A stretch of 55,381 nucleotides of DNA, from assembly GCA_963575655.1 (NCBI GenBank), contig CAUYTY010000044.1, forward strand, positions 1-55,381, given 5' to 3'. The stretch is from Gammaproteobacteria bacterium (GTDB taxonomy: Bacteria > Pseudomonadota > Gammaproteobacteria > CAIRSR01). The notes below the pieces were generated by a model, which ran no database searches, was not told where the DNA came from, and saw nothing but the letters and a program-made list of their open reading frames with translations. The translations under genes were made by a program, and so were the position numbers. The number at the start of each line of letters is the position of its first letter. Position 1 is the stretch's first letter. Positions 1-55,381 of this stretch are shown piece by piece.

Positions 1-158
1 TTGAAGTATTATCGTGCGCAACGAGAACTTTACTTGGAAAGAACCTCCAATGGCTGACAGAGCTGTTTTGTGTCCATGCTGTAAATGGGCACTGGTCTAT
101 TTTGATTCTTGCTATAATCGATTGAAAATTATACACTATTCTATCTTAAGCGGCGGAT

Positions 159-548
159 TCAACCTTGAAGTGCAACGGGTGGGTTAATCGATTGTAACTC
201 ATTATTGAACACTTCAAAAGGAGTTTTGAACCCGAGGCATTTCCGTGGCCGGTGATTTAGGAAATCCTTTGCCCTCTGGATAAGTTTTTCAGGGATGAAT
301 TTAAGACTCATCTTCTTTGGAAAGAACTGGCGGATTAGTCCATTCATATTCTCATTGGCGCCACGTTCCCAAGAGGAATATGGGTGTGCGAAATAGAACC
401 CCGCATTCAGTTCCTTGGCGATTCGTTGATGTTGAGAAAACTCCTTGCCGTTGTCGGTCGTGATAGTGTGAACATGATCAGCGAAAGGCTTGAGTAAGGA
501 AATCATCGTGTCCGCCACAACAGCGGCCTCTTTGCTAGCCACATGGGC
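159..548 (-). pseudogene. IS30-family transposase, C-terminal fragment
   Basis: The reverse-strand product carries the IS30 catalytic core region: TDNGKEFSQH with the second catalytic Asp, then HPYSSWERGANENMNGLIRQ with the catalytic Glu, and a C-terminal LNHRPRKCLGFKTPFEVF block typical of the family. IS30 transposases are usually over 300 residues. Here the N-terminal HTH region and the first catalytic Asp are missing, cut off at the family A element at 549. The open frame continues into that element, which supplies an ATG at 578 and the residues MMRRFPIRSI, so a chimeric 139-residue product is possible but should not be active. Confidence 0.9.
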
Positions 549-653
549 AATAGACCTTATCGGAAACCTCCTCATCACCCACCACAGTCAATATAAATCA
601 TGAGGTTGCGTTGTCCGGCAGAGCTAGGTAGGGGGTTTCCGATAAGGTCTATT
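549..653. mobile_element. Family A miniature inverted-repeat element, 105 bp
   Basis: The ends are perfect 20-bp inverted repeats: AATAGACCTTATCGGAAACC at 549-568 and its complement at 634-653. There is no coding capacity of its own. The repeats begin with TA, as expected for an element moved by a Tc1/mariner/IS630-type transposase (inference). Identical copies lie at 35057-35161 and 36863-36967, with a 63-bp partial copy at 34797-34859. Open frames run outward from both ends; the inverted repeat translates as RFPIRSI in each direction. Confidence 0.85.
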
Positions 654-806
654 CAACAAGCCATCAAAAATGCGGGCCATATTCTGGAATATTTACCCCC
701 TTATTCGCCAGATTTCAATCCCATCGAACATAAGTGGGCGCAATTAAAGGCGATTCGTAAAAGAGAACGCTGTACTACCGAGGAAGTCTTCGCAAATTAC
801 GCGTAA
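654..806 (+). pseudogene. IS630-family transposase, C-terminal fragment
   Basis: About 50 residues match the end of IS630 DDE transposases: AGHILEYLPPYSPDFNPIEH contains the terminal catalytic Glu, followed by the Lys/Arg-rich tail. Everything upstream, including both catalytic Asp residues, is missing. The frame is open back through the family A element to an ATG at 600. The same fragment occurs at 34904-35056 on the reverse strand. Confidence 0.85.
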
Positions 807-928
807 TCATTTTATGGTGGCTTTGCTATAGGTTACCGCGAGCCGAGTAGTGGCGTAGGCGGAAAGTAGAAACAGGAATATCAAACGTAAGGCATGTCCC
901 CCTCAATCCCTCAGCCCATCAACATCAT

Positions 929-1717
929 ATGCGAATTCCTTATTTTAGCATTATTATCCCAACCCATAATCGCCCTCAACTCCTGCGGCGTGCAATTTTG
1001 TCGCTTCGAGAAAGTAGTTTTGATGATTATGAAATCATCGTGATCTCTGATGAGAGGGCGGTGGTTTTCAATGAGATTAGCGAGTTATTGCAGTCGAGAG
1101 ATACCTTCCTGAAACGCTCGGGACCACCCGGCCCCGCCGAGAGTCGTAACCAAGGATTACGGATTGCGCGGGGACACTATGTGATGTTCCTAGATGATGA
1201 TGATGCATTTCTACCGAATTATCTGTACGACCTTTACATAGCAAGACAACAAGGTTCGCAGAATATCTTCTATACAAATTTCAGAATTGTCGAGGAAAAT
1301 CGAAATTCGTCAGAGGGGATCCTAAAAACCATTGACTACTCGGTTGCGCAAGTCGAGTCAACTCTCGTTTATGTTAAGAATTTTATTCACCCAGGAACCT
1401 TGTCATTTCCTCGAGTATCATTACTGAATCGATATCAAGACCTCAGTCTGAAAAGCCTTGAGGATTGGGATTTTCTGCTCAACGTTCTACAAGGTAGTAG
1501 CCTTGAGTACAAAAATATCCTTGGCGCAGTTATTTATAAGGATTACTTTAATTTTGGTACGCGTCGGGGAAATTGCGAACAGGCTGAAGATATCCTTGCA
1601 GCTAGTGACTATTTAACTATCTACAAAAAGTGGCCCGCGCCCACCGAGGAATTAAAAAACGAGAGAAAGAAGCTTCTTGCTTCAGGAGGTATTAATGTCC
1701 CCTTGGTATGGCTTTAA
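929..1717 (+). CDS. Family 2 glycosyltransferase
   Basis: This 262-residue protein starts with the GT-A fold signature FSIIIPTHNRPQLLRRAILS and has the nucleotide-sugar/metal-binding Asp cluster MFLDDDDAFLP near residue 92. A GPAESRNQGLRIARG segment precedes it, as usual for GT2 enzymes. No membrane segment is visible, so it should be a soluble or peripheral transferase building a surface polysaccharide or glycan; donor and acceptor cannot be told. It stands alone, with transposase remnants upstream and a decayed kinase downstream. No strong ribosome-binding site precedes the ATG. Confidence 0.85.
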   Translation: MRIPYFSIIIPTHNRPQLLRRAILSLRESSFDDYEIIVISDERAVVFNEISELLQSRDTFLKRSGPPGPAESRNQGLRIARGHYVMFLDDDDAFLPNYLYDLYIARQQGSQNIFYTNFRIVEENRNSSEGILKTIDYSVAQVESTLVYVKNFIHPGTLSFPRVSLLNRYQDLSLKSLEDWDFLLNVLQGSSLEYKNILGAVIYKDYFNFGTRRGNCEQAEDILAASDYLTIYKKWPAPTEELKNERKKLLASGGINVPLVWL

Positions 1718-1739
1718 TCTATTGGATATTATCGAGGTT

Positions 1740-2520
1740 CTTGCGTGTTGATGAGGTTTTTGTACAGAAGTTTCTGCCTGGGTGCGGAGTGCAATATTTG
1801 CGAGTTTAGCAACGAAGGCAGGATTGTCCGAATAACACACTGCCAAGGCCACCAATCGACAAGGGATAGTTATTGGATACGTCGTATAAAAATTCGGGAT
1901 GCACAGTAACCACCTCGCTAGCAATTCCTTCAATCGGAAATGTGACCAGGGAATGTGGACGCCGATGGTGCAAAATAGCCGTAATCAAAGCATCGACCAT
2001 GACCGGTTTGGTAATATCCCGGCACGCAGGCAACACCTCCGATCTTCAACCAAGGCACGGGTAGTCAATCCAATAATTGTTAGGTCTGGGGCAAGTTCTC
2101 GAATACGGTGCGTTGCTTCATAGCCATCCATTTCCAGCATCTAGATATCCATAAACACGATATCCCAAGCGTTAGCGCCATCTCGTTGGATCCGGTCCAC
2201 AGCGAGGCGCCCAAAATGCACTCCCTCCCGATGCAATATCTCGGCTGAAACCAAACGATTTATTTCATGATCCTCCACCGTCAAGATGGTACAACTAGCC
2301 AGACGTTGATTGCCTACGACAGAGACAGATGAATCCTTATCAGCAGTCTCCTCCCAATATGCTTTGAGCATCTGACATACTCGGGCGGTCGATCGAGAAG
2401 TATGCCCCTGGCAAACTTTTCTGTTCTCATCGTTATCCAGAAGACCTATCAACATTACCTTACGACCAATCGCAGTAACCCTTCATACCGCATCGACAAT
2501 CTCTCTGTGCATGCCAAGGC
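1740..2520 (-). pseudogene. Decayed hybrid histidine kinase / response-regulator remnant
   Basis: The reverse strand encodes a receiver domain in pieces. ILTVEDHEINRLVSAEILHR is the acidic-pocket start, and AWDIVFMDI is the phospho-acceptor strand. It ends at a TAG (2141-2143) exactly where the usual QMPEMDGYEAT would continue. Beyond the stop the same frame reads MLEMDGYEATHRIREL. A frameshift then moves ITKPVMVDALITAIL, the conserved Lys-Pro end of a receiver, into another frame. Further downstream, DNPAFVAKLANIAL resembles the start of an HPt domain. At least one nonsense and one frame change are needed to explain the pattern, so this is a dead gene. Confidence 0.75.
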
Positions 2521-2796
2521 AATAATTTCCCATCCATTAGAAGGGGTGGGGTGAACTGTTGCTTTCATCCTCCTCCAACGACAGGATGCGCCTCTCTGCG
2601 AGTGGGTTAGTGAAATATTCACCCTTGTCCATACAACATTTGACTGAGATATTACGCCACGCTACCGCGTAGCTAGATTGACGAACGATCCAACCAAAAA
2701 CCTACCATCACCGTAAACTTATACAGATAACAATCTTGCTTAGACTTTGCGTTGCGTGATTGTTGTTGAGGCTTTAATCAAAAGAGGCGATGCCAA
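2461..2796. other. Intergenic region upstream of the chemoreceptor
   Basis: The first ~60 bases read as further reverse-strand remnant of the decayed kinase. The rest is AT-rich and holds no convincing gene. The last bases carry an AGAGGCG ribosome-binding site for the chemoreceptor gene. Confidence 0.4.
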
Positions 2797-5397
2797 ATGA
2801 AGTTTTCAAGTAACTTTCACAACCTGAAAATCAGCATTAAAATCGGTCTTGGATTTTGTTTAGTGGTCGTTTTGTTTCTGGGGGTGATCGCGCAATATCA
2901 TACGACGCTAACCAGAACACTAACGATCTTTCAAGAAGAAATTCTTGGATGGAAGGAGGTTGAAAAATCAGACGCATTTGAATTACAGATTCTGATGCTA
3001 CAGGCACGACGCGCAGAAAAAGATTTTCTGCTACGCAAGGATCAAAAATATATTGACGCGGTTAAAGGAAGCGTCACCGCCATTCAGCAGACTACCGGCA
3101 AGATATTGGAAGCCGCTCAGAAGCACAACGATACATCAAGCGCCACCATTGGTAGCGAGATCAAGAAGAATATCGAGACCTATCTATCTTCATTTCTTGA
3201 TCTGGCTCAACGTGAAGTGGAAAAAGGGCTAGATCATAAATCTGGACTTCAAGGAAAATTCCGGGAAAGTGCCCACAACATGGAACAGGCGATTAAACGT
3301 TATGATACTGAAGAGATCTATGTCGTTCTTCTTAGAATGTGGCGAGCAGAAAAGGATTATCGGCTCCAGAGAGAAGAAAAGTACATTCATTTCATTGAAC
3401 AACAGGCTAAACTACTTTCTAATAGCATCAATGAGTCAGTGCTCCCCGCCGAATTCAAAAAGGAACTTGGCACAAAGGCAGATCAGTATCTTACCAACCT
3501 CAGAGAATTTGCGAAACAAACATCAAATAAAACCATGGTGACTGTCGACAGATTAAGTGATATCGCCTCCGATATCGAAGACGCCCTAAAAAATCACTAT
3601 GTTTCTGGATTATCTGATCTGTACCTTAGGATCCGAAAAGATGAAAAGGACTATCTAATGCGCGGAGATGAAGAATATGTTGTCAGCGTAACCAAAAAAT
3701 TAGATACCCTGCGCCAGAATATTGCTACTTCCGAAATCTCCAGTAGCGATAAAGCCGCAATAGTTGATAGCGCAAATTACTATCAACAATTCTTTCTTGC
3801 CATGGTAACCCAGAATAAAGAAATTGCCAGGGTCACGGAAAAGATGCGTGCGGCCGTCCATGCGGTAGAGCCACTCATCGACAGGATCGTCAAAGAGGCA
3901 TCTACGGACATGGTAGATATTTCTACGGAGACCCATACGACCGTCCAACATAATATCAATCTGGCCATGCAAATCAGTGGAATCGTTTTCCTGTTGAGTA
4001 TTTTCTTTTCGTGGTTCATTAGTCGAATCATTGCTGCACCGATGAGTAAAGGAGTAACCTTTGCCGAAAGAGTGGCGGATGGTGACCTGACGGCGACCAT
4101 CGAACTCGATCAAAAAGATGAGATGGGGCAGTTTGTTGAGGCCTTACGCGCTATGGTTACCAAATTAAGGGAGGTGGTAGGACATATTCGTTCCATTGCG
4201 GGGTCTGTATCTAGCGCTGCGGTACAATTTTCGTCCACCGCACAATCCTTATCCCAATCAAATTCTGAGCAGGCTGCAAGTGTCGAGGAAACCTCGGCCT
4301 CGTTGGAGCAGATGTCGGCAGCCATCGGGCAGAATTCAGACAATGCTTCGACTACCGAATCGGTAGCAATGAAATCGGCCAAGGATGCACTGGCCAGCGG
4401 TAAAGCAGTAGCAGAGACCGTCGATGCGATGCGTCGAATCGCGGAGCGCATTGGATTTATCGAAGATATCGCCTACAAAACCAACTTGCTGGCGCTAAAT
4501 GCGGCGATCGAAGCCGCACGAGCAGGTGAACACGGTAAGGGATTTGCCGTAGTAGCCGCAGAAGTACGTAAACTCGCCGAGAACAGTCAAATAGCGGCCA
4601 GGGAGATCAGCACCCTATCGCACTCCAGTGTCACGGTGGCGGAGCGAGCAGGAGGATTATTAGCCGCACTGGTGCCAGGAATCGAAAAGACTTCTGAGTT
4701 GGTACAAGAAATTGCAGCGGCGTCCCGAGAACAGACAAATGGTGTGGCCCAGGTTAATGCTGCAATGATGCAGGTAGATCAGGCGGTACAACAAAATGCT
4801 GCGGCTGCCGAGGAATTAGCGGCTACCGCAAAGGAGGTAACGGATCAGGCCGAACAACTCAATCAATTGGTGGCGTTCTTCAGTATTGGAGGAGATGTCG
4901 CTATTACTTCAGCCTTGAGCCAACCGCAAGGAAGAAGGAAACAAACCTTGCCTGTCTCTATCCTCAGCCAGAGGAAAAATCTACCCGCTATACGGATATC
5001 AGCACCCACTTTCGGCGTTACCTCTAGCATTGTTCAAGACACACACAAAATATCTCGTCTCGATTTTTCCGCTGCTCGTGATGCGCATATCGCTTGGCGT
5101 GGTCGGCTACGAGCCTTTTTAGATGGACGGAAGACCCTTAATTTACAAGAAGTTAGTTCCCCCCACGCGTGCCAACTCGGACATTGGCTCTATAGCGAGG
5201 GACTCACTAAATACAAACATCTGCCCACCATGGTGGAATTGGAGAAGAGCCATACTATTCTGCATGCTTCCATTCGAAAGGTGATTCAGTTCAAAGAAAA
5301 CCATGATAACGCAAGCGCAGAGATCGAGTACCTCCAGTTTCATAATCTATCCGGCCAAGTGATTTCTTTGCTAGATAAACTAGAACACGCTGTTTGA
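2797..5397 (+). CDS. Methyl-accepting chemotaxis protein with HBM-like sensor and C-terminal CZB domain
   Basis: An 866-residue chemoreceptor. TM1 lies near residues 14-33 and TM2 near 390-412, enclosing a ~355-residue periplasmic helical domain. That domain has three repeats of an E/DKD(F/Y)-x-R motif ([10 protein letters not shown] near 71, [10 protein letters not shown] near 180, [10 protein letters not shown] near 277), which suggests a helical bimodular-type sensor. HAMP follows TM2. The signalling tip near residue 555 ([20 protein letters not shown]) should contact CheA/CheW. The C-terminus is a chemoreceptor zinc-binding domain with expected ligands in AHIAW (~763), HACQLGHW (~790) and [15 protein letters not shown] precedes the ATG. 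CZB domains have been linked to zinc and oxidant sensing, so a redox or metal input in the cytoplasm is plausible. Confidence 0.93.
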
Positions 5398-5540
5398 TCT
5401 TAACGTTTTTGGTGGTAAACGTATCTCGAGGCTGAAACAGCATCCAGATGGAATTTTCCTGTTGATGCCATTCCTTCGTGGCTATTTCTAGTCGAGGCAC
5501 GCAAACCACGGTATGCGTCCACCATCAGAAACGTTAGCAC

Positions 5541-5568
5541 AAAAAAAGCGCCCTTAATTTCGGGCGCT
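5541..5568 (-). terminator. Rho-independent terminator of the DsrC-like gene
   Basis: On the reverse strand AGCGCCC pairs with GGGCGCT across an 8-base loop, followed directly by seven T residues. It lies about 50 bases past the stop of the reverse-strand gene ending at 5616. The forward direction has the A tract on the wrong side, so it does not obviously serve the chemoreceptor. Confidence 0.8.
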
Positions 5569-5615
5569 AAATATTGTGGATAGACAGAGGAATGCGACTC
5601 ACGGATTGGATCTTT

Positions 5616-5984
5616 TTACTGGACAGTACCAAACGATTTATCGATAGCGCCGCAAGGCGGGGTTAGGCCAGCTATCCGACAACCCTGGGCGACCGGGCCA
5701 CCGGGGAATAATTCATACAGATAACGAAGGCCCCCCTTGTTATGAAACTCGCTATCCAGGAAGTCATGAAGCTGACGTCCTCGAGGAGGAGTGATGCATG
5801 TAAGACATTCCTGGAGAATTCTCACCACTTCCCAATGATCATCACCAAGGATTATCCCTTCTTCCTGAGCACATCGCTCGGCATCCTCGGTGTTCCATTC
5901 TAGAGGTGCCCAGGGGAAGTGAGGGTCTTTTACGAAGGGAAGGATTACCTCCTGCATAAACATTTGTGGCATATGCATAGACAT
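5616..5984 (-). CDS. DsrC/TusE-family sulfur carrier-like protein with altered C-terminal arm
   Basis: A 122-residue protein of the DsrC/TusE family, which carries sulfur as persulfide or trisulfide on C-terminal cysteines. Family marks are FPWAPLEWNTEDAERCAQEE, HWEVVRILQE and GGLRYLYELFPGGPVAQGCR. The start is the ATG at 5984, preceded by AAGGAG eight bases upstream; an upstream in-frame ATG (6008) lacks such a site. The arm is odd. Canonical DsrC has two cysteines ten residues apart with the second penultimate. Here Cys102 and Cys111 are eight apart and 11 residues follow the second. It may be a regulatory DsrC paralogue rather than the DsrAB partner. It has its own terminator and an unusually long duplicated leader upstream. 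Confidence 0.82.
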   Translation of the reverse strand: MSMHMPQMFMQEVILPFVKDPHFPWAPLEWNTEDAERCAQEEGIILGDDHWEVVRILQECLTCITPPRGRQLHDFLDSEFHNKGGLRYLYELFPGGPVAQGCRIAGLTPPCGAIDKSFGTVQ

Positions 5985-5990
5985 CGTGCG

Positions 5991-6416
5991 ATCTCCTTGA
6001 AGGAGCACCGGGAGTGCCCCCCCCCCCAGTCCGGTTGCGTAATGTAATGGAGCAGAGGACGCGAGAGCTATTCTGAAGCCGCTGTCATTGAGGTTCAGTC
6101 TGCCCGCCGGCCTTTGACATTTCTGTAAAAATGCCGGTCTTTCCCGGCTGTCAACCCGTAAGGGTAACTTGGCTTACGCCAGTTAAGGTCTCCTCGCCCA
6201 GAGCAGGAAGGTCGTTCAGACTAAGGATTGGGTCTTGTACCGTCTCGACCGTCATTCCTTTCGTCGTCAGAGCCTGGGACTGGAGAAGCATCCCAGGGTG
6301 ACTCGCTTTCGATTCACTTCTTGTCGGCTACCTTTCGACGGGCTGGTTGAGTCTCAAAATTTTCAACCAGCGGAATGGATTCCGCTAGATTGAAAAGTTA
6401 GGCGGTGACTCAACAC
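5991..6416 (-). ncRNA. Candidate structured leader RNA, copy A
   Basis: A ~425-bp non-coding segment directly upstream of the DsrC-like gene, repeated with roughly 90% identity at 7011-7435 ahead of an unrelated gene. Read on the reverse strand it forms many hairpins: GTTGAGTC/GACTCAAC enclosing an AGCGGAAT/ATTCCGCT stem, a GAAA-capped stem near 6340, CCTGGGA/TCCCAGG, GGC-GTAA-GCC and GCCGG/CCGGC. Differences between copies often keep pairing. No frame is kept open in both copies. It resembles no riboswitch class I recognise. It could be a 5' UTR regulator, a stand-alone RNA or a mobile RNA element. Confidence 0.5.
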
Positions 6417-6788
6417 AATCGTTGGATAATAAACCTCACCAGAACATTTAAAACCTCCCCCTCCCAACTCTTTCCTTTATTTCGGGAGAAAATCCCGGAA
6501 TGACGATCAACTCTTTGTAGGTAGCAACTTTAGTTGGGAGAAGAAGCCGAGGGGAGGAGCTCTAGCGGTAAGATTTAGCAGACACTATCGAAAACTTCTC
6601 TGCACCTACTCTGGATTATCGGATTAAATGGCGTTACCTGGATGTTTCCGATAAGGTCTAATGGATGGATTCATCGGACGCATAAGAAAATTCTGGTGAA
6701 CGAATGACTTTATTTTCTTGAGGCGGCCGCTGTAGTACAGTTTTGACAGACTGTTCAGAGATGATATTAGCTGTATCACTATTAGTGA
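6417..6788. other. Intergenic region with decayed miniature-element ends
   Basis: No gene is seen here. It contains a TTCGGGAGAAAATCCCGGAA hairpin (6481-6500), a solitary family B end TAGGTAGCAACTTTAGTT (6518-6535) and a decayed family A element. Confidence 0.45.
6577..6660. mobile_element. Decayed family A element
   Basis: The right end GTTTCCGATAAGGTCTA (6644-6660) matches the family A inverted repeat exactly. The left end GACACTATCGAAAAC (6581-6595) is a degenerate match to GACATTATCGGAAAC. About 84 bp long, no coding capacity. Confidence 0.5.
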
Positions 6789-7004
6789 CTAACCTTCGGC
6801 CACGTAGTCGTCGCTGCTGGATCCCCGAATAACCTTCCGGTCATCAGTATCGTTCATCTCTGCAAGGAAGATCTTGCGGTTAGCCTCTGTCTCAAAAAAG
6901 ACTTCCACGCCATGCTCACCGTCGCCCATGTAGGCGCAAGGATGCATGCTCGGGTTAGGGACATCCCGTTGGCTGATGGGGTCGGTTGTTGTACGTGTGT
7001 TCAT
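6789..7004 (-). CDS. Small acidic protein of unknown function (71 aa)
   Basis: I do not recognise this protein. It is acidic and contains HPCAYMGDGEHGVEVFFET and a C-terminal run of Asp/Ser. There is no signal peptide, membrane segment or clear domain. The reason to believe it is context: its ATG follows a GAGG ribosome-binding site and is preceded by the same ~425-bp leader as the DsrC-like gene. The frame starts just where the repeat ends. No terminator is evident after it. Confidence 0.5.
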   Translation of the reverse strand: MNTRTTTDPISQRDVPNPSMHPCAYMGDGEHGVEVFFETEANRKIFLAEMNDTDDRKVIRGSSSDDYVAEG

Positions 7005-7010
7005 GCGATT

Positions 7011-7435
7011 ATCCTCGAAGGAGCACCGGGATTGCGACGCCCCCCCAGTCCGGTTGCGTAATGCAACAGAGCAGAGGACGCGAGGGAAATTCTGAAGCCG
7101 CTGCCATTGAGGTTCAGCCAGCCCGCCGTCCTTTGACGTTTCTGTAAAAATGCCGGTCTTTCCCGGCTGTCAACCCGTAAGGGTAACTTGGCTTACGCCA
7201 GTAAAGGTCTCCTCGCCCAGAACAAGAAGGTCGGTCAGACTAAGGATTGGGTCTTATACCGTCTCGACCGTCATTCCTTTCGTCGTCAGAGCCTGGGACT
7301 GGAGAAGCATCCCAGGGTGACTCGCTTTCGCTTCACTTCTTGTCGGCTGCCTTTCGGCGGACTGGTTGAGTCTCAAAATTTTCACCCAGCGGAATGGATT
7401 CCGCTAGGTTGAAAAGTTAGGCGGCGACTCAACAC
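7011..7435 (-). ncRNA. Candidate structured leader RNA, copy B
   Basis: The second copy of the hairpin-rich leader, upstream of the 71-residue gene. A TTG-initiated forward frame exists across it (7188-7412) but is broken by TAA at the matching place in copy A, which argues against coding. Compatible changes relative to copy A include GCC-GAAA-GGC here against GTC-GAAA-GGT in A. In the AGCGGAAT hairpin, a C-G pair here replaces a U-G pair in A. Confidence 0.5.
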
Positions 7436-7891
7436 CCATTCGTTAGTAAAGTCTGAGTATAGTGCAATGCTAGAAAACTTGATCGATTTGGGTACCCCCA
7501 CCCATTGTCGTTAAAACGGATTCTGGAAAATTTTGTTATGAAGCGAGACTAAGATGACCTTCGTCGGCCCTGTCGAGCGGCAACCAAGCCTCTTGAAAGC
7601 GGTACAAGGCCGTTTGTTAGGGTGGCGGAGAACGAAACAATGCGCAATCCGCCTCGAAATACCATTTAGTACGCGACTTTACGTGGGAGGGGTAGAGAGA
7701 CACGGGGATTCCTAACCAGCCGCTGCTCTGAAGCATGGTTTTCATAGCGATTTTCCGATATAACCAACCCTGCCTGTCGTCCTGTACAATCTTTTCTCCC
7801 CTGCTACTAGGATGATATTTTTAGTTCATCCTGTAGTTCCGTTGCTGGTACCCCTCTCTGTGCTTGATCCGTTGCTTGAGCGAAGGCTGGT
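7436..7891. other. Intergenic region upstream of the hybrid kinase
   Basis: About 456 bp without a credible gene or repeat. It should hold the promoter of the reverse-strand leader (copy B) and that of the forward hybrid kinase, but no promoter stands out. Confidence 0.35.
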
Positions 7892-10800
7892 GTGGCGAAT
7901 ATGACCATAATCCCCCCTCACATCATGATCGTCGAGGATTCTCCGACTCAGGCGATCCAGTTGCAGTTCCTCCTGGAAGAACAGGGTTGGACTGCGGAAT
8001 GCTTCGACACTGCCGAGGCGGCGCTCGACCAACTCAATCGGAACCGCCCCGATCTGCTCTTGGTCGATTACCACCTGCCGCACATGAACGGCGACGAGTT
8101 GGCGCGTCTCGTTCGCATGAATGTTCAGACCCGCGACATCCCTCTGGTGATGTTGACCGACGCCGTGGGTCGAGACACCGAACAACGGGGACTGGAGAGT
8201 GGGGCCGATGCCTACGTCGCGAAATCCGACGATACTGACGTGCTGCTCATGCGCATCGGCTCCCTATTGCGCCGCAACGCCGAGGGAAGAGTGGCCATTG
8301 GCGGCGAGCAATCGAATCTACGCCGCTCACGTCTCTTGATCGTCGATGACAGCCCCACCTTTCTCGAATACCTTCGCCACCACCTAGAACAAGATGGTTA
8401 CGACGTTACTGCCGTGGATGGCGGTCATGCGGCCTTAGAGCGTGTCGAGGCCGAGAGCTTTGACTGTCTGGTCGTCGATCTGGTTATGCCAGGCATGAGT
8501 GGCACCGAGCTGTGCCTGCAGCTGGACGCCCTACGCCGGACGCGAGAACGGTTGTTTCAGATCGTGATGCTCACCAGCCGTGACACCAAGGATGACATGA
8601 TGCGTGGCCTAGAAGCAGGGGCAGATGATTTCGTCGGAAAATCGGGCGACATCGAGATCCTCCGGGCACGGATTCGCGCCCTCCTCCGACGCAAGGCCCT
8701 GCACGAGGAAAATCTACGAATTACCCAGGAATTCCGAACCAAGGAACTGGAATTGGCCCAGGCACGCCGCGAACGAGAGGCAGCAGAACTCCGCGCCATC
8801 CTCGCCGAAGAATTAGAAACGACCAATCGTGAATTAATGCTTGCCAAGGAGGTTGCCGAACGGGCCAGTCGTGCAAAAAGCGAATTTGTGGCCAATATGA
8901 GCCACGAGATTCGAACCCCAATGAACGCAATCCTGGGGCTGGTCTACCTTTTGGAACAGACCTCGCTGTCTCCCATGCAGCGCGATTATCTCGAAAAAAC
9001 TCGTTTGTCGGCCAAATCACTACTCGGCATCCTTAACGATATCTTAGATTTCTCTAAGGTCGAGGCCGGTCGTTTAGATTTGGAGAAAGTACCGTTTCGG
9101 CTCGATGACCTCATGAAAACTTTGGCAACGATCACGGCCGCCAATGCTCGAGATAAAAATATTGAGGTGCTGTTCCGCATCAACCGAAATGAACCCATGG
9201 CACTGATTGGCGATGCCCTTAGACTCCAGCAGGTACTGCTTAATCTAACCGGCAATGCCATTAAATTCACCCAAGAAGGGGAAGTCGTCCTCTCGGTAGA
9301 AACCCTCAGCACCACTGCCGATCAAATCCGACTACGTTTCTCGGTATGTGATACCGGCATTGGCATCGCTCCAAACTTGCAAAAAATTATCTTCGATCCA
9401 TTCAGCCAAGGCGATTCCTCGACCACTCGACGGTTTGGTGGAACTGGCCTCGGTCTTGCCATTTGTCAACGGTTGGTTAATCTCATGGATGGAGAGATTA
9501 CGGTGTGGAGCGAGCCCGGTCGAGGTAGCACCTTCAGTTTTACTGCCTGTTTTGGTCTCGGACCGGAGGTCCAGACCACACCGTTATTATCGCCAACGCT
9601 GCTTCCTCCGGTACGGGTACTCGTGGTAGATGACAATCCAGTTGCCCGTGAGGTCATGGCCACTATAACCAATTCATTCGATTGGCAAACCGTTATCGCT
9701 GGTTCGAGTCGTGAGGCAATCACCGCTATTGATCAGGCCATGGCCGTGGGAATGCCGTTCGATCTCATTCTCCTCGACTGGCATATGCCTGGGAGTGGTG
9801 GCCACGACGTAGTTCTCCACATCAAGGAGCGCTATCCCTCAGTAGTTATGCCGGTCATTCTGGTGGTCAGTGCGTTCGACCAGGAAAAGGTGGTAAAGGA
9901 CAGCAATAATGACCCTGCAGTACGATTAGTATTAACCAAGCCAGTTACACCATCCGTACTGCTTGACGCGGTCACTACGGTATACCAAGCCACGCACACA
10001 CCCCCAGTCGCTAAATCTATCCTTCCCCCCTCCCCCTCGGTTACCTCACTCGCGGGACTCTCCTTGCTACTGGTCGAGGACAACGAGATCAATCAATTAG
10101 TCGTACAACGTATCCTCGAGGGAGCGGGGGTAACCGTCGAGATCGCAGGAAATGGATTCGAAGCCCTCGACCGGTTAACAACAGTGAATGCCCGCTTCGA
10201 TGCGGTTCTGATGGACATACAAATGCCCGGAATGGATGGTTACGAGGCTACTCGTGCCATCCGCAGTCAACTCGGACTGACCAATCTACCGATCATTGCC
10301 ATGACAGCCAACGTCTTACCGTCCGACCGGGAACGTTCGCAACAGGCCGGTATGAACGCCCACCTTGCTAAACCTATCGAGGTGGCGGAACTATTCACGG
10401 TACTTTCCCGCTTACTACCAACCTTACCTGCGCGTACCCAAGAACAACCACCAGAGGGATCGAGACCTGCGGTGCCTACGATGGAAGTAGTATCAAGGGT
10501 AGAATCGGAGCCGGAGGGGGTTAAAACCGACGCCTCCCCGCGCTCCTTCCCTTCTATTGCGGGAATCGATGGGACACTTGCCATCGAGCGACTTAACGGG
10601 AACCTTCACTTGTTCACTGCGTTGCTGAACCGCCTCGTAGAACAATTCGGCGCCACTGCCAGCCTAACTCGCGCCGACCTGGACGCAGGTAACCGCACCG
10701 GTGCCCTCCATCGCCTGCACACCCTGCGTGGAGTTGCCAGCAACCTGGCCGCACACCAAATCGCCGAACAAGCCGGGACTTTGGAAACTGCGCTTAGGAA

Positions 10801-11137
10801 TGATGAGAAGCAGCACGAGGTAGAGAATCTACTATTGACGCTGGAAAAGACCTTGAACGATCTGGTCTTGGCCATCCATACTCACCACATTACGGAGGAA
10901 GAAGTATTGAGTGTCCCTCCCGAGAAAATTCCTGACCACAACCCTTCCGGTATCAATATCTTCCTTAACGCCTTGGATCGACAAGATATCGCAGCGATTG
11001 ATTTGTTTCTTGAATTGGGTCCATGGTATCGGAAGAAATTCGGGACTGAGGCTGCACGGCGCCTCGGTCAGGCGATCAATAATCTTAATTTCTCTCAGGC
11101 CTCCGTACTGTTTCGAACGCAACTCGGAATAGTGTAA
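7892..11137 (+). CDS. Hybrid sensor histidine kinase (REC-REC-HisKA-HATPase-REC-REC-HPt)
   Basis: A 1081-residue cytoplasmic phosphorelay protein with no membrane segment. Order: REC1 (~9-125, phospho-Asp in LLLVDYHLP at 59), REC2 (~146-265, Asp in LVVDLVMPG ~195), coiled coil (~270-325), HisKA with [10 protein letters not shown] (His ~338), HATPase with [19 protein letters not shown] and GGTGLGLAI (~440-560), REC3 (~572-690, [10 protein letters not shown]), REC4 (~723-840, [13 protein letters not shown]) and HPt with [14 protein letters not shown] (~941). A ~65-residue tail follows. Two receivers before the kinase make it both target and source of phosphate. The GTG at 7892 is taken as start; ATG at 7901 is an alternative. 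A diguanylate cyclase follows 55 bp later, so c-di-GMP output is plausible. Confidence 0.93.
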
Positions 11138-11192
11138 AGCCAACAATAACCGCAAGTTAAATTCTTTAGGAAAATTTCTGGAAAAATATCTC

Positions 11193-12557
11193 GTGAAGAT
11201 CGCACACAAAATAGAAAAGACTAGCGATATTGTCGCTGTCGATGAAGAGCACACTCGGTTGTGTACTGGCCTGATAGATTTCTTCACGCTTATCGAAGTG
11301 GGCAGCCTTTCCCCGAAGGACATCCTAGGAAAATTCGATGGATTAATTAAAAATATCGAAGAACATTTTTCCCACGAAGAAAAAATTATGAGGAATATCA
11401 GTCTGCCCAGTTACGAGCAGCACCGAGCCCAGCATTTGCGGCTGCTCCTCGATATGGAGACGTACCGTAAAACGCTATCATATCAAAGTGGTCATTCTGG
11501 CGAGATTCACGGCTACCTGACCAAACTATTGTTTCGTAACATAGAAATAGAAAATCATTTAATCTACGACCACCTCCACCGCGAGGATTCAACCGATATC
11601 TCTGACGAAGAAAAGGAAAGAGTGCAACGCCCCTCCCGTCACGATTCACAACAACCGCGCATTCTGATTGTCGATGATGAACCAACCAATATTCATGTTT
11701 TGGCGGGGATGCTCAAACCAGATTATCAGGTTCTGTTTGCACTGTCAGGAGAGGATGCCCTGCGGATCGCCGAATTACGCGAACCTGATCTAATTTTGCT
11801 TGACATTAGAATGCCAGGTATGGACGGATTTACTGTATGTACTAGGTTGAAAGCACATCCTTTGCTTCGCGAGATTCCCGTTATCTTCGTTACGGCACTG
11901 CATGAAGTAAACGATGAGGTTCAAGGTCTTGAGGTCGGGGCGATAGATTATATTATCAAACCAGCCCACGCAATGATTGTGCGTAACCGAGTGCGCAATC
12001 ATTTGGAACTCAAGACGCAGCGCGATACCCTGCGAAGTTTCGCTGTCATTGATGGATTAACAGGAATTACCAATCGTCGTGGTTTTGAGGAGGCATTTGA
12101 ACGCGAATGGCGCCGCTCCCGACGCAATCGTTCACAACTTTCGCTCATGGTCGCCGACATCGATCACTTCAAAGCCTACAATGACCATTATGGCCATGTT
12201 GCCGGTGACGAATGTCTGCGGGGTGTTGCTGAAGTTTTTCGCCGCCAGATGATCCATCCGGGCGATTTGGTAGCACGATATGGTGGTGAGGAATTAGTCT
12301 GCCTATTACCCGATACCGATGCAGCAAGTGCCAACCAAACCGCCCAACGTATCTTTGCGGACTTTGCCACCCAGGCCATTCGTCACGCAGCATCACCAAT
12401 CGCCCCGGTAATTACCGTGAGTGTCGGGATCGCGACTGCGGTTGCCGATGCAACAACCGATCGTAATGAGTTACTGGCCCTTGCCGACTGCCGCCTCTAT
12501 GAGGCAAAGAATTCTGGAAGAAACCGGTTTTGTGCCGGAATCCTTCCGAGTGGTTAA
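11193..12557 (+). CDS. Hemerythrin-REC-GGDEF diguanylate cyclase, first of tandem pair
   Basis: 454 residues. An N-terminal bacteriohemerythrin domain (~13-130) has the iron-ligand pattern HFSHEEKIM, YEQHRAQHLRLL and IYDHL, suggesting an O2- or redox-sensing di-iron site. A receiver follows (RILIVDDEPTN; phospho-Asp in LILLDIRMPGMDG ~204), then a GGDEF domain with active-type motif YGGEEL and metal-binding DIDHFKAYND. The position of the inhibitory RxxD site reads HPGD, so product inhibition is probably lost. GTG at 11193 is the likely start. It probably signals with the hybrid kinase immediately upstream. Confidence 0.92.
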   Translation: MKIAHKIEKTSDIVAVDEEHTRLCTGLIDFFTLIEVGSLSPKDILGKFDGLIKNIEEHFSHEEKIMRNISLPSYEQHRAQHLRLLLDMETYRKTLSYQSGHSGEIHGYLTKLLFRNIEIENHLIYDHLHREDSTDISDEEKERVQRPSRHDSQQPRILIVDDEPTNIHVLAGMLKPDYQVLFALSGEDALRIAELREPDLILLDIRMPGMDGFTVCTRLKAHPLLREIPVIFVTALHEVNDEVQGLEVGAIDYIIKPAHAMIVRNRVRNHLELKTQRDTLRSFAVIDGLTGITNRRGFEEAFEREWRRSRRNRSQLSLMVADIDHFKAYNDHYGHVAGDECLRGVAEVFRRQMIHPGDLVARYGGEELVCLLPDTDAASANQTAQRIFADFATQAIRHAASPIAPVITVSVGIATAVADATTDRNELLALADCRLYEAKNSGRNRFCAGILPSG

Positions 12558-12664
12558 ATATCCATCTAAGGGACTACCTAGCAAACGACTAAGCCATCAT
12601 TTCGGCATACCCCGCCGGAATGAAGGACAGATGGTAACTTGGGTTATCTTAATACGGACCTTCA

Positions 12665-14056
12665 ATGAACGAAAAAAACAATCATTCTCATCTTGGCGTT
12701 GGTGAAGCCGAAGGCGCACTACCCGTGGGCACTGGCATCCTCTCAGTGGATGAGCGTTATTTCCGATTAGCCGAGCGTATTGATAATTTTTGTGGAAACC
12801 CAAAAGGGATTGGCGTTTCACCTGAACATGTCGCGGGATATTTTAGGGAATTGATTAAAGAAGTCTCAGAGTATTTCATCTATGAAGAAAAGATTATGCG
12901 CAACATTGGATTACCGAGTTGCGAACATCATAAGCAATACCATAAACGCCTCCTCCACGATCTTGAGGAGTACCGCAAGACGCTGTTAAATCGCCTCTAC
13001 TTAGATTCAATTGCAGAGGTCCATGATTATCTGAGTCACGGCCTGTGTCATTCGTTAGAAGTAGAAAATCGAATGATCCGGAGTCATATAAATCGGGAGC
13101 TACCGCCCATCGAGGAACTGGTTGCGGGGTGTAAGGATAAGACGATAAAGCGCCCAACGATTCTCGTCGCTGATGATGAACCGGTTGATGTTCAGATCGT
13201 AGCAGATATTTTAAAACGGGATCATAATATCTTGCTGGCTTTATCGGGGGAGGACACGCTACGGATCGCCGAGTTGCACGAACCTGACCTGATTTTGCTT
13301 GATGTCAGAATGGATGGCATGGATGGTTTTACCGTATGCCGCAAACTCAAAGAAAATCCGTTACTCAAGGATATCCCGGTAATTTTTGTTACGGCAATGA
13401 ATGATCTGGAGGATGAGGCCAAAGGACTAGAGATTGGCGCCATCGACTACATTACCAAGCCAATCCATTCTTTCATTATTCGTAATCGAGTACGCAATCA
13501 TTTGGAACTAAAGGCACAACGCGACACCTTGCGCTGTCTTGCTGTAATTGATGGTTTAACCGGGATCACCAATCGCCGAGGGTTTGATGAGGCGCTTGAT
13601 CGAGAATGGCGGCGGGCGCTTAGAAATAGTTCTAAAATTTCCCTGGCCATTGCCGACATCGACCATTTCAAGGCCTACAACGATCATTACGGCCATCTAG
13701 TGGGTGATGAATGTCTGCGTGCCGTCACAGGGGTATTCCACCATCAGATGAGACGCCCCACGGATCTGACGGCACGCTATGGCGGCGAAGAGATTATCTG
13801 TCTACTCCCCGATACTGATTCCGCTGGTGCCCACCTCGTAGTCCGGCGTATTTTGGCAGACCTGGCGGCATTGGCGATTCACCATGAGGCATCACCCATC
13901 GCTCCAGTGGTTACGGTTAGCGTGGGGATTGCCACAGCAGTTGCCCGTCCCAAGCATAACCAGAGTGACTTGTTGGCCTTAGCCGATCGCTACCTCTATG
14001 AGGCGAAAAACTCTGGGAGAAATCAAATCAAGGTTGGTTCCCTCGAGAACAATTAG
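12665..14056 (+). CDS. Hemerythrin-REC-GGDEF diguanylate cyclase, second of tandem pair
   Basis: 463 residues with the same architecture as its neighbour and evidently a tandem duplicate. Hemerythrin ligands appear in YFIYEEKIM, CEHHKQYHKRLLHDL and the H/D pair near residue 140; the first HFSH is replaced by YFIY, so one iron ligand may differ. The receiver has LILLDVRMDGMDGF. The GGDEF domain reads YGGEEI with RPTD five residues earlier, so unlike the first copy it keeps the inhibitory site. The 107-bp gap has no clear terminator. Confidence 0.9.
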   Translation: MNEKNNHSHLGVGEAEGALPVGTGILSVDERYFRLAERIDNFCGNPKGIGVSPEHVAGYFRELIKEVSEYFIYEEKIMRNIGLPSCEHHKQYHKRLLHDLEEYRKTLLNRLYLDSIAEVHDYLSHGLCHSLEVENRMIRSHINRELPPIEELVAGCKDKTIKRPTILVADDEPVDVQIVADILKRDHNILLALSGEDTLRIAELHEPDLILLDVRMDGMDGFTVCRKLKENPLLKDIPVIFVTAMNDLEDEAKGLEIGAIDYITKPIHSFIIRNRVRNHLELKAQRDTLRCLAVIDGLTGITNRRGFDEALDREWRRALRNSSKISLAIADIDHFKAYNDHYGHLVGDECLRAVTGVFHHQMRRPTDLTARYGGEEIICLLPDTDSAGAHLVVRRILADLAALAIHHEASPIAPVVTVSVGIATAVARPKHNQSDLLALADRYLYEAKNSGRNQIKVGSLENN

Positions 14057-14094
14057 GTCAACACACTGACTGCTGACAAAAGGAAATAGACTGG

Positions 14095-14166
14095 ATGATA
14101 GAAAAGATCTATACGATGACTTGCGAGGAATCCCAGACCTTCTCAATAAAATTCAACCTCCGATGA
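14095..14166 (+). CDS. Possible 23-residue leader peptide overlapping the transglutaminase start
   Basis: The frame MIEKIYTMTCEESQ... has an AGGAAA ribosome-binding site nine bases upstream and ends at a TGA overlapping the next gene's ATG (ATGA at 14163-14166). This arrangement would couple translation of the two. The peptide itself matches nothing I know. It may be chance. Confidence 0.3.
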   Translation: MIEKIYTMTCEESQTFSIKFNLR

Positions 14167-15149
14167 CCGACATCCATCTTCAACAACCGGCACAAGTCCG
14201 TCGTTTTCGTATTCGTCACACTACGTCATATCATTACAACCAACCGATTGAGCGCAGCGTTCATCGCTTGCATTTGCGGCCGTTTCACGATTGGAAGCAA
14301 CAGGTCGTCGATTATCAGCTACGATTGACGCCTGATACCGTTATCATCGAATACGAAGACGCCCTCGGCAATTGGACAACGCACTATGAAAGCGATTATC
14401 CATATACGGATATGACGATTACCGCCGAGACCATCGTTGAATTGCTCGATAGTGATCCCTTTGCCTTTACCCACCTCTCCGCACGCCCCAAGTTTCCATT
14501 ATCATGGATGCCTTGGGACTATACGATACTATCGCCCTATCTTACCCCCATTGAGTTACCCGAAACGCAGCTCACCGAGATCTACGACTATGCCATGTCA
14601 TTCGTCGACCGCAATCATGGTGACCTCGTCGAGACGCTGTTTGATATTAATCTTACCCTGTTTCGGGAATTCAAATACGTCACCGGCTCAACCAATATTG
14701 ATACTACGCCCTACGACATACTGATAAACAGGCGTGGGGTTTGCCAAGATTTTGCCAATCTGTTCATCTGCATGGCGCGATTGCTTGGGCTGCCGTCACG
14801 GTATGTCTGTGGCTATGTGTATACGAAGGATCATTATCAAAATCGGGTGGGGAACCTAGCCGGTGCGACCCACGCTTGGGTTCAGCTCTACATTCCGCGA
14901 GTTGGTTGGAAGGGTTTTGACCCAACCAATGGCATTCTTCCTGCCACAGAGCATGTACGACTTTCCGTAGGTCGCCACTATCGCGATACCGCCCCAGTGA
15001 CCGGCACACTCTATACAATGGCCCAAGAAACGATGATAACGTCGGTCGAGATGTTCGATATTAGCCCGGAAAGCCCCAATTCAAATCAAGACGCCCCCAA
15101 AATCGAACAACCACCAGCCAAACCGTTGCAAGAAAATAAAACAACGTAA
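14163..15149 (+). CDS. Transglutaminase-like cysteine protease family protein
   Basis: About 328 residues. The N-terminal part (RIRHTTSYHYNQPIERSVHR) is the bacterial transglutaminase-like N-domain. The core has the Cys-His-Asp triad in RRGVCQDFANLF, GATHAWVQLY and KGFDPTNG. No signal peptide is seen, so it should act in the cytoplasm as a peptidase or transamidase; substrate unknown. The ATG at 14163 is preferred because of the ATGA overlap and because residues encoded upstream (from a TTG at 14121) look non-conserved. The C-terminus is Pro/Gln/Asn-rich. It is probably unrelated to the defence genes 18 bp downstream. Confidence 0.85.
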   Translation: MTDIHLQQPAQVRRFRIRHTTSYHYNQPIERSVHRLHLRPFHDWKQQVVDYQLRLTPDTVIIEYEDALGNWTTHYESDYPYTDMTITAETIVELLDSDPFAFTHLSARPKFPLSWMPWDYTILSPYLTPIELPETQLTEIYDYAMSFVDRNHGDLVETLFDINLTLFREFKYVTGSTNIDTTPYDILINRRGVCQDFANLFICMARLLGLPSRYVCGYVYTKDHYQNRVGNLAGATHAWVQLYIPRVGWKGFDPTNGILPATEHVRLSVGRHYRDTAPVTGTLYTMAQETMITSVEMFDISPESPNSNQDAPKIEQPPAKPLQENKTT

Positions 15150-15166
15150 TCATTCTGGAAATAATC

Positions 15167-16438
15167 ATGCCCAACCCACCATTTATCAAAAGTCTGCACA
15201 TCCATAAAGTCAGGCATTTAGAAAATATCGATATTTCACTAGATGAAAATCGCCCGAGACATTTGATTCTTACCGGCCCCAATGGCAGCGGAAAAACCTC
15301 TGTGCTCCTGGCTATCAAGGATTATTTGAATGGCATTCCTAATCGAGATTTGATGGAATTGGAGCAACGGCGCAACAACATCAATAGTTCCAAAAATAGC
15401 ATTAAACATTTAGAAGCCCAACTAAAACAACCTAACCGAAGCGAACAGCAGAAAACGCAACAGAGAATTCAGATCTCTGAATACAGACGAAGCATTGAAA
15501 ATAACACAAAATACATATCCAGCTTCGAAAGAATCGAAACTGTGATCAGCGATCTACCCGGAATGATCGAGAATTATCACCAAGGAGATTACCTAATCGC
15601 TTTTTTTGATTCCAAGCGTTTAGCAAAGCTCGAGAAGGTTAGCGGCGTACAAAAGATAGACATCCCAGAAATAAATCCTATAGAGAGTGGCAGACTTGCC
15701 AGTAAATTCCTACAATTTCTGGTCAACCAAGAAAACAAAATCGGCATGTTTCATTACCAAGGGAACCATGAACGGGCACATCAATTAACACAATGAAAAA
15801 ATAATTTTATCGAACGCCTGCGCACTTTATTTCGGTCCCCTGAGCTGAACCTGGAATACGATGTAGAACGTTTTGAGTTCGGAATTCATATCCCAGGTCG
15901 GGAGCCATTTGGCTTCGATCAGCTTTCCGATGGTTTTTCTGCCTCCATCCAGATTATCGCTGAACTTTTGCTGCGCATGGAAGCCAAGCAAACCGGCCTC
16001 TACGATATGGCGGGAGTGGTATTGATCGATGAAATAGAAACCCATCTGCACATCGAACTGCAAAAGCAGATACTACCCTTCTTAACCAGCTTTTTCCCTC
16101 ATCTGCAATTTATAGTCACCAGCCATTCACCATTCGTACTCAATTCGCTGGCGGATGCCGTAGTTTTTGATCTGGAATCATTGAAACGCTGGGAAAATCT
16201 GGCACCTTTGTCGACGAGCAACATTATCGAAGATTATTTCGATTCCGTTCAATACTCACAAGTTAGCAAAGATTTGTTGGCCCGCTACCAAACATTGTCT
16301 AACCAGCAGCCACGCACGACAGAGCAAAATACGGAGTATCAGAAGTTAATTGAACTGTTGGATGGTGTAAGTCTGGAACAGTCGCCAGAATTGGTTGCGC
16401 AATATCGCTATCTGCGTACTAAGGAACAACCAAGATGA
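15167..16438 (+). pseudogene. ptuA: PtuA-type Septu ATPase, interrupted by one in-frame TGA
   Basis: The frame encodes an ABC/SMC-like ATPase of 423 codons broken only by TGA at 15794-15796. Before it lie HLILTGPNGSGKTSVLLAI (Walker A, ~35) and a coiled-coil insertion (~65-125). After it come FDQLSDGFSASIQIIAELL (signature), GVVLIDEIETHLH (Walker B) and IVTSHSPFVLNSLADA (switch His). Both halves are in the same frame, with no other lesion. The break falls in LTQ-stop-KNNFIERLR, where a Trp codon (TGG) would fit. The gene overlaps ptuB by 4 bp. In Septu systems PtuA complexes with PtuB to cut phage or host nucleic acid. As read, only fragments of 209 and about 156 residues would be made, unless the TGA is read through or is a sequencing error. 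Confidence 0.8.
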
Positions 16439-17085
16439 TTTATTTTCCTAAAACTCAACGGGAGGATCTCCAGGAGTTGCTCGACCAGGAGGAAAAAAAA
16501 GCCAATGGCAGCTATCGGTTAGAAGAGGTGATCGAGCAAATGTCGCTTGATTTTCATCGAAAGTGTTATCTCTGCGAGGATTCTGAACCAACGGGGATTC
16601 AGATGGAACATTTTCAGCTCCATAAAGGAGACATAGCACTAAGATTTTCCTGGAATAATCTATTTTTCTCCTGTTCCCATTGTAATGGAATCAAGAGCGA
16701 TGGATATTTCCCGCTGTTAGATTGCACGCAAGATGAACGTATATGGGAACAAGTAGAGATCGCCGTACAACGGTTCCCTAAGTTTAGATTGGAAGTTAAG
16801 TCCAATCCATTCGCTGGACAAGAAAAATCCTGCGAAAACACCATAAAGCTTCTGCGTAGGATTTTTGAAAGCAATACACCACTTCAAAAACGACAGGCGG
16901 AAAATCTGCGGAGAAAGATACTGCGCGACGATGTCAACTTGATAGACGCTATTTCTAGGAACGACGAAGAGCGTGTGCTTGCAATGATTCAGGCTTCAGC
17001 AAACTTCGCCGGAATGCATCGCCGGACGCTCTGCCGAGAATATTCAAGGCTGTGGGAACGTGTATCATTTAGTACAACGGAGTAA
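16435..17085 (+). CDS. ptuB: PtuB-type HNH endonuclease of a Septu system
   Basis: 216 residues. The HNH fold appears as CYLCEDSEPTGIQMEHFQLH, then FSWNNLFFSCSHCNGIKSD: two CxxC zinc pairs, the catalytic His in EHF and the Asn/His pair. This is the nuclease half of PtuAB-type (Septu) anti-phage modules and of the effectors of some retrons. It starts at an ATG overlapping the ptuA stop (ATGA), so translation is coupled. No reverse transcriptase gene is nearby, so a retron-linked form is not supported here. The reading frame is intact. Confidence 0.85.
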   Translation: MIYFPKTQREDLQELLDQEEKKANGSYRLEEVIEQMSLDFHRKCYLCEDSEPTGIQMEHFQLHKGDIALRFSWNNLFFSCSHCNGIKSDGYFPLLDCTQDERIWEQVEIAVQRFPKFRLEVKSNPFAGQEKSCENTIKLLRRIFESNTPLQKRQAENLRRKILRDDVNLIDAISRNDEERVLAMIQASANFAGMHRRTLCREYSRLWERVSFSTTE

Positions 17086-17157
17086 TTGCGGCGCCTTCAT
17101 CGGGCTACCGCAAGAATCGAAATAGACTCAGCGCCTCCGAATCTCTACTCTGGGAAA

Positions 17158-17526
17158 TTAGAAGCCACTGCTGCGTCGAGTTTGCGAGCGTTCCAAACGT
17201 TCCACTCGATTATCCCGCACATGAAATTTTACTATGCCCTCCCAACCTTCTCCGGTAGATACTGGGCCGATTAACGGCACATAGGTACCACGATATTCCA
17301 CGTAACGATAGGTCCATAGCTCAAGACCTGGACCAAGTGATTCTGTTTCCGTAGGCTCTCCCAACACGCGTCGCAGGTCAGCGGCAGTACTTGTCCCTGC
17401 ATGAATCTGCGAGAGTGAACTCTCATTAACTGCGGCACTGGTGCCATAGGTGTGAGTAGCACAACCCGTGAGTGAAACAAAAGAAATCAGAAACAGCGTG
17501 ACGAGCAACCAGGGTGAAAAATACAT
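17158..17526 (-). CDS. Outer-membrane lipoprotein, BamE/SmpA-like fold
   Basis: 122 residues beginning with a lipoprotein signal ending in the lipobox LTGC, so the mature protein should be lipidated. The remainder (LSQIHAGTSTAADLRRVLGE, then ELWTYRYVEYRG) resembles the small SmpA/OmlA-type domain in which a helix pair precedes a short sheet. The start is the ATG at 17526, preceded by GGAGG; a longer frame to 17562 lacks a signal. It stands alone. The function is not assigned; BamE itself is a possibility, but the sequence is too divergent to say. Confidence 0.75.
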   Translation of the reverse strand: MYFSPWLLVTLFLISFVSLTGCATHTYGTSAAVNESSLSQIHAGTSTAADLRRVLGEPTETESLGPGLELWTYRYVEYRGTYVPLIGPVSTGEGWEGIVKFHVRDNRVERLERSQTRRSSGF

Positions 17527-17812
17527 AGCAATGTTCCTCCTACAAAGAAATGGCACAACCATTTACTTCCTCTCTCAATAGCAAGGGGTAAACAGTTACA
17601 GGGATGAATTGTGAATTCAAGTGGGAGACTGGTTGGTTGCTTAAAATACGGCATCAACGGGAATGGAGGGTAAATAAATTATATCTTTGCTGCGGAACGC
17701 CCCTGGTTAATAGGCAAAGGTTTTGAACCAGTCGATTAGAAAAACATAGACATCCCCTCGCCCTTTATTCGGCGACTAAAGAATGAAGGCCGGAGGATGT
17801 AAACAAGAGCAC

Positions 17813-19027
17813 TCATGTTGATACCGAGATCTGATCGCGTCCGGCTTGTTTCGCCCGATAAAGAGCCGCATCAGCACGAGCAAGCCAAGTCGCAGCGGTG
17901 TCATTACGATGTAGTCCGGTCAAACCCGCCGAAAGGGTAACGCGCCCTTTGGTACCAGTCTCGGTGGTAATCGTTTGAGAACGTACCGCTTCCATCAGTT
18001 TCTGCGCGAGCGACTGACCGTTGTCCACTGGGGTTTCTGCAAGGATGACAGCAAATTCATCACCCGCATAGCGAGCAACAAAGTCATTCTTGCGTGGAAA
18101 GCTACGGGTAAGGGTCTCGGCCACCAGACGGATCACGGCATCACCTGTGGGATGACCGTAGGTATCGTTGATAACCTTGAAGCGATCGATATCCACGATG
18201 AGTAGACACGCGGCCTGGCCTGATCCATGGCATAGTTCCAGGGTTTTTGTTAGGTGCTGATCGAAGGAAGCGCGGTTGTAGAGCCGGGTCATGGAGTCCA
18301 ACGCCATTTCCTTGCGCGCCTGGGCCAATTCGACCCGCAAAGTGGTGAGACGCTCCGCCAGTTCATCGATCTGACTGCTCTGACGCCGATGCCGCTCCTC
18401 TGCGGCCTGACCCACCAGCGTTACCGTAGCGTGGACTTCACGCTTGAGGGTATCAATGGAATCGCTGGCGAGGGCCTGCATCAACCGCGTGAGCTGACTA
18501 TCGACCTGAAGGTCTGCTGCCTCGTTCTGTTCCAAGGCTGTCCTCAGACCCTGGAGCATTTTCCAAAGCGCTTGGCGGAGTTCATTGATATGGGTAACCG
18601 CATAATCTTGTTGGCCACGACAGACCTGAACGGTGAAGTCTCGTACCCCTCCCCACTGACGCGCCCCTTTGGGCAGGGGGGAGGTTGACGGGGGAGGACT
18701 ACCCGTCAGAACGTGACGCGCCCAGCCATCGGCGTGGAGCCGCACCGCATCAGCACTCATGCCTTCCAGATCGATAGCGTAACGGCCAAGGGTGTACAAC
18801 ATCGCTGCCACAGTATCCACAGCGGGATGCACTGCGGTAGATTTTCCGTCGGCAGAATTGGTCATTTGAGATTTTAAAGTGGTCATGGAACGTAGTGAAC
18901 CATCGCTGTCACCAGCTCGGAGGGATTCTTCGACAACAAAGCAATGACACGAAACAACGACAACTATCACCAGATATCTCGTCGATATTATCAGGTTGCT
19001 AGCAATCTGAAAAATATACAAATTCAA
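17813..19027 (-). CDS. GGDEF diguanylate cyclase with uncharacterised N-terminal region
   Basis: Up to 404 residues. The C-terminal half (~240-400) is a GGDEF domain: DSMTRLYNRASFD, LIVDIDRFKVINDTYGH, ARYAGDEFAVIL and SAGLTG. The motif is AGDEF, a tolerated variant, with RKND inhibitory site just upstream. The N-terminal ~200 residues are helical and unassigned, followed by a coiled coil (HRRQSSQIDELAERL). This layout resembles DGCs with a SadC- or thioredoxin-like helper region, but no match is certain. The start is unclear: the first ~45 codons are hydrophobic, and the ATG at about 18886 (MTTLKSQ) may be the true one. Confidence 0.82.
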   Translation of the reverse strand: MNLYIFQIASNLIISTRYLVIVVVVSCHCFVVEESLRAGDSDGSLRSMTTLKSQMTNSADGKSTAVHPAVDTVAAMLYTLGRYAIDLEGMSADAVRLHADGWARHVLTGSPPPSTSPLPKGARQWGGVRDFTVQVCRGQQDYAVTHINELRQALWKMLQGLRTALEQNEAADLQVDSQLTRLMQALASDSIDTLKREVHATVTLVGQAAEERHRRQSSQIDELAERLTTLRVELAQARKEMALDSMTRLYNRASFDQHLTKTLELCHGSGQAACLLIVDIDRFKVINDTYGHPTGDAVIRLVAETLTRSFPRKNDFVARYAGDEFAVILAETPVDNGQSLAQKLMEAVRSQTITTETGTKGRVTLSAGLTGLHRNDTAATWLARADAALYRAKQAGRDQISVST

Positions 19028-19089
19028 CGAGATTGTCCGGTGATCGGACCAGTCAGAGCTATCCCCTAAACGATAACATTTTCCTATTT

Positions 19090-21672
19090 TTACGCACTAG
19101 CACGTCGGAAACTCAACACATTCCCCTCTACATCGACCCTCACCGTATCTCCAGGTCCAAAATCACCGCGCAGGAGGTGGTTCGCCAGCGGATTTTCTAG
19201 ATACTGCTGGAGTGCGCGTTTGAGCGGTCGAGCGCCATAAACAGGGTCGAAACCGACTGCGCTGATGTGATTCAAAGTCGCCTCGGTCAATTCCAAACCG
19301 ATGCGTCGTTCGTGCAAGCGGGTGCGTAAATATTCCGCTTGAATACGAGCGATGGCGCAGATTTGGGTACGTCCCAAGGGGTGGAAAACTACCACCTCAT
19401 CAATTCGATTGAGTAACTCAGGGCGAAATTGGCGGCCCACGAGGTCCATTACCGCATCTTTCATCGCAGCGTAGCGATCCTCCCCGGCCAATTCCTGGAT
19501 AAGCTGCGAACCTAGATTGGAGGTCATTACTACCACAGCGTTGCGAAAATCTACGGTACGCCCATGACCATCAGTAAGGCGGCCATCATCAAGAACCTGG
19601 AGGAGAATATTGAAGACCTCGGGATGGGCTTTTTCCATTTCGTCGAACAAAATGACGGAATAGGGCTTGCGCCGTACCAGTTCGGTAAGATAGCCACCCT
19701 CTTCATATCCCACATAACCGGGAGGTGCGCCAATCAGCCGGGCCACCGAGTGCTTTTCCATGAATTCCGACATATCGATGCGGACCATTGCCTCTTCGGT
19801 ATCGAAGAGAAACTCGGCGAGGGCTTTGCATAATTCTGTTTTACCCACCCCGGTTGGCCCCAAGAACAGGAAAGAGCCAATCGGCCGATTAGGATCCGCC
19901 AACCCTGCTCGTGAGCGACGAATGGCATTAGACACTGAAGCAATGGCCTCATCCTGTCCAATAACTCGCCGGTGCAATCCCTCTTCCATGCGTAGCAGTT
20001 TCTCTCGCTCGCCCTCCAACATTTTGGAAACCGGAATACCCGTCCACTTGGAAACTACCTCGGCGATCTCCTCCTCGGTAACAGCGTTGCGTAGGAGTTT
20101 GAGGTCATGTTGTTTAACCTGTGCGCACGCAGCAAGCTTACGCTCCAATTCCGGGATGCGTCCATATTGGATCTCGGCCATCCGGTTGAGATTACCGGCA
20201 CGGTGTGCAGTTTCTAATTCCAAACGAGCCCGATCAATCTCCTCTTTGATATGGGCAGTACCCGCCAGGGCAGCCTTTTCACCCTTCCAAATCTCTTCCA
20301 GATCAACGTATTCCCGCTCCAGCCGTTCGATCTCATCCTCAATATCCTTGAGGCGGCGCAGGGAGGCGTCATCACTCTCTTTTTTGACTGCTTCACGCTC
20401 AATTCGCAACTGAATGAGGCGGCGCCCCAAGCGGTCCATAGATTCCGGCTTAGAGTCTTTTTCGATGCGAATGCGTGCCGCAGCCTCATCCATTAGGTCA
20501 ATCGCTTTATCCGGGAGATTGCGATCAGTGATGTAACGGTGCGACAAGACCGTTGCCGCTACCAGGGCAGGGTCGGTGATAGTTACTCCGTGGTGGACTT
20601 CATATTTGTCCTTGAGGCCACGCAGAATGGCGATAGTATCTTCTACCGATGGTTCATCCACCAGCACCTTTTGAAAACGCCGTTCCAGGGCTGGGTCTTT
20701 TTCTACATACTTGCGATATTCGTCCAGGGTGGTGGCGCCTACGCAGTGCAATTCTCCACGGGCCAGTGCAGGTTTGAGCATATTCCCTGCGTCTAATGCC
20801 CCCTCAGCCTTACCCGCGCCAACCACAGTATGCAATTCGTCGATGAACAGGATAATCTGTCCCTGTTGCTTAGCCAATTCATTGAGCACCGCTTTGAGAC
20901 GTTCCTCAAATTCGCCGCGATATTTGGACCCGGCAACCAGCGCCCCCATGTCTAAAGCGAGAATGCGTCGATTTTTGAGACCCTCGGGGACCTCACCATT
21001 GATAATCCGCCCGGCGAGCCCCTCGATAATGGCGGTCTTGCCCACACCAGGGTCACCAATTAGCACCGGATTGTTTTTGGTACGTCGCGCAAGAACCTGG
21101 ATGGTGCGTCGAATTTCATCGTCGCGCCCGATTACCGGGTCGAGTTTGCCCTGTTCGGCGCGTTCGGTAAGGTCGATAGTGAAACGCTCTAAAGCTTGGC
21201 GACTTTCCTCGGCGTTGGGATCATCCAATTTCTGACCACCGCGAACTTTGTCGATGGCCTGTTCCAAACTGGCCTTGACGGTGCCGTGTTTACGCAACAG
21301 ATCGCCGAGAGTCCCTTTTTCCTCCACCGCCGCCAGTGCGAATAGTTCGCTACTGATGTACTGTTCCTTGCGCTTCAGTGCAAGTTTTTCGGTAAGGTTG
21401 AGCAGACGATTGAGATCATTGCCGAGGTGGATATCACCTCCTCCGCCTTCGACTCGCGACAGCCGCTCCATGACCTCGCTGAGTCCAGTACGAAGGGCAT
21501 TAACGTTAACATCTGCTAATTGAAAAAGGTGGCGTACGGTACCGCCCTGTTGATCCAAGAGCGCGGTCATCAGATGGACCGGCTCAATAAACTGGTGATC
21601 ACGCCCCACAGCGAGACTTTGCGCCTCGGTTAGGGCCAATTGAAATTTATTGGTCAATCGATCCATACGCAT
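19090..21672 (-). CDS. clpB: ATP-dependent disaggregase ClpB
   Basis: 860 residues, the usual ClpB length. The N-terminal Clp repeat domain begins [23 protein letters not shown]1 has [15 protein letters not shown] and Walker [10 protein letters not shown]. The long coiled-coil middle domain (~410-530), which distinguishes ClpB from ClpA/ClpC, is present. NBD2 has [14 protein letters not shown] and the Arg finger region [10 protein letters not shown]. It solubilises aggregated protein together with DnaK. An AAGGGG ribosome-binding site lies 7 bases before the ATG. No clear sigma-32 promoter was found upstream. Confidence 0.97.
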
Positions 21673-21773
21673 GGCTTTTCCCCTTATTGTTTATTAACTT
21701 TTCATCAAGGATAAATATTTCGCAAGCCTCGCCAAGCCTAACGTTTAGAATAGAGCAAAATATTTTTGGCAAA

Positions 21774-22622
21774 TCATGCAGTGGCCAGAACATCCTTCAT
21801 ATCATCGATGATTTCCATTAATTCTTCGCCATTCAAATCAAAGACTCGCAGAGTACCCTCTTCAATACGTGACCACTCAGCACTATCATTTTCCCAATGG
21901 TAAAGATGACAGAGATGATTAGCAAGGGATAAGAGTGCGACCTGCCTAGCCAATAAACTATCGGCAGCATTAGTGAGAAGATCTTCGTCGTGGTGATTAA
22001 ATATGGCCGTGCGAATCTCTTCTGGGAGACACCAGGAACGGGCCACAAAGTACCCTACTAACGCATGATTTGTATTGAAATGTTGTTCTTCTAAATTAAT
22101 CAAAAGCCCTTGCGAGTCGGTATGAAATTTAATAAAATCTTCTGCATAATTTGAGAATTTCTGCATCATTAACGGAATGCCGCAATCATGAAATAATCCC
22201 ATCATATGCGCTTGATCTGCTGCCATTATTTTAAATCGACGCGCCAATGCCGAGCAGATCAAGGCGGTATCGGCAGCCATATCCCAGAAACGACTGAAAC
22301 TTATTCGAGACGCACTCGACATCGCCGTTCGTAGAGAAAGCCCCGTAATTAGGTTGGCACTGTTGTTCATTCCTAACAACATAACCGACTGAGAGATCGA
22401 TGTAACTTTTCTACCCAAACCGAAAGCCGGGGAATTCGCGGCACGTAACATGGCCACCGCAAGCCCTACGTCTTTTTCTACCGCACGGGCAATCTTGCGT
22501 AAATCAGGATCAAATCGTTGTTGTTCTTCCATAACGAGCAGCAATATCTTCGGCTGTGGTGGAATGTCAATCCCTTTTAGTAGTTGTGCGGTGGTGTTTT
22601 CATCAAAAGTTTGGATTGTCAT
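21774..22622 (-). CDS. HDOD domain signalling protein
   Basis: 282 residues with an HDOD domain (~15-215): IPPQPKILLLVMEEQ, LRAANSPAFGLGRKVTSISQ, LMMQKFSNYAED and LFHDCGIPLMM, with retained HD-like residues. HDOD proteins usually lack phosphohydrolase activity and act in signalling with c-di-GMP or two-component systems. It lies 100 bp upstream of clpB but is probably a separate unit. Its ATG is the last of a series of repeated ATGACAAT start-like units created by the 14-bp tandem repeat just upstream. No normal ribosome-binding site is visible. Confidence 0.85.
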   Translation of the reverse strand: MTIQTFDENTTAQLLKGIDIPPQPKILLLVMEEQQRFDPDLRKIARAVEKDVGLAVAMLRAANSPAFGLGRKVTSISQSVMLLGMNNSANLITGLSLRTAMSSASRISFSRFWDMAADTALICSALARRFKIMAADQAHMMGLFHDCGIPLMMQKFSNYAEDFIKFHTDSQGLLINLEEQHFNTNHALVGYFVARSWCLPEEIRTAIFNHHDEDLLTNAADSLLARQVALLSLANHLCHLYHWENDSAEWSRIEEGTLRVFDLNGEELMEIIDDMKDVLATA

Positions 22623-22624
22623 AA

Positions 22625-22708
22625 CGGTATTGTCATGGCGGTATTGTCATGACGGTATTGTCATGACGGTATTGTCATGACGGTATTGTCATGACGGTAT
22701 TGTCATGA
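22625..22708. repeat. Tandem repeat, six 14-bp units of CGGTATTGTCATGA
   Basis: Six consecutive copies; the first differs by one base (GG for GA at the end). The array abuts the start codon of the HDOD gene. Read on the reverse strand each unit gives TCATGACAATACCG, repeating the sequence ATGACAAT that begins the gene. The units are 14 bp, so successive ATGs fall in different frames. Confidence 0.95.
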
Positions 22709-22957
22709 CGGTAGCTCTTATTGTTACAGGGTGATAAATGAATAACAGCGTATAAATAACTAGATATTACCCTATGCCTAAAGAAAAATACTGACCAATT
22801 CTATCATCAACCCCCAGATATATCAATAGATACAATATAACCTGGATAATTACTGCAGAAGTGTTTATTAGTATATGGGGAGTTGATCTTGCTTTATCAA
22901 GTTACACAACGTGAAGTGATCAGCAAAATTAAGAGAACCTATGCCTGATTTATCCAT

Positions 22958-23557
22958 TTGGTTACCGTTATGTTCAACTATGCGATGATCCTATATCCAG
23001 CTGACCCGCTGGTAAGTGTCGAGATTGCCAAGCTAGAGGCCACGTTGCGGACATTAGGCGTTATTGGGACGCCGCTCCCTACGATGGATGCTGTGGATCT
23101 GACGCTCGTTGACTGGTACGCGGCAGGGGCACAATTGTTGGAACAAGTCACTTTTCTGGGGTGTTCACCGGTGGTGCGCTTGGCAGCAGCCTACGACGGT
23201 GATACCGATTTTTGCCGGCTATGTCTACCGCCACCGCTACCGCATCCGGTTTGGCGCGCACCACCGGGTGCGTCGCCCCCCCGTTGTCCACGTTGTCGGA
23301 CCGCTGACGCTACATGGCGCACCGCTCTTCCGGCATGGGAAGCGGATCCGGTGGCAAGCCGCCACGTCTGCCCTAGCTGCGGTCACGGCACCCCTCTGCA
23401 CCAGTGGCGACTACGCGAGGCTGCCGGTTTTGGACGCAGTTACCTGGAACTGTGGGGGATACACCCTGGTGAGGCCGTACCTGGGGAAGTGCTGCTTGCC
23501 ACCCTCGCTCAGTTGAGTGGCGGACCGTGGCGCTGGTTTTACTGGCTACCCACCTAA
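22958..23557 (+). CDS. Conserved hypothetical protein with zinc-ribbon-like Cys pairs
   Basis: 199 residues, function unknown. It has three CxxC pairs: CRLC near residue 86, CPRC near 109 and CPSC near 138. They suggest one or two zinc sites, a little like the FdhE rubredoxin-like region, but the rest does not match FdhE. The C-terminus GIHPGEAVPGEVLLATL then GGPWRWFYW looks conserved. There is no signal or membrane segment. ATG at 22970 (MFNYAM) is an alternative start. The strong Pro/Arg content in the middle reflects GC-rich sequence. Confidence 0.6.
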   Translation: MVTVMFNYAMILYPADPLVSVEIAKLEATLRTLGVIGTPLPTMDAVDLTLVDWYAAGAQLLEQVTFLGCSPVVRLAAAYDGDTDFCRLCLPPPLPHPVWRAPPGASPPRCPRCRTADATWRTALPAWEADPVASRHVCPSCGHGTPLHQWRLREAAGFGRSYLELWGIHPGEAVPGEVLLATLAQLSGGPWRWFYWLPT

Positions 23558-23769
23558 ACCGCACCAGATACGAACACTTAAGAACTCCACACCAACGGCA
23601 TATATCGCAACCCGCGCAGGATGCAGTGGGGAACGAACCGCATCATTTGCCTCATTCACCTTTTATTTCGCTTTGTTGAGATGCAAAAGGAAACCTGACG
23701 AAACGACGACCAAGGCTGGACCCAATACCAACGGCATGTATCGCAGAACAGGCGAGTAGCCAATTAGAC

Positions 23770-25152
23770 TCAACCGAGTTCATCCTTGAATTGCGCTGAA
23801 TCTAGGTGATGGCGGTGCAGGAGACGGTAAAATTCAGTGCGATTGCGTTTTGCTAGACGTGCCGCCTGGGTTACGTTACCGCGCGTCAAACGAAGCAAGC
23901 GCACCAGATAATCGCGTTCAAAATCAGTACGTGCATCCTCTAGGGAGGGAATGCCTTGAGGCTCACCACGTAACGCACGACCAACCAACCCCGGAGGGAT
24001 AACGGGTCCGGTGGATAGTGCAACCACCTGCTCCACAACGTTGTAGAGCTGCCGTACATTACCTGGCCAAGGGGCCTGAACCAACAATTCCATCGCTTCA
24101 GGGGTGAAGCGCAGGTCTTTGTGGTCATAACGTTCAGAAAGGGTTTCGAGGAAGTGGTCTGCCAGAAGCAGGATATCTTCGGGACGTTCGGCTAGAGATG
24201 GCAGACGGAGGGTCACTACGCACAAGCGGTAGTAAAGATCCTCCCGAAAGCGTCCACTTCTCGTTTCAACCTCTAGATCGCGGTGACTGGCGCAGAGGAT
24301 GCGGACATCTACGGCGACACTCTGAGTGGCGCCCACCGGACGGACCTGGCGTTCCTGCAATACGCGCAGCAATTTGGCCTGAAACGAGAGCGGCATATCT
24401 CCCACCTCATCCAGAAACAAGGTACCGCCCCCAGCGGCCACAAACATACCCTTGTTACTATTTATGGCTCCGGTAAAGGCCCCCTTGACGTGACCGAATA
24501 GCTCCGACTCCAGCAGATTCTCCGGGATGGCCGCGCAATTCAGGGCCAGAAACGGTCCCCGGGCACGACGCCCCGCACGATGGATGGCTCGTGCGAGCAA
24601 CTCCTTGCCGGTGCCACTATCGCCGTGGATGTAGATACTGGCATCCCCTTCTGCCACCCGTCGGGCTTGGGAAAGAATCTCCTCCATGGCGCTACTACGG
24701 GTAATGATGTCGGCACGCCACGCCGCCGCTGTTGCTGATGCGTCGGGGGCACGCAGGCGTACCGCCGCCTCAATCTGCTCCAGCAGCAAACGTGCATCGA
24801 ACGGTTTGGTGAGAAAACCGAAGATCCCGCGTCGAGTAGCATCCACCGCCTCAGGGATGGTGCCATGGGCGGTCAGGATGATTACCGGCAGGGTCGGATG
24901 ACGACGATTCACGGTATCGAACAAGGTCATGCCGTCCATACCGTCCATGCGTAGATCGGTAAGCAAAACCTGCGGGCGGAAGGTGGAGAGTATGCCCAGG
25001 GCCTGTTCACCACCACCAGCACCCGCAACCTCGTAGCCCGCCGCGCTTAGGCGGATAGTGAGCAGGCGCAACAGGTCTGGATCATCGTCAACCACCAATA
25101 CTCGCGGCTGGGAGGTAACCGAGTTAGAAGAATCAGTGGCTTTTGCGCTCAT
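23770..25152 (-). CDS. glrR: Sigma-54-dependent response regulator GlrR (QseF)
   Basis: 460 residues. REC domain (~17-130) with [14 protein letters not shown] and [14 protein letters not shown]+ domain with Walker [15 protein letters not shown], the sigma-54 contact motif GAFTGA and [10 protein letters not shown]; Fis-type HTH at the end ([20 protein letters not shown]). The ATG at 25152 begins MSAKATDSS and overlaps the upstream qseG-like stop by 20 bp. Gene order glrK-qseG-glrR matches enterobacteria, where the system drives sigma-54 genes of the cell envelope response, including glmY. No sigma-54 promoter was noticed within the window. Confidence 0.92.
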
Positions 25153-26287
25153 CCATGCTCTTCTCGATAGAGGTAAGGTCCTTGAGTTTTCGGCGCAGCT
25201 CGACGGCCTCGTGACGAGCGGCATCCCGTTCCTCCCTTGTCTCCACCAATTCCTTGCGCAGGATAGTTAGCTCATCATCCTGAATATCGGTCGCCTGCTC
25301 CGCCTTGGCCTGGGCGAGATCGGCGGCCTCGCATGACCACGCATAACCGCCCTTGCGCGCCAATGCTCGGATTTCACGCTCACGGGCGAGCAGCAGCAGT
25401 AATTGGACGGATCCCCGTGCGTCCATTGGTCGTTGCCGCAGAAATCTCTCCAACAAAAGAGTGGCCCGACTTACATCACCACGATTATTGCGCCCCAGAA
25501 GCATGGCCGCCAAACGCGGCAACGCCTTGGGATCAGAAGCCGCCGCCCGTTCGACCTGGACCAAGCTACGGGCCGAAGGTCGCACCAAAGTCGCAGCGAC
25601 GAGCGTCGCTGCTTCGTCTCCCCCCTCCAGGGCCGGTTTCACTATTGCAGTCGTTGTTTGGGGAGCAACAACTTTGGGGGTAACCGTCACAACCGGCGAT
25701 ACCTCCGGGGGAGCGGGTACAGGGACCACCACCTCGGTAGCCTTTGGGACTGTTTTACTCACTACTGGAAGCATCTCCGCTGCAGGAAGCGGTGCCTTTA
25801 CGGGGACAGAGAGCACGGTCTCAGCAGCCTTCGGGCTAGCTGGTGCGCCTTTCACGGCGGGGGATGTTTCTTTCGCGGGCGGTGGTGCCTCTGTGGTCTT
25901 CACTGCCTGTGGCGTGGTCGGTGCCTCCGTAGGAACTAGTGTTTCTACGATAGAAGAGGTCTTTGCGGGATTAATTACCTCCGTAGCCTTCACAACAACA
26001 GGGGTTACCTTGGTTGTCGTTGTTGCCTCATCAGGCGTTGGTGCCCCCGGCACGGCAGACACCTTCGCCGTTGCCGACATTTCTGCAGCAGTGGAGGATT
26101 CCAGGGAAGAGGCTGGTGGTCTTACTGCAATCGGTACATCTCCCCCGTGGGGAGATACTTCAGCCGTTGAGGCATCGGTGGAGTGTACCTCTAGTGGCGC
26201 TACGACACAGACCACTAACAGTAGCGTCTTCAACCATCTACCCATTGCGGCGTTTTCTCGCAAGGTAAGTTGTAGATACATCCTCAC
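25133..26287 (-). CDS. qseG: QseG/YfhG-like protein with long low-complexity region
   Basis: 384 residues between glrK and glrR. A signal sequence MGRWLKTLLLVVCVVAPLEV starts at residue ~16. A ~190-residue Pro/Ala/Val/Thr-rich stretch follows (~35-225). The C-terminal part has the helical ending [15 protein letters not shown], which matches the end of enterobacterial QseG, an outer-membrane lipoprotein that regulates the partner kinase. Unlike QseG, no lipobox cysteine is apparent. The GTG at 26287 overlaps the glrK stop (GTGA) and follows GGAGGGGG, which fixes the start. The low-complexity region is an unusual expansion. Confidence 0.75.
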   Translation of the reverse strand: MRMYLQLTLRENAAMGRWLKTLLLVVCVVAPLEVHSTDASTAEVSPHGGDVPIAVRPPASSLESSTAAEMSATAKVSAVPGAPTPDEATTTTKVTPVVVKATEVINPAKTSSIVETLVPTEAPTTPQAVKTTEAPPPAKETSPAVKGAPASPKAAETVLSVPVKAPLPAAEMLPVVSKTVPKATEVVVPVPAPPEVSPVVTVTPKVVAPQTTTAIVKPALEGGDEAATLVAATLVRPSARSLVQVERAAASDPKALPRLAAMLLGRNNRGDVSRATLLLERFLRQRPMDARGSVQLLLLLAREREIRALARKGGYAWSCEAADLAQAKAEQATDIQDDELTILRKELVETREERDAARHEAVELRRKLKDLTSIEKSMDERKSH

Positions 26288-27729
26288 GAAGTCCCCCTCC
26301 TGGTATCCAATGGCAGGGTGACTCGCAGGCAAGCCCCGGCCAGTTCACGGGGAGACACCGCCTCGATATGACCACCGTGGGCGTAGACATATTCCCAGGC
26401 AATGGACAGCCCAATACCCGTCCCCTTGAGATGACCGCCACCAGCGTACCGCCCCTGATAGAACGCCTCGAACACTTTGTTGCGCTCCTCTTCTGCAATG
26501 CCGGAACCGGCATCTTCTACCTCCAAGACTACCGTTTCACCATGCCGTTCCAGGCGCAGCATAAGCGCGCCGTCTTGGGGTGAGAATTTCACCGCATTGG
26601 ACAACAAATTATCTACCACCACTCGAAGCTTTTTGGCGTCACCGCGCAGGGTGAGTCGAGTAAGCGCTAAGTGCAACCTGAGCCCCTTGGCGATCATTGC
26701 GGGGCGATGGTCGGTAATCACCTCTCGAACCAGGGCATCGAAAAATACCGGGGTCGCTAGCAGGGTACCGTGTTCGGAACGGGCCAAACTGAAGTTGAGT
26801 AGGTCTTCGATGAGCCGCTGCAAGGTTGCCGCATTGGTCTTGAGGATGGCAACGATCTCAGCCTGGCCAGGAGACAGTTCACCAACAACCCCCTCGGCCA
26901 ACAGGTCCGTCCCCTCTCGCAACGCCGTGAGTGGAGTCTTGAGTTCGTGAGAGACCTGGTGCAGAAATTTGGTCTTCTCCTCCTCCAGTTCCACCAAACG
27001 TCGGCGTAACCAATCCAAACGCTCCCCTAATTCTTGCAAGTCACGAGGGCCGAGCACCACCACCGGGGTAGCAAACTCGCCATCACCCAAGCGGCGTAAC
27101 GCGGTGTCTACCTGACGAATAGGACGATTAATAAGCACCACGAACAACCCAGCGAGGACCAACGCCGCCGGACCCAAGGCTACCGCTTGCCAATACAGGA
27201 AGTACTGCGTGCTGGCGGTGGTGCTCTCCATAACATCCACCTCGTGTTCGATGAGGGCCTTACTATCGGCTAGGACCTCATGCGACAAACCGGAAAGCTC
27301 GGTGAGATCGCGCACCGCAATCGGTACCGCCTCCGCATCGGGACGACCATCGGCAAGGTGGGCGCGAACCTGTTTGGCCAGCTCGCTAAGATGCCGCAGA
27401 CGCTGACGCTGCACATCGTCTAGAGGCAGGTCATCCAATTCGGCGGTAGTGCGGGAAAAATCTTCGTGGGTACGTCGATAGAGGTCCAACAGCGGCAACT
27501 CACCCACTACCTGGTACTGACGCACCACACGTTCCATGTCGGTAGCCTTCTCGACCAGGACCGAACTGGCGCGGGTAGCCGTCACCGCTCGGAATACTGC
27601 TTTCTGACTCTGGGCCGATAACTGCTGAAGGTGCACGGCGGTGTAGACCAACCCCCCAATCGGGGGCAGGGCCACCAGACCAAAGCCAAACAGGGTGAGT
27701 TGTAAGAGAGAGCGAGGATGTAGCGCCAT
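26284..27729 (-). CDS. glrK: Sensor histidine kinase GlrK (QseE)
   Basis: 481 residues. TM1 ~12-32 and TM2 ~178-200 enclose a ~145-residue helical periplasmic sensor domain. HAMP follows (NRPIRQVDTALRRLGDGEF), then HisKA with HQVSHELKTPLTALREG, and HATPase with LLSNAVKFSPQ, DAGSGIAEEE and GTGIGLSIAWEYV. It should phosphorylate GlrR encoded in the same operon. The stop overlaps the next start by 4 bp. Confidence 0.93.
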   Translation of the reverse strand: MALHPRSLLQLTLFGFGLVALPPIGGLVYTAVHLQQLSAQSQKAVFRAVTATRASSVLVEKATDMERVVRQYQVVGELPLLDLYRRTHEDFSRTTAELDDLPLDDVQRQRLRHLSELAKQVRAHLADGRPDAEAVPIAVRDLTELSGLSHEVLADSKALIEHEVDVMESTTASTQYFLYWQAVALGPAALVLAGLFVVLINRPIRQVDTALRRLGDGEFATPVVVLGPRDLQELGERLDWLRRRLVELEEEKTKFLHQVSHELKTPLTALREGTDLLAEGVVGELSPGQAEIVAILKTNAATLQRLIEDLLNFSLARSEHGTLLATPVFFDALVREVITDHRPAMIAKGLRLHLALTRLTLRGDAKKLRVVVDNLLSNAVKFSPQDGALMLRLERHGETVVLEVEDAGSGIAEEERNKVFEAFYQGRYAGGGHLKGTGIGLSIAWEYVYAHGGHIEAVSPRELAGACLRVTLPLDTRRGTS

Positions 27730-27962
27730 GGTGTGGAAACCGCCGACCGAAACGGCGAAGGTTAGACGCTACTAAACCTTTGACGCCAATACCTGGAAAT
27801 GGGTGAAAAATGGTGCCTATGAGTAGCCCCCACGGCTTCACCTGTCTTCCGATAGGAATATTCTACCTTGTGCCTGGGCATGAAGCGCGCGTCATTTCCA
27901 CTAACTATTTGTTTATAAATGATTTATCGAAACGTGCACACGCACGAACCACCTAAACGAAT

Positions 27963-28039
<77 letters not shown>

Positions 28040-28216
28040 GAAAAGACCATGGAATATGCTGATTGGGTAGATTTACTCTATCGCATTCGCACCGGTCATC
28101 CACTATCAAATCTATTATATTCTTTATCCTCTCGGCTTCAAGACTGCCCTGTGGGAGGGCGTCAGTGCCGAGATTTCCCGGTTCCGGCGGTTGCCGTGCT
28201 TGAGCGAGGTGCTTTT

Positions 28217-28867
28217 GTGAATGATTTCAATGCGATTTTGATCGGGCTGATTGCCCTGGCGGTGTCGGTTTTTGTTGCCGATAAGATCATCGGTGAACGT
28301 GGGCCGGGCACCCCGAACCCAGCGGAGACGCAGGCGATTGCTGAACGTATCCGCCCGTTAGGACAGGTAAATGTGGCAGTTCCAGCGCCTGTGGCGGCGA
28401 TACCAACAGCAACTCCGGTCTTGGTCTCGAGTGCGCCCCCTCCGAGCCTCCTCGCTGCCAGTGTTCCCCCGCCCACAGGGCAGAAGGTGGAACCAACACC
28501 GACAAATACCCCAGGAATGATTACCAGTGGCACCTCAGATGCCCCTGCAAATCCACCGCCCCCGGTCGCTGCTGTCGAACCCACCCAACCGGAGGTATCG
28601 GCCCCCCCCATTGATCTTGCCGCAAGTAAAAAAATCTACGTTAACGCCTGCTTCGCTTGTCATGAGACGGGGGCTGCCGGTGCCCCCAAGCGTGGCGACC
28701 AAGCCGCCTGGCACTCACGCATTACCCAAGGAATGGATACCCTTTTAGCGCACGCCATGAACGGGATCAATGCCATGCCACCCAGGGGAGGAAATCCAAC
28801 ACTCACTGAAGAGCAAATCGTAACGGCAATTCACTATCTGGTTCTCGATATCGAAACCAATCAATAG
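28217..28867 (+). CDS. c5-type cytochrome c with membrane anchor and proline-rich linker
   Basis: 216 residues. An N-terminal hydrophobic helix (AILIGLIALAVSVFVADKII) anchors or exports the protein. A Pro/Ala/Thr-rich linker of ~95 residues follows, then a haem c domain with CFACHETG (CxxCH) and the axial Met in AMNGINAMPPRGG, the class I c5 pattern. It would carry electrons at the periplasmic face of the membrane. The start is GTG at 28217, preceded by GCGAGG. A longer frame back to 27962 runs antisense through the tRNA and is not credible. Confidence 0.85.
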   Translation: MNDFNAILIGLIALAVSVFVADKIIGERGPGTPNPAETQAIAERIRPLGQVNVAVPAPVAAIPTATPVLVSSAPPPSLLAASVPPPTGQKVEPTPTNTPGMITSGTSDAPANPPPPVAAVEPTQPEVSAPPIDLAASKKIYVNACFACHETGAAGAPKRGDQAAWHSRITQGMDTLLAHAMNGINAMPPRGGNPTLTEEQIVTAIHYLVLDIETNQ

Positions 28868-29392
28868 CCTTGGATCGGCTGGCCAACGATGATTCTTGTT
28901 TCGACTGCCGCTGGGGCGACACCAAAAAACCGAATGGTACGAAAAGGTGATGCGGGTGGATTCCCCACGACCTCTATAGTCGGATGCGGCCGAAACAAGA
29001 ATTGTCGCCATAACGAATGTGATGTATCCCTTCGCGGATATACCAATGTATTTATGCTTGATGCAGGACATGGGGGGCGCAAAACGGCGCTCGCGCCAGG
29101 TTGTCAAGGAAATTAGGTGCTAAATGAATGACGATACCGTTGTGGATAGCGAACTCGAGACGGTCGCAAATACTTCACTCGCCTAACAAATACATACAGT
29201 TATAAATAGCACACAATACGCAATGAGGGTTTCCGCTAGCCTAACTACGTAGAATCCTATGACATGAGTGAGAACAGGGTGCCTTATACTGGTTCCAGAA
29301 GAAGATTCGTAGATTCTTAGATTCTTAGATTCTTATCGTTATTGGTGAGTTCGTCACAAATTAACCGTGATGATAGTAACGGAGTCCTCGCG
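28868..29392. other. Intergenic region with an inverted repeat and short tandem repeat
   Basis: No credible gene. GATTCTTGTTTCG (28891-28903) recurs inverted at 28991-29003 with one mismatch. An 8-bp tandem repeat AGATTCTT (about four copies, first imperfect) lies at 29303-29334, upstream of cysQ. Confidence 0.45.
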
Positions 29393-30226
29393 ATGATCAA
29401 AGTACGCAACCCCTCAGCTTCCCGTCACTCGGAGCATTGCGATTGGCTGCCGGCGGTGCTGGATCTTGCCCGAGAGGCAGGGGACCGTATCCTGGCTGTC
29501 TACAACAGTGACATCGCGGTGCGCCGCAAGGATGATTCTACCCCCGTGACAGCGGCGGATTTAGCCGCCCATCATACCCTCATTGACGGGCTTAGCCTCC
29601 TGACCCCCCACCTCCCGGTCCTTTCCGAGGAATCTAAACATATCCCCTTCGAGGAACGTACACGCTGGCGACGTTACTGGTTGGTGGATCCTTTAGATGG
29701 AACAAGAGAATTTATCAATCGCAACGGTCAGTTTACGGTTAATGTTGCCCTAATCGAAGACCACGAACCAGTCATGGGAGTGGTTTTGGTTCCCACCACT
29801 GGGGTTTGTTATTACGCTTGTCGCGGCGAGGGGGCGTTTCGTCAGACCTCTCCCGAGGCAGTCCCGGAGCCGATCCATAGCCGCCCGTTCCGTGGTGATT
29901 GCCTGGTTGTGGCGGGAAGTCGTTCTCACGGCACGGAGGCGCTACAGCGTTTCCTCGATAACCTCCCCACCTGTGAAGTAGTGAGTCTGGGGAGTGCACT
30001 TAAGTCCTGCCTGGTAGCGGAAGGCAAGGTTGACCTCTACCCACGTCTCGGTCCTACCTCCGAATGGGATACCGCCGCTGCCCAATGCGTGGTGGAAGAG
30101 GCAGGCGGAGCGGTGACCAACGTTCGCATGGAGCGTCTGCGTTACAACACCAAGCGATCCCTACTCAATCCCCACTTTTTTGTCTCGGGTGACCCGCGCC
30201 GCGACTGGTCACGGTTCCTTTTTTAA
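29393..30226 (+). CDS. cysQ: 3'(2'),5'-bisphosphate nucleotidase CysQ
   Basis: 277 residues of the inositol-monophosphatase-like fold. Metal-binding motifs are EESKHIPFEER, WLVDPLDGTREFINRNGQFT and SEWDTAAAQCVVEEAGG. CysQ hydrolyses 3'-phosphoadenosine-5'-phosphate, the by-product of PAPS use in sulfate assimilation. The ATG at 29393 is preceded by GGAG; upstream residues in the longer frame do not look conserved. It is the sole gene here linked to sulfate assimilation. Confidence 0.93.
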   Translation: MIKVRNPSASRHSEHCDWLPAVLDLAREAGDRILAVYNSDIAVRRKDDSTPVTAADLAAHHTLIDGLSLLTPHLPVLSEESKHIPFEERTRWRRYWLVDPLDGTREFINRNGQFTVNVALIEDHEPVMGVVLVPTTGVCYYACRGEGAFRQTSPEAVPEPIHSRPFRGDCLVVAGSRSHGTEALQRFLDNLPTCEVVSLGSALKSCLVAEGKVDLYPRLGPTSEWDTAAAQCVVEEAGGAVTNVRMERLRYNTKRSLLNPHFFVSGDPRRDWSRFLF

Positions 30227-31320
30227 CCCCCTCGTTTAAGCCGGCTTGATCCGCGAGGTCCACGCTAAATAGCGCAACTGGCCTTCCGTCTCTCGCTGTC
30301 CCTTTGCCTGCCCCAAACGCTCCCACCTTACCGAAGCCACCCAGCGGCGGCAGGTGGAGTCGTGACCTGGCGAGGATAACGCTGAACGAACGACGATACT
30401 CGCCGAAAGAGTCAGACCGAAGCATGAGATTTCTTGCCAGACAAACAACGCCCCCTGGATATTCACTGAATTCTCCATTCTTCACATGGAGATTTTGTAT
30501 ACATCGATCTCGAACCGAAGCGCCCAGGTACTCGTCAAAACCTTCGAAAAGCCTTCATCTTTCTTAATCAAATCGATAGAGAAAAGACAATGGCACAACT
30601 ACGCTAGCCTCGACTATTACCACAATAATCGGTAGATTGTTCTTCGCTCCCAATTCGAATTTTGACGATTTTCCCACAAAATTCTAGCAACAATATCAAC
30701 TTTTCCTTACCGTAACGCATCCTTCTTGCCAATGTTGCGATGCAGCTTCGGTTTTTCGCTCTCAAATAGATGCCCATTCGGTTCACGCATCCCTATAAGC
30801 TACAGCCATCCACACCATTCCAACCATCACAAACACAAGAATTATTGATCGGAAAAATTCGATGTTTTGTTGCAGTGAAGCATAATATTGTTGGCTCAAG
30901 CGGGGCACTGTCGAATACTTTCCGAATATCCGATGAGTCTGGATAGGATAATTACCATGAAGGAATCTCCAGGTAGAACAATTATTTATTGTATGGTACC
31001 TCAGTGGCTTTTGTCGTTATTGTGGATGGGAATTTGTACAGTCTAAATTATCATAAATATCGGAAAGTTATGTGAATCCTTTGCCTCGTGATTGCCCTCT
31101 GTTGTCGCCGCATCGTTACGGCCAACCTATTTCCTAATATCTCGACTGGGTTTGTTCGTAGCCTATCCAATTGGTAAAGCCTCCCTCCCCTAACGGGCAG
31201 AAACGGAATTCCTGACTATATCGAGATGGGTATGGGCGATATACCAACAAACATGACAAGGTGATAATTCCAAATTTTAGATTTTCTCCCTTTAAAAGAC
31301 GTTGTACACAGGAGAACCAG
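30227..31320. other. Gene-free region of about 1.1 kb
   Basis: Several short frames exist on both strands, including a reverse one over 30236-30478 with a Cys/Arg/Trp-rich middle. None looks like a real protein and none has a ribosome-binding site. They may be remnants of a lost gene. The last ~60 bases provide the dsrL ribosome-binding site ACAGGAGAA. Confidence 0.4.
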
Positions 31321-33285
31321 ATGGCTGTTTCCCACGATGACCTGAAGCAAGCGCTCACTTTCCGTCGGTTCAAGGATGGTGATGATAAACATCGACCGTG
31401 GCAAGAAGAAATTTTTAAGGCCAGTTGGAGCCACAAGTGCCCCACCTACGTCCATCGCACCCCCCCCTGCCAGGGGAGCTGCCCTTCAGGGGAGGACATC
31501 CGGGGTTGGCTGGACATCGTGCGCGGTGTTGAAAAACCCATCAAGGGTATGCCATGGCAGGAGTACGCCTTCCGGCGTTCCACCGAAGCCAATCCCTTCC
31601 CGGCGATGATGGGACGCGTGTGCCCCGCCCCATGTGAGGATGGCTGCAACCGTAATGCCCTGGAAGATCACGTTGGTATTAACTCGGTTGAGCAGTACAT
31701 TGGTGATTGGGCCATAGAAAATGGTCTGAAGTTTGTTGCTGGCGCCAGCACCGGCCGGAAGGTAGCCATCATCGGAGGCGGACCTGCCGGATTAGCTGCC
31801 GCCTATCAATTGCGACGCAAGGGGCATGGAGTCACCCTCTTTGACTCCTATGAACAACTCGGCGGCATGTTCCGCTTTGGTATTCCCGGCTATCGTGTCC
31901 CTCGCGACAAGCTTGATGCCGAGATCCAACGCATCATCGACATGGGGGTCGAGGTTCGACTGAATACTCGCGTTGGAAAAGACGTAACAATGGAGACCTT
32001 GGAAAAAGAGTTTGATGCCCTGTGTTGGGCGCTTGGCGCACAGGCCGGCAAGGACCTGCCAATCCCTGGTTTTGAGGAATCAATCAACTGTGTGTCCGGT
32101 GTTGCCTTCCTCTCGACTTTCAATCTGGGTCGATTGCAGATGGTCTCTCCCCGGGTAGTGGTGGTGGGAGGGGGTGATACCTCCATTGACGTTGCCTCAG
32201 TAGCCCGCCGTTTGGGACATATCACCGATAGCCACGATAAGGATCTGCCCGAGCGCGTCATCCTTGGCTACGCCGCTCACGATGTTTCGGGGTCCCTCAC
32301 ACGCATCGGTGCGAATGTGACATTGACCTCTTTGTTCCCCGTAGAAAAGATGACGGCGGCAGAACACGAGGTGCAGGATGCGCAACGCGAAGGGATCAAG
32401 ATCCTCGGTGGAGTTCTACCCCTGGAGATCCTCCGCAATGCCGAGGGTCGTGCCGTTGCCATGAAGCTCTGTGAGTGTACGATGCAGGGCATGAAACCCA
32501 TCCCCAAAGAAGGAACCGAATTCGTTATCGAGGCCGATCTGTTTGTTTCTGCAATTGGCCAGAAAGGCGATATGACAGGGATCGAATCTCTGGATAACGG
32601 ACGCGGTTTCATCGACTGTGACCGGCATTATCAGGTCAAAGGTCGCAAGGGGCACTTCGTTGCTGGCGATATTGTGCGTCCTCACCTCTTGACTACCGCT
32701 ATTGGCCAGGCCGCAATTGCAGCGGACTCCATCGATCACTACCTACGTAGCCAAGAACTCGCTCGTCGCCCGAAGGTGGATGTGCGTCACTTTAACCTGC
32801 TCACCAAATTAGATGAGGTCGGACTTTCCCCAACGGCCTTTAAATCCGAGTCGTCGGGAGTGGATGGTGGTTTACGTGGGACCTCCAGCGCTAATTTTGC
32901 GGTCCATAATTTTGAGGACCGTGCAGCGAACGACGTTATTCCCTATGAGAAATTGTTCCTGGGCCATTTTAAATACGTCCCGCGTAGTCGTCGCGAGGAG
33001 ATTCATATCAATGCCGATGCGGTGCTCGGCAATTTTAGCGAGCGTCTGGTCGGGCTCAGTGAAACACAATCGAAGGAAGAGGCCGCCCGCTGCATGAGCT
33101 GCGGAATGTGCTTCGAGTGTGACAATTGCGTCATTTTCTGTCCGCAAGAGGCCGTTAAGCGCGTCCCCAAGAATCAATCCACCCTGGGCCGTTATGTCTA
33201 TACGGATTATGACCGCTGCATCGGCTGTCATATCTGTGCCGATGTCTGTCCTACGGGATACATTGAAATGGGAATGGGCGAATAG
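31321..33285 (+). CDS. dsrL: DsrL-type NAD(P)H:acceptor oxidoreductase, iron-sulfur flavoprotein
   Basis: 654 residues, the length and architecture of DsrL in sulfur oxidisers. An N-terminal Fe-S region (CPTYVHRTPPCQGSCPSG, GRVCPAPCEDGCNRN) precedes a GltD-like module with FAD motif IIGGGPAGLAAAYQLRRKGHG (~150) and NAD(P) motif VVVGGGDTSIDVASVARRLG (~280). The C-terminus carries two [4Fe-4S] ferredoxin sites (CMSCGMCFECDNCVIFCP and CIGCHICADVCP). DsrL passes electrons from DsrAB-catalysed sulfur oxidation to NAD. An AGGAGA site precedes the ATG. No other dsr gene is seen next to it, only a P-loop kinase 12 bp downstream. Confidence 0.85.
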   Translation: MAVSHDDLKQALTFRRFKDGDDKHRPWQEEIFKASWSHKCPTYVHRTPPCQGSCPSGEDIRGWLDIVRGVEKPIKGMPWQEYAFRRSTEANPFPAMMGRVCPAPCEDGCNRNALEDHVGINSVEQYIGDWAIENGLKFVAGASTGRKVAIIGGGPAGLAAAYQLRRKGHGVTLFDSYEQLGGMFRFGIPGYRVPRDKLDAEIQRIIDMGVEVRLNTRVGKDVTMETLEKEFDALCWALGAQAGKDLPIPGFEESINCVSGVAFLSTFNLGRLQMVSPRVVVVGGGDTSIDVASVARRLGHITDSHDKDLPERVILGYAAHDVSGSLTRIGANVTLTSLFPVEKMTAAEHEVQDAQREGIKILGGVLPLEILRNAEGRAVAMKLCECTMQGMKPIPKEGTEFVIEADLFVSAIGQKGDMTGIESLDNGRGFIDCDRHYQVKGRKGHFVAGDIVRPHLLTTAIGQAAIAADSIDHYLRSQELARRPKVDVRHFNLLTKLDEVGLSPTAFKSESSGVDGGLRGTSSANFAVHNFEDRAANDVIPYEKLFLGHFKYVPRSRREEIHINADAVLGNFSERLVGLSETQSKEEAARCMSCGMCFECDNCVIFCPQEAVKRVPKNQSTLGRYVYTDYDRCIGCHICADVCPTGYIEMGMGE

Positions 33286-33297
33286 GAGGATAACATT

Positions 33298-33840
33298 GTG
33301 AAGACCCTTGCCCTGGTAGGAATGCCTGGTTCGGGTAAGAGCGTAGTAACAACGTATCTCCAAGCACGGGGCTGGAAACGAATCTATTTCGGTGATTTGG
33401 TTCTCAAGGGGGTGGAAGCTAGCGGCCTCCCCCTTACCCCGGAAAATGAACGCTTGGTCCGTGAAGATCTCCGTCGCTCCCATGGCATGGCAGCGATGGC
33501 GATTCTCTCCCTACCGGAGATTCGCGCGGCATTGGTGGAGGGTCCAGTAGTTATCGACGGACTCTACAGCTTTAGCGAGTACAAGGTGTTGCGTGGGGAA
33601 TTGGGTGATAATCTCATCGTACTTGCCGTAGCCACGGCGCGTACATTGCGTTACCAGCGCCTCACCCAACGCCCGGTACGTCCGCTTACCCCCGTCGAGG
33701 CCGAGGCACGGGATATCGCGGAGATTGAACGAATTGAAAAGGGCGGTCCCATTGCTATCGCCGACTACACCGTAATCAACAACGGTACTGCAGAAACGCT
33801 GCTGGCAACGGTGGATAACCTGTTACGGACAATCCTTTAG
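33298..33840 (+). CDS. P-loop nucleotide kinase-like protein (dephospho-CoA/adenylate kinase-like)
   Basis: 180 residues with Walker A VGMPGSGKSVVTTYLQARG at the N-terminus. Then come FGDLVLKGV, DGLYSFSEYKVL and a LID-like QRLTQRPVRPLTP region. It looks like a small NMP- or dephospho-CoA kinase-type enzyme; the substrate cannot be assigned. It starts at GTG, 12 bp after dsrL, and follows GGAGG, so the two are likely co-transcribed. Confidence 0.75.
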   Translation: MKTLALVGMPGSGKSVVTTYLQARGWKRIYFGDLVLKGVEASGLPLTPENERLVREDLRRSHGMAAMAILSLPEIRAALVEGPVVIDGLYSFSEYKVLRGELGDNLIVLAVATARTLRYQRLTQRPVRPLTPVEAEARDIAEIERIEKGGPIAIADYTVINNGTAETLLATVDNLLRTIL

Positions 33841-34206
33841 ACAAACTCCCCACACAGCCTAAATTGCTGTCTGTAACCCATTCGATCGCTATTCCGGCAG
33901 GGATTGCCGGAATCCGAGTGTCGCCTCTGGAGGACCGTTATACGAGCGTAAAGAATTGTGCTGTAGTTATATTTCTTAGCTGCACCAACGTATAACAGAC
34001 AAGAATATAACCTATTGTTTCACCCGCGAGTAAATGTTGGCCAACGTTCCGTAAAGAACTCAAAAAGTCAAAATTCCCTCGCCGGGCGGCAAGAATGCGA
34101 AGTAAAAAGCCCCCCACCGGGGCATATTTTCTCTGGTTGCGTTAGGGGCTTTCGCGGCGTAAACGCGGTTGGGCACTACCATCGTTAGATTCATAAAATC
34201 CCATAA
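33841..34206. other. Intergenic region with two hairpins
   Basis: A hairpin ATTCCGGCA/TGCCGGAAT (33891-33913) resembles a REP-type palindrome. GCCCC/GGGGC near 34109-34123 with flanking A and T runs could act as a weak terminator. No gene was recognised. Confidence 0.4.
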
Positions 34207-34627
34207 ATGACCATGCCTTGGCGAGAAGCAATTGAACGAGTCCTGAGAGAGGCCGAGGGTCCCCTACATTATGCTGAAATCTCAGAACAAGTATTTTCAC
34301 GCGGATACTACAAAACTGAAGGAGCTACACCCGAGGCGACGGTCAACGCTCAGATTACTAGCTCCATAAAACATGAATGTGAGAAATCGCCCTTTGTAAA
34401 GGTTGGAAGGAGCATCTTTGCTCTTCGCTCTACTCCGATAGCAAATGTATTTTCCAAGACTTCAGCAGAAATTTCTATAACACCAAGAAGATCTAAACCG
34501 GGGGAGTTTACAGCGATAGAATAGCTAGATTCCGATGAGTCTGTAGTTAGATGTCTAGGTATGTACTGGCAACGCGATCTTGTAGTTTGGAGAAATGAAC
34601 CGCGCATGTATGGAAAACAACAGACAC
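34207..34627 (+). pseudogene. HARE-HTH protein, truncated and interrupted
   Basis: The first ~75 residues (WREAIERVLREAEGPLHYAE, then SRGYYKTEGATPEATVNAQI) form a HARE-HTH domain, a DNA-binding module common in restriction-type and chromatin-like proteins. The frame hits TAG at 34522-34524, then stays open and reads LDSDESVVRCLGMYWQRDLV. GMYWQRDLVVW is a motif I associate with the C-terminal part of such proteins, usually followed by an endonuclease-like region. The sequence then ends at the family A element at 34628. One nonsense mutation plus insertion leave a dead gene. Confidence 0.65.
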
Positions 34628-34796
34628 TAGACATTATCGGAAACCCAAAACCTCACCCCCCGCCCCCCTCTCCTTAACAGGAGAGGGGGAGATTTTTTGC
34701 CTGTTCCGTCCAGGAGTTAAGCATAACAACGGAATAATTCTCCCCCTCTCCTGTTAAGGAGAGGGGGTTGGGGGGTGAGGTTTCCGATAATGTCTA
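34628..34796. mobile_element. Family A-type element, 169 bp, TIR TAGACATTATCGGAAACC
   Basis: Perfect 18-bp inverted ends (34628-34645 and 34779-34796). Compared with the 105-bp element the ends carry one base change (GACATT for GACCTT). The interior holds long inverted C/G-rich tracts (TCTCCTTAACAGGAGAG type) and no gene. It is inserted in the HARE-HTH pseudogene and abuts the partial 105-bp element at 34797. Confidence 0.75.
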
Positions 34797-34859
34797 ATAT
34801 AAATCAAGAGGTTGCGTTGTCCGGCAGAGCTAGGTAGGGGGTTTCCGATAAGGTCTATT
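34797..34859. mobile_element. Partial 105-bp family A element (63 bp, 3' part)
   Basis: The sequence matches the last 63 bp of the 105-bp element (591-653) with one mismatch, ending GGTTTCCGATAAGGTCTATT. Its other half was replaced by the 169-bp element. Confidence 0.75.
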
Positions 34860-34903
34860 GTATTGTGACCCACAAAAGATATAGCAAAGCCACCATAAAA
34901 TGA

Positions 34904-35056
34904 TTACGCGTAATTTGCGAAGACTTCCTCGGTAGTACAGCGTTCTCTTTTACGAATCGCCTTTAATTGCGCCCACTTATGTTCGATGGGATTGAAATCT
35001 GGCGAATAAGGGGGTAAATATTCCAGAATATGGCCCGCATTTTTGATGGCTTGTTG
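34904..35056 (-). pseudogene. IS630-family transposase, C-terminal fragment
   Basis: Same C-terminal fragment (LPPYSPDFNPIEHKWAQLK) as at 654-806, without the first two catalytic Asp residues. The frame is joined to the adjacent 105-bp element, which provides an ATG at 35110. Confidence 0.85.
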
Positions 35057-35161
35057 AATAGACCTTATCGGAAACCCCCTACCTAGCTCTGCCGGACAAC
35101 GCAACCTCATGATTTATATTGACTGTGGTGGGTGATGAGGAGGTTTCCGATAAGGTCTATT
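35057..35161. mobile_element. Family A miniature element, 105 bp (copy 2)
   Basis: Perfect 20-bp inverted repeats at both ends. It matches the copy at 549-653 in inverted orientation and joins an IS630 fragment to an IS30 fragment exactly as there. Confidence 0.85.
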
Positions 35162-35551
35162 GCCCATGTGGCTAGCAAAGAGGCCGCTGTTGTGGCGGAC
35201 ACGATGATTTCCTTACTCAAGCCTTTCGCTGATCATGTTCACACTATCACGACCGACAACGGCAAGGAGTTTTCTCAACATCAACGAATCGCCAAGGAAC
35301 TGAATGCGGGGTTCTATTTCGCACACCCATATTCCTCTTGGGAACGTGGCGCCAATGAGAATATGAATGGACTAATCCGCCAGTTCTTTCCAAAGAAGAT
35401 GAGTCTTAAATTCATCCCTGAAAAACTTATCCAGAGGGCAAAGGATTTCCTAAATCACCGGCCACGGAAATGCCTCGGGTTCAAAACTCCTTTTGAAGTG
35501 TTCAATAATGAGTTACAATCGATTAACCCACCCGTTGCACTTCAAGGTTGA
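35162..35551 (+). pseudogene. IS30-family transposase, C-terminal fragment
   Basis: Same product as at 159-548 (TDNGKEFSQH and GANENMNGLIRQFF). The N-terminal half is missing; the adjacent element supplies an ATG at 35132. Confidence 0.9.
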
Positions 35552-35591
35552 ATCCGCCTAGAATTATCGATTAATAGACCAGTCCACGTCC

Positions 35592-35930
35592 ATGCTCAAC
35601 GACACTGCGCTGACTGCGCACTATGCCGACATGCTATCGGCAATGGGTAGCGAGCCACGCTTGCGAATCATGCAGCTGTTGTTGAGTGCGCATCCCGAGA
35701 GCATGGTAGTAGGAGACATCGCCGTCGAGTTGAGCATCGCGAATTCCACCTTGTCGCATCACTTGGACAAACTGAGGAATGAAGCACTCGTCAGCGTGGT
35801 GCGCGAGGGCACCTTTCTTCGATACACCGTCAATACCCTGAGTTTGCAAGAACTGCTCGGATTTCTATATGCCGAGTGCTGTACTCGCAATAAGGCCATC
35901 GAACCTCAGAGGATCGTCTGTTGTAAATAG
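35592..35930 (+). CDS. arsR: ArsR-family metalloregulator
   Basis: 112 residues with a winged-helix domain: LSAMGSEPRLRIMQLLLSA, then ELSIANSTLSHHLDKLRNE as recognition region and a wing at VREGTFLRYTVN. Cys-Cys pairs near the end (ECC at ~95 and VCC at ~109) probably bind As(III) rather than the classic ELCVCDL site. It represses its own operon until metalloid binds (family knowledge). The ATG lies only 34 bp after the end of the repeated IS block, so its promoter must be very short or lie inside the IS remnant. Confidence 0.88.
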   Translation: MLNDTALTAHYADMLSAMGSEPRLRIMQLLLSAHPESMVVGDIAVELSIANSTLSHHLDKLRNEALVSVVREGTFLRYTVNTLSLQELLGFLYAECCTRNKAIEPQRIVCCK

Positions 35931-35953
35931 CTAATAACAGGAGATTATTTACG

Positions 35954-36790
35954 ATGAATACTCACATCAATGTAAAAGAAATCGTCAAGGAAAAATACGG
36001 CCAGGCTGCTGTACGTGCGGCGCAAGGTGCACGCAATTCTTGCTGCGGCGGAGCCCCCGGCGATGGTTGTGGTACCAGCGATCCCATTACCTCGAATTTA
36101 TATGACGTGGGCCAAGTCGGTGAGGTACCCGAAAAAGCGTTACTAGCCTCACTCGGCTGTGGTAATCCCACTGCACTAGCAAAACTCAGACCCGGAGAGA
36201 CTGTGCTCGATTTGGGATCTGGCGGCGGTATTGATGTGCTGTTGTCGGCTCGGCGCGTGGGGCCTGCCGGCAAAGCCTTCGGTTTAGACATGACTGATCA
36301 GATGCTTGCCTTGGCCGAGGAAAATAAGAGCAAGAGCGGTCTGACCAACGTGCAATTCCTAAAGGGTGAGATCGAGAATATTCCACTACCTGATAACTCG
36401 GTAGACGTGATCATCTCTAATTGCGTGATCAATCTGTCGGGCGACAAGGATCGCGTGTTAAAGGAGGCGTTTCGGGTGCTGAAACCTAGCGGGCGCTTCG
36501 CCGTTTCTGACGTGGTGGTACGCGGTGAGGTGCCGTCAGCCATTCGCAAAAGTATGGAACTGTGGACCGGTTGCGTAGCTGGCGCTTTGGGTGACCAGGA
36601 ATATCTGGCCAAATTGGCTGCCGCTGGTTTTGAAGATGCGACAATAGAAATCACGCGTATCTATGGTATAGACGATGCTCGCGATTTATTGGCAGGAGAA
36701 GGTGCAGAGGTTCAACAATTGGCCGAGCAGGTCGAGGCCAAATTTGCCAGTGGGTTCATCCGTGCAAAGAAACCAGTCACTAGTAATTGA
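35954..36790 (+). CDS. arsM: Arsenite methyltransferase ArsM
   Basis: 278 residues. The SAM-binding motif is VLDLGSGGGIDVLLSARRVG (~78), followed by FGLDMTDQML. The conserved cysteines for As(III) appear in NSCCGGAPGDGCG (~30), ISNCVINLSGD (~155) and ELWTGCVAGALGD (~205). It methylates As(III) to volatile or less retained methylarsenicals. A GGAG site precedes the ATG 24 bp after arsR, so both are one operon. Confidence 0.95.
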   Translation: MNTHINVKEIVKEKYGQAAVRAAQGARNSCCGGAPGDGCGTSDPITSNLYDVGQVGEVPEKALLASLGCGNPTALAKLRPGETVLDLGSGGGIDVLLSARRVGPAGKAFGLDMTDQMLALAEENKSKSGLTNVQFLKGEIENIPLPDNSVDVIISNCVINLSGDKDRVLKEAFRVLKPSGRFAVSDVVVRGEVPSAIRKSMELWTGCVAGALGDQEYLAKLAAAGFEDATIEITRIYGIDDARDLLAGEGAEVQQLAEQVEAKFASGFIRAKKPVTSN

Positions 36791-36862
36791 GTAATCAGGC
36801 AGAGGCTCGTTTCAACAGGCTGTCCGCGCCCTCTCTCGGAGGGAGAGGGGGAGGTTTCGGAT

Positions 36863-36967
36863 AATAGACCTTATCGGAAACCCCCTACCTAGCTCTGCCG
36901 GACAACGCAACCTCATGATTTATATTGACTGTGGTGGGTGATGAGGAGGTTTCCGATAAGGTCTATT
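36863..36967. mobile_element. Family A miniature element, 105 bp (copy 3)
   Basis: Perfect 20-bp inverted repeats, same sequence as the other two full copies. Confidence 0.85.
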
Positions 36968-37357
36968 GCCCATGTGGCTAGCAAAGAGGCCGCTGTTGTG
37001 GCGGACACGATGATTTCCTTACTCAAGCCTTTCGCTGATCATGTTCACACTATCACGACCGACAACGGCAAGGAGTTTTCTCAACATCAACGAATCGCCA
37101 AGGAACTGAATGCGGGGTTCTATTTCGCACACCCATATTCCTCTTGGGAACGTGGCGCCAATGAGAATATGAATGGACTAATCCGCCAGTTCTTTCCAAA
37201 GAAGATGAGTCTTAAATTCATCCCTGAAAAACTTATCCAGAGGGCAAAGGATTTCCTAAATCACCGGCCACGGAAATGCCTCGGGTTCAAAACTCCTTTT
37301 GAAGTGTTCAATAATGAGTTACAATCGATTAACCCACCCGTTGCACTTCAAGGTTGA
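36968..37357 (+). pseudogene. IS30-family transposase, C-terminal fragment
   Basis: Third copy of the same C-terminal IS30 fragment, with the second catalytic Asp and catalytic Glu but no N-terminal half. The element upstream gives the in-frame ATG at 36938. Confidence 0.9.
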
Positions 37358-37390
37358 ATCCGCCTATAAATTAGGCTGACGAAGAAAGCC

Positions 37391-37429
37391 CGCGTAGGGT
37401 GCGGTGAGAGACGAACCGCACCCTACGCG
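37391..37429. repeat. Perfect 15-bp stem palindrome
   Basis: CGCGTAGGGTGCGGT and its complement are separated by 9 bases. There is no T tract, so it is more likely a REP- or miniature-element-type palindrome than a terminator. Confidence 0.6.
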
Positions 37430-37549
37430 TTGCCCAGTCGATGATGAAATCTCTGTGCAATAATGAAGGACGAATACTCCCTGTGCGGCCTTCTTTTTCG
37501 CCGTGAATTTGGCACAGCAACGTAAAAATAACCCCTAGGAAAAAACTCG

Positions 37550-37572
37550 ATCATTTGTGTTACACAAATGAT
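37550..37572. promoter_or_regulatory. Palindrome ATCATTTGTG-TTA-CACAAATGAT upstream of the methyltransferase
   Basis: A perfect 10-bp inverted repeat with a 3-base centre, 44 bp before the original start codon at 37616. Its size and place fit an operator for a dimeric regulator, though this is inference from symmetry only. Confidence 0.45.
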
Positions 37573-37667
37573 GCGGCTCGCTCCTCACCGCATTCTACAC
37601 AGATTGGAGGAACAAATGAAGAGAATCGCCGTATTTTGCTATGGAATTATTGGCTTTTTGTTATTTA

Positions 37668-38811
37668 CTAACCTGCGCGTTGGTTAGGGGACAAGCAAGT
37701 AAAAATAATCTATTATTAGTCCAACCAAAAAATAAGACATGAAATTGCTAAAATTATGAAAAATTCTGATGGACGTTCTCTCGATCACTCTACCCTTGAG
37801 TATATAAGGCTTCAAGCAGTAAAAGCTGTACGTAAAGGAATGTCTCCTAGGGAGGTGGGCGAGATTTTCGGTATGCACCGATCGAAGGTGTACGAATGGG
37901 TGAAGAAGGCAAAAGAGATGGGTCTAGCTACGTTAAATGCGAAACCTGTCCCTGGAAGAAAATCCTTCATCAATGAACAGCAAGAAGGAATACTCGTATT
38001 CTGGCTGTGCGCATTTACCCCATTGGATTTTGAATTCTCGACAGTCTTATGGACAACTGAAATGATAAAGACATTAATAGAGAGGAAATTTTCTATTTAC
38101 ATGAGTCGTTCCGCGGTGGGCCGTTTTTTGCGCCGCATTAATTTAACTCCACAACGGCCAGTATATCGTGCGATAGAGAGGGACCAATTTTCAGTAGATA
38201 ATTGGATTAACAAAGAGTTTCCTAGAATCAAAGAGTTGGCAAGTAATGAGGGTGCTATAATCTATTTTCTTGATGAGGCTGGGGCGCGCACCGATTATCA
38301 CGCGGGTACAACTTGGGGGCTAGAAGGTTTAACTCCCATAATTCCCTCCACTGGTGGACGTTATCGCATAAATATGATCGCTGCGATAACTTCTGAAGGA
38401 AAGATGCATTTCCAAATAGGTCCCTCATCGCTCAATGGTGGTGCGTTTGTTGAATATCTAAAAATTTTGGCTCAAGAGAATTCATGCCCCATCTATATTG
38501 TAACAGACGGGTATTCTGCCCATCATGCAAAAGTAGTTAAGGAATATCTGGAGACGACAAATGGAAAGGTTAAAATATTCTTTCTTCCCACCTATTCTCC
38601 ACACCTTAATCCTGTCGAGCTAGTATGGAGCAATATTAAGACACAAGGAATTGCGCGTCACCTTATTCGTAATGTGGAGGAGTTAAAAAATAAAGCTACT
38701 CAACTTTTAGAGGATTTAAAAAAATCGCCAGAGAAAGTCAGAGAACTTTTTAAAGAAGAATCCGTCCAATATGCTATTTAGCTGGAGTCCCCTAACCAAC
38801 GCGCAGGTTAG
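37668..38811 (+). mobile_element. Intact IS630-family insertion sequence, 1144 bp
   Basis: Terminal inverted repeats begin CTAACCTGCGCGTTGGTTAG and match over 25 bp (37668-37692 and 38787-38811). The TA duplication flanks both sides (37666-37667 and 38812-38813). It holds one complete transposase gene. The same right end occurs at 55332-55381, so the element is multicopy and apparently recently active. Confidence 0.95.
37756..38781 (+). CDS. IS630-family transposase, full length
   Basis: 341 residues. An N-terminal winged HTH (SPREVGEIFGMHRSKVYEWV) is followed by a Tc1/mariner-like DDE domain: Asp in IYFLDEAGARTD, Asp in IYIVTDGYSAHH and Glu in LPTYSPHLNPVELVWSNIK. It cuts at the element ends and inserts at TA. 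All catalytic residues are present and no stop interrupts it. Confidence 0.95.
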   Translation: MKNSDGRSLDHSTLEYIRLQAVKAVRKGMSPREVGEIFGMHRSKVYEWVKKAKEMGLATLNAKPVPGRKSFINEQQEGILVFWLCAFTPLDFEFSTVLWTTEMIKTLIERKFSIYMSRSAVGRFLRRINLTPQRPVYRAIERDQFSVDNWINKEFPRIKELASNEGAIIYFLDEAGARTDYHAGTTWGLEGLTPIIPSTGGRYRINMIAAITSEGKMHFQIGPSSLNGGAFVEYLKILAQENSCPIYIVTDGYSAHHAKVVKEYLETTNGKVKIFFLPTYSPHLNPVELVWSNIKTQGIARHLIRNVEELKNKATQLLEDLKKSPEKVRELFKEESVQYAI

Positions 38812-39671
38812 TAATGCGAGCCTGCTCTATTTTGTTGGTTTTGTTGGTAACCTGCCTTTCCTGCCAAAGACGGTTGACTCTGGTTTTGCACCCTCTCTAC
38901 CTTTTGCGATTCTACTCAATATTGCGTTCATTGCTATTTTCGGGCTGCAACATTCTTTCATGGCCCGCCCAGAATTTAAACGCTGGAGTTCCCGGTTCCT
39001 AGAAGAATCTATGGAACGGAGCACCTATGTGATATTAGCAAGCCTCTTGCTCTTCATGTTGTCCTGGCATTGGCAACCCTTGCCAATGGCGGTTTGGAAT
39101 ATTACCAATCCTCCGGGATATTTTATTCTACGTGGATTGTTTTGGTTGGGATGGGGTTTGGCAATATTTTCATCGGGATTGATCGATATTCTCGATCTGA
39201 CGGGCCTGCGTCAGGTCAGCGCTTACCTAAAGGGTGTTCCCCATGCCCCTCCTGAATTTAAGATACAATCTATTTATCGATATATTCGACACCCGATAAT
39301 GCTGGGCACGCTCATTGGTTTGTGGGCAACTCCAACAATGACAGCCGGTCATCTGTTGTTATCGGTAGGATTCAGTACTTATATCTTTGTTGGCATCGTC
39401 TATGAAGAAAGAGATCTGGCTGGAATTATCGGGGAAAAATATCGAGACTACCAACGAACGACAAAAATCATAATTCCTTTTGTCTTTTAACAAAGCAACT
39501 CCCAGGCATTCATATCAAAAATAGATGAATCGTCCACACTAGAAAATGGGATGCGTATCTAGCCAACAAGTATTAGTTACCAAAGTAACGGTTCAACGGT
39601 TTGCTAAGCAGCCAATTGGCTTTTGTTACGTTAATGGCAGTAAATCGACAAAGCGCAGAAGGTTCCCAATA

Positions 39672-40289
39672 ATGGCTGATCTGTTCGAGCCAATTGTCCG
39701 CCACTTCGATAGCTGCGACTATTTACCGACATGGCGGGCTATGCAGCAATTCACTGCTACGCGCACCCCTCTGACCCCCGATGAAATTTGGTTGTTGGAA
39801 CATCCGCCCATTTATACCCTGGGCCAAGCCAGTCGCCCTGAACATCTCCTGAACCCTGAAGCTATTCCGGTCATTAAAACAGATCGAGGTGGTCAGGTTA
39901 CCTATCATGGCCCAGGACAAGTCGTTGCCTATACGCTCCTGGATATTGGACGGCGTGGACTGGGAATACGACACCTGGTGAATATGTTGGAACAGGCGGT
40001 GGTAAACCTACTTAGGGATTACAATATCACTGCCCATGCTCGTCCCGAAGCTCCCGGCGTCTACGTGGGAGCGGCCAAGATTGCCTCCTTGGGGCTACGG
40101 GTCCGCCATGGTCGTGTCTATCATGGATTGGCCCTCAATGTTGCGATGAATCTCTCTCCTTTCGCCCGAATTAACCCTTGTGGATATCCGGGTCTAGCGA
40201 TTACTCAACTCTCTGATCTTGGCGGTCCTATCGATTCAGCGAAGGTTGCCAAGGCATTATCTATACATTTGCTTGGGGTTTTAGGGTGA
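39672..40289 (+). CDS. lipB: Octanoyltransferase LipB
   Basis: 205 residues. Family motifs are [29 protein letters not shown] and [16 protein letters not shown] (catalytic Lys), with the catalytic Cys in [11 protein letters not shown]. It moves octanoate from acyl carrier protein to lipoyl domains, the first step of lipoate assembly. The ATG at 39672 gives the normal length; 42 extra upstream codons look non-coding. The ribosome-binding site is weak. Confidence 0.95.
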
Positions 40290-40357
40290 ACTATGTCATC
40301 GTCCGGTAACAATCGCGCCGTAGAGTTTGCTTCAATCAATCTTACGAGGTTCATCGC

Positions 40358-41395
40358 ATGAAATTTCTAAGAAATACGGTATCTACCCTGTTAGTGACAG
40401 GTATAACCCTTGCGTTTCCGATCCAAGCCGCTGAGATTACTGGTGCCGGCGCTACCTTTCCCGCACCGATCTACGCTAAGTGGGCCGATGTCTACCAAAA
40501 GGAAACCGGTCACAAGATCAATTATCAGTCCATTGGTTCTGGGGGCGGCATCAAGCAGATCACGGCTAAGACCGTAGATTTTGGTGCCTCGGACATGCCC
40601 CTCAAGCCCGAAGATCTGGAAAAAAGTGGATTGATTCAATTTCCTGCGGTAATTGGCGGTGAGGTATTGGCATATAACCTACCCGGCGTCAAATCCGGTG
40701 AGGTGCGTCTGACGCCTGCCGTTCTTGCCGATATCTATCTCGGTAAGATCACCAAATGGAACGATAAAGCCATCGCGGATCTAAATCAAAAGCAGCCTTT
40801 GCCTGACCAGGCTATTGCCGTGGTTCGCCGTGCCGACGGATCAGGCACCACCTTCCTCTTCACCAATTACCTATCCAAGGTCAGCCCCGAATGGCAGCAA
40901 AAAGTGGGTGAAGGCACCGCCGTACAATGGCCCGTGGGTCTTGGTGGTAAGGGTAACGAGGGCGTCGCCGCCTTTGTTCAACGCATCCCCGGCGCTATTG
41001 GTTACGTAGAATTCGCCTACGCCCTGCAGAACAAAATGAGTTATGTGTTGCTACAAAACGCAGCGGGCAACTATCCCGTACCCGGCAATGCTTCCTTCAA
41101 GGCCGCAGCGGCCCAAGCGGATTGGACCAAATCTGCGTTTTACGAGATACTGACCAATGAATCGGGTAAAGATGCCTGGCCAATTACCGGGGCTACCTTC
41201 ATCCTGATGCATAAGGCCCAAGACAAGCCACAACAAGGTACTGAGGTCTTAAAGTTTTTCGACTGGGCCTATAAAAATGGCGCAAAATTGGCCGAAGAAC
41301 TTCATTATGTACCGTTGCCTGATAGCCTAATCAAGACCATTCGCACCAGTTGGGGCGAAGTCAAAGACGCATTCGGCAAGTCAGTCTACCAATAA
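40358..41395 (+). CDS. pstS: Phosphate ABC transporter substrate-binding protein PstS
   Basis: 345 residues with a signal peptide cleaved near [11 protein letters not shown]. Phosphate-binding motifs are [43 protein letters not shown] and [11 protein letters not shown]. It delivers periplasmic phosphate to PstCA. First gene of the pst-pho operon, 68 bp after lipB. Confidence 0.97.
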
Positions 41396-41418
41396 TTAGA
41401 GGATAATCCTCCACCACC

Positions 41419-41462
41419 AATTCCCGCAACGCGCATTAGGTAGCGTCGCGGGAATTTTCTTT
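41419..41462 (+). terminator. Stem-loop between pstS and pstC
   Basis: AATTCCCGC pairs with GCGGGAATT (41419-41427 with 41448-41456), followed by TTCTTTT. Such a partial terminator would allow more PstS than membrane components to be made. Confidence 0.7.
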
Positions 41463-41477
41463 TGTGCATAAAACACT

Positions 41478-42431
41478 ATGGCCCATCATTCCGCTTTCTG
41501 GCATCGCTTTGGCGATTGGTTGTTTTTCAACCTAAGTCGATTCTTCGCATTACTGACTTTGCTCCTGTTATTGGGGATTATATTATCGTTATTGCATGGC
41601 GCAATGCCGGCTATCGATCGTTTTGGTTTTGCCTTTCTGTGGACCGGTGAATGGAATCCGCCCAAGGATCGGTTTGGCGCAATGATCCCCATCTACGGTA
41701 CGTTAGCTACCTCCACGGTGGCGTTGCTAATTTCGATCCCAATTAGCTTCGGCATTGCATTATTTCTAACCGAACTGGCGCCAGCTTGGTTACGCCGTCC
41801 CTTGGGGATCACCATCGAACTCTTGGCCGGGATCCCCAGTATCGTTTATGGAATGTGGGGCCTGCTGGTCTTTGTGCCGATATTCTCTCAGCACATCCAA
41901 CCATTACTCGCGGCAACCCTGGGGAAACTTCCTCTCATCGGTGCATTTTTCGAGGGACCACCACTCGGTATCGGTATCCTTAGCGCAGGGATTATTTTGG
42001 CGGTAATGACGATTCCCTTTATTGCCTCGGTAATGCGTGACGTATTTGAGACTACACCTGCAATGCTCAAAGAATCGGCCTACGCCCTCGGCGCCACGAC
42101 CTGGGAGGTGATCTGGCATGTGGTCCTGCCCTATACCAAAGTTGGTGTTATCGGTGGCATCATGCTGGGGCTGGGGCGTGCCCTTGGGGAAACCATGGCG
42201 GTAACCTTTCTTATTGGCAACACGAATTTCTTCAACGGGATATCCCTCTTCCTGCCGGGAAATAGTATCGCTTCGGCCTTGGCCAATGAATTTGCTGAGG
42301 CCGACTCGCCACTCTATACTGCCGCATTGATTGAACTTGGATTGATCCTGTTCGTGATTACACTAATCGTGTTGACGCTCGCAAAGTTGTTGCTCATGCG
42401 ATTGACGATGCGCGAAGGAAATTACACATGA
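41478..42431 (+). CDS. pstC: Phosphate ABC transporter permease PstC
   Basis: 317 residues, about six membrane helices beginning [19 protein letters not shown]. The cytoplasmic coupling motif is [20 protein letters not shown], and the conserved [14 protein letters not shown] follows. Forms the channel with PstA and overlaps pstA by 4 bp. Confidence 0.97.
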
Positions 42432-43276
42432 ACATCCCTTTACGCAAATTGCGCGCGGTCAAGAATTACGTTGCCTTAGCTATTTCCATGATGGCCATGG
42501 CATTCGGCCTTTTTTGGGTGATCTGGATTCTTGCCACAACCATCGATCTGGGCATCACGAGCCTCTCATTACAATTGTTTACCGAGATGACCCCACCACC
42601 TGGATCTGCTTCCGGTGGTTTGGCCAATGCCATTGTCGGTAGTCTGATCCTGGTGGTGCTGGCGACGCTAGTGGGTACGCCGGTGGGATTGATGGCGGGG
42701 GTCTATCTGGCAGAATATGGTCGTCACACCTGGCTTGGACACATGACACGGTTTATCAACGATTTACTATTGTCATCACCTTCCATTATTGTCGGCCTGT
42801 TCATCTATGAGGTTTACGTAGCAAAGGTCGGACACTTCTCCGCTACGGCAGGAGTGGCGGCGCTGTCGCTGATCGTCATCCCCGTGGTGATTCGTACAAC
42901 GGAAAATATGCTTCGCTTGGTACCTAACGGGTTACGTGAGGCGGCTTTTGCGTTGGGCGCACCGAAGTGGCAGGTTATTGGCAAAGTAACCTTGAAGGCG
43001 TCCCTCACCGGTGTTACGACCGGGGTATTGCTGGCCGTAGCCCGAATCTCCGGTGAGACAGCGCCCCTGCTGTTTACCGCATTGTCCAACCAATTCTGGA
43101 GCCTTGATATCAATGCGCCCATGGCCAGTTTACCAGTGACAATCTTCAAGTTTGCCATGAGTCCCTTCGAGGATTGGCAGGATCTCGCTTGGGCAGGTGT
43201 CTTTTTAATCACCCTGGGCGTTCTTGGTCTCAATATCCTTGCCCGTGCACTATTTTTGCGTGAGAACAATAGTTAG
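42428..43276 (+). CDS. pstA: Phosphate ABC transporter permease PstA
   Basis: 282 residues with six predicted membrane helices. It carries [14 protein letters not shown], the coupling motif [20 protein letters not shown] and [14 protein letters not shown]. Partner of PstC; ATG overlaps the pstC stop (ATGA). Confidence 0.97.
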
Positions 43277-43287
43277 GATTCCTGAAG

Positions 43288-44073
43288 ATGATGAATAGAA
43301 ATTCTTCGGTCGCTGCGGGGACGTGTCAGATCTTGATGCGAAATCTCAATTTCTACTATGGAAAATACCAGGCCTTGAAGAATATTGAGATCGAGGTATT
43401 CAAGCAGCGAATCACTGCCTTTATCGGACCTTCCGGTTGTGGCAAGTCGACACTACTCCGAGTCTTGAATCGCATGTATGACCTCTATCCAGAACAACGG
43501 GCAGAGGGAGAAGTTCTACTGAGCGGTCGGAATATTCTCGACCATGATATCGACGTGAACGAATTACGCGCCAAGGTCGGCATGGTCTTTCAGAAGCCCA
43601 CGCCTTTTCCAATGTCAATCTACGACAACATCGCATTTGGTGTCCGCTTACACGAGCGACTAACCCGCGTCGATATGGACGATCGCGTCGAATGGGCCTT
43701 GCGTAAAGCTGCACTTTGGGGTGAGGTAAAAAACAAGCTCTCGCAGAGTGGGATCAGTCTTTCCGGTGGACAGCAACAACGCTTGTGTATTGCCCGGGCG
43801 ATTGCAGTAAAACCAGAGGTATTATTACTGGACGAGCCTACCTCGGCGCTGGACCCGATTTCAACGATGCATATTGAAGAATTACTGCAAGAGTTGAAAC
43901 AGGATTTTACCATTGTCATTGTTACCCACAATATGCAACAAGCGGCTCGTGCCTCAGACTATACTGCCTACATGTATCTTGGCGAATTGATAGAATTCGG
44001 TGTTACCGATCAGATTTTTGTCAAGCCCAACAAAAAAGAAACTGAAGACTATATCACCGGTCGTTTTGGTTAA
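43288..44073 (+). CDS. pstB: Phosphate ABC transporter ATPase PstB
   Basis: 261 residues. Walker [21 protein letters not shown]-loop [14 protein letters not shown], signature [14 protein letters not shown], Walker [13 protein letters not shown] and H-loop IVTHNMQQA. Powers phosphate uptake through PstCA. Confidence 0.98.
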
Positions 44074-44096
44074 TCGCTGGAGAGGAAACAAACTAA

Positions 44097-44819
44097 ATGT
44101 TTACTAAGGACCACACCGCCAAGATGTACGATCAAGATCTGGATTCCATCCGAAGCCGAGTATTGCTCATGGGGGGCTTAGTGGAAAATCAGATTCGTTC
44201 TGCAATTGCTGCTTTCTCTGAAGGAGATGCAGACAAGGCCGATGCCATAGACACAGAGGACCATCGGGTCAATGCCTTGGAGGTAGCTATTGATCTAGAC
44301 TGTGCCCAGATTATTGCACGTCGCCAACCAGCCGCAGTGGATCTGCGAATGCTCATGGGGATCAGCAAGATTGTTACGGACCTGGAACGATGTGGTGATG
44401 AAGCAGCCAAAATCGCACGAATGACGCGGACGATCTACAGTCGTGATATGTGCCGGGTATCCTGCATTACCGATGTGCGCGACATGGGCAATCTTGCCGT
44501 AGAGATGTTACGTACCGCCCTGGATACCTTTGTACGACAAGATGCGATAGAAGCCGCTAATATTGTACGTGAGGATCTGGAGATCGATGGTAAATTTAAG
44601 GGTATCACGCGTCAATTGATCACCTTCATGATGGAGGACCCGCGCATGATCTCCAGCGCCCTGGAGATCATGCTGATCGCTAAAGCAGTAGAGCGCATCG
44701 GTGACCATGCCAAGAATATCGCAGAGCAGGTGATCTACATCGTGCGAGGTACCGATGTGCGCCATGTAGCTATCGATCGTCTGGAATTGGAAGCCAAGGG
44801 CGAAAATCGTCACGGGTAA
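44097..44819 (+). CDS. phoU: Phosphate signalling protein PhoU
   Basis: 240 residues, two three-helix bundles with the repeats LGMGGLVENQ-type and DLERCGDEAAKIARM / AVERIGDHAKNIAEQVIYI. PhoU links transporter state to PhoR and keeps PhoB off when phosphate is plentiful. 23 bp after pstB. Confidence 0.97.
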   Translation: MFTKDHTAKMYDQDLDSIRSRVLLMGGLVENQIRSAIAAFSEGDADKADAIDTEDHRVNALEVAIDLDCAQIIARRQPAAVDLRMLMGISKIVTDLERCGDEAAKIARMTRTIYSRDMCRVSCITDVRDMGNLAVEMLRTALDTFVRQDAIEAANIVREDLEIDGKFKGITRQLITFMMEDPRMISSALEIMLIAKAVERIGDHAKNIAEQVIYIVRGTDVRHVAIDRLELEAKGENRHG

Positions 44820-44825
44820 ATAACT

Positions 44826-45527
44826 ATGGCTGGCGTAACCCCTCGTTTGTTAGTAGTCGAAGATGAACCGGCGATTCGCGAATTGCTCCGCACAACCTTG
44901 ACGCCAGCGGGTTTCGAGGTAGAAGTTGCCGAGAGCGCCGAGGCTGCCCTTACGTGTCTATGCGAATTTCTTCCAGAGGCTATTCTCATCGACTGGATGC
45001 TGCCCGGGATTTCTGGATTTCAATTGTTGCGACGATTACGTACAGAGGCCCGGACACGCAATCTGCCATTAATTTTGCTCACTGCTCGGGGCAGTGAGTC
45101 GGATCGCGTTACCGGTCTAGAAAGCGGTGCGGATGATTACATCACCAAGCCGTTTAGCCCACGGGAATTGGTCGCACGGTTGCGGGCGGTATTACGTCGG
45201 CGTGCGCCTCAACATGCGGGTGACTTTCTGGAACTGGGTGGCGTGCGGCTCGATCCATCAGCGGTGTTGGTTTCTGTCAAAGATCAGCACTGCCCTCTCG
45301 GACCAACGGAATTCAAACTTTTGCGTGTACTTATGGCCCATCCCGGGCGAGTATTCAGTCGCTGTCAACTATTGGACCTAGCCTGGGGAGAGGAGCGCTG
45401 TGTAGAGGAGCGAACCGTCGATGTCTCTATCCGTCGCCTACGAATCGCCCTGACGGATGCCGGCGGTGCGGGTGAAGCGCTGATCGAGACGGTGCGCGGC
45501 GTAGGTTACCGGTTTACCACCCCATGA
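44826..45527 (+). CDS. phoB: Phosphate response regulator PhoB
   Basis: 233 residues. Receiver domain with LLVVEDEPAIRELL, phospho-Asp in ILIDWMLPGISG and KPFSPRELVARLRAVLRRR. OmpR-type winged helix at the end (LGPTEFKLLRVLMAHPGRVF, ERTVDVSIRRLR). It activates the phosphate regulon. Its stop overlaps the phoR start. Confidence 0.97.
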   Translation: MAGVTPRLLVVEDEPAIRELLRTTLTPAGFEVEVAESAEAALTCLCEFLPEAILIDWMLPGISGFQLLRRLRTEARTRNLPLILLTARGSESDRVTGLESGADDYITKPFSPRELVARLRAVLRRRAPQHAGDFLELGGVRLDPSAVLVSVKDQHCPLGPTEFKLLRVLMAHPGRVFSRCQLLDLAWGEERCVEERTVDVSIRRLRIALTDAGGAGEALIETVRGVGYRFTTP

Positions 45528-46945
45528 ACCTTTGGATGGCCTTTCTCCTTCGCCTGTTGCTGCTATTTACCTTCGCGGTCATGGCGAACCTGTTCTTTGG
45601 TCCATGGACGGCGGTAGGCATATTGGTAGCGGGTTTTATTTTGATCCATGGCTACCACCTGTGGCAGTTGGCTCGTTTGCGGGATTGGCTGGCCCAACAG
45701 ACTCGTGAGGAGGGGGGAAGTGTGGGGACTGCCCCGCTCCCGGATGCGTTGGGTGCCTGGGGCGACGCTTTCGCGGCCCTTTTCCGGCTACATCGAGCGG
45801 AACGTGCCGCCCAACGCTATCTAACCACCGCCCTGGCACACCTACGCAAGGCGGCAGAGGCACTGCCAGAGGGCGTGGTGTTGTTGGATAAAACCATGCA
45901 CATCGAATGGGTGAACCCCCAATCCGCACGGGATCTAGGTATTGATCCAGAGCGAGATCGTGGGACCCTCATCACCCACCTTGTTCGGGACCCGGAATTC
46001 AGTACCTATCTAGCGGTGGGGGGAGACGCCATCGTACTTCATCGTTCAGGAGAACCCGCACGAACCCTTTCGGTGGCGGTGGTGCCCTTTGCGGAGACAG
46101 GACGGCTACTCATTAGTCGCGACATTTCAGCCATTGAACAGGCAAACACGGTGCGTCGCGATTTTATTGCCAACGTATCCCATGAGCTGCGCACCCCGCT
46201 AACGGTGATCGTTGGTTTCTTAGAAAATTTGCTGGATGAGGCACACGAGAGTGAAAATGCAATCAATACCACCGACTCTACCGCCGCAAGGGCACGCCAT
46301 TCTGCATTGGCGCTGATGTCGGAACAGGTAGGACGGATGCAACAACTAGTGGACGACCTCCTGACGCTATCGCGCCTTGACGAATACCGTATTCCCGAGT
46401 ACGAAGAAACGGTAGACGTACCCGCCCTGTTGGCAGAGTTGGCCAAAGAAGGCATTGCTCTCTCTGCGGGAAATCACATCATCACCGCAAATATCTCCGC
46501 GACAGTACCTCTGCGTGGCAATCCGCAAGAGCTACGAAGCGCATTTACTAATCTTGTCTCTAATGCCGTGCGTTATACATTGGAAGGGGGCAGAATTACG
46601 CTACGCTGGAAACTTATCGGCGAACAGCCGGTTTTTGAGGTAACAGATACCGGGGTAGGGATCGCCCAAGAGCATATTCCTCGACTTACCGAACGTTTCT
46701 ATCGCGTCGATAAGGGACGCTCCTCCGCCACCGGTGGCACGGGTCTCGGTCTTGCTATTGTTAAACATGTGGTACTCCGCCACGGTGCCCGCTTGGAGAT
46801 TCAATCCGAATTAGCGAGGGGAAGTACCTTCCGGGTCATATTCCCAAGTGAACGAATAGTGCGGGACATCGCAATCATTGATGAACAGATAATTTGCCGC
46901 CCATTATTGCTCAATAATCGTATAATAACCATTGAGGGGGAATAA
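45524..46945 (+). CDS. phoR: Phosphate-regulon sensor histidine kinase PhoR
   Basis: 473 residues. One or two N-terminal membrane helices, a PAS domain (~95-200, GVVLLDKTMHIEWVNPQSAR), HisKA with FIANVSHELRTPLTVIVGFL, then HATPase with LRSAFTNLVSNAVRY, DTGVGIAQEHI and [14 protein letters not shown]. Somewhat longer than the E. coli enzyme (431). Last gene of the pst-pho operon. Confidence 0.95.
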   Translation: MNLWMAFLLRLLLLFTFAVMANLFFGPWTAVGILVAGFILIHGYHLWQLARLRDWLAQQTREEGGSVGTAPLPDALGAWGDAFAALFRLHRAERAAQRYLTTALAHLRKAAEALPEGVVLLDKTMHIEWVNPQSARDLGIDPERDRGTLITHLVRDPEFSTYLAVGGDAIVLHRSGEPARTLSVAVVPFAETGRLLISRDISAIEQANTVRRDFIANVSHELRTPLTVIVGFLENLLDEAHESENAINTTDSTAARARHSALALMSEQVGRMQQLVDDLLTLSRLDEYRIPEYEETVDVPALLAELAKEGIALSAGNHIITANISATVPLRGNPQELRSAFTNLVSNAVRYTLEGGRITLRWKLIGEQPVFEVTDTGVGIAQEHIPRLTERFYRVDKGRSSATGGTGLGLAIVKHVVLRHGARLEIQSELARGSTFRVIFPSERIVRDIAIIDEQIICRPLLLNNRIITIEGE

Positions 46946-47255
46946 TTACATCGTATATCAGGTTGCTAACGCCTATGAATACCTTCAGCACGTAGGTTGA
47001 TCTGAACATTTTTTTGAGAAGCTCAACTTTGAAACGTAAGCAATTCGCAGAATAATTATGTTGAACTCCCTTCGTCAACCCAACCTATGCGCTAAAATAC
47101 CTCCGAGGTGTTTCGTGCACTGTGCGAGCACGAGACGACCTAATCCATATATTTCACCAGAAAAGAGTTATACCCCTGATGACGCAGAAAGATCATGAAA
47201 ATATGGCTATACACGCAATATTTATCTAATTTTCATTCATCCTAATCAACACCGT
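46946..47255. other. Intergenic region after phoR
   Basis: About 310 bp, AT-rich. No gene, terminator or repeat was recognised. It must include the promoter of the mntA-hepT pair. Confidence 0.4.
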
Positions 47256-47546
47256 ATGCGCCTAACACCAAAAGAGATAGAGCTAATCAAAAAAGCCTTT
47301 CATGAAATCATGGGGGATGGAAGAATTTATCTCTTTGGTAGTCGCGTGGATGATACTAAAAGAGGAGGAGACATCGATCTCTATCTGTGTCCTCGAGAGT
47401 GTACGGACAACATGCATCAAAAAAAGATTAAATTCTTAGTAAAGCTTGATGAATACCTTGGTGAGCAAAAAATCGATGTAGTGATTGCTAGGGATCAAAC
47501 CAGGCTCATCGAACAAGAGGCGCTAAGAACGGGCTTAGAATTATGA
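47256..47546 (+). CDS. mntA: MNT-type nucleotidyltransferase antitoxin (MntA)
   Basis: 96 residues. Minimal nucleotidyltransferase fold with LFGSRVDDTKRGGDIDLYL: Gly28-Ser29, Asp39 and Asp41. MntA antitoxins add AMP groups to the HEPN partner and so inactivate it. The stop overlaps the hepT start by 4 bp. Confidence 0.9.
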   Translation: MRLTPKEIELIKKAFHEIMGDGRIYLFGSRVDDTKRGGDIDLYLCPRECTDNMHQKKIKFLVKLDEYLGEQKIDVVIARDQTRLIEQEALRTGLEL

Positions 47547-48103
47547 CAAACAAAATCGAAACTTTCGCCGAAAGACTTTATGAGTGTAACCGCCATAAAG
47601 AGAAATTACTGTTTTCCGCCAAGCGCCTTGAGGCTCTTATGCCCCTAACTATCGCCAGGTATGAGGAGCTGAGCATGGAAGAGGAAAGTTTTATCGATCA
47701 AATGGTTTTCCGATTCTCGAAACTTCAAGACGCGCTTGGCGAAAAACTTTTCCCATCATTGCTTGAACTCATGAGTGAAGAAGTAAAAAGCAAACCATTT
47801 ATTGATCGGCTTAATCGTATAGAGGAATTGGGAATATTATACAAAGACGAATGGATGGAATTAAGAAGAAAAAGAAACGAGATTGCTCATGAATATTCTT
47901 TCAACAAAGAGGATGTCGTCTGTGGTATCAATGACATCCATAACTCTATTCGGAAGCTTGTTGGTATTTATAACACCTTTTATAGCTACTGCATGGGACG
48001 GTTTGAATTTATCAAAAATTCTCAATTTTTGGCTCAAATGAGCAATGGCAACCATTATATAGAAAACAGCAAAAAATCTGAATTAAGCCAAGTTGCCACC
48101 TGA
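47543..48103 (+). CDS. hepT: HEPN-type toxin (HepT-like) with element-derived C-terminus
   Basis: 186 residues, all helical, with the RNase motif Rx4H in RRKRNEIAHEYSFNK (~108-117). HEPN toxins cut RNA unless modified by MntA. ATG overlaps the mntA stop (ATGA), the classic pair order. The last residues SELSQVAT and the stop codon lie in the left inverted repeat of a family B element, so the native C-terminus has probably been changed. The element also supplies a terminator. Confidence 0.85.
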   Translation: MTNKIETFAERLYECNRHKEKLLFSAKRLEALMPLTIARYEELSMEEESFIDQMVFRFSKLQDALGEKLFPSLLELMSEEVKSKPFIDRLNRIEELGILYKDEWMELRRKRNEIAHEYSFNKEDVVCGINDIHNSIRKLVGIYNTFYSYCMGRFEFIKNSQFLAQMSNGNHYIENSKKSELSQVAT

Positions 48104-48177
48104 CGCACTTTTCTCCCCTCGCCCTCGTGGAGAGGGGCTTTTTCGTTTCTCACCGCATAGGTAGCAACTTGAATTAA
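48083..48177. mobile_element. Family B miniature element, ~95 bp
   Basis: The left end TTAAGCCAAGTTGCCACCTG and right end TAGGTAGCAACTTGAATTAA are imperfect inverted repeats of the family B consensus. It abuts a second family B element at 48178. Confidence 0.7.
48115..48142 (+). terminator. Terminator provided by the family B element
   Basis: CCCCTC pairs with GAGGGG across 11 bases, followed by CTTTTTC, 12 bases after the hepT stop. It lies wholly inside the miniature element. Confidence 0.6.
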
Positions 48178-48327
48178 TTAACCCAAGTTGCCACCTATTC
48201 AAAATTCGGGATCGCATCCAATCGTCCCCCCTCAATCCCCCCGTAAACGGGGGGAGGTCTGCGGCCTACTCCCTCCCCGTTTATGGGGAGGGCTGGGGGG
48301 GGGCAAGTAGGTGGCAACTTGGGTTAA
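48178..48327. mobile_element. Family B miniature element, 150 bp
   Basis: Perfect 20-bp inverted ends TTAACCCAAGTTGCCACCTA (48178-48197) and complement (48308-48327). The interior consists of C/G-rich hairpins (CCCCGTAAACGGGG type). No gene. Confidence 0.8.
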
Positions 48328-48447
48328 TTAATCTGCAAACAATATAATCAAAGTCAATCTGACCATCGGCTGAAGGCCGCTGGCTTAAAATACGCACTGG
48401 AAGTGCTATTCCGGCTAAAGCCGCCTAAAATCAGGTTACTAGCGACG

Positions 48448-49581
48448 ATGGATATCTCAAGTATCAGACTGATCCCGTCTCCGCTTACAGTTGGTGAGAC
48501 GCAGTTCAAGAATACCTGGCAGACCGGAGAAATCCTAGAAGCCACGGTAGTAACTTCTCAGGCCGGGCACCTCACACTAAAACTGGGTGACACCCAGATC
48601 CAAGCCAAAAGTAATCTACAGTTTTCACCAGGACAGCACCTGCACCTTCAGGTGAGCGAACTCGGCGAATTGCCGGTACTGCGTTTATTAAATGAGGTTT
48701 CTGTCGCTACGCCCGCCCAAATCCAGGGGCGAACTCTACGGATGGCCTTACCGCAACGGGGCTCCCTCACCCCAGTACTCAAAGATCTGCTGCGCCTCGC
48801 TCAATCCACGCCTGAAGGCGCAAAAAATCCCCATCCGACCCTTTCCACTCTAGCCACCGCAATGTTGGCCCATCTACCGCAAGTCAGTAATCTCGAACAT
48901 CCCGAGGGATTAAAACAAGCAATCCGCGAGTCCGGTCTCTTTCTGGAATCTCACCTGGCTACTCTTTCTTCAGGAACTTCTCCCTCTACAGACCTCAAGG
49001 CCGATCTCCTGCGCTTGGAAGCAGCGGCCCGAGCGACACCTCCATCGCAATCCTCTCCCTCGGTCGAAGAGAATCTTGCTGTTCTTGTGGATAAAATAGA
49101 TTCTGCTGCCGACCACCTATTTTCTCCCGAATCCGTCAAGAGTTTTCTGCACACGATACAAAGGGCACTGGCAGGCGTGGAGGTCAATCAAATGAATTTG
49201 ATCGACGGCGGAATTCTAGCTCTGGAGCTACCGATACGAAGAGGGAATGAAGTAGATACCGTCGCATTGGTGGTTGAAGAAGGTGAGGAATCCTCGGATG
49301 GTCGCGGAGGTGTCCAACGACCATGGACGGCAACGCTACGTTTTGATCTGAAAGGCTTAGGAGCAGTTTGGACACGAATAACGGTGACTCGCGAGGTATC
49401 GGTATTATTTCAAACCGAACGAGCGGATGCGTCGCAGACCCTAGGGACCTGGTTGGATACACTACGCGCCACTTTGGTCGAGGCTGGGCTAAATCCTGGT
49501 CGGCTAAGTGCTCAAACGGGTCCATTACCGCCTCTACCACGCAGAAAACCCTCGATACCCTTATTGGATGAGCGTGCATGA
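48448..49581 (+). CDS. fliK: Flagellar hook-length control protein-like (FliK C-terminal domain)
   Basis: 377 residues. The N-terminal half is Ser/Thr/Leu-rich with a beta-type LEATVVTSQAGHLTLKLGD. The C-terminal ~120 residues resemble the FliK type III export/switch domain (LELPIRRGNEVDTVALVV, then WTATLRFDLKGLGAVWTRIT). It would set hook length and switch export specificity. The ATG at 48448 is chosen because upstream codons do not look conserved. It overlaps the FlhB-like gene by 4 bp, which supports a flagellar role. No other flagellar gene is in the window. Confidence 0.75.
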   Translation: MDISSIRLIPSPLTVGETQFKNTWQTGEILEATVVTSQAGHLTLKLGDTQIQAKSNLQFSPGQHLHLQVSELGELPVLRLLNEVSVATPAQIQGRTLRMALPQRGSLTPVLKDLLRLAQSTPEGAKNPHPTLSTLATAMLAHLPQVSNLEHPEGLKQAIRESGLFLESHLATLSSGTSPSTDLKADLLRLEAAARATPPSQSSPSVEENLAVLVDKIDSAADHLFSPESVKSFLHTIQRALAGVEVNQMNLIDGGILALELPIRRGNEVDTVALVVEEGEESSDGRGGVQRPWTATLRFDLKGLGAVWTRITVTREVSVLFQTERADASQTLGTWLDTLRATLVEAGLNPGRLSAQTGPLPPLPRRKPSIPLLDERA

Positions 49582-49853
49582 AGGTTCGCAGTAGTTCCCC
49601 TCCCCCACCTGGCGCCGTAACGTTGTACTACGACGGCAGCAATGCCCCACGCATTACCGCAAAAGGGCATGGTGAGCTAGCCGCGCAGATCTTGCAAATA
49701 GCCAGAGAACACAATATTCCCCTCCACGAAGACCCCGAACTTCTGGAATTACTCAGCCAACTCGACCTCGGCGATGAAATCCCCCGAGCCCTCTATGTGG
49801 CCATTGCCAAGGTCATTGCCTTTGCCTATTGGGTAAACGGTAAAACTCCCTAA
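49578..49853 (+). CDS. FlhB C-terminal domain homologue
   Basis: 91 residues resembling the cytoplasmic C-terminal domain of FlhB (AVTLYYDGSNAPRITAKGHG, then LAAQILQIAREHNIPLHEDP and IPRALYVAIAKVIAFAYWV). The N-terminal membrane part is absent, as in stand-alone FlhB2-type proteins. The NPTH autocleavage motif of FlhB is missing. It probably pairs with the FliK-like protein in export switching. Confidence 0.88.
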   Translation: MKVRSSSPPPPGAVTLYYDGSNAPRITAKGHGELAAQILQIAREHNIPLHEDPELLELLSQLDLGDEIPRALYVAIAKVIAFAYWVNGKTP

Positions 49854-50345
49854 GAATTGGGAGATACATTGATATAGGTATCGATACCGTACCGTTTTAG
49901 CTATGACAAATAAATCATTTTGTTCTTACGCTGGCCTTGTCTAAGTTAACCCAAGTTGCTACCTACATTGAGTAATTCTTTGGTCGCCCTCCTCCCACCC
50001 CCTCCCGTTGGGAGGGGGTGGGAGGAGGGCGATCAAAAAACTACTTGTCTGGAAAGAATTATAGCTTGAGACTGTAGGTGGCAACTTGGGTTAAGCTAAT
50101 AGCTCCTCCGCATCAATTCACCCCACCGTCTCCTGAGCAATTGCACAAATTTTTCCTTAGCTTGCGGGAGAGGCAGAATAAATAGATACCCAACGAATTG
50201 ATGATTGACCTACCCACACTAAAGTCTTAGACGTTACTTATCAGTAATCGATTAGTAACAAAACTGTAAACTGCTCGTCACATTAGGTAGTTATCCTCGC
50301 AGGAGCCAATTCTGGTAGCAAAACAAATTCTCCTGAGAGCAATCA
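49854..50345. other. Intergenic region containing a family B element
   Basis: No gene. It holds the 149-bp family B element at 49946-50094. The remainder is plain AT-rich sequence leading to the chemoreceptor gene. Confidence 0.5.
49946..50094. mobile_element. Family B miniature element, 149 bp
   Basis: Inverted ends TTAACCCAAGTTGCTACCTA and TAGGTGGCAACTTGGGTTAA. The interior forms a long near-perfect hairpin (CGCCCTCCTCCCACCCCCTC and its complement). Confidence 0.8.
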
Positions 50346-52514
50346 ATGTTAAATAACACGACAGTAAGAGTACGATTAATTCTCCTGGTTGGTATTTTGC
50401 TGGTGACCATGGCAGCAATCAGCATCGTTGGGGCAATTGCGATGAATGCCAGTAATAACGCATTCCGCACAGTTTACGAGAATCGAGTTATGCCGCTCAG
50501 ACAATTATCCGAGATCGGAATACACATGCAGTCAACCGCAATGTTAATTCTGGACGCCGGCACCAATATGACGGAACAAACCTTCACCGTCAACCTTGAT
50601 ATCATTGAGAATGATACTGCTGCGATTGATCAATTATGGACAGGCTATCTCAGAAACGCCTTAACACTCAAAGAACAGCAACTCGCTACGGTAGCAAAAC
50701 AAGCCAGCAATCAGTTTCATCAGGAAGTAGTGATGCCTGCCAAGGCAGCGATAAAACAAAAATTCGATACCAATGCTTTGAGTACCCTGCTAGCGCTCGC
50801 ACCTCAGGTCAAAGAGAAACTTGATATTGGGATCAGCAAGCTTGCTGCGCTCCAACAATTTCAAGAAACAATGACGCAAACTGAATTCGAGGAATCGCAA
50901 AACCGTTTTACCCTGATGTTAACGATGATCGCAATACTGGGATTGGTTGGCGGTAGTTGTGGCGTGATTTTCTCCATTTTTATCGTTCGCCGACTGATTG
51001 CTGAACTTGGTGGAGAACCGCGCTTTGCCGCCACCATCGCTAACCGAGTAGCACGCGGCGATGTTTCTACCGTCATTGCGGTTAAACCTGGTGATACTAG
51101 TAGCTTAATGTATGCCTTGAACAAAATGCAGCAGTCCTTTATCGATTTTGCCACCGCCCAGGCTGAAATGACGCAAGCACATGAGACCGGCGCGGTGGAT
51201 CATCAAATGCCAAATGGGAAATTTCCTGGTATCTACGGCCGTATGGCAGATTCGATGAATGAGGTCGTACAATCCCATATCGCAATTTCCCGCCAGGTTG
51301 TCGACGTCGTCTCATGCTATGCGCAAGGAGATTTCTCGGTCAATATGAGCCAACTGCCAGGCAGGCAAATGCAGTTAACTGTAGCGGTGGACAGCGTTAA
51401 GAACAGCCTCCTCGCTATCAATAACGAAATATGGACTCTCGTGGACGCAGCACTACGCGGTGATTTTAGCGCACGAGGTAATGTCGATCGCTATCAATAT
51501 GACTTCTACAACATGGTAAGCGGTCTCAATCAATTTATGGAAATCTGCGAGACAGGCCTTGATGATATTGCCAAAGTCTTAAACGCATTGTCTCGTGGCG
51601 ACCTGACAATACAAACTAGCGATAATTTCCAGGGGACGTTTGGTAAACTCAAGGAAGATGCCAAGACGACGGTAGCCAAACTGACCACAATTATTAAACA
51701 AATCCAACACACCACCGATACGGTTAACAATGCCGCAATGGAGATTGCTAATGGCAATAACCATCTCTCCCGGCGTACCGAAGAACAGATTGTCAGCCTA
51801 GGCAAAACGTCATTGAGTATGGCGGACCTCACCGTTACCATCAAACGCAACACCGATCGTGCCCGACAGGCCAACCAACTTGCTGTAGACGCATCCAGTG
51901 TGGCCGTGTGTGGCGGTGAGGTCGTCAATCAAGTGGTGCAAACCATGGGGGAGATCGATCAGTCATCAAAACGGATCGTTGACATTATCGGTGTAATCGA
52001 CGGCATTGCTTTCCAAACCAATATTCTTGCCCTCAACGCTGCCGTCGAAGCCGCGCGAGCAGGCGAACAGGGTAGGGGATTCGCTGTTGTCGCCACTGAA
52101 GTACGTAGCCTTGCGCAACGTAGCGCCACTGCCGCCCGGGAGATTAAACAGTTAATCGAGGATTCGGTTAACAAAGTAAAAGACGGAGCCCAACTTGTCG
52201 ATCTTGCCGGCCGCAGCATGGAAGAAATTGTCGGTTCGATTCATAAAGTAACTACCATCATGACGGAAATATCAACTAATTCAAAAGAACAAGCCTGTAG
52301 CATTGAGCAGATTAATCAGTCGCTCCAATATATAGATAAATCCACAAAGCAAAACGCTACCTTAGTAGAACAGGCTGCACTCTCTGCAGAGAGACTGAAG
52401 GGACAAGCAAATAATCTATCCCAAACCGTCAGCACTTTCCATCTTAATCAAATGGCTGCCAATATTGGCGCCAAACGAATTCGGGAATGGCAACCGCTGG
52501 CACTGGCCGCCTGA
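50346..52514 (+). CDS. Methyl-accepting chemotaxis protein, Tar-like four-helix sensor
   Basis: 722 residues. TM1 near 9-30 ([19 protein letters not shown]) and TM2 near 193-215 enclose a four-helix-bundle periplasmic domain with the Tar-type [14 protein letters not shown] motif. Two HAMP-like segments (~220-440) precede the signalling domain. The conserved tip is [20 protein letters not shown] near residue 556. No C-terminal pentapeptide for CheR is seen. Its ligand is unknown. Confidence 0.93.
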
Positions 52515-52575
52515 GATCGTCAGCCAAAATTCGACGTTCTCGTTTTTCAGAAGGGAATTAGTATGTTACGCTCAG

Positions 52576-52746
52576 TAACTCAAGTTACTTCCTAACACGC
52601 ATTTCTCTTCCCCACTTGCAGGGGAGAGATTGTTTTATTACCCGAAAAACCAAAGTCAGGCCACCATTTCGCTAGGGGGAGGGCGATAAGAAAATTACCT
52701 GCCTGGCAAGAATTACCGCTTGAGACGGTAGGTGGCAACCAAATTA
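52576..52746. mobile_element. Divergent family B element, ~171 bp
   Basis: Ends TAACTCAAGTTACTTCCTA and TAGGTGGCAACCAAATTA are degraded inverted repeats. The right part (GCAAGAATTACCGCTTGAGA) is homologous to 49946-50094. The element lies directly upstream of the next gene. Confidence 0.65.
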
Positions 52747-52796
52747 CTTTAATGTTGCCTAGTACGACATCCTTACTTGAGCCACATCGGAACACT

Positions 52797-54614
52797 ATGT
52801 CTAATAGTAATAAAAATGAATCGCCAGTGCCAGGTTCTCTCGAACAATTCCGGGGGGCAATGGCAACGATTCTCTCCAGCAGCACGGTTAGGTCACTAAT
52901 AAAATATGTAGAACCAATTCACCCAGACACGCGTTGCGCTGTCGTGCTGGATATGCTCATCAGCGATCAGTCATTATTTGTAATTCCTGTTGTGGATCAA
53001 GATAACGTGCCCATCGGCCTCATTAATAGAAATAAAATGCTAGAAACATTTAGCCGCCCGTATACTCGTGAGCTATATGGGAGAAAACCAATCTCAGATC
53101 TTTCTGAAGCCTCACCCATTATTGTCGAGCAAGATAAGAATATCGATGACGTGGCCCGGATCATTTCTGACACTGGTCCGCAATCAATCTCAGATGGCTT
53201 TATTATTACTTGCGAGGGAATTTACGTTGGCATGGGATCTGGATATAGTCTACTTAATGCGATTACCGAACAAAAAAATGCCAATCTGTATCAGTTGGCA
53301 CACTTTGATGCGATGACTGGCCTACCCAGTCGCATGTTATTTCAAGATCGATTGATCCAGGCATGTTCTCATTCGTTACGTAAAAATAACGGCGTAACAC
53401 CACCCCGTACTTCAGTAGCGCTGCTGTTCCTTGACTTGGATCGTTTCAAGTTAGTGAACGATACCTTTGGACACCACATCGGTGATTTGCTTCTCAAAGA
53501 AGTTGCACAACGCTTATTGTCATGCGTACGCATGGATGATACTGTCGCGCGATTAGGTGGGGATGAATTCACGATTATTCTTCCGCGCGTAAAAAACACC
53601 CAGGATGTAGCTTTCGTTGCACAAAAGATAATTACCGCTATCGCCAAACCATTCAATCTCTGTAAACATGAAATATTCGTTGGCGTAAGTGTCGGTATAG
53701 CGCTCTTTCCCAGCGACGATTCAGAGATTAACAATCTTATCCAGAAGGCGGATACCGCTCTATATCACGCCAAGGGTAACGGTCGAAATCAATATCAATT
53801 CTTTACGGAGGAGATGAACCAGGTAATTTCTAAGAGGATTGCACTGGAAAGAAATCTGCGCCTCGCACTGGAGAATAATGAATTTTTCTTGTACTTTCAA
53901 CCACAGGCAAACATAAAAACGGGACGTATTGACGGTATTGAAGCACTGATCAGATGGCGACATAACGGAAATGAAATCTCCCCTACCGATTTCATACCAT
54001 TTGCCGAGGAAACAGATCTAATTGTCAGAATTGGTGAATGGGTGTTACGAACCGCTTGCCGGCAAGGAAAAATCTGGCAAGTTGCTGGTCTACCTCCTGT
54101 GCAAATCGCAGTTAATTTGTCGATGCGTCAACTGCACCAAGCCAATTTCCTAGAACGAGTTATTGAAATTCTCAGAGAGACCGGTTTTGATCCTACGTAT
54201 TTAGAATTCGAGTTAACTGAAAGTCTCTTAATGAGAAATGTTGAAGAAACCATCGTCCTTTTAGAACACCTCAAAGAGTTAGGTATAAAATTATCTATAG
54301 ATGATTTTGGAACGGGCTATTCTTCATTGAGTTACCTTCAACGCCTCCCCATCGACGCGTTGAAAATAGATCGTAGTTTTGTTCAGGGTATCGATAAAAC
54401 AGGGGCCAATCTCAACATTATCCGTGCCATTATTGGCTTGGCGCATGGCCTGGGCATTACCGTAATTGCTGAAGGAGTTGAAACAAAAACACAGCTTAAC
54501 TTCCTACGCAAACAGCAATGTGATCGGATTCAGGGTTATTTATGCAGTCGACCACTAACCTCTACAGTATTGGAGCAGTTTCTTTCTAGTAGATACTGTC
54601 TAGACGTTGAGTGA
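52797..54614 (+). CDS. CBS-GGDEF-EAL cyclic-di-GMP protein
   Basis: 605 residues. Two N-terminal CBS-like segments (~25-150: RSLIKYVEPIHPDTRCAVV, VIPVVDQDNVPIGLINRNK) may bind adenine nucleotides. The GGDEF domain has FLDLDRFKLVNDTFGH and RLGGDEFTII, with RMDD inhibitory site upstream. The EAL domain has GIEALIRWRH, FELTESLLM, IDDFGTGYSSLSYL, LKIDRSFVQG and AEGVET, a full catalytic set. It could make or degrade c-di-GMP. The in-frame ATG at 52752 is an alternative start just past the family B element; neither start has a strong ribosome-binding site. The stop overlaps the next gene. Confidence 0.92.
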   Translation: MSNSNKNESPVPGSLEQFRGAMATILSSSTVRSLIKYVEPIHPDTRCAVVLDMLISDQSLFVIPVVDQDNVPIGLINRNKMLETFSRPYTRELYGRKPISDLSEASPIIVEQDKNIDDVARIISDTGPQSISDGFIITCEGIYVGMGSGYSLLNAITEQKNANLYQLAHFDAMTGLPSRMLFQDRLIQACSHSLRKNNGVTPPRTSVALLFLDLDRFKLVNDTFGHHIGDLLLKEVAQRLLSCVRMDDTVARLGGDEFTIILPRVKNTQDVAFVAQKIITAIAKPFNLCKHEIFVGVSVGIALFPSDDSEINNLIQKADTALYHAKGNGRNQYQFFTEEMNQVISKRIALERNLRLALENNEFFLYFQPQANIKTGRIDGIEALIRWRHNGNEISPTDFIPFAEETDLIVRIGEWVLRTACRQGKIWQVAGLPPVQIAVNLSMRQLHQANFLERVIEILRETGFDPTYLEFELTESLLMRNVEETIVLLEHLKELGIKLSIDDFGTGYSSLSYLQRLPIDALKIDRSFVQGIDKTGANLNIIRAIIGLAHGLGITVIAEGVETKTQLNFLRKQQCDRIQGYLCSRPLTSTVLEQFLSSRYCLDVE

Positions 54615-55264
54615 TAGAAGCTGCGGGGTCATGTCAATGTGAAGCGCTACCGAACACTTTGTATAATCAAAAAATGAAATGCTCTGATTTTCGACAAGAG
54701 CGCCGACTGCCTCCCTATGCTTTATCTATCGATCCTATGCCCCCACATCCACTGAATATAGAATATCATTCTCTCGGAAAGCTCCAGATCCAAACCATCC
54801 CCGAAGGGCGTAGCGAGCAAATCACACAACAACTCTGCCGTATGGATCCATGGCGTGCTTTGAATTATTCTCCGACCAGACTATCAAATTACTTGATGGG
54901 TACCGACCCATGCCTGCGCTGTAGGATTATCGTCGCAACAGATCCTGATAATATGGATAAACAACGAGTGGCGGGGCTACTTTGTGTAAGATATCCGTGG
55001 TTGTTCGGGGCTTGCCTGGAACTCTTGGCAATTTTTCCCGATTATCAAAAAATGGGACTTGGTACCGAGGTCCTCTCCTGGCTGGAACGGCGAGTAGCGG
55101 CAGATGCCAGAAATTTATGGATCTTGGTCTCTGCGTTCAACGAATCGGCACGGTCTTTTTATCGTAGACAGGGATACACGGAGATTGCCAAAATTGATGA
55201 TCTCATCCAGACAGGATGCGACGAGATTCTACTCAGAAAGGAACTTGCACATCTCAAAAAATAG
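54611..55264 (+). CDS. GNAT-family N-acetyltransferase
   Basis: 217 residues. The acetyl-CoA-binding motif is LAIFPDYQKMGLGTEVLSWL (~135-155), and the C-terminal strand SAFNESARSFYRRQGY is typical. The first ~40 residues are unusual and may not be translated: an ATG at about 54674 (MKCSDFRQ) is an alternative to the GTG at 54611, which overlaps the preceding stop (GTGA). Substrate unknown. Confidence 0.85.
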   Translation: MIEAAGSCQCEALPNTLYNQKMKCSDFRQERRLPPYALSIDPMPPHPLNIEYHSLGKLQIQTIPEGRSEQITQQLCRMDPWRALNYSPTRLSNYLMGTDPCLRCRIIVATDPDNMDKQRVAGLLCVRYPWLFGACLELLAIFPDYQKMGLGTEVLSWLERRVAADARNLWILVSAFNESARSFYRRQGYTEIAKIDDLIQTGCDEILLRKELAHLKK

Positions 55265-55331
55265 GATCTTTAATGAAATTCTCATAGCCCTGGCGGTGAT
55301 GATTATCTCGTCATTCCTGCAGGGAATACTA

Positions 55332-55381
55332 CTAACCTGCGCGTTGGTTAGGGGACTCCAGCTAAATAGCATATTGGACGG
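55332..55381 (-). mobile_element. IS630-family insertion sequence, right end only (cut by window end)
   Basis: CTAACCTGCGCGTTGGTTAG and the bases up to 55381 match the right end of the IS at 37668-38811 in inverted orientation, including the transposase stop. A TA (55330-55331) precedes it as target. The element continues beyond the window. Confidence 0.9.

Follow-up and report, generated by a model that had tools for sequence, protein, structure and literature searches.

Among closely spaced ORFs, -4 nt (NTGA) has been reported as the commonest spacing and coupling efficiency as highest at spacings of -4 to +3 nt; the same source, in the part of its text that is accessible, describes the mycobacterial interspersed repetitive unit (MIRU), which inserts at start codons and whose own ORF couples at -4 nt (PMC12548453). 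On that partial text, MIRU is the nearest precedent found for the locus considered here. In E. coli, a 15-nt tail taken from the end of the upstream gene and placed behind a long reporter was enough for reinitiation (PMC10666635, accessible part); since the upstream ORFs used were long, that part of the work says little on ORFs of five codons. Removal of the Shine-Dalgarno (SD) sequence lowered reinitiation in 4 of 5 E. coli gene pairs, according to the available sections of PMC6728339, and phase variation and translational coupling are treated as separate classes of frame transition in those of PMC3711429. Short tandem repeats are also described for stbDR of plasmid R388, where StbA binds 9-bp repeats spaced by 2 nt (PMC3098194, in part). 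A limited search of the open-access literature found no description of a ladder of start codons of the kind reported below.

We analysed a window of 55,381 nucleotides, meaning the whole stretch of DNA presented above. Within it, Tandem Repeats Finder reported a repeat of period 14 at 22615-22713 (7.1 copies, 96% matches, score 184), and the last of its copies holds the start codon of an HDOD-domain gene. The array, the gene and the small ORFs between them are as follows.

22615..22712, minus strand: tandem array of seven 14-bp copies, from Tandem Repeats Finder and unit alignment
21774..22622, minus strand: intact HDOD-domain gene, 282 aa, with its ATG at 22622-22620 in the last copy
22689..22706, minus strand: mini-ORF 1, MTIPS, with stop and next start sharing ATGA
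22675..22692, minus strand: mini-ORF 2, MTIPS
22661..22678, minus strand: mini-ORF 3, MTIPS
22647..22664, minus strand: mini-ORF 4, MTIPS
22633..22650, minus strand: mini-ORF 5, MTIPP
22619..22636, minus strand: mini-ORF 6, MTIPL, with its TGA over the HDOD start codon

On the minus strand the units read, in order, ACCGTCATGACAAT five times, then ACCGCCATGACAAT, then ACCGTTATGACAAT. Copies 1-5 are identical and copies 6 and 7 carry one substitution each; these two changes, the only ones in the 98 bases, fall at positions 5 and 6 of the unit. When the array was matched against itself at a lag of 14, the longest run was 61 bases, as against a maximum of 10 in 20 Markov-1 simulations. It was also the strongest of the four arrays scoring 50 or more in 155,381 bases of the genome (the window plus five 20-kb stretches; the runner-up scored 66). 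The 14-bp array is confirmed as genuine and lies far beyond chance. An initial annotation, made from the letters alone, had described a tandem repeat built from the start-codon region of the HDOD gene, each minus-strand unit carrying the first bases of the gene, and a unit length that is no multiple of three. All of this was borne out, since the last copy is the gene start, ATGACAAT is present in all seven units with its last occurrence at the HDOD start (22622), and the period is 14; the coordinates it gave, 22620-22708, are right as to location but stop a few bases short of the array on either side. The near identity of the copies points to slipped-strand copying as the likely origin of the array, as that annotation also held.

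A search of the 4.2-Mb genome with the 14-mer, allowing up to one mismatch, returned one other site, in single copy (the same pattern read backwards, as a control, gave 3 matches). With no second array of the unit in the genome, the array is a single local one, and a dispersed repeat or regulon was rejected on that ground. An exact 25-mer from the array was absent from the viral contigs. Rfam gave nine matches at the array with E values up to 1 (best 4.9e-06), all on the plus strand, below gathering scores and to eukaryotic families (eight microRNAs and one Aspergillus sRNA), which we set aside as by-products of a palindromic repeat. A terminator-like site at 22670-22713 on the plus strand (1 found, shuffle mean 0.2) was discounted because it consists of the repeat itself. 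The window contains a second tandem repeat, AGATTCTT in 4.1 copies at 29303-29335, upstream of a 294-aa ORF whose start may be 29342 or a later ATG.

The 282-aa ORF matches the HDOD profile PF08668 over nearly its full length (profile positions 1-195 of 196, E 1.8e-47). All six ATGs upstream open ORFs of five codons, and at every one of the six junctions the TGA overlaps the ATG of the following copy as ATGA; between 22780 and 22623, no ATG, GTG or TTG gives a frame that runs on into the HDOD gene. Adjacent upstream ATGs do lie in different frames, but none of them joins the HDOD gene, since each meets a stop after five codons. An array whose unit is 3n+2 bases long and contains ATGA closes on itself at any whole copy number: with a stop for each upstream ATG supplied by the copy that follows, gain or loss of whole units cannot switch the frame of the HDOD gene. 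The same behaviour was seen with toy sequences, in which a 14-base unit closed all upstream ATGs whereas a 13-base unit left the last upstream ATG open (units of 15 to 17 bases were not used, because the invented bases added an extra ATG). The plus strand of the array also holds a chain of five ATGAs, whose last ATG opens only nine codons; such a chain is automatic for a unit of this kind, and the geometry alone is therefore no sign of design.

The signals and predicted structures around the ladder, all on the strand of the gene, are these.

22715..22719, minus strand: weak Shine-Dalgarno-like AAGAG, 8 nt before the first ladder ATG, predicted pairing -2.1 kcal/mol
22798..22826, minus strand: promoter-like TTGATA-17-TAGAAT, a consensus match only (1 found, shuffle mean 2.1)
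22688..22709, minus strand: predicted hairpin of copies 1 and 2, GTCATGAC-AATACC-GTCATGAC, with an 8-bp stem
22660-22681, minus strand: predicted hairpin of copies 3 and 4, of the same 8-bp form
22618-22653, minus strand: predicted hairpin of copies 5 and 7, in the minimum-energy fold and absent from the centroid

Predicted pairing with the anti-SD was -2.1 kcal/mol at the first ATG and +0.7 at the other six, the HDOD start included. Since a generic anti-SD was used and the background mean is -2.2 kcal/mol, the pairing of AAGAG is no better than background and the first site is weak too. The HDOD gene is one of 11 among the 36 ORFs of the window whose first start scores above zero, and some of these 11 starts are perhaps misassigned. 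The best-scoring in-frame start within 60 codons of the HDOD gene is an internal ATG (-6.1); the HDOD domain begins at residue 20, so that initiation there would cut into the domain. Reading a single-copy version from the sequence places AAGAG equally far from the HDOD start, which suggests that slippage moved the gene off its own signal. The ancestral start is inferred, as no one-copy orthologue of the HDOD gene was found in its own and three family genomes. Because GTCATGAC is self-complementary, neighbouring copies can pair as 8-bp hairpins. The leader is predicted to fold at -35 kcal/mol against a shuffle mean of -17.3 (z -6.22); the minimum fold energy falls with each copy added from 1 to 13 in the model, and the HDOD ATG is paired throughout that range (probability of being unpaired 0.01-0.07).

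Taken with the lack of predicted SD pairing, the buried ATG suggests that translation of the HDOD gene may rely on stepwise reinitiation, and the reading that we prefer, at slightly less than an even chance, is a ladder of mini-ORFs made by slippage and passed by termination and reinitiation, with graded output, probably young and tolerated. Replication slippage would have multiplied a 14-bp segment spanning the HDOD start codon, leaving six five-codon ORFs in a ladder, the last closing over the real HDOD start. Ribosomes would enter at the first ATG, beside the weak AAGAG, and would reach the HDOD start by repeated termination and reinitiation, opening the hairpins between copies step by step. 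Output of the HDOD gene would then be graded, falling as copies are gained and rising as they are lost, with the frame unswitched; since whole-copy changes never shift the frame, any effect of copy number must be graded. With a reinitiation efficiency of r at each step, the flux left after seven copies would be roughly that at the first start times r to the sixth power. The ladder junctions are without SD, and the partial text of PMC6728339, in which SD removal lowers reinitiation, suggests that an SD-less ladder may be inefficient. The effect of the ladder on HDOD expression is possibly graded and perhaps negligible, and, judging from comparisons across the class of such arrays, the array itself is probably a young and tolerated feature and not a selected device. 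A stronger version, in which slippage gains and losses of mini-ORFs multiply expression by the reinitiation efficiency and so form a heritable, reversible and frame-safe translation rheostat, we regard as improbable. Were it true, arrays of this type would be natural rulers for reinitiation and would offer a route, via slippage, to graded and frame-safe tuning; were the ladder without effect, they would show that bacteria tolerate slippage in a start region when the unit closes on itself.

We scanned genomes, one per species, for ATGA repeated every 14 nt five times, which gave at least 113 loci and, after removal of duplicates, at least 169 arrays. Among the matches listed, the last ATG opened an ORF of at least 100 aa, a threshold that is not proof of a gene, in 15 arrays, with all upstream ATGs closed in 15 of 15; in a sixteenth listed array the long ORF opens at the last but one ATG. 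In the viral contigs the last ATG opened at least 100 aa in 5 of 103 arrays of period 14 (all upstream ATGs closed in 5), 8 of 108 of period 11 (closed in 8), 4 of 37 of period 17 (closed in 3), 5 of 86 of period 10 (closed in 0), 1 of 35 of period 13 (closed in 0) and 4 of 87 of period 16 (closed in 4). Pfam searches with ten hand-chosen array-led proteins matched six, namely a UbiB, a glycerol kinase, a reverse transcriptase, a 5'-3' exonuclease, a transporter permease and an Hsp70-like protein, and left four without a match. Upstream of one reverse-transcriptase gene (L522:8208-9287) we noted six 10-bp units containing ATGA, five of which begin ATGAAT.

Two of these families include relatives that differ in copy number and so provide a natural comparison. 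One glpK locus (L571) has eight ATGs spaced by 14 nt and another (L572), 97% identical to it over residues 1-436, has one; the array was absent from the 150 bases before the conserved motif in 17 other glpK loci among those listed. For ubiB we compared the 6 of 16 loci that fitted the protein motif, leaving out the other ten: L555 has five ATGs, L557 and L558 (86-87% identical) have two spaced by 14 nt, L556 (88% identical) has a degenerate array, and L560 and L561 (75%) have no second copy. The differing copy number among these relatives indicates that such arrays are young and variable, and the intact state of glpK and ubiB despite the array that a ladder is compatible with a kept gene.

The HDOD gene has three other relatives in its genome, 48-61% identical (E 1e-30 or better), and relatives across its own and three other family genomes are 45-61% identical (E 1e-40 or better). 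A scan of a collection of genome contigs with the HDOD protein, from which this or a very near genome may be absent, gave 11 stretches matched by pattern, with no relative confirmed among them. A 16S search in the genome of the HDOD gene gave no match; among 2,281 plasmid records matching ClpB, the six listed are gammaproteobacterial, at 69.2-72.5% identity. On the contig bearing clpB there was no HDOD relative in the three other family genomes, all of them drafts, and in one of these genomes (G001) clpB has no HDOD gene among the ORFs upstream of it; the place of the HDOD gene therefore looks lineage-specific among the four genomes. In a second genome (G003) the clpB match (L019) is interrupted by one in-frame TAG, so that it may be a pseudogene or contain a sequencing error. 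Directly before the start of the closest HDOD paralogue (L004) lie two short, non-repeated ORFs chained by ATGA, which may be coincidence.

The alternative that survives best, which we consider rather unlikely, is that the array is a neutral passenger of slippage, with de novo initiation at the last ATG as before and copy number irrelevant. The comparison with single ATGAs is in its favour: of 120 listed genome arrays preceded by ORF-free sequence, 10 had a last ATG opening at least 100 aa, against 156 of 1,423 single intergenic ATGAs from the same loci. Across seven sets, arrays were nowhere enriched at gene starts (p 0.65 to 1), and in several sets their rate lay below that of single ATGAs. 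The arrays before ubiB and glpK precede intact genes of housekeeping families, and the 11 of 36 ORFs in the window that start without predicted SD pairing indicate that SD-free initiation may be common. On the other side, predicted folding hides the HDOD start, whose pairing is +0.7, so that unaided initiation there looks weak. Selection for ladders at gene starts is unsupported, given this lack of enrichment and the fact that periods of 3n+1 also reach gene starts.

We think it quite doubtful that the array binds protein, its GTCATGAC palindromes every 14 bp serving as operator or partition-type sites. The palindrome occurs 5 times in the window, all within the array, where 0.6 are expected, a count that is not independent of the repeat. 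Arrays of an 11-bp ATGAGC unit over the starts of three genes in viral contigs (L366, L417 and L429) resemble the StbA-bound repeats of R388 as far as these appear in the accessible text, and lend the idea some support. The three genes are alike by eye, and their arrays, which have diverged and end on the start codons, are possibly operators of the StbA kind; L366 gave a weak StbA match (E 0.00026, 21.6 bits against a cut-off of 100), and L429 had partial matches in 11 of 72,556 plasmid records, all Xanthomonas (48% covered, less than 60% identical). They keep a core while the rest of the unit differs, whereas the HDOD array conserves core and spacer equally, a pattern closer to that of recent slippage than to that of a binding site. 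Elsewhere in the genome the unit is absent, one single-mismatch site excepted. HDOD, moreover, is not known as a DNA-binding domain.

Comparably improbable is control by RNA structure, in which hairpins between copies would set translation, for instance by even or odd copy number. The strength of the predicted fold (z -6.22) and the lowering of the minimum energy by every copy speak for it, yet the probability that the ATG is unpaired is 0.01 at even and 0.07 at odd copy numbers, so that accessibility hardly changes; modelled folding gave no useful effect for a switch on copy parity, and such a switch was rejected.

An assembly artefact or wrong copy number is very improbable. The genome is a 261-contig draft, and identical 14-bp copies can collapse or expand during assembly; against this, common sequencing reads are longer than the 98-bp array, copies 6 and 7 are each marked by a substitution of their own, and the flanking sequence is unlike the unit. 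Least probable of all, with next to nothing left in its favour beyond a tandem repeat whose unit is indivisible by three, is the slipped-strand switch of expression by frame that the initial annotation proposed, since ORF analysis and arithmetic exclude it for ATG starts and whole-unit changes, each upstream ATG being closed by the next copy at any whole copy number.

The slippage-made ladder can be set beside the known systems as follows. With stbDR, as described in the accessible part of its source, it shares short tandem repeats before a gene; the period there is 11 and the gene StbA, whereas here they are 14 and HDOD, and the conserved core with varying spacer seen in L366, L417 and L429 is absent from the HDOD array. 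With slipped-strand phase-variation loci it shares a short, near-identical tandem repeat at the 5' end of a gene; there, a change of whole copies switches the frame, which it never does at the HDOD array. The ATGA overlap, found at 6 of 6 junctions, is common to the array and to -4 start-stop coupling (PMC6728339, in part). Coupling of a short upstream ORF to a gene, as at iraD of E. coli in the accessible text of PMC5574718, has its counterpart in the short ORFs found here, although coupling of the iraD type involves one upstream ORF and the array six identical or near-identical tandem mini-ORFs. As in MIRU, an ORF within the unit of the HDOD array overlaps the start of the gene at -4 nt. MIRUs, on the partial text available, are apparently mobile and occur in many mycobacteria, whereas the HDOD array is single, with no second in its genome, and its unit is 14 bp long and carries the gene's own start.
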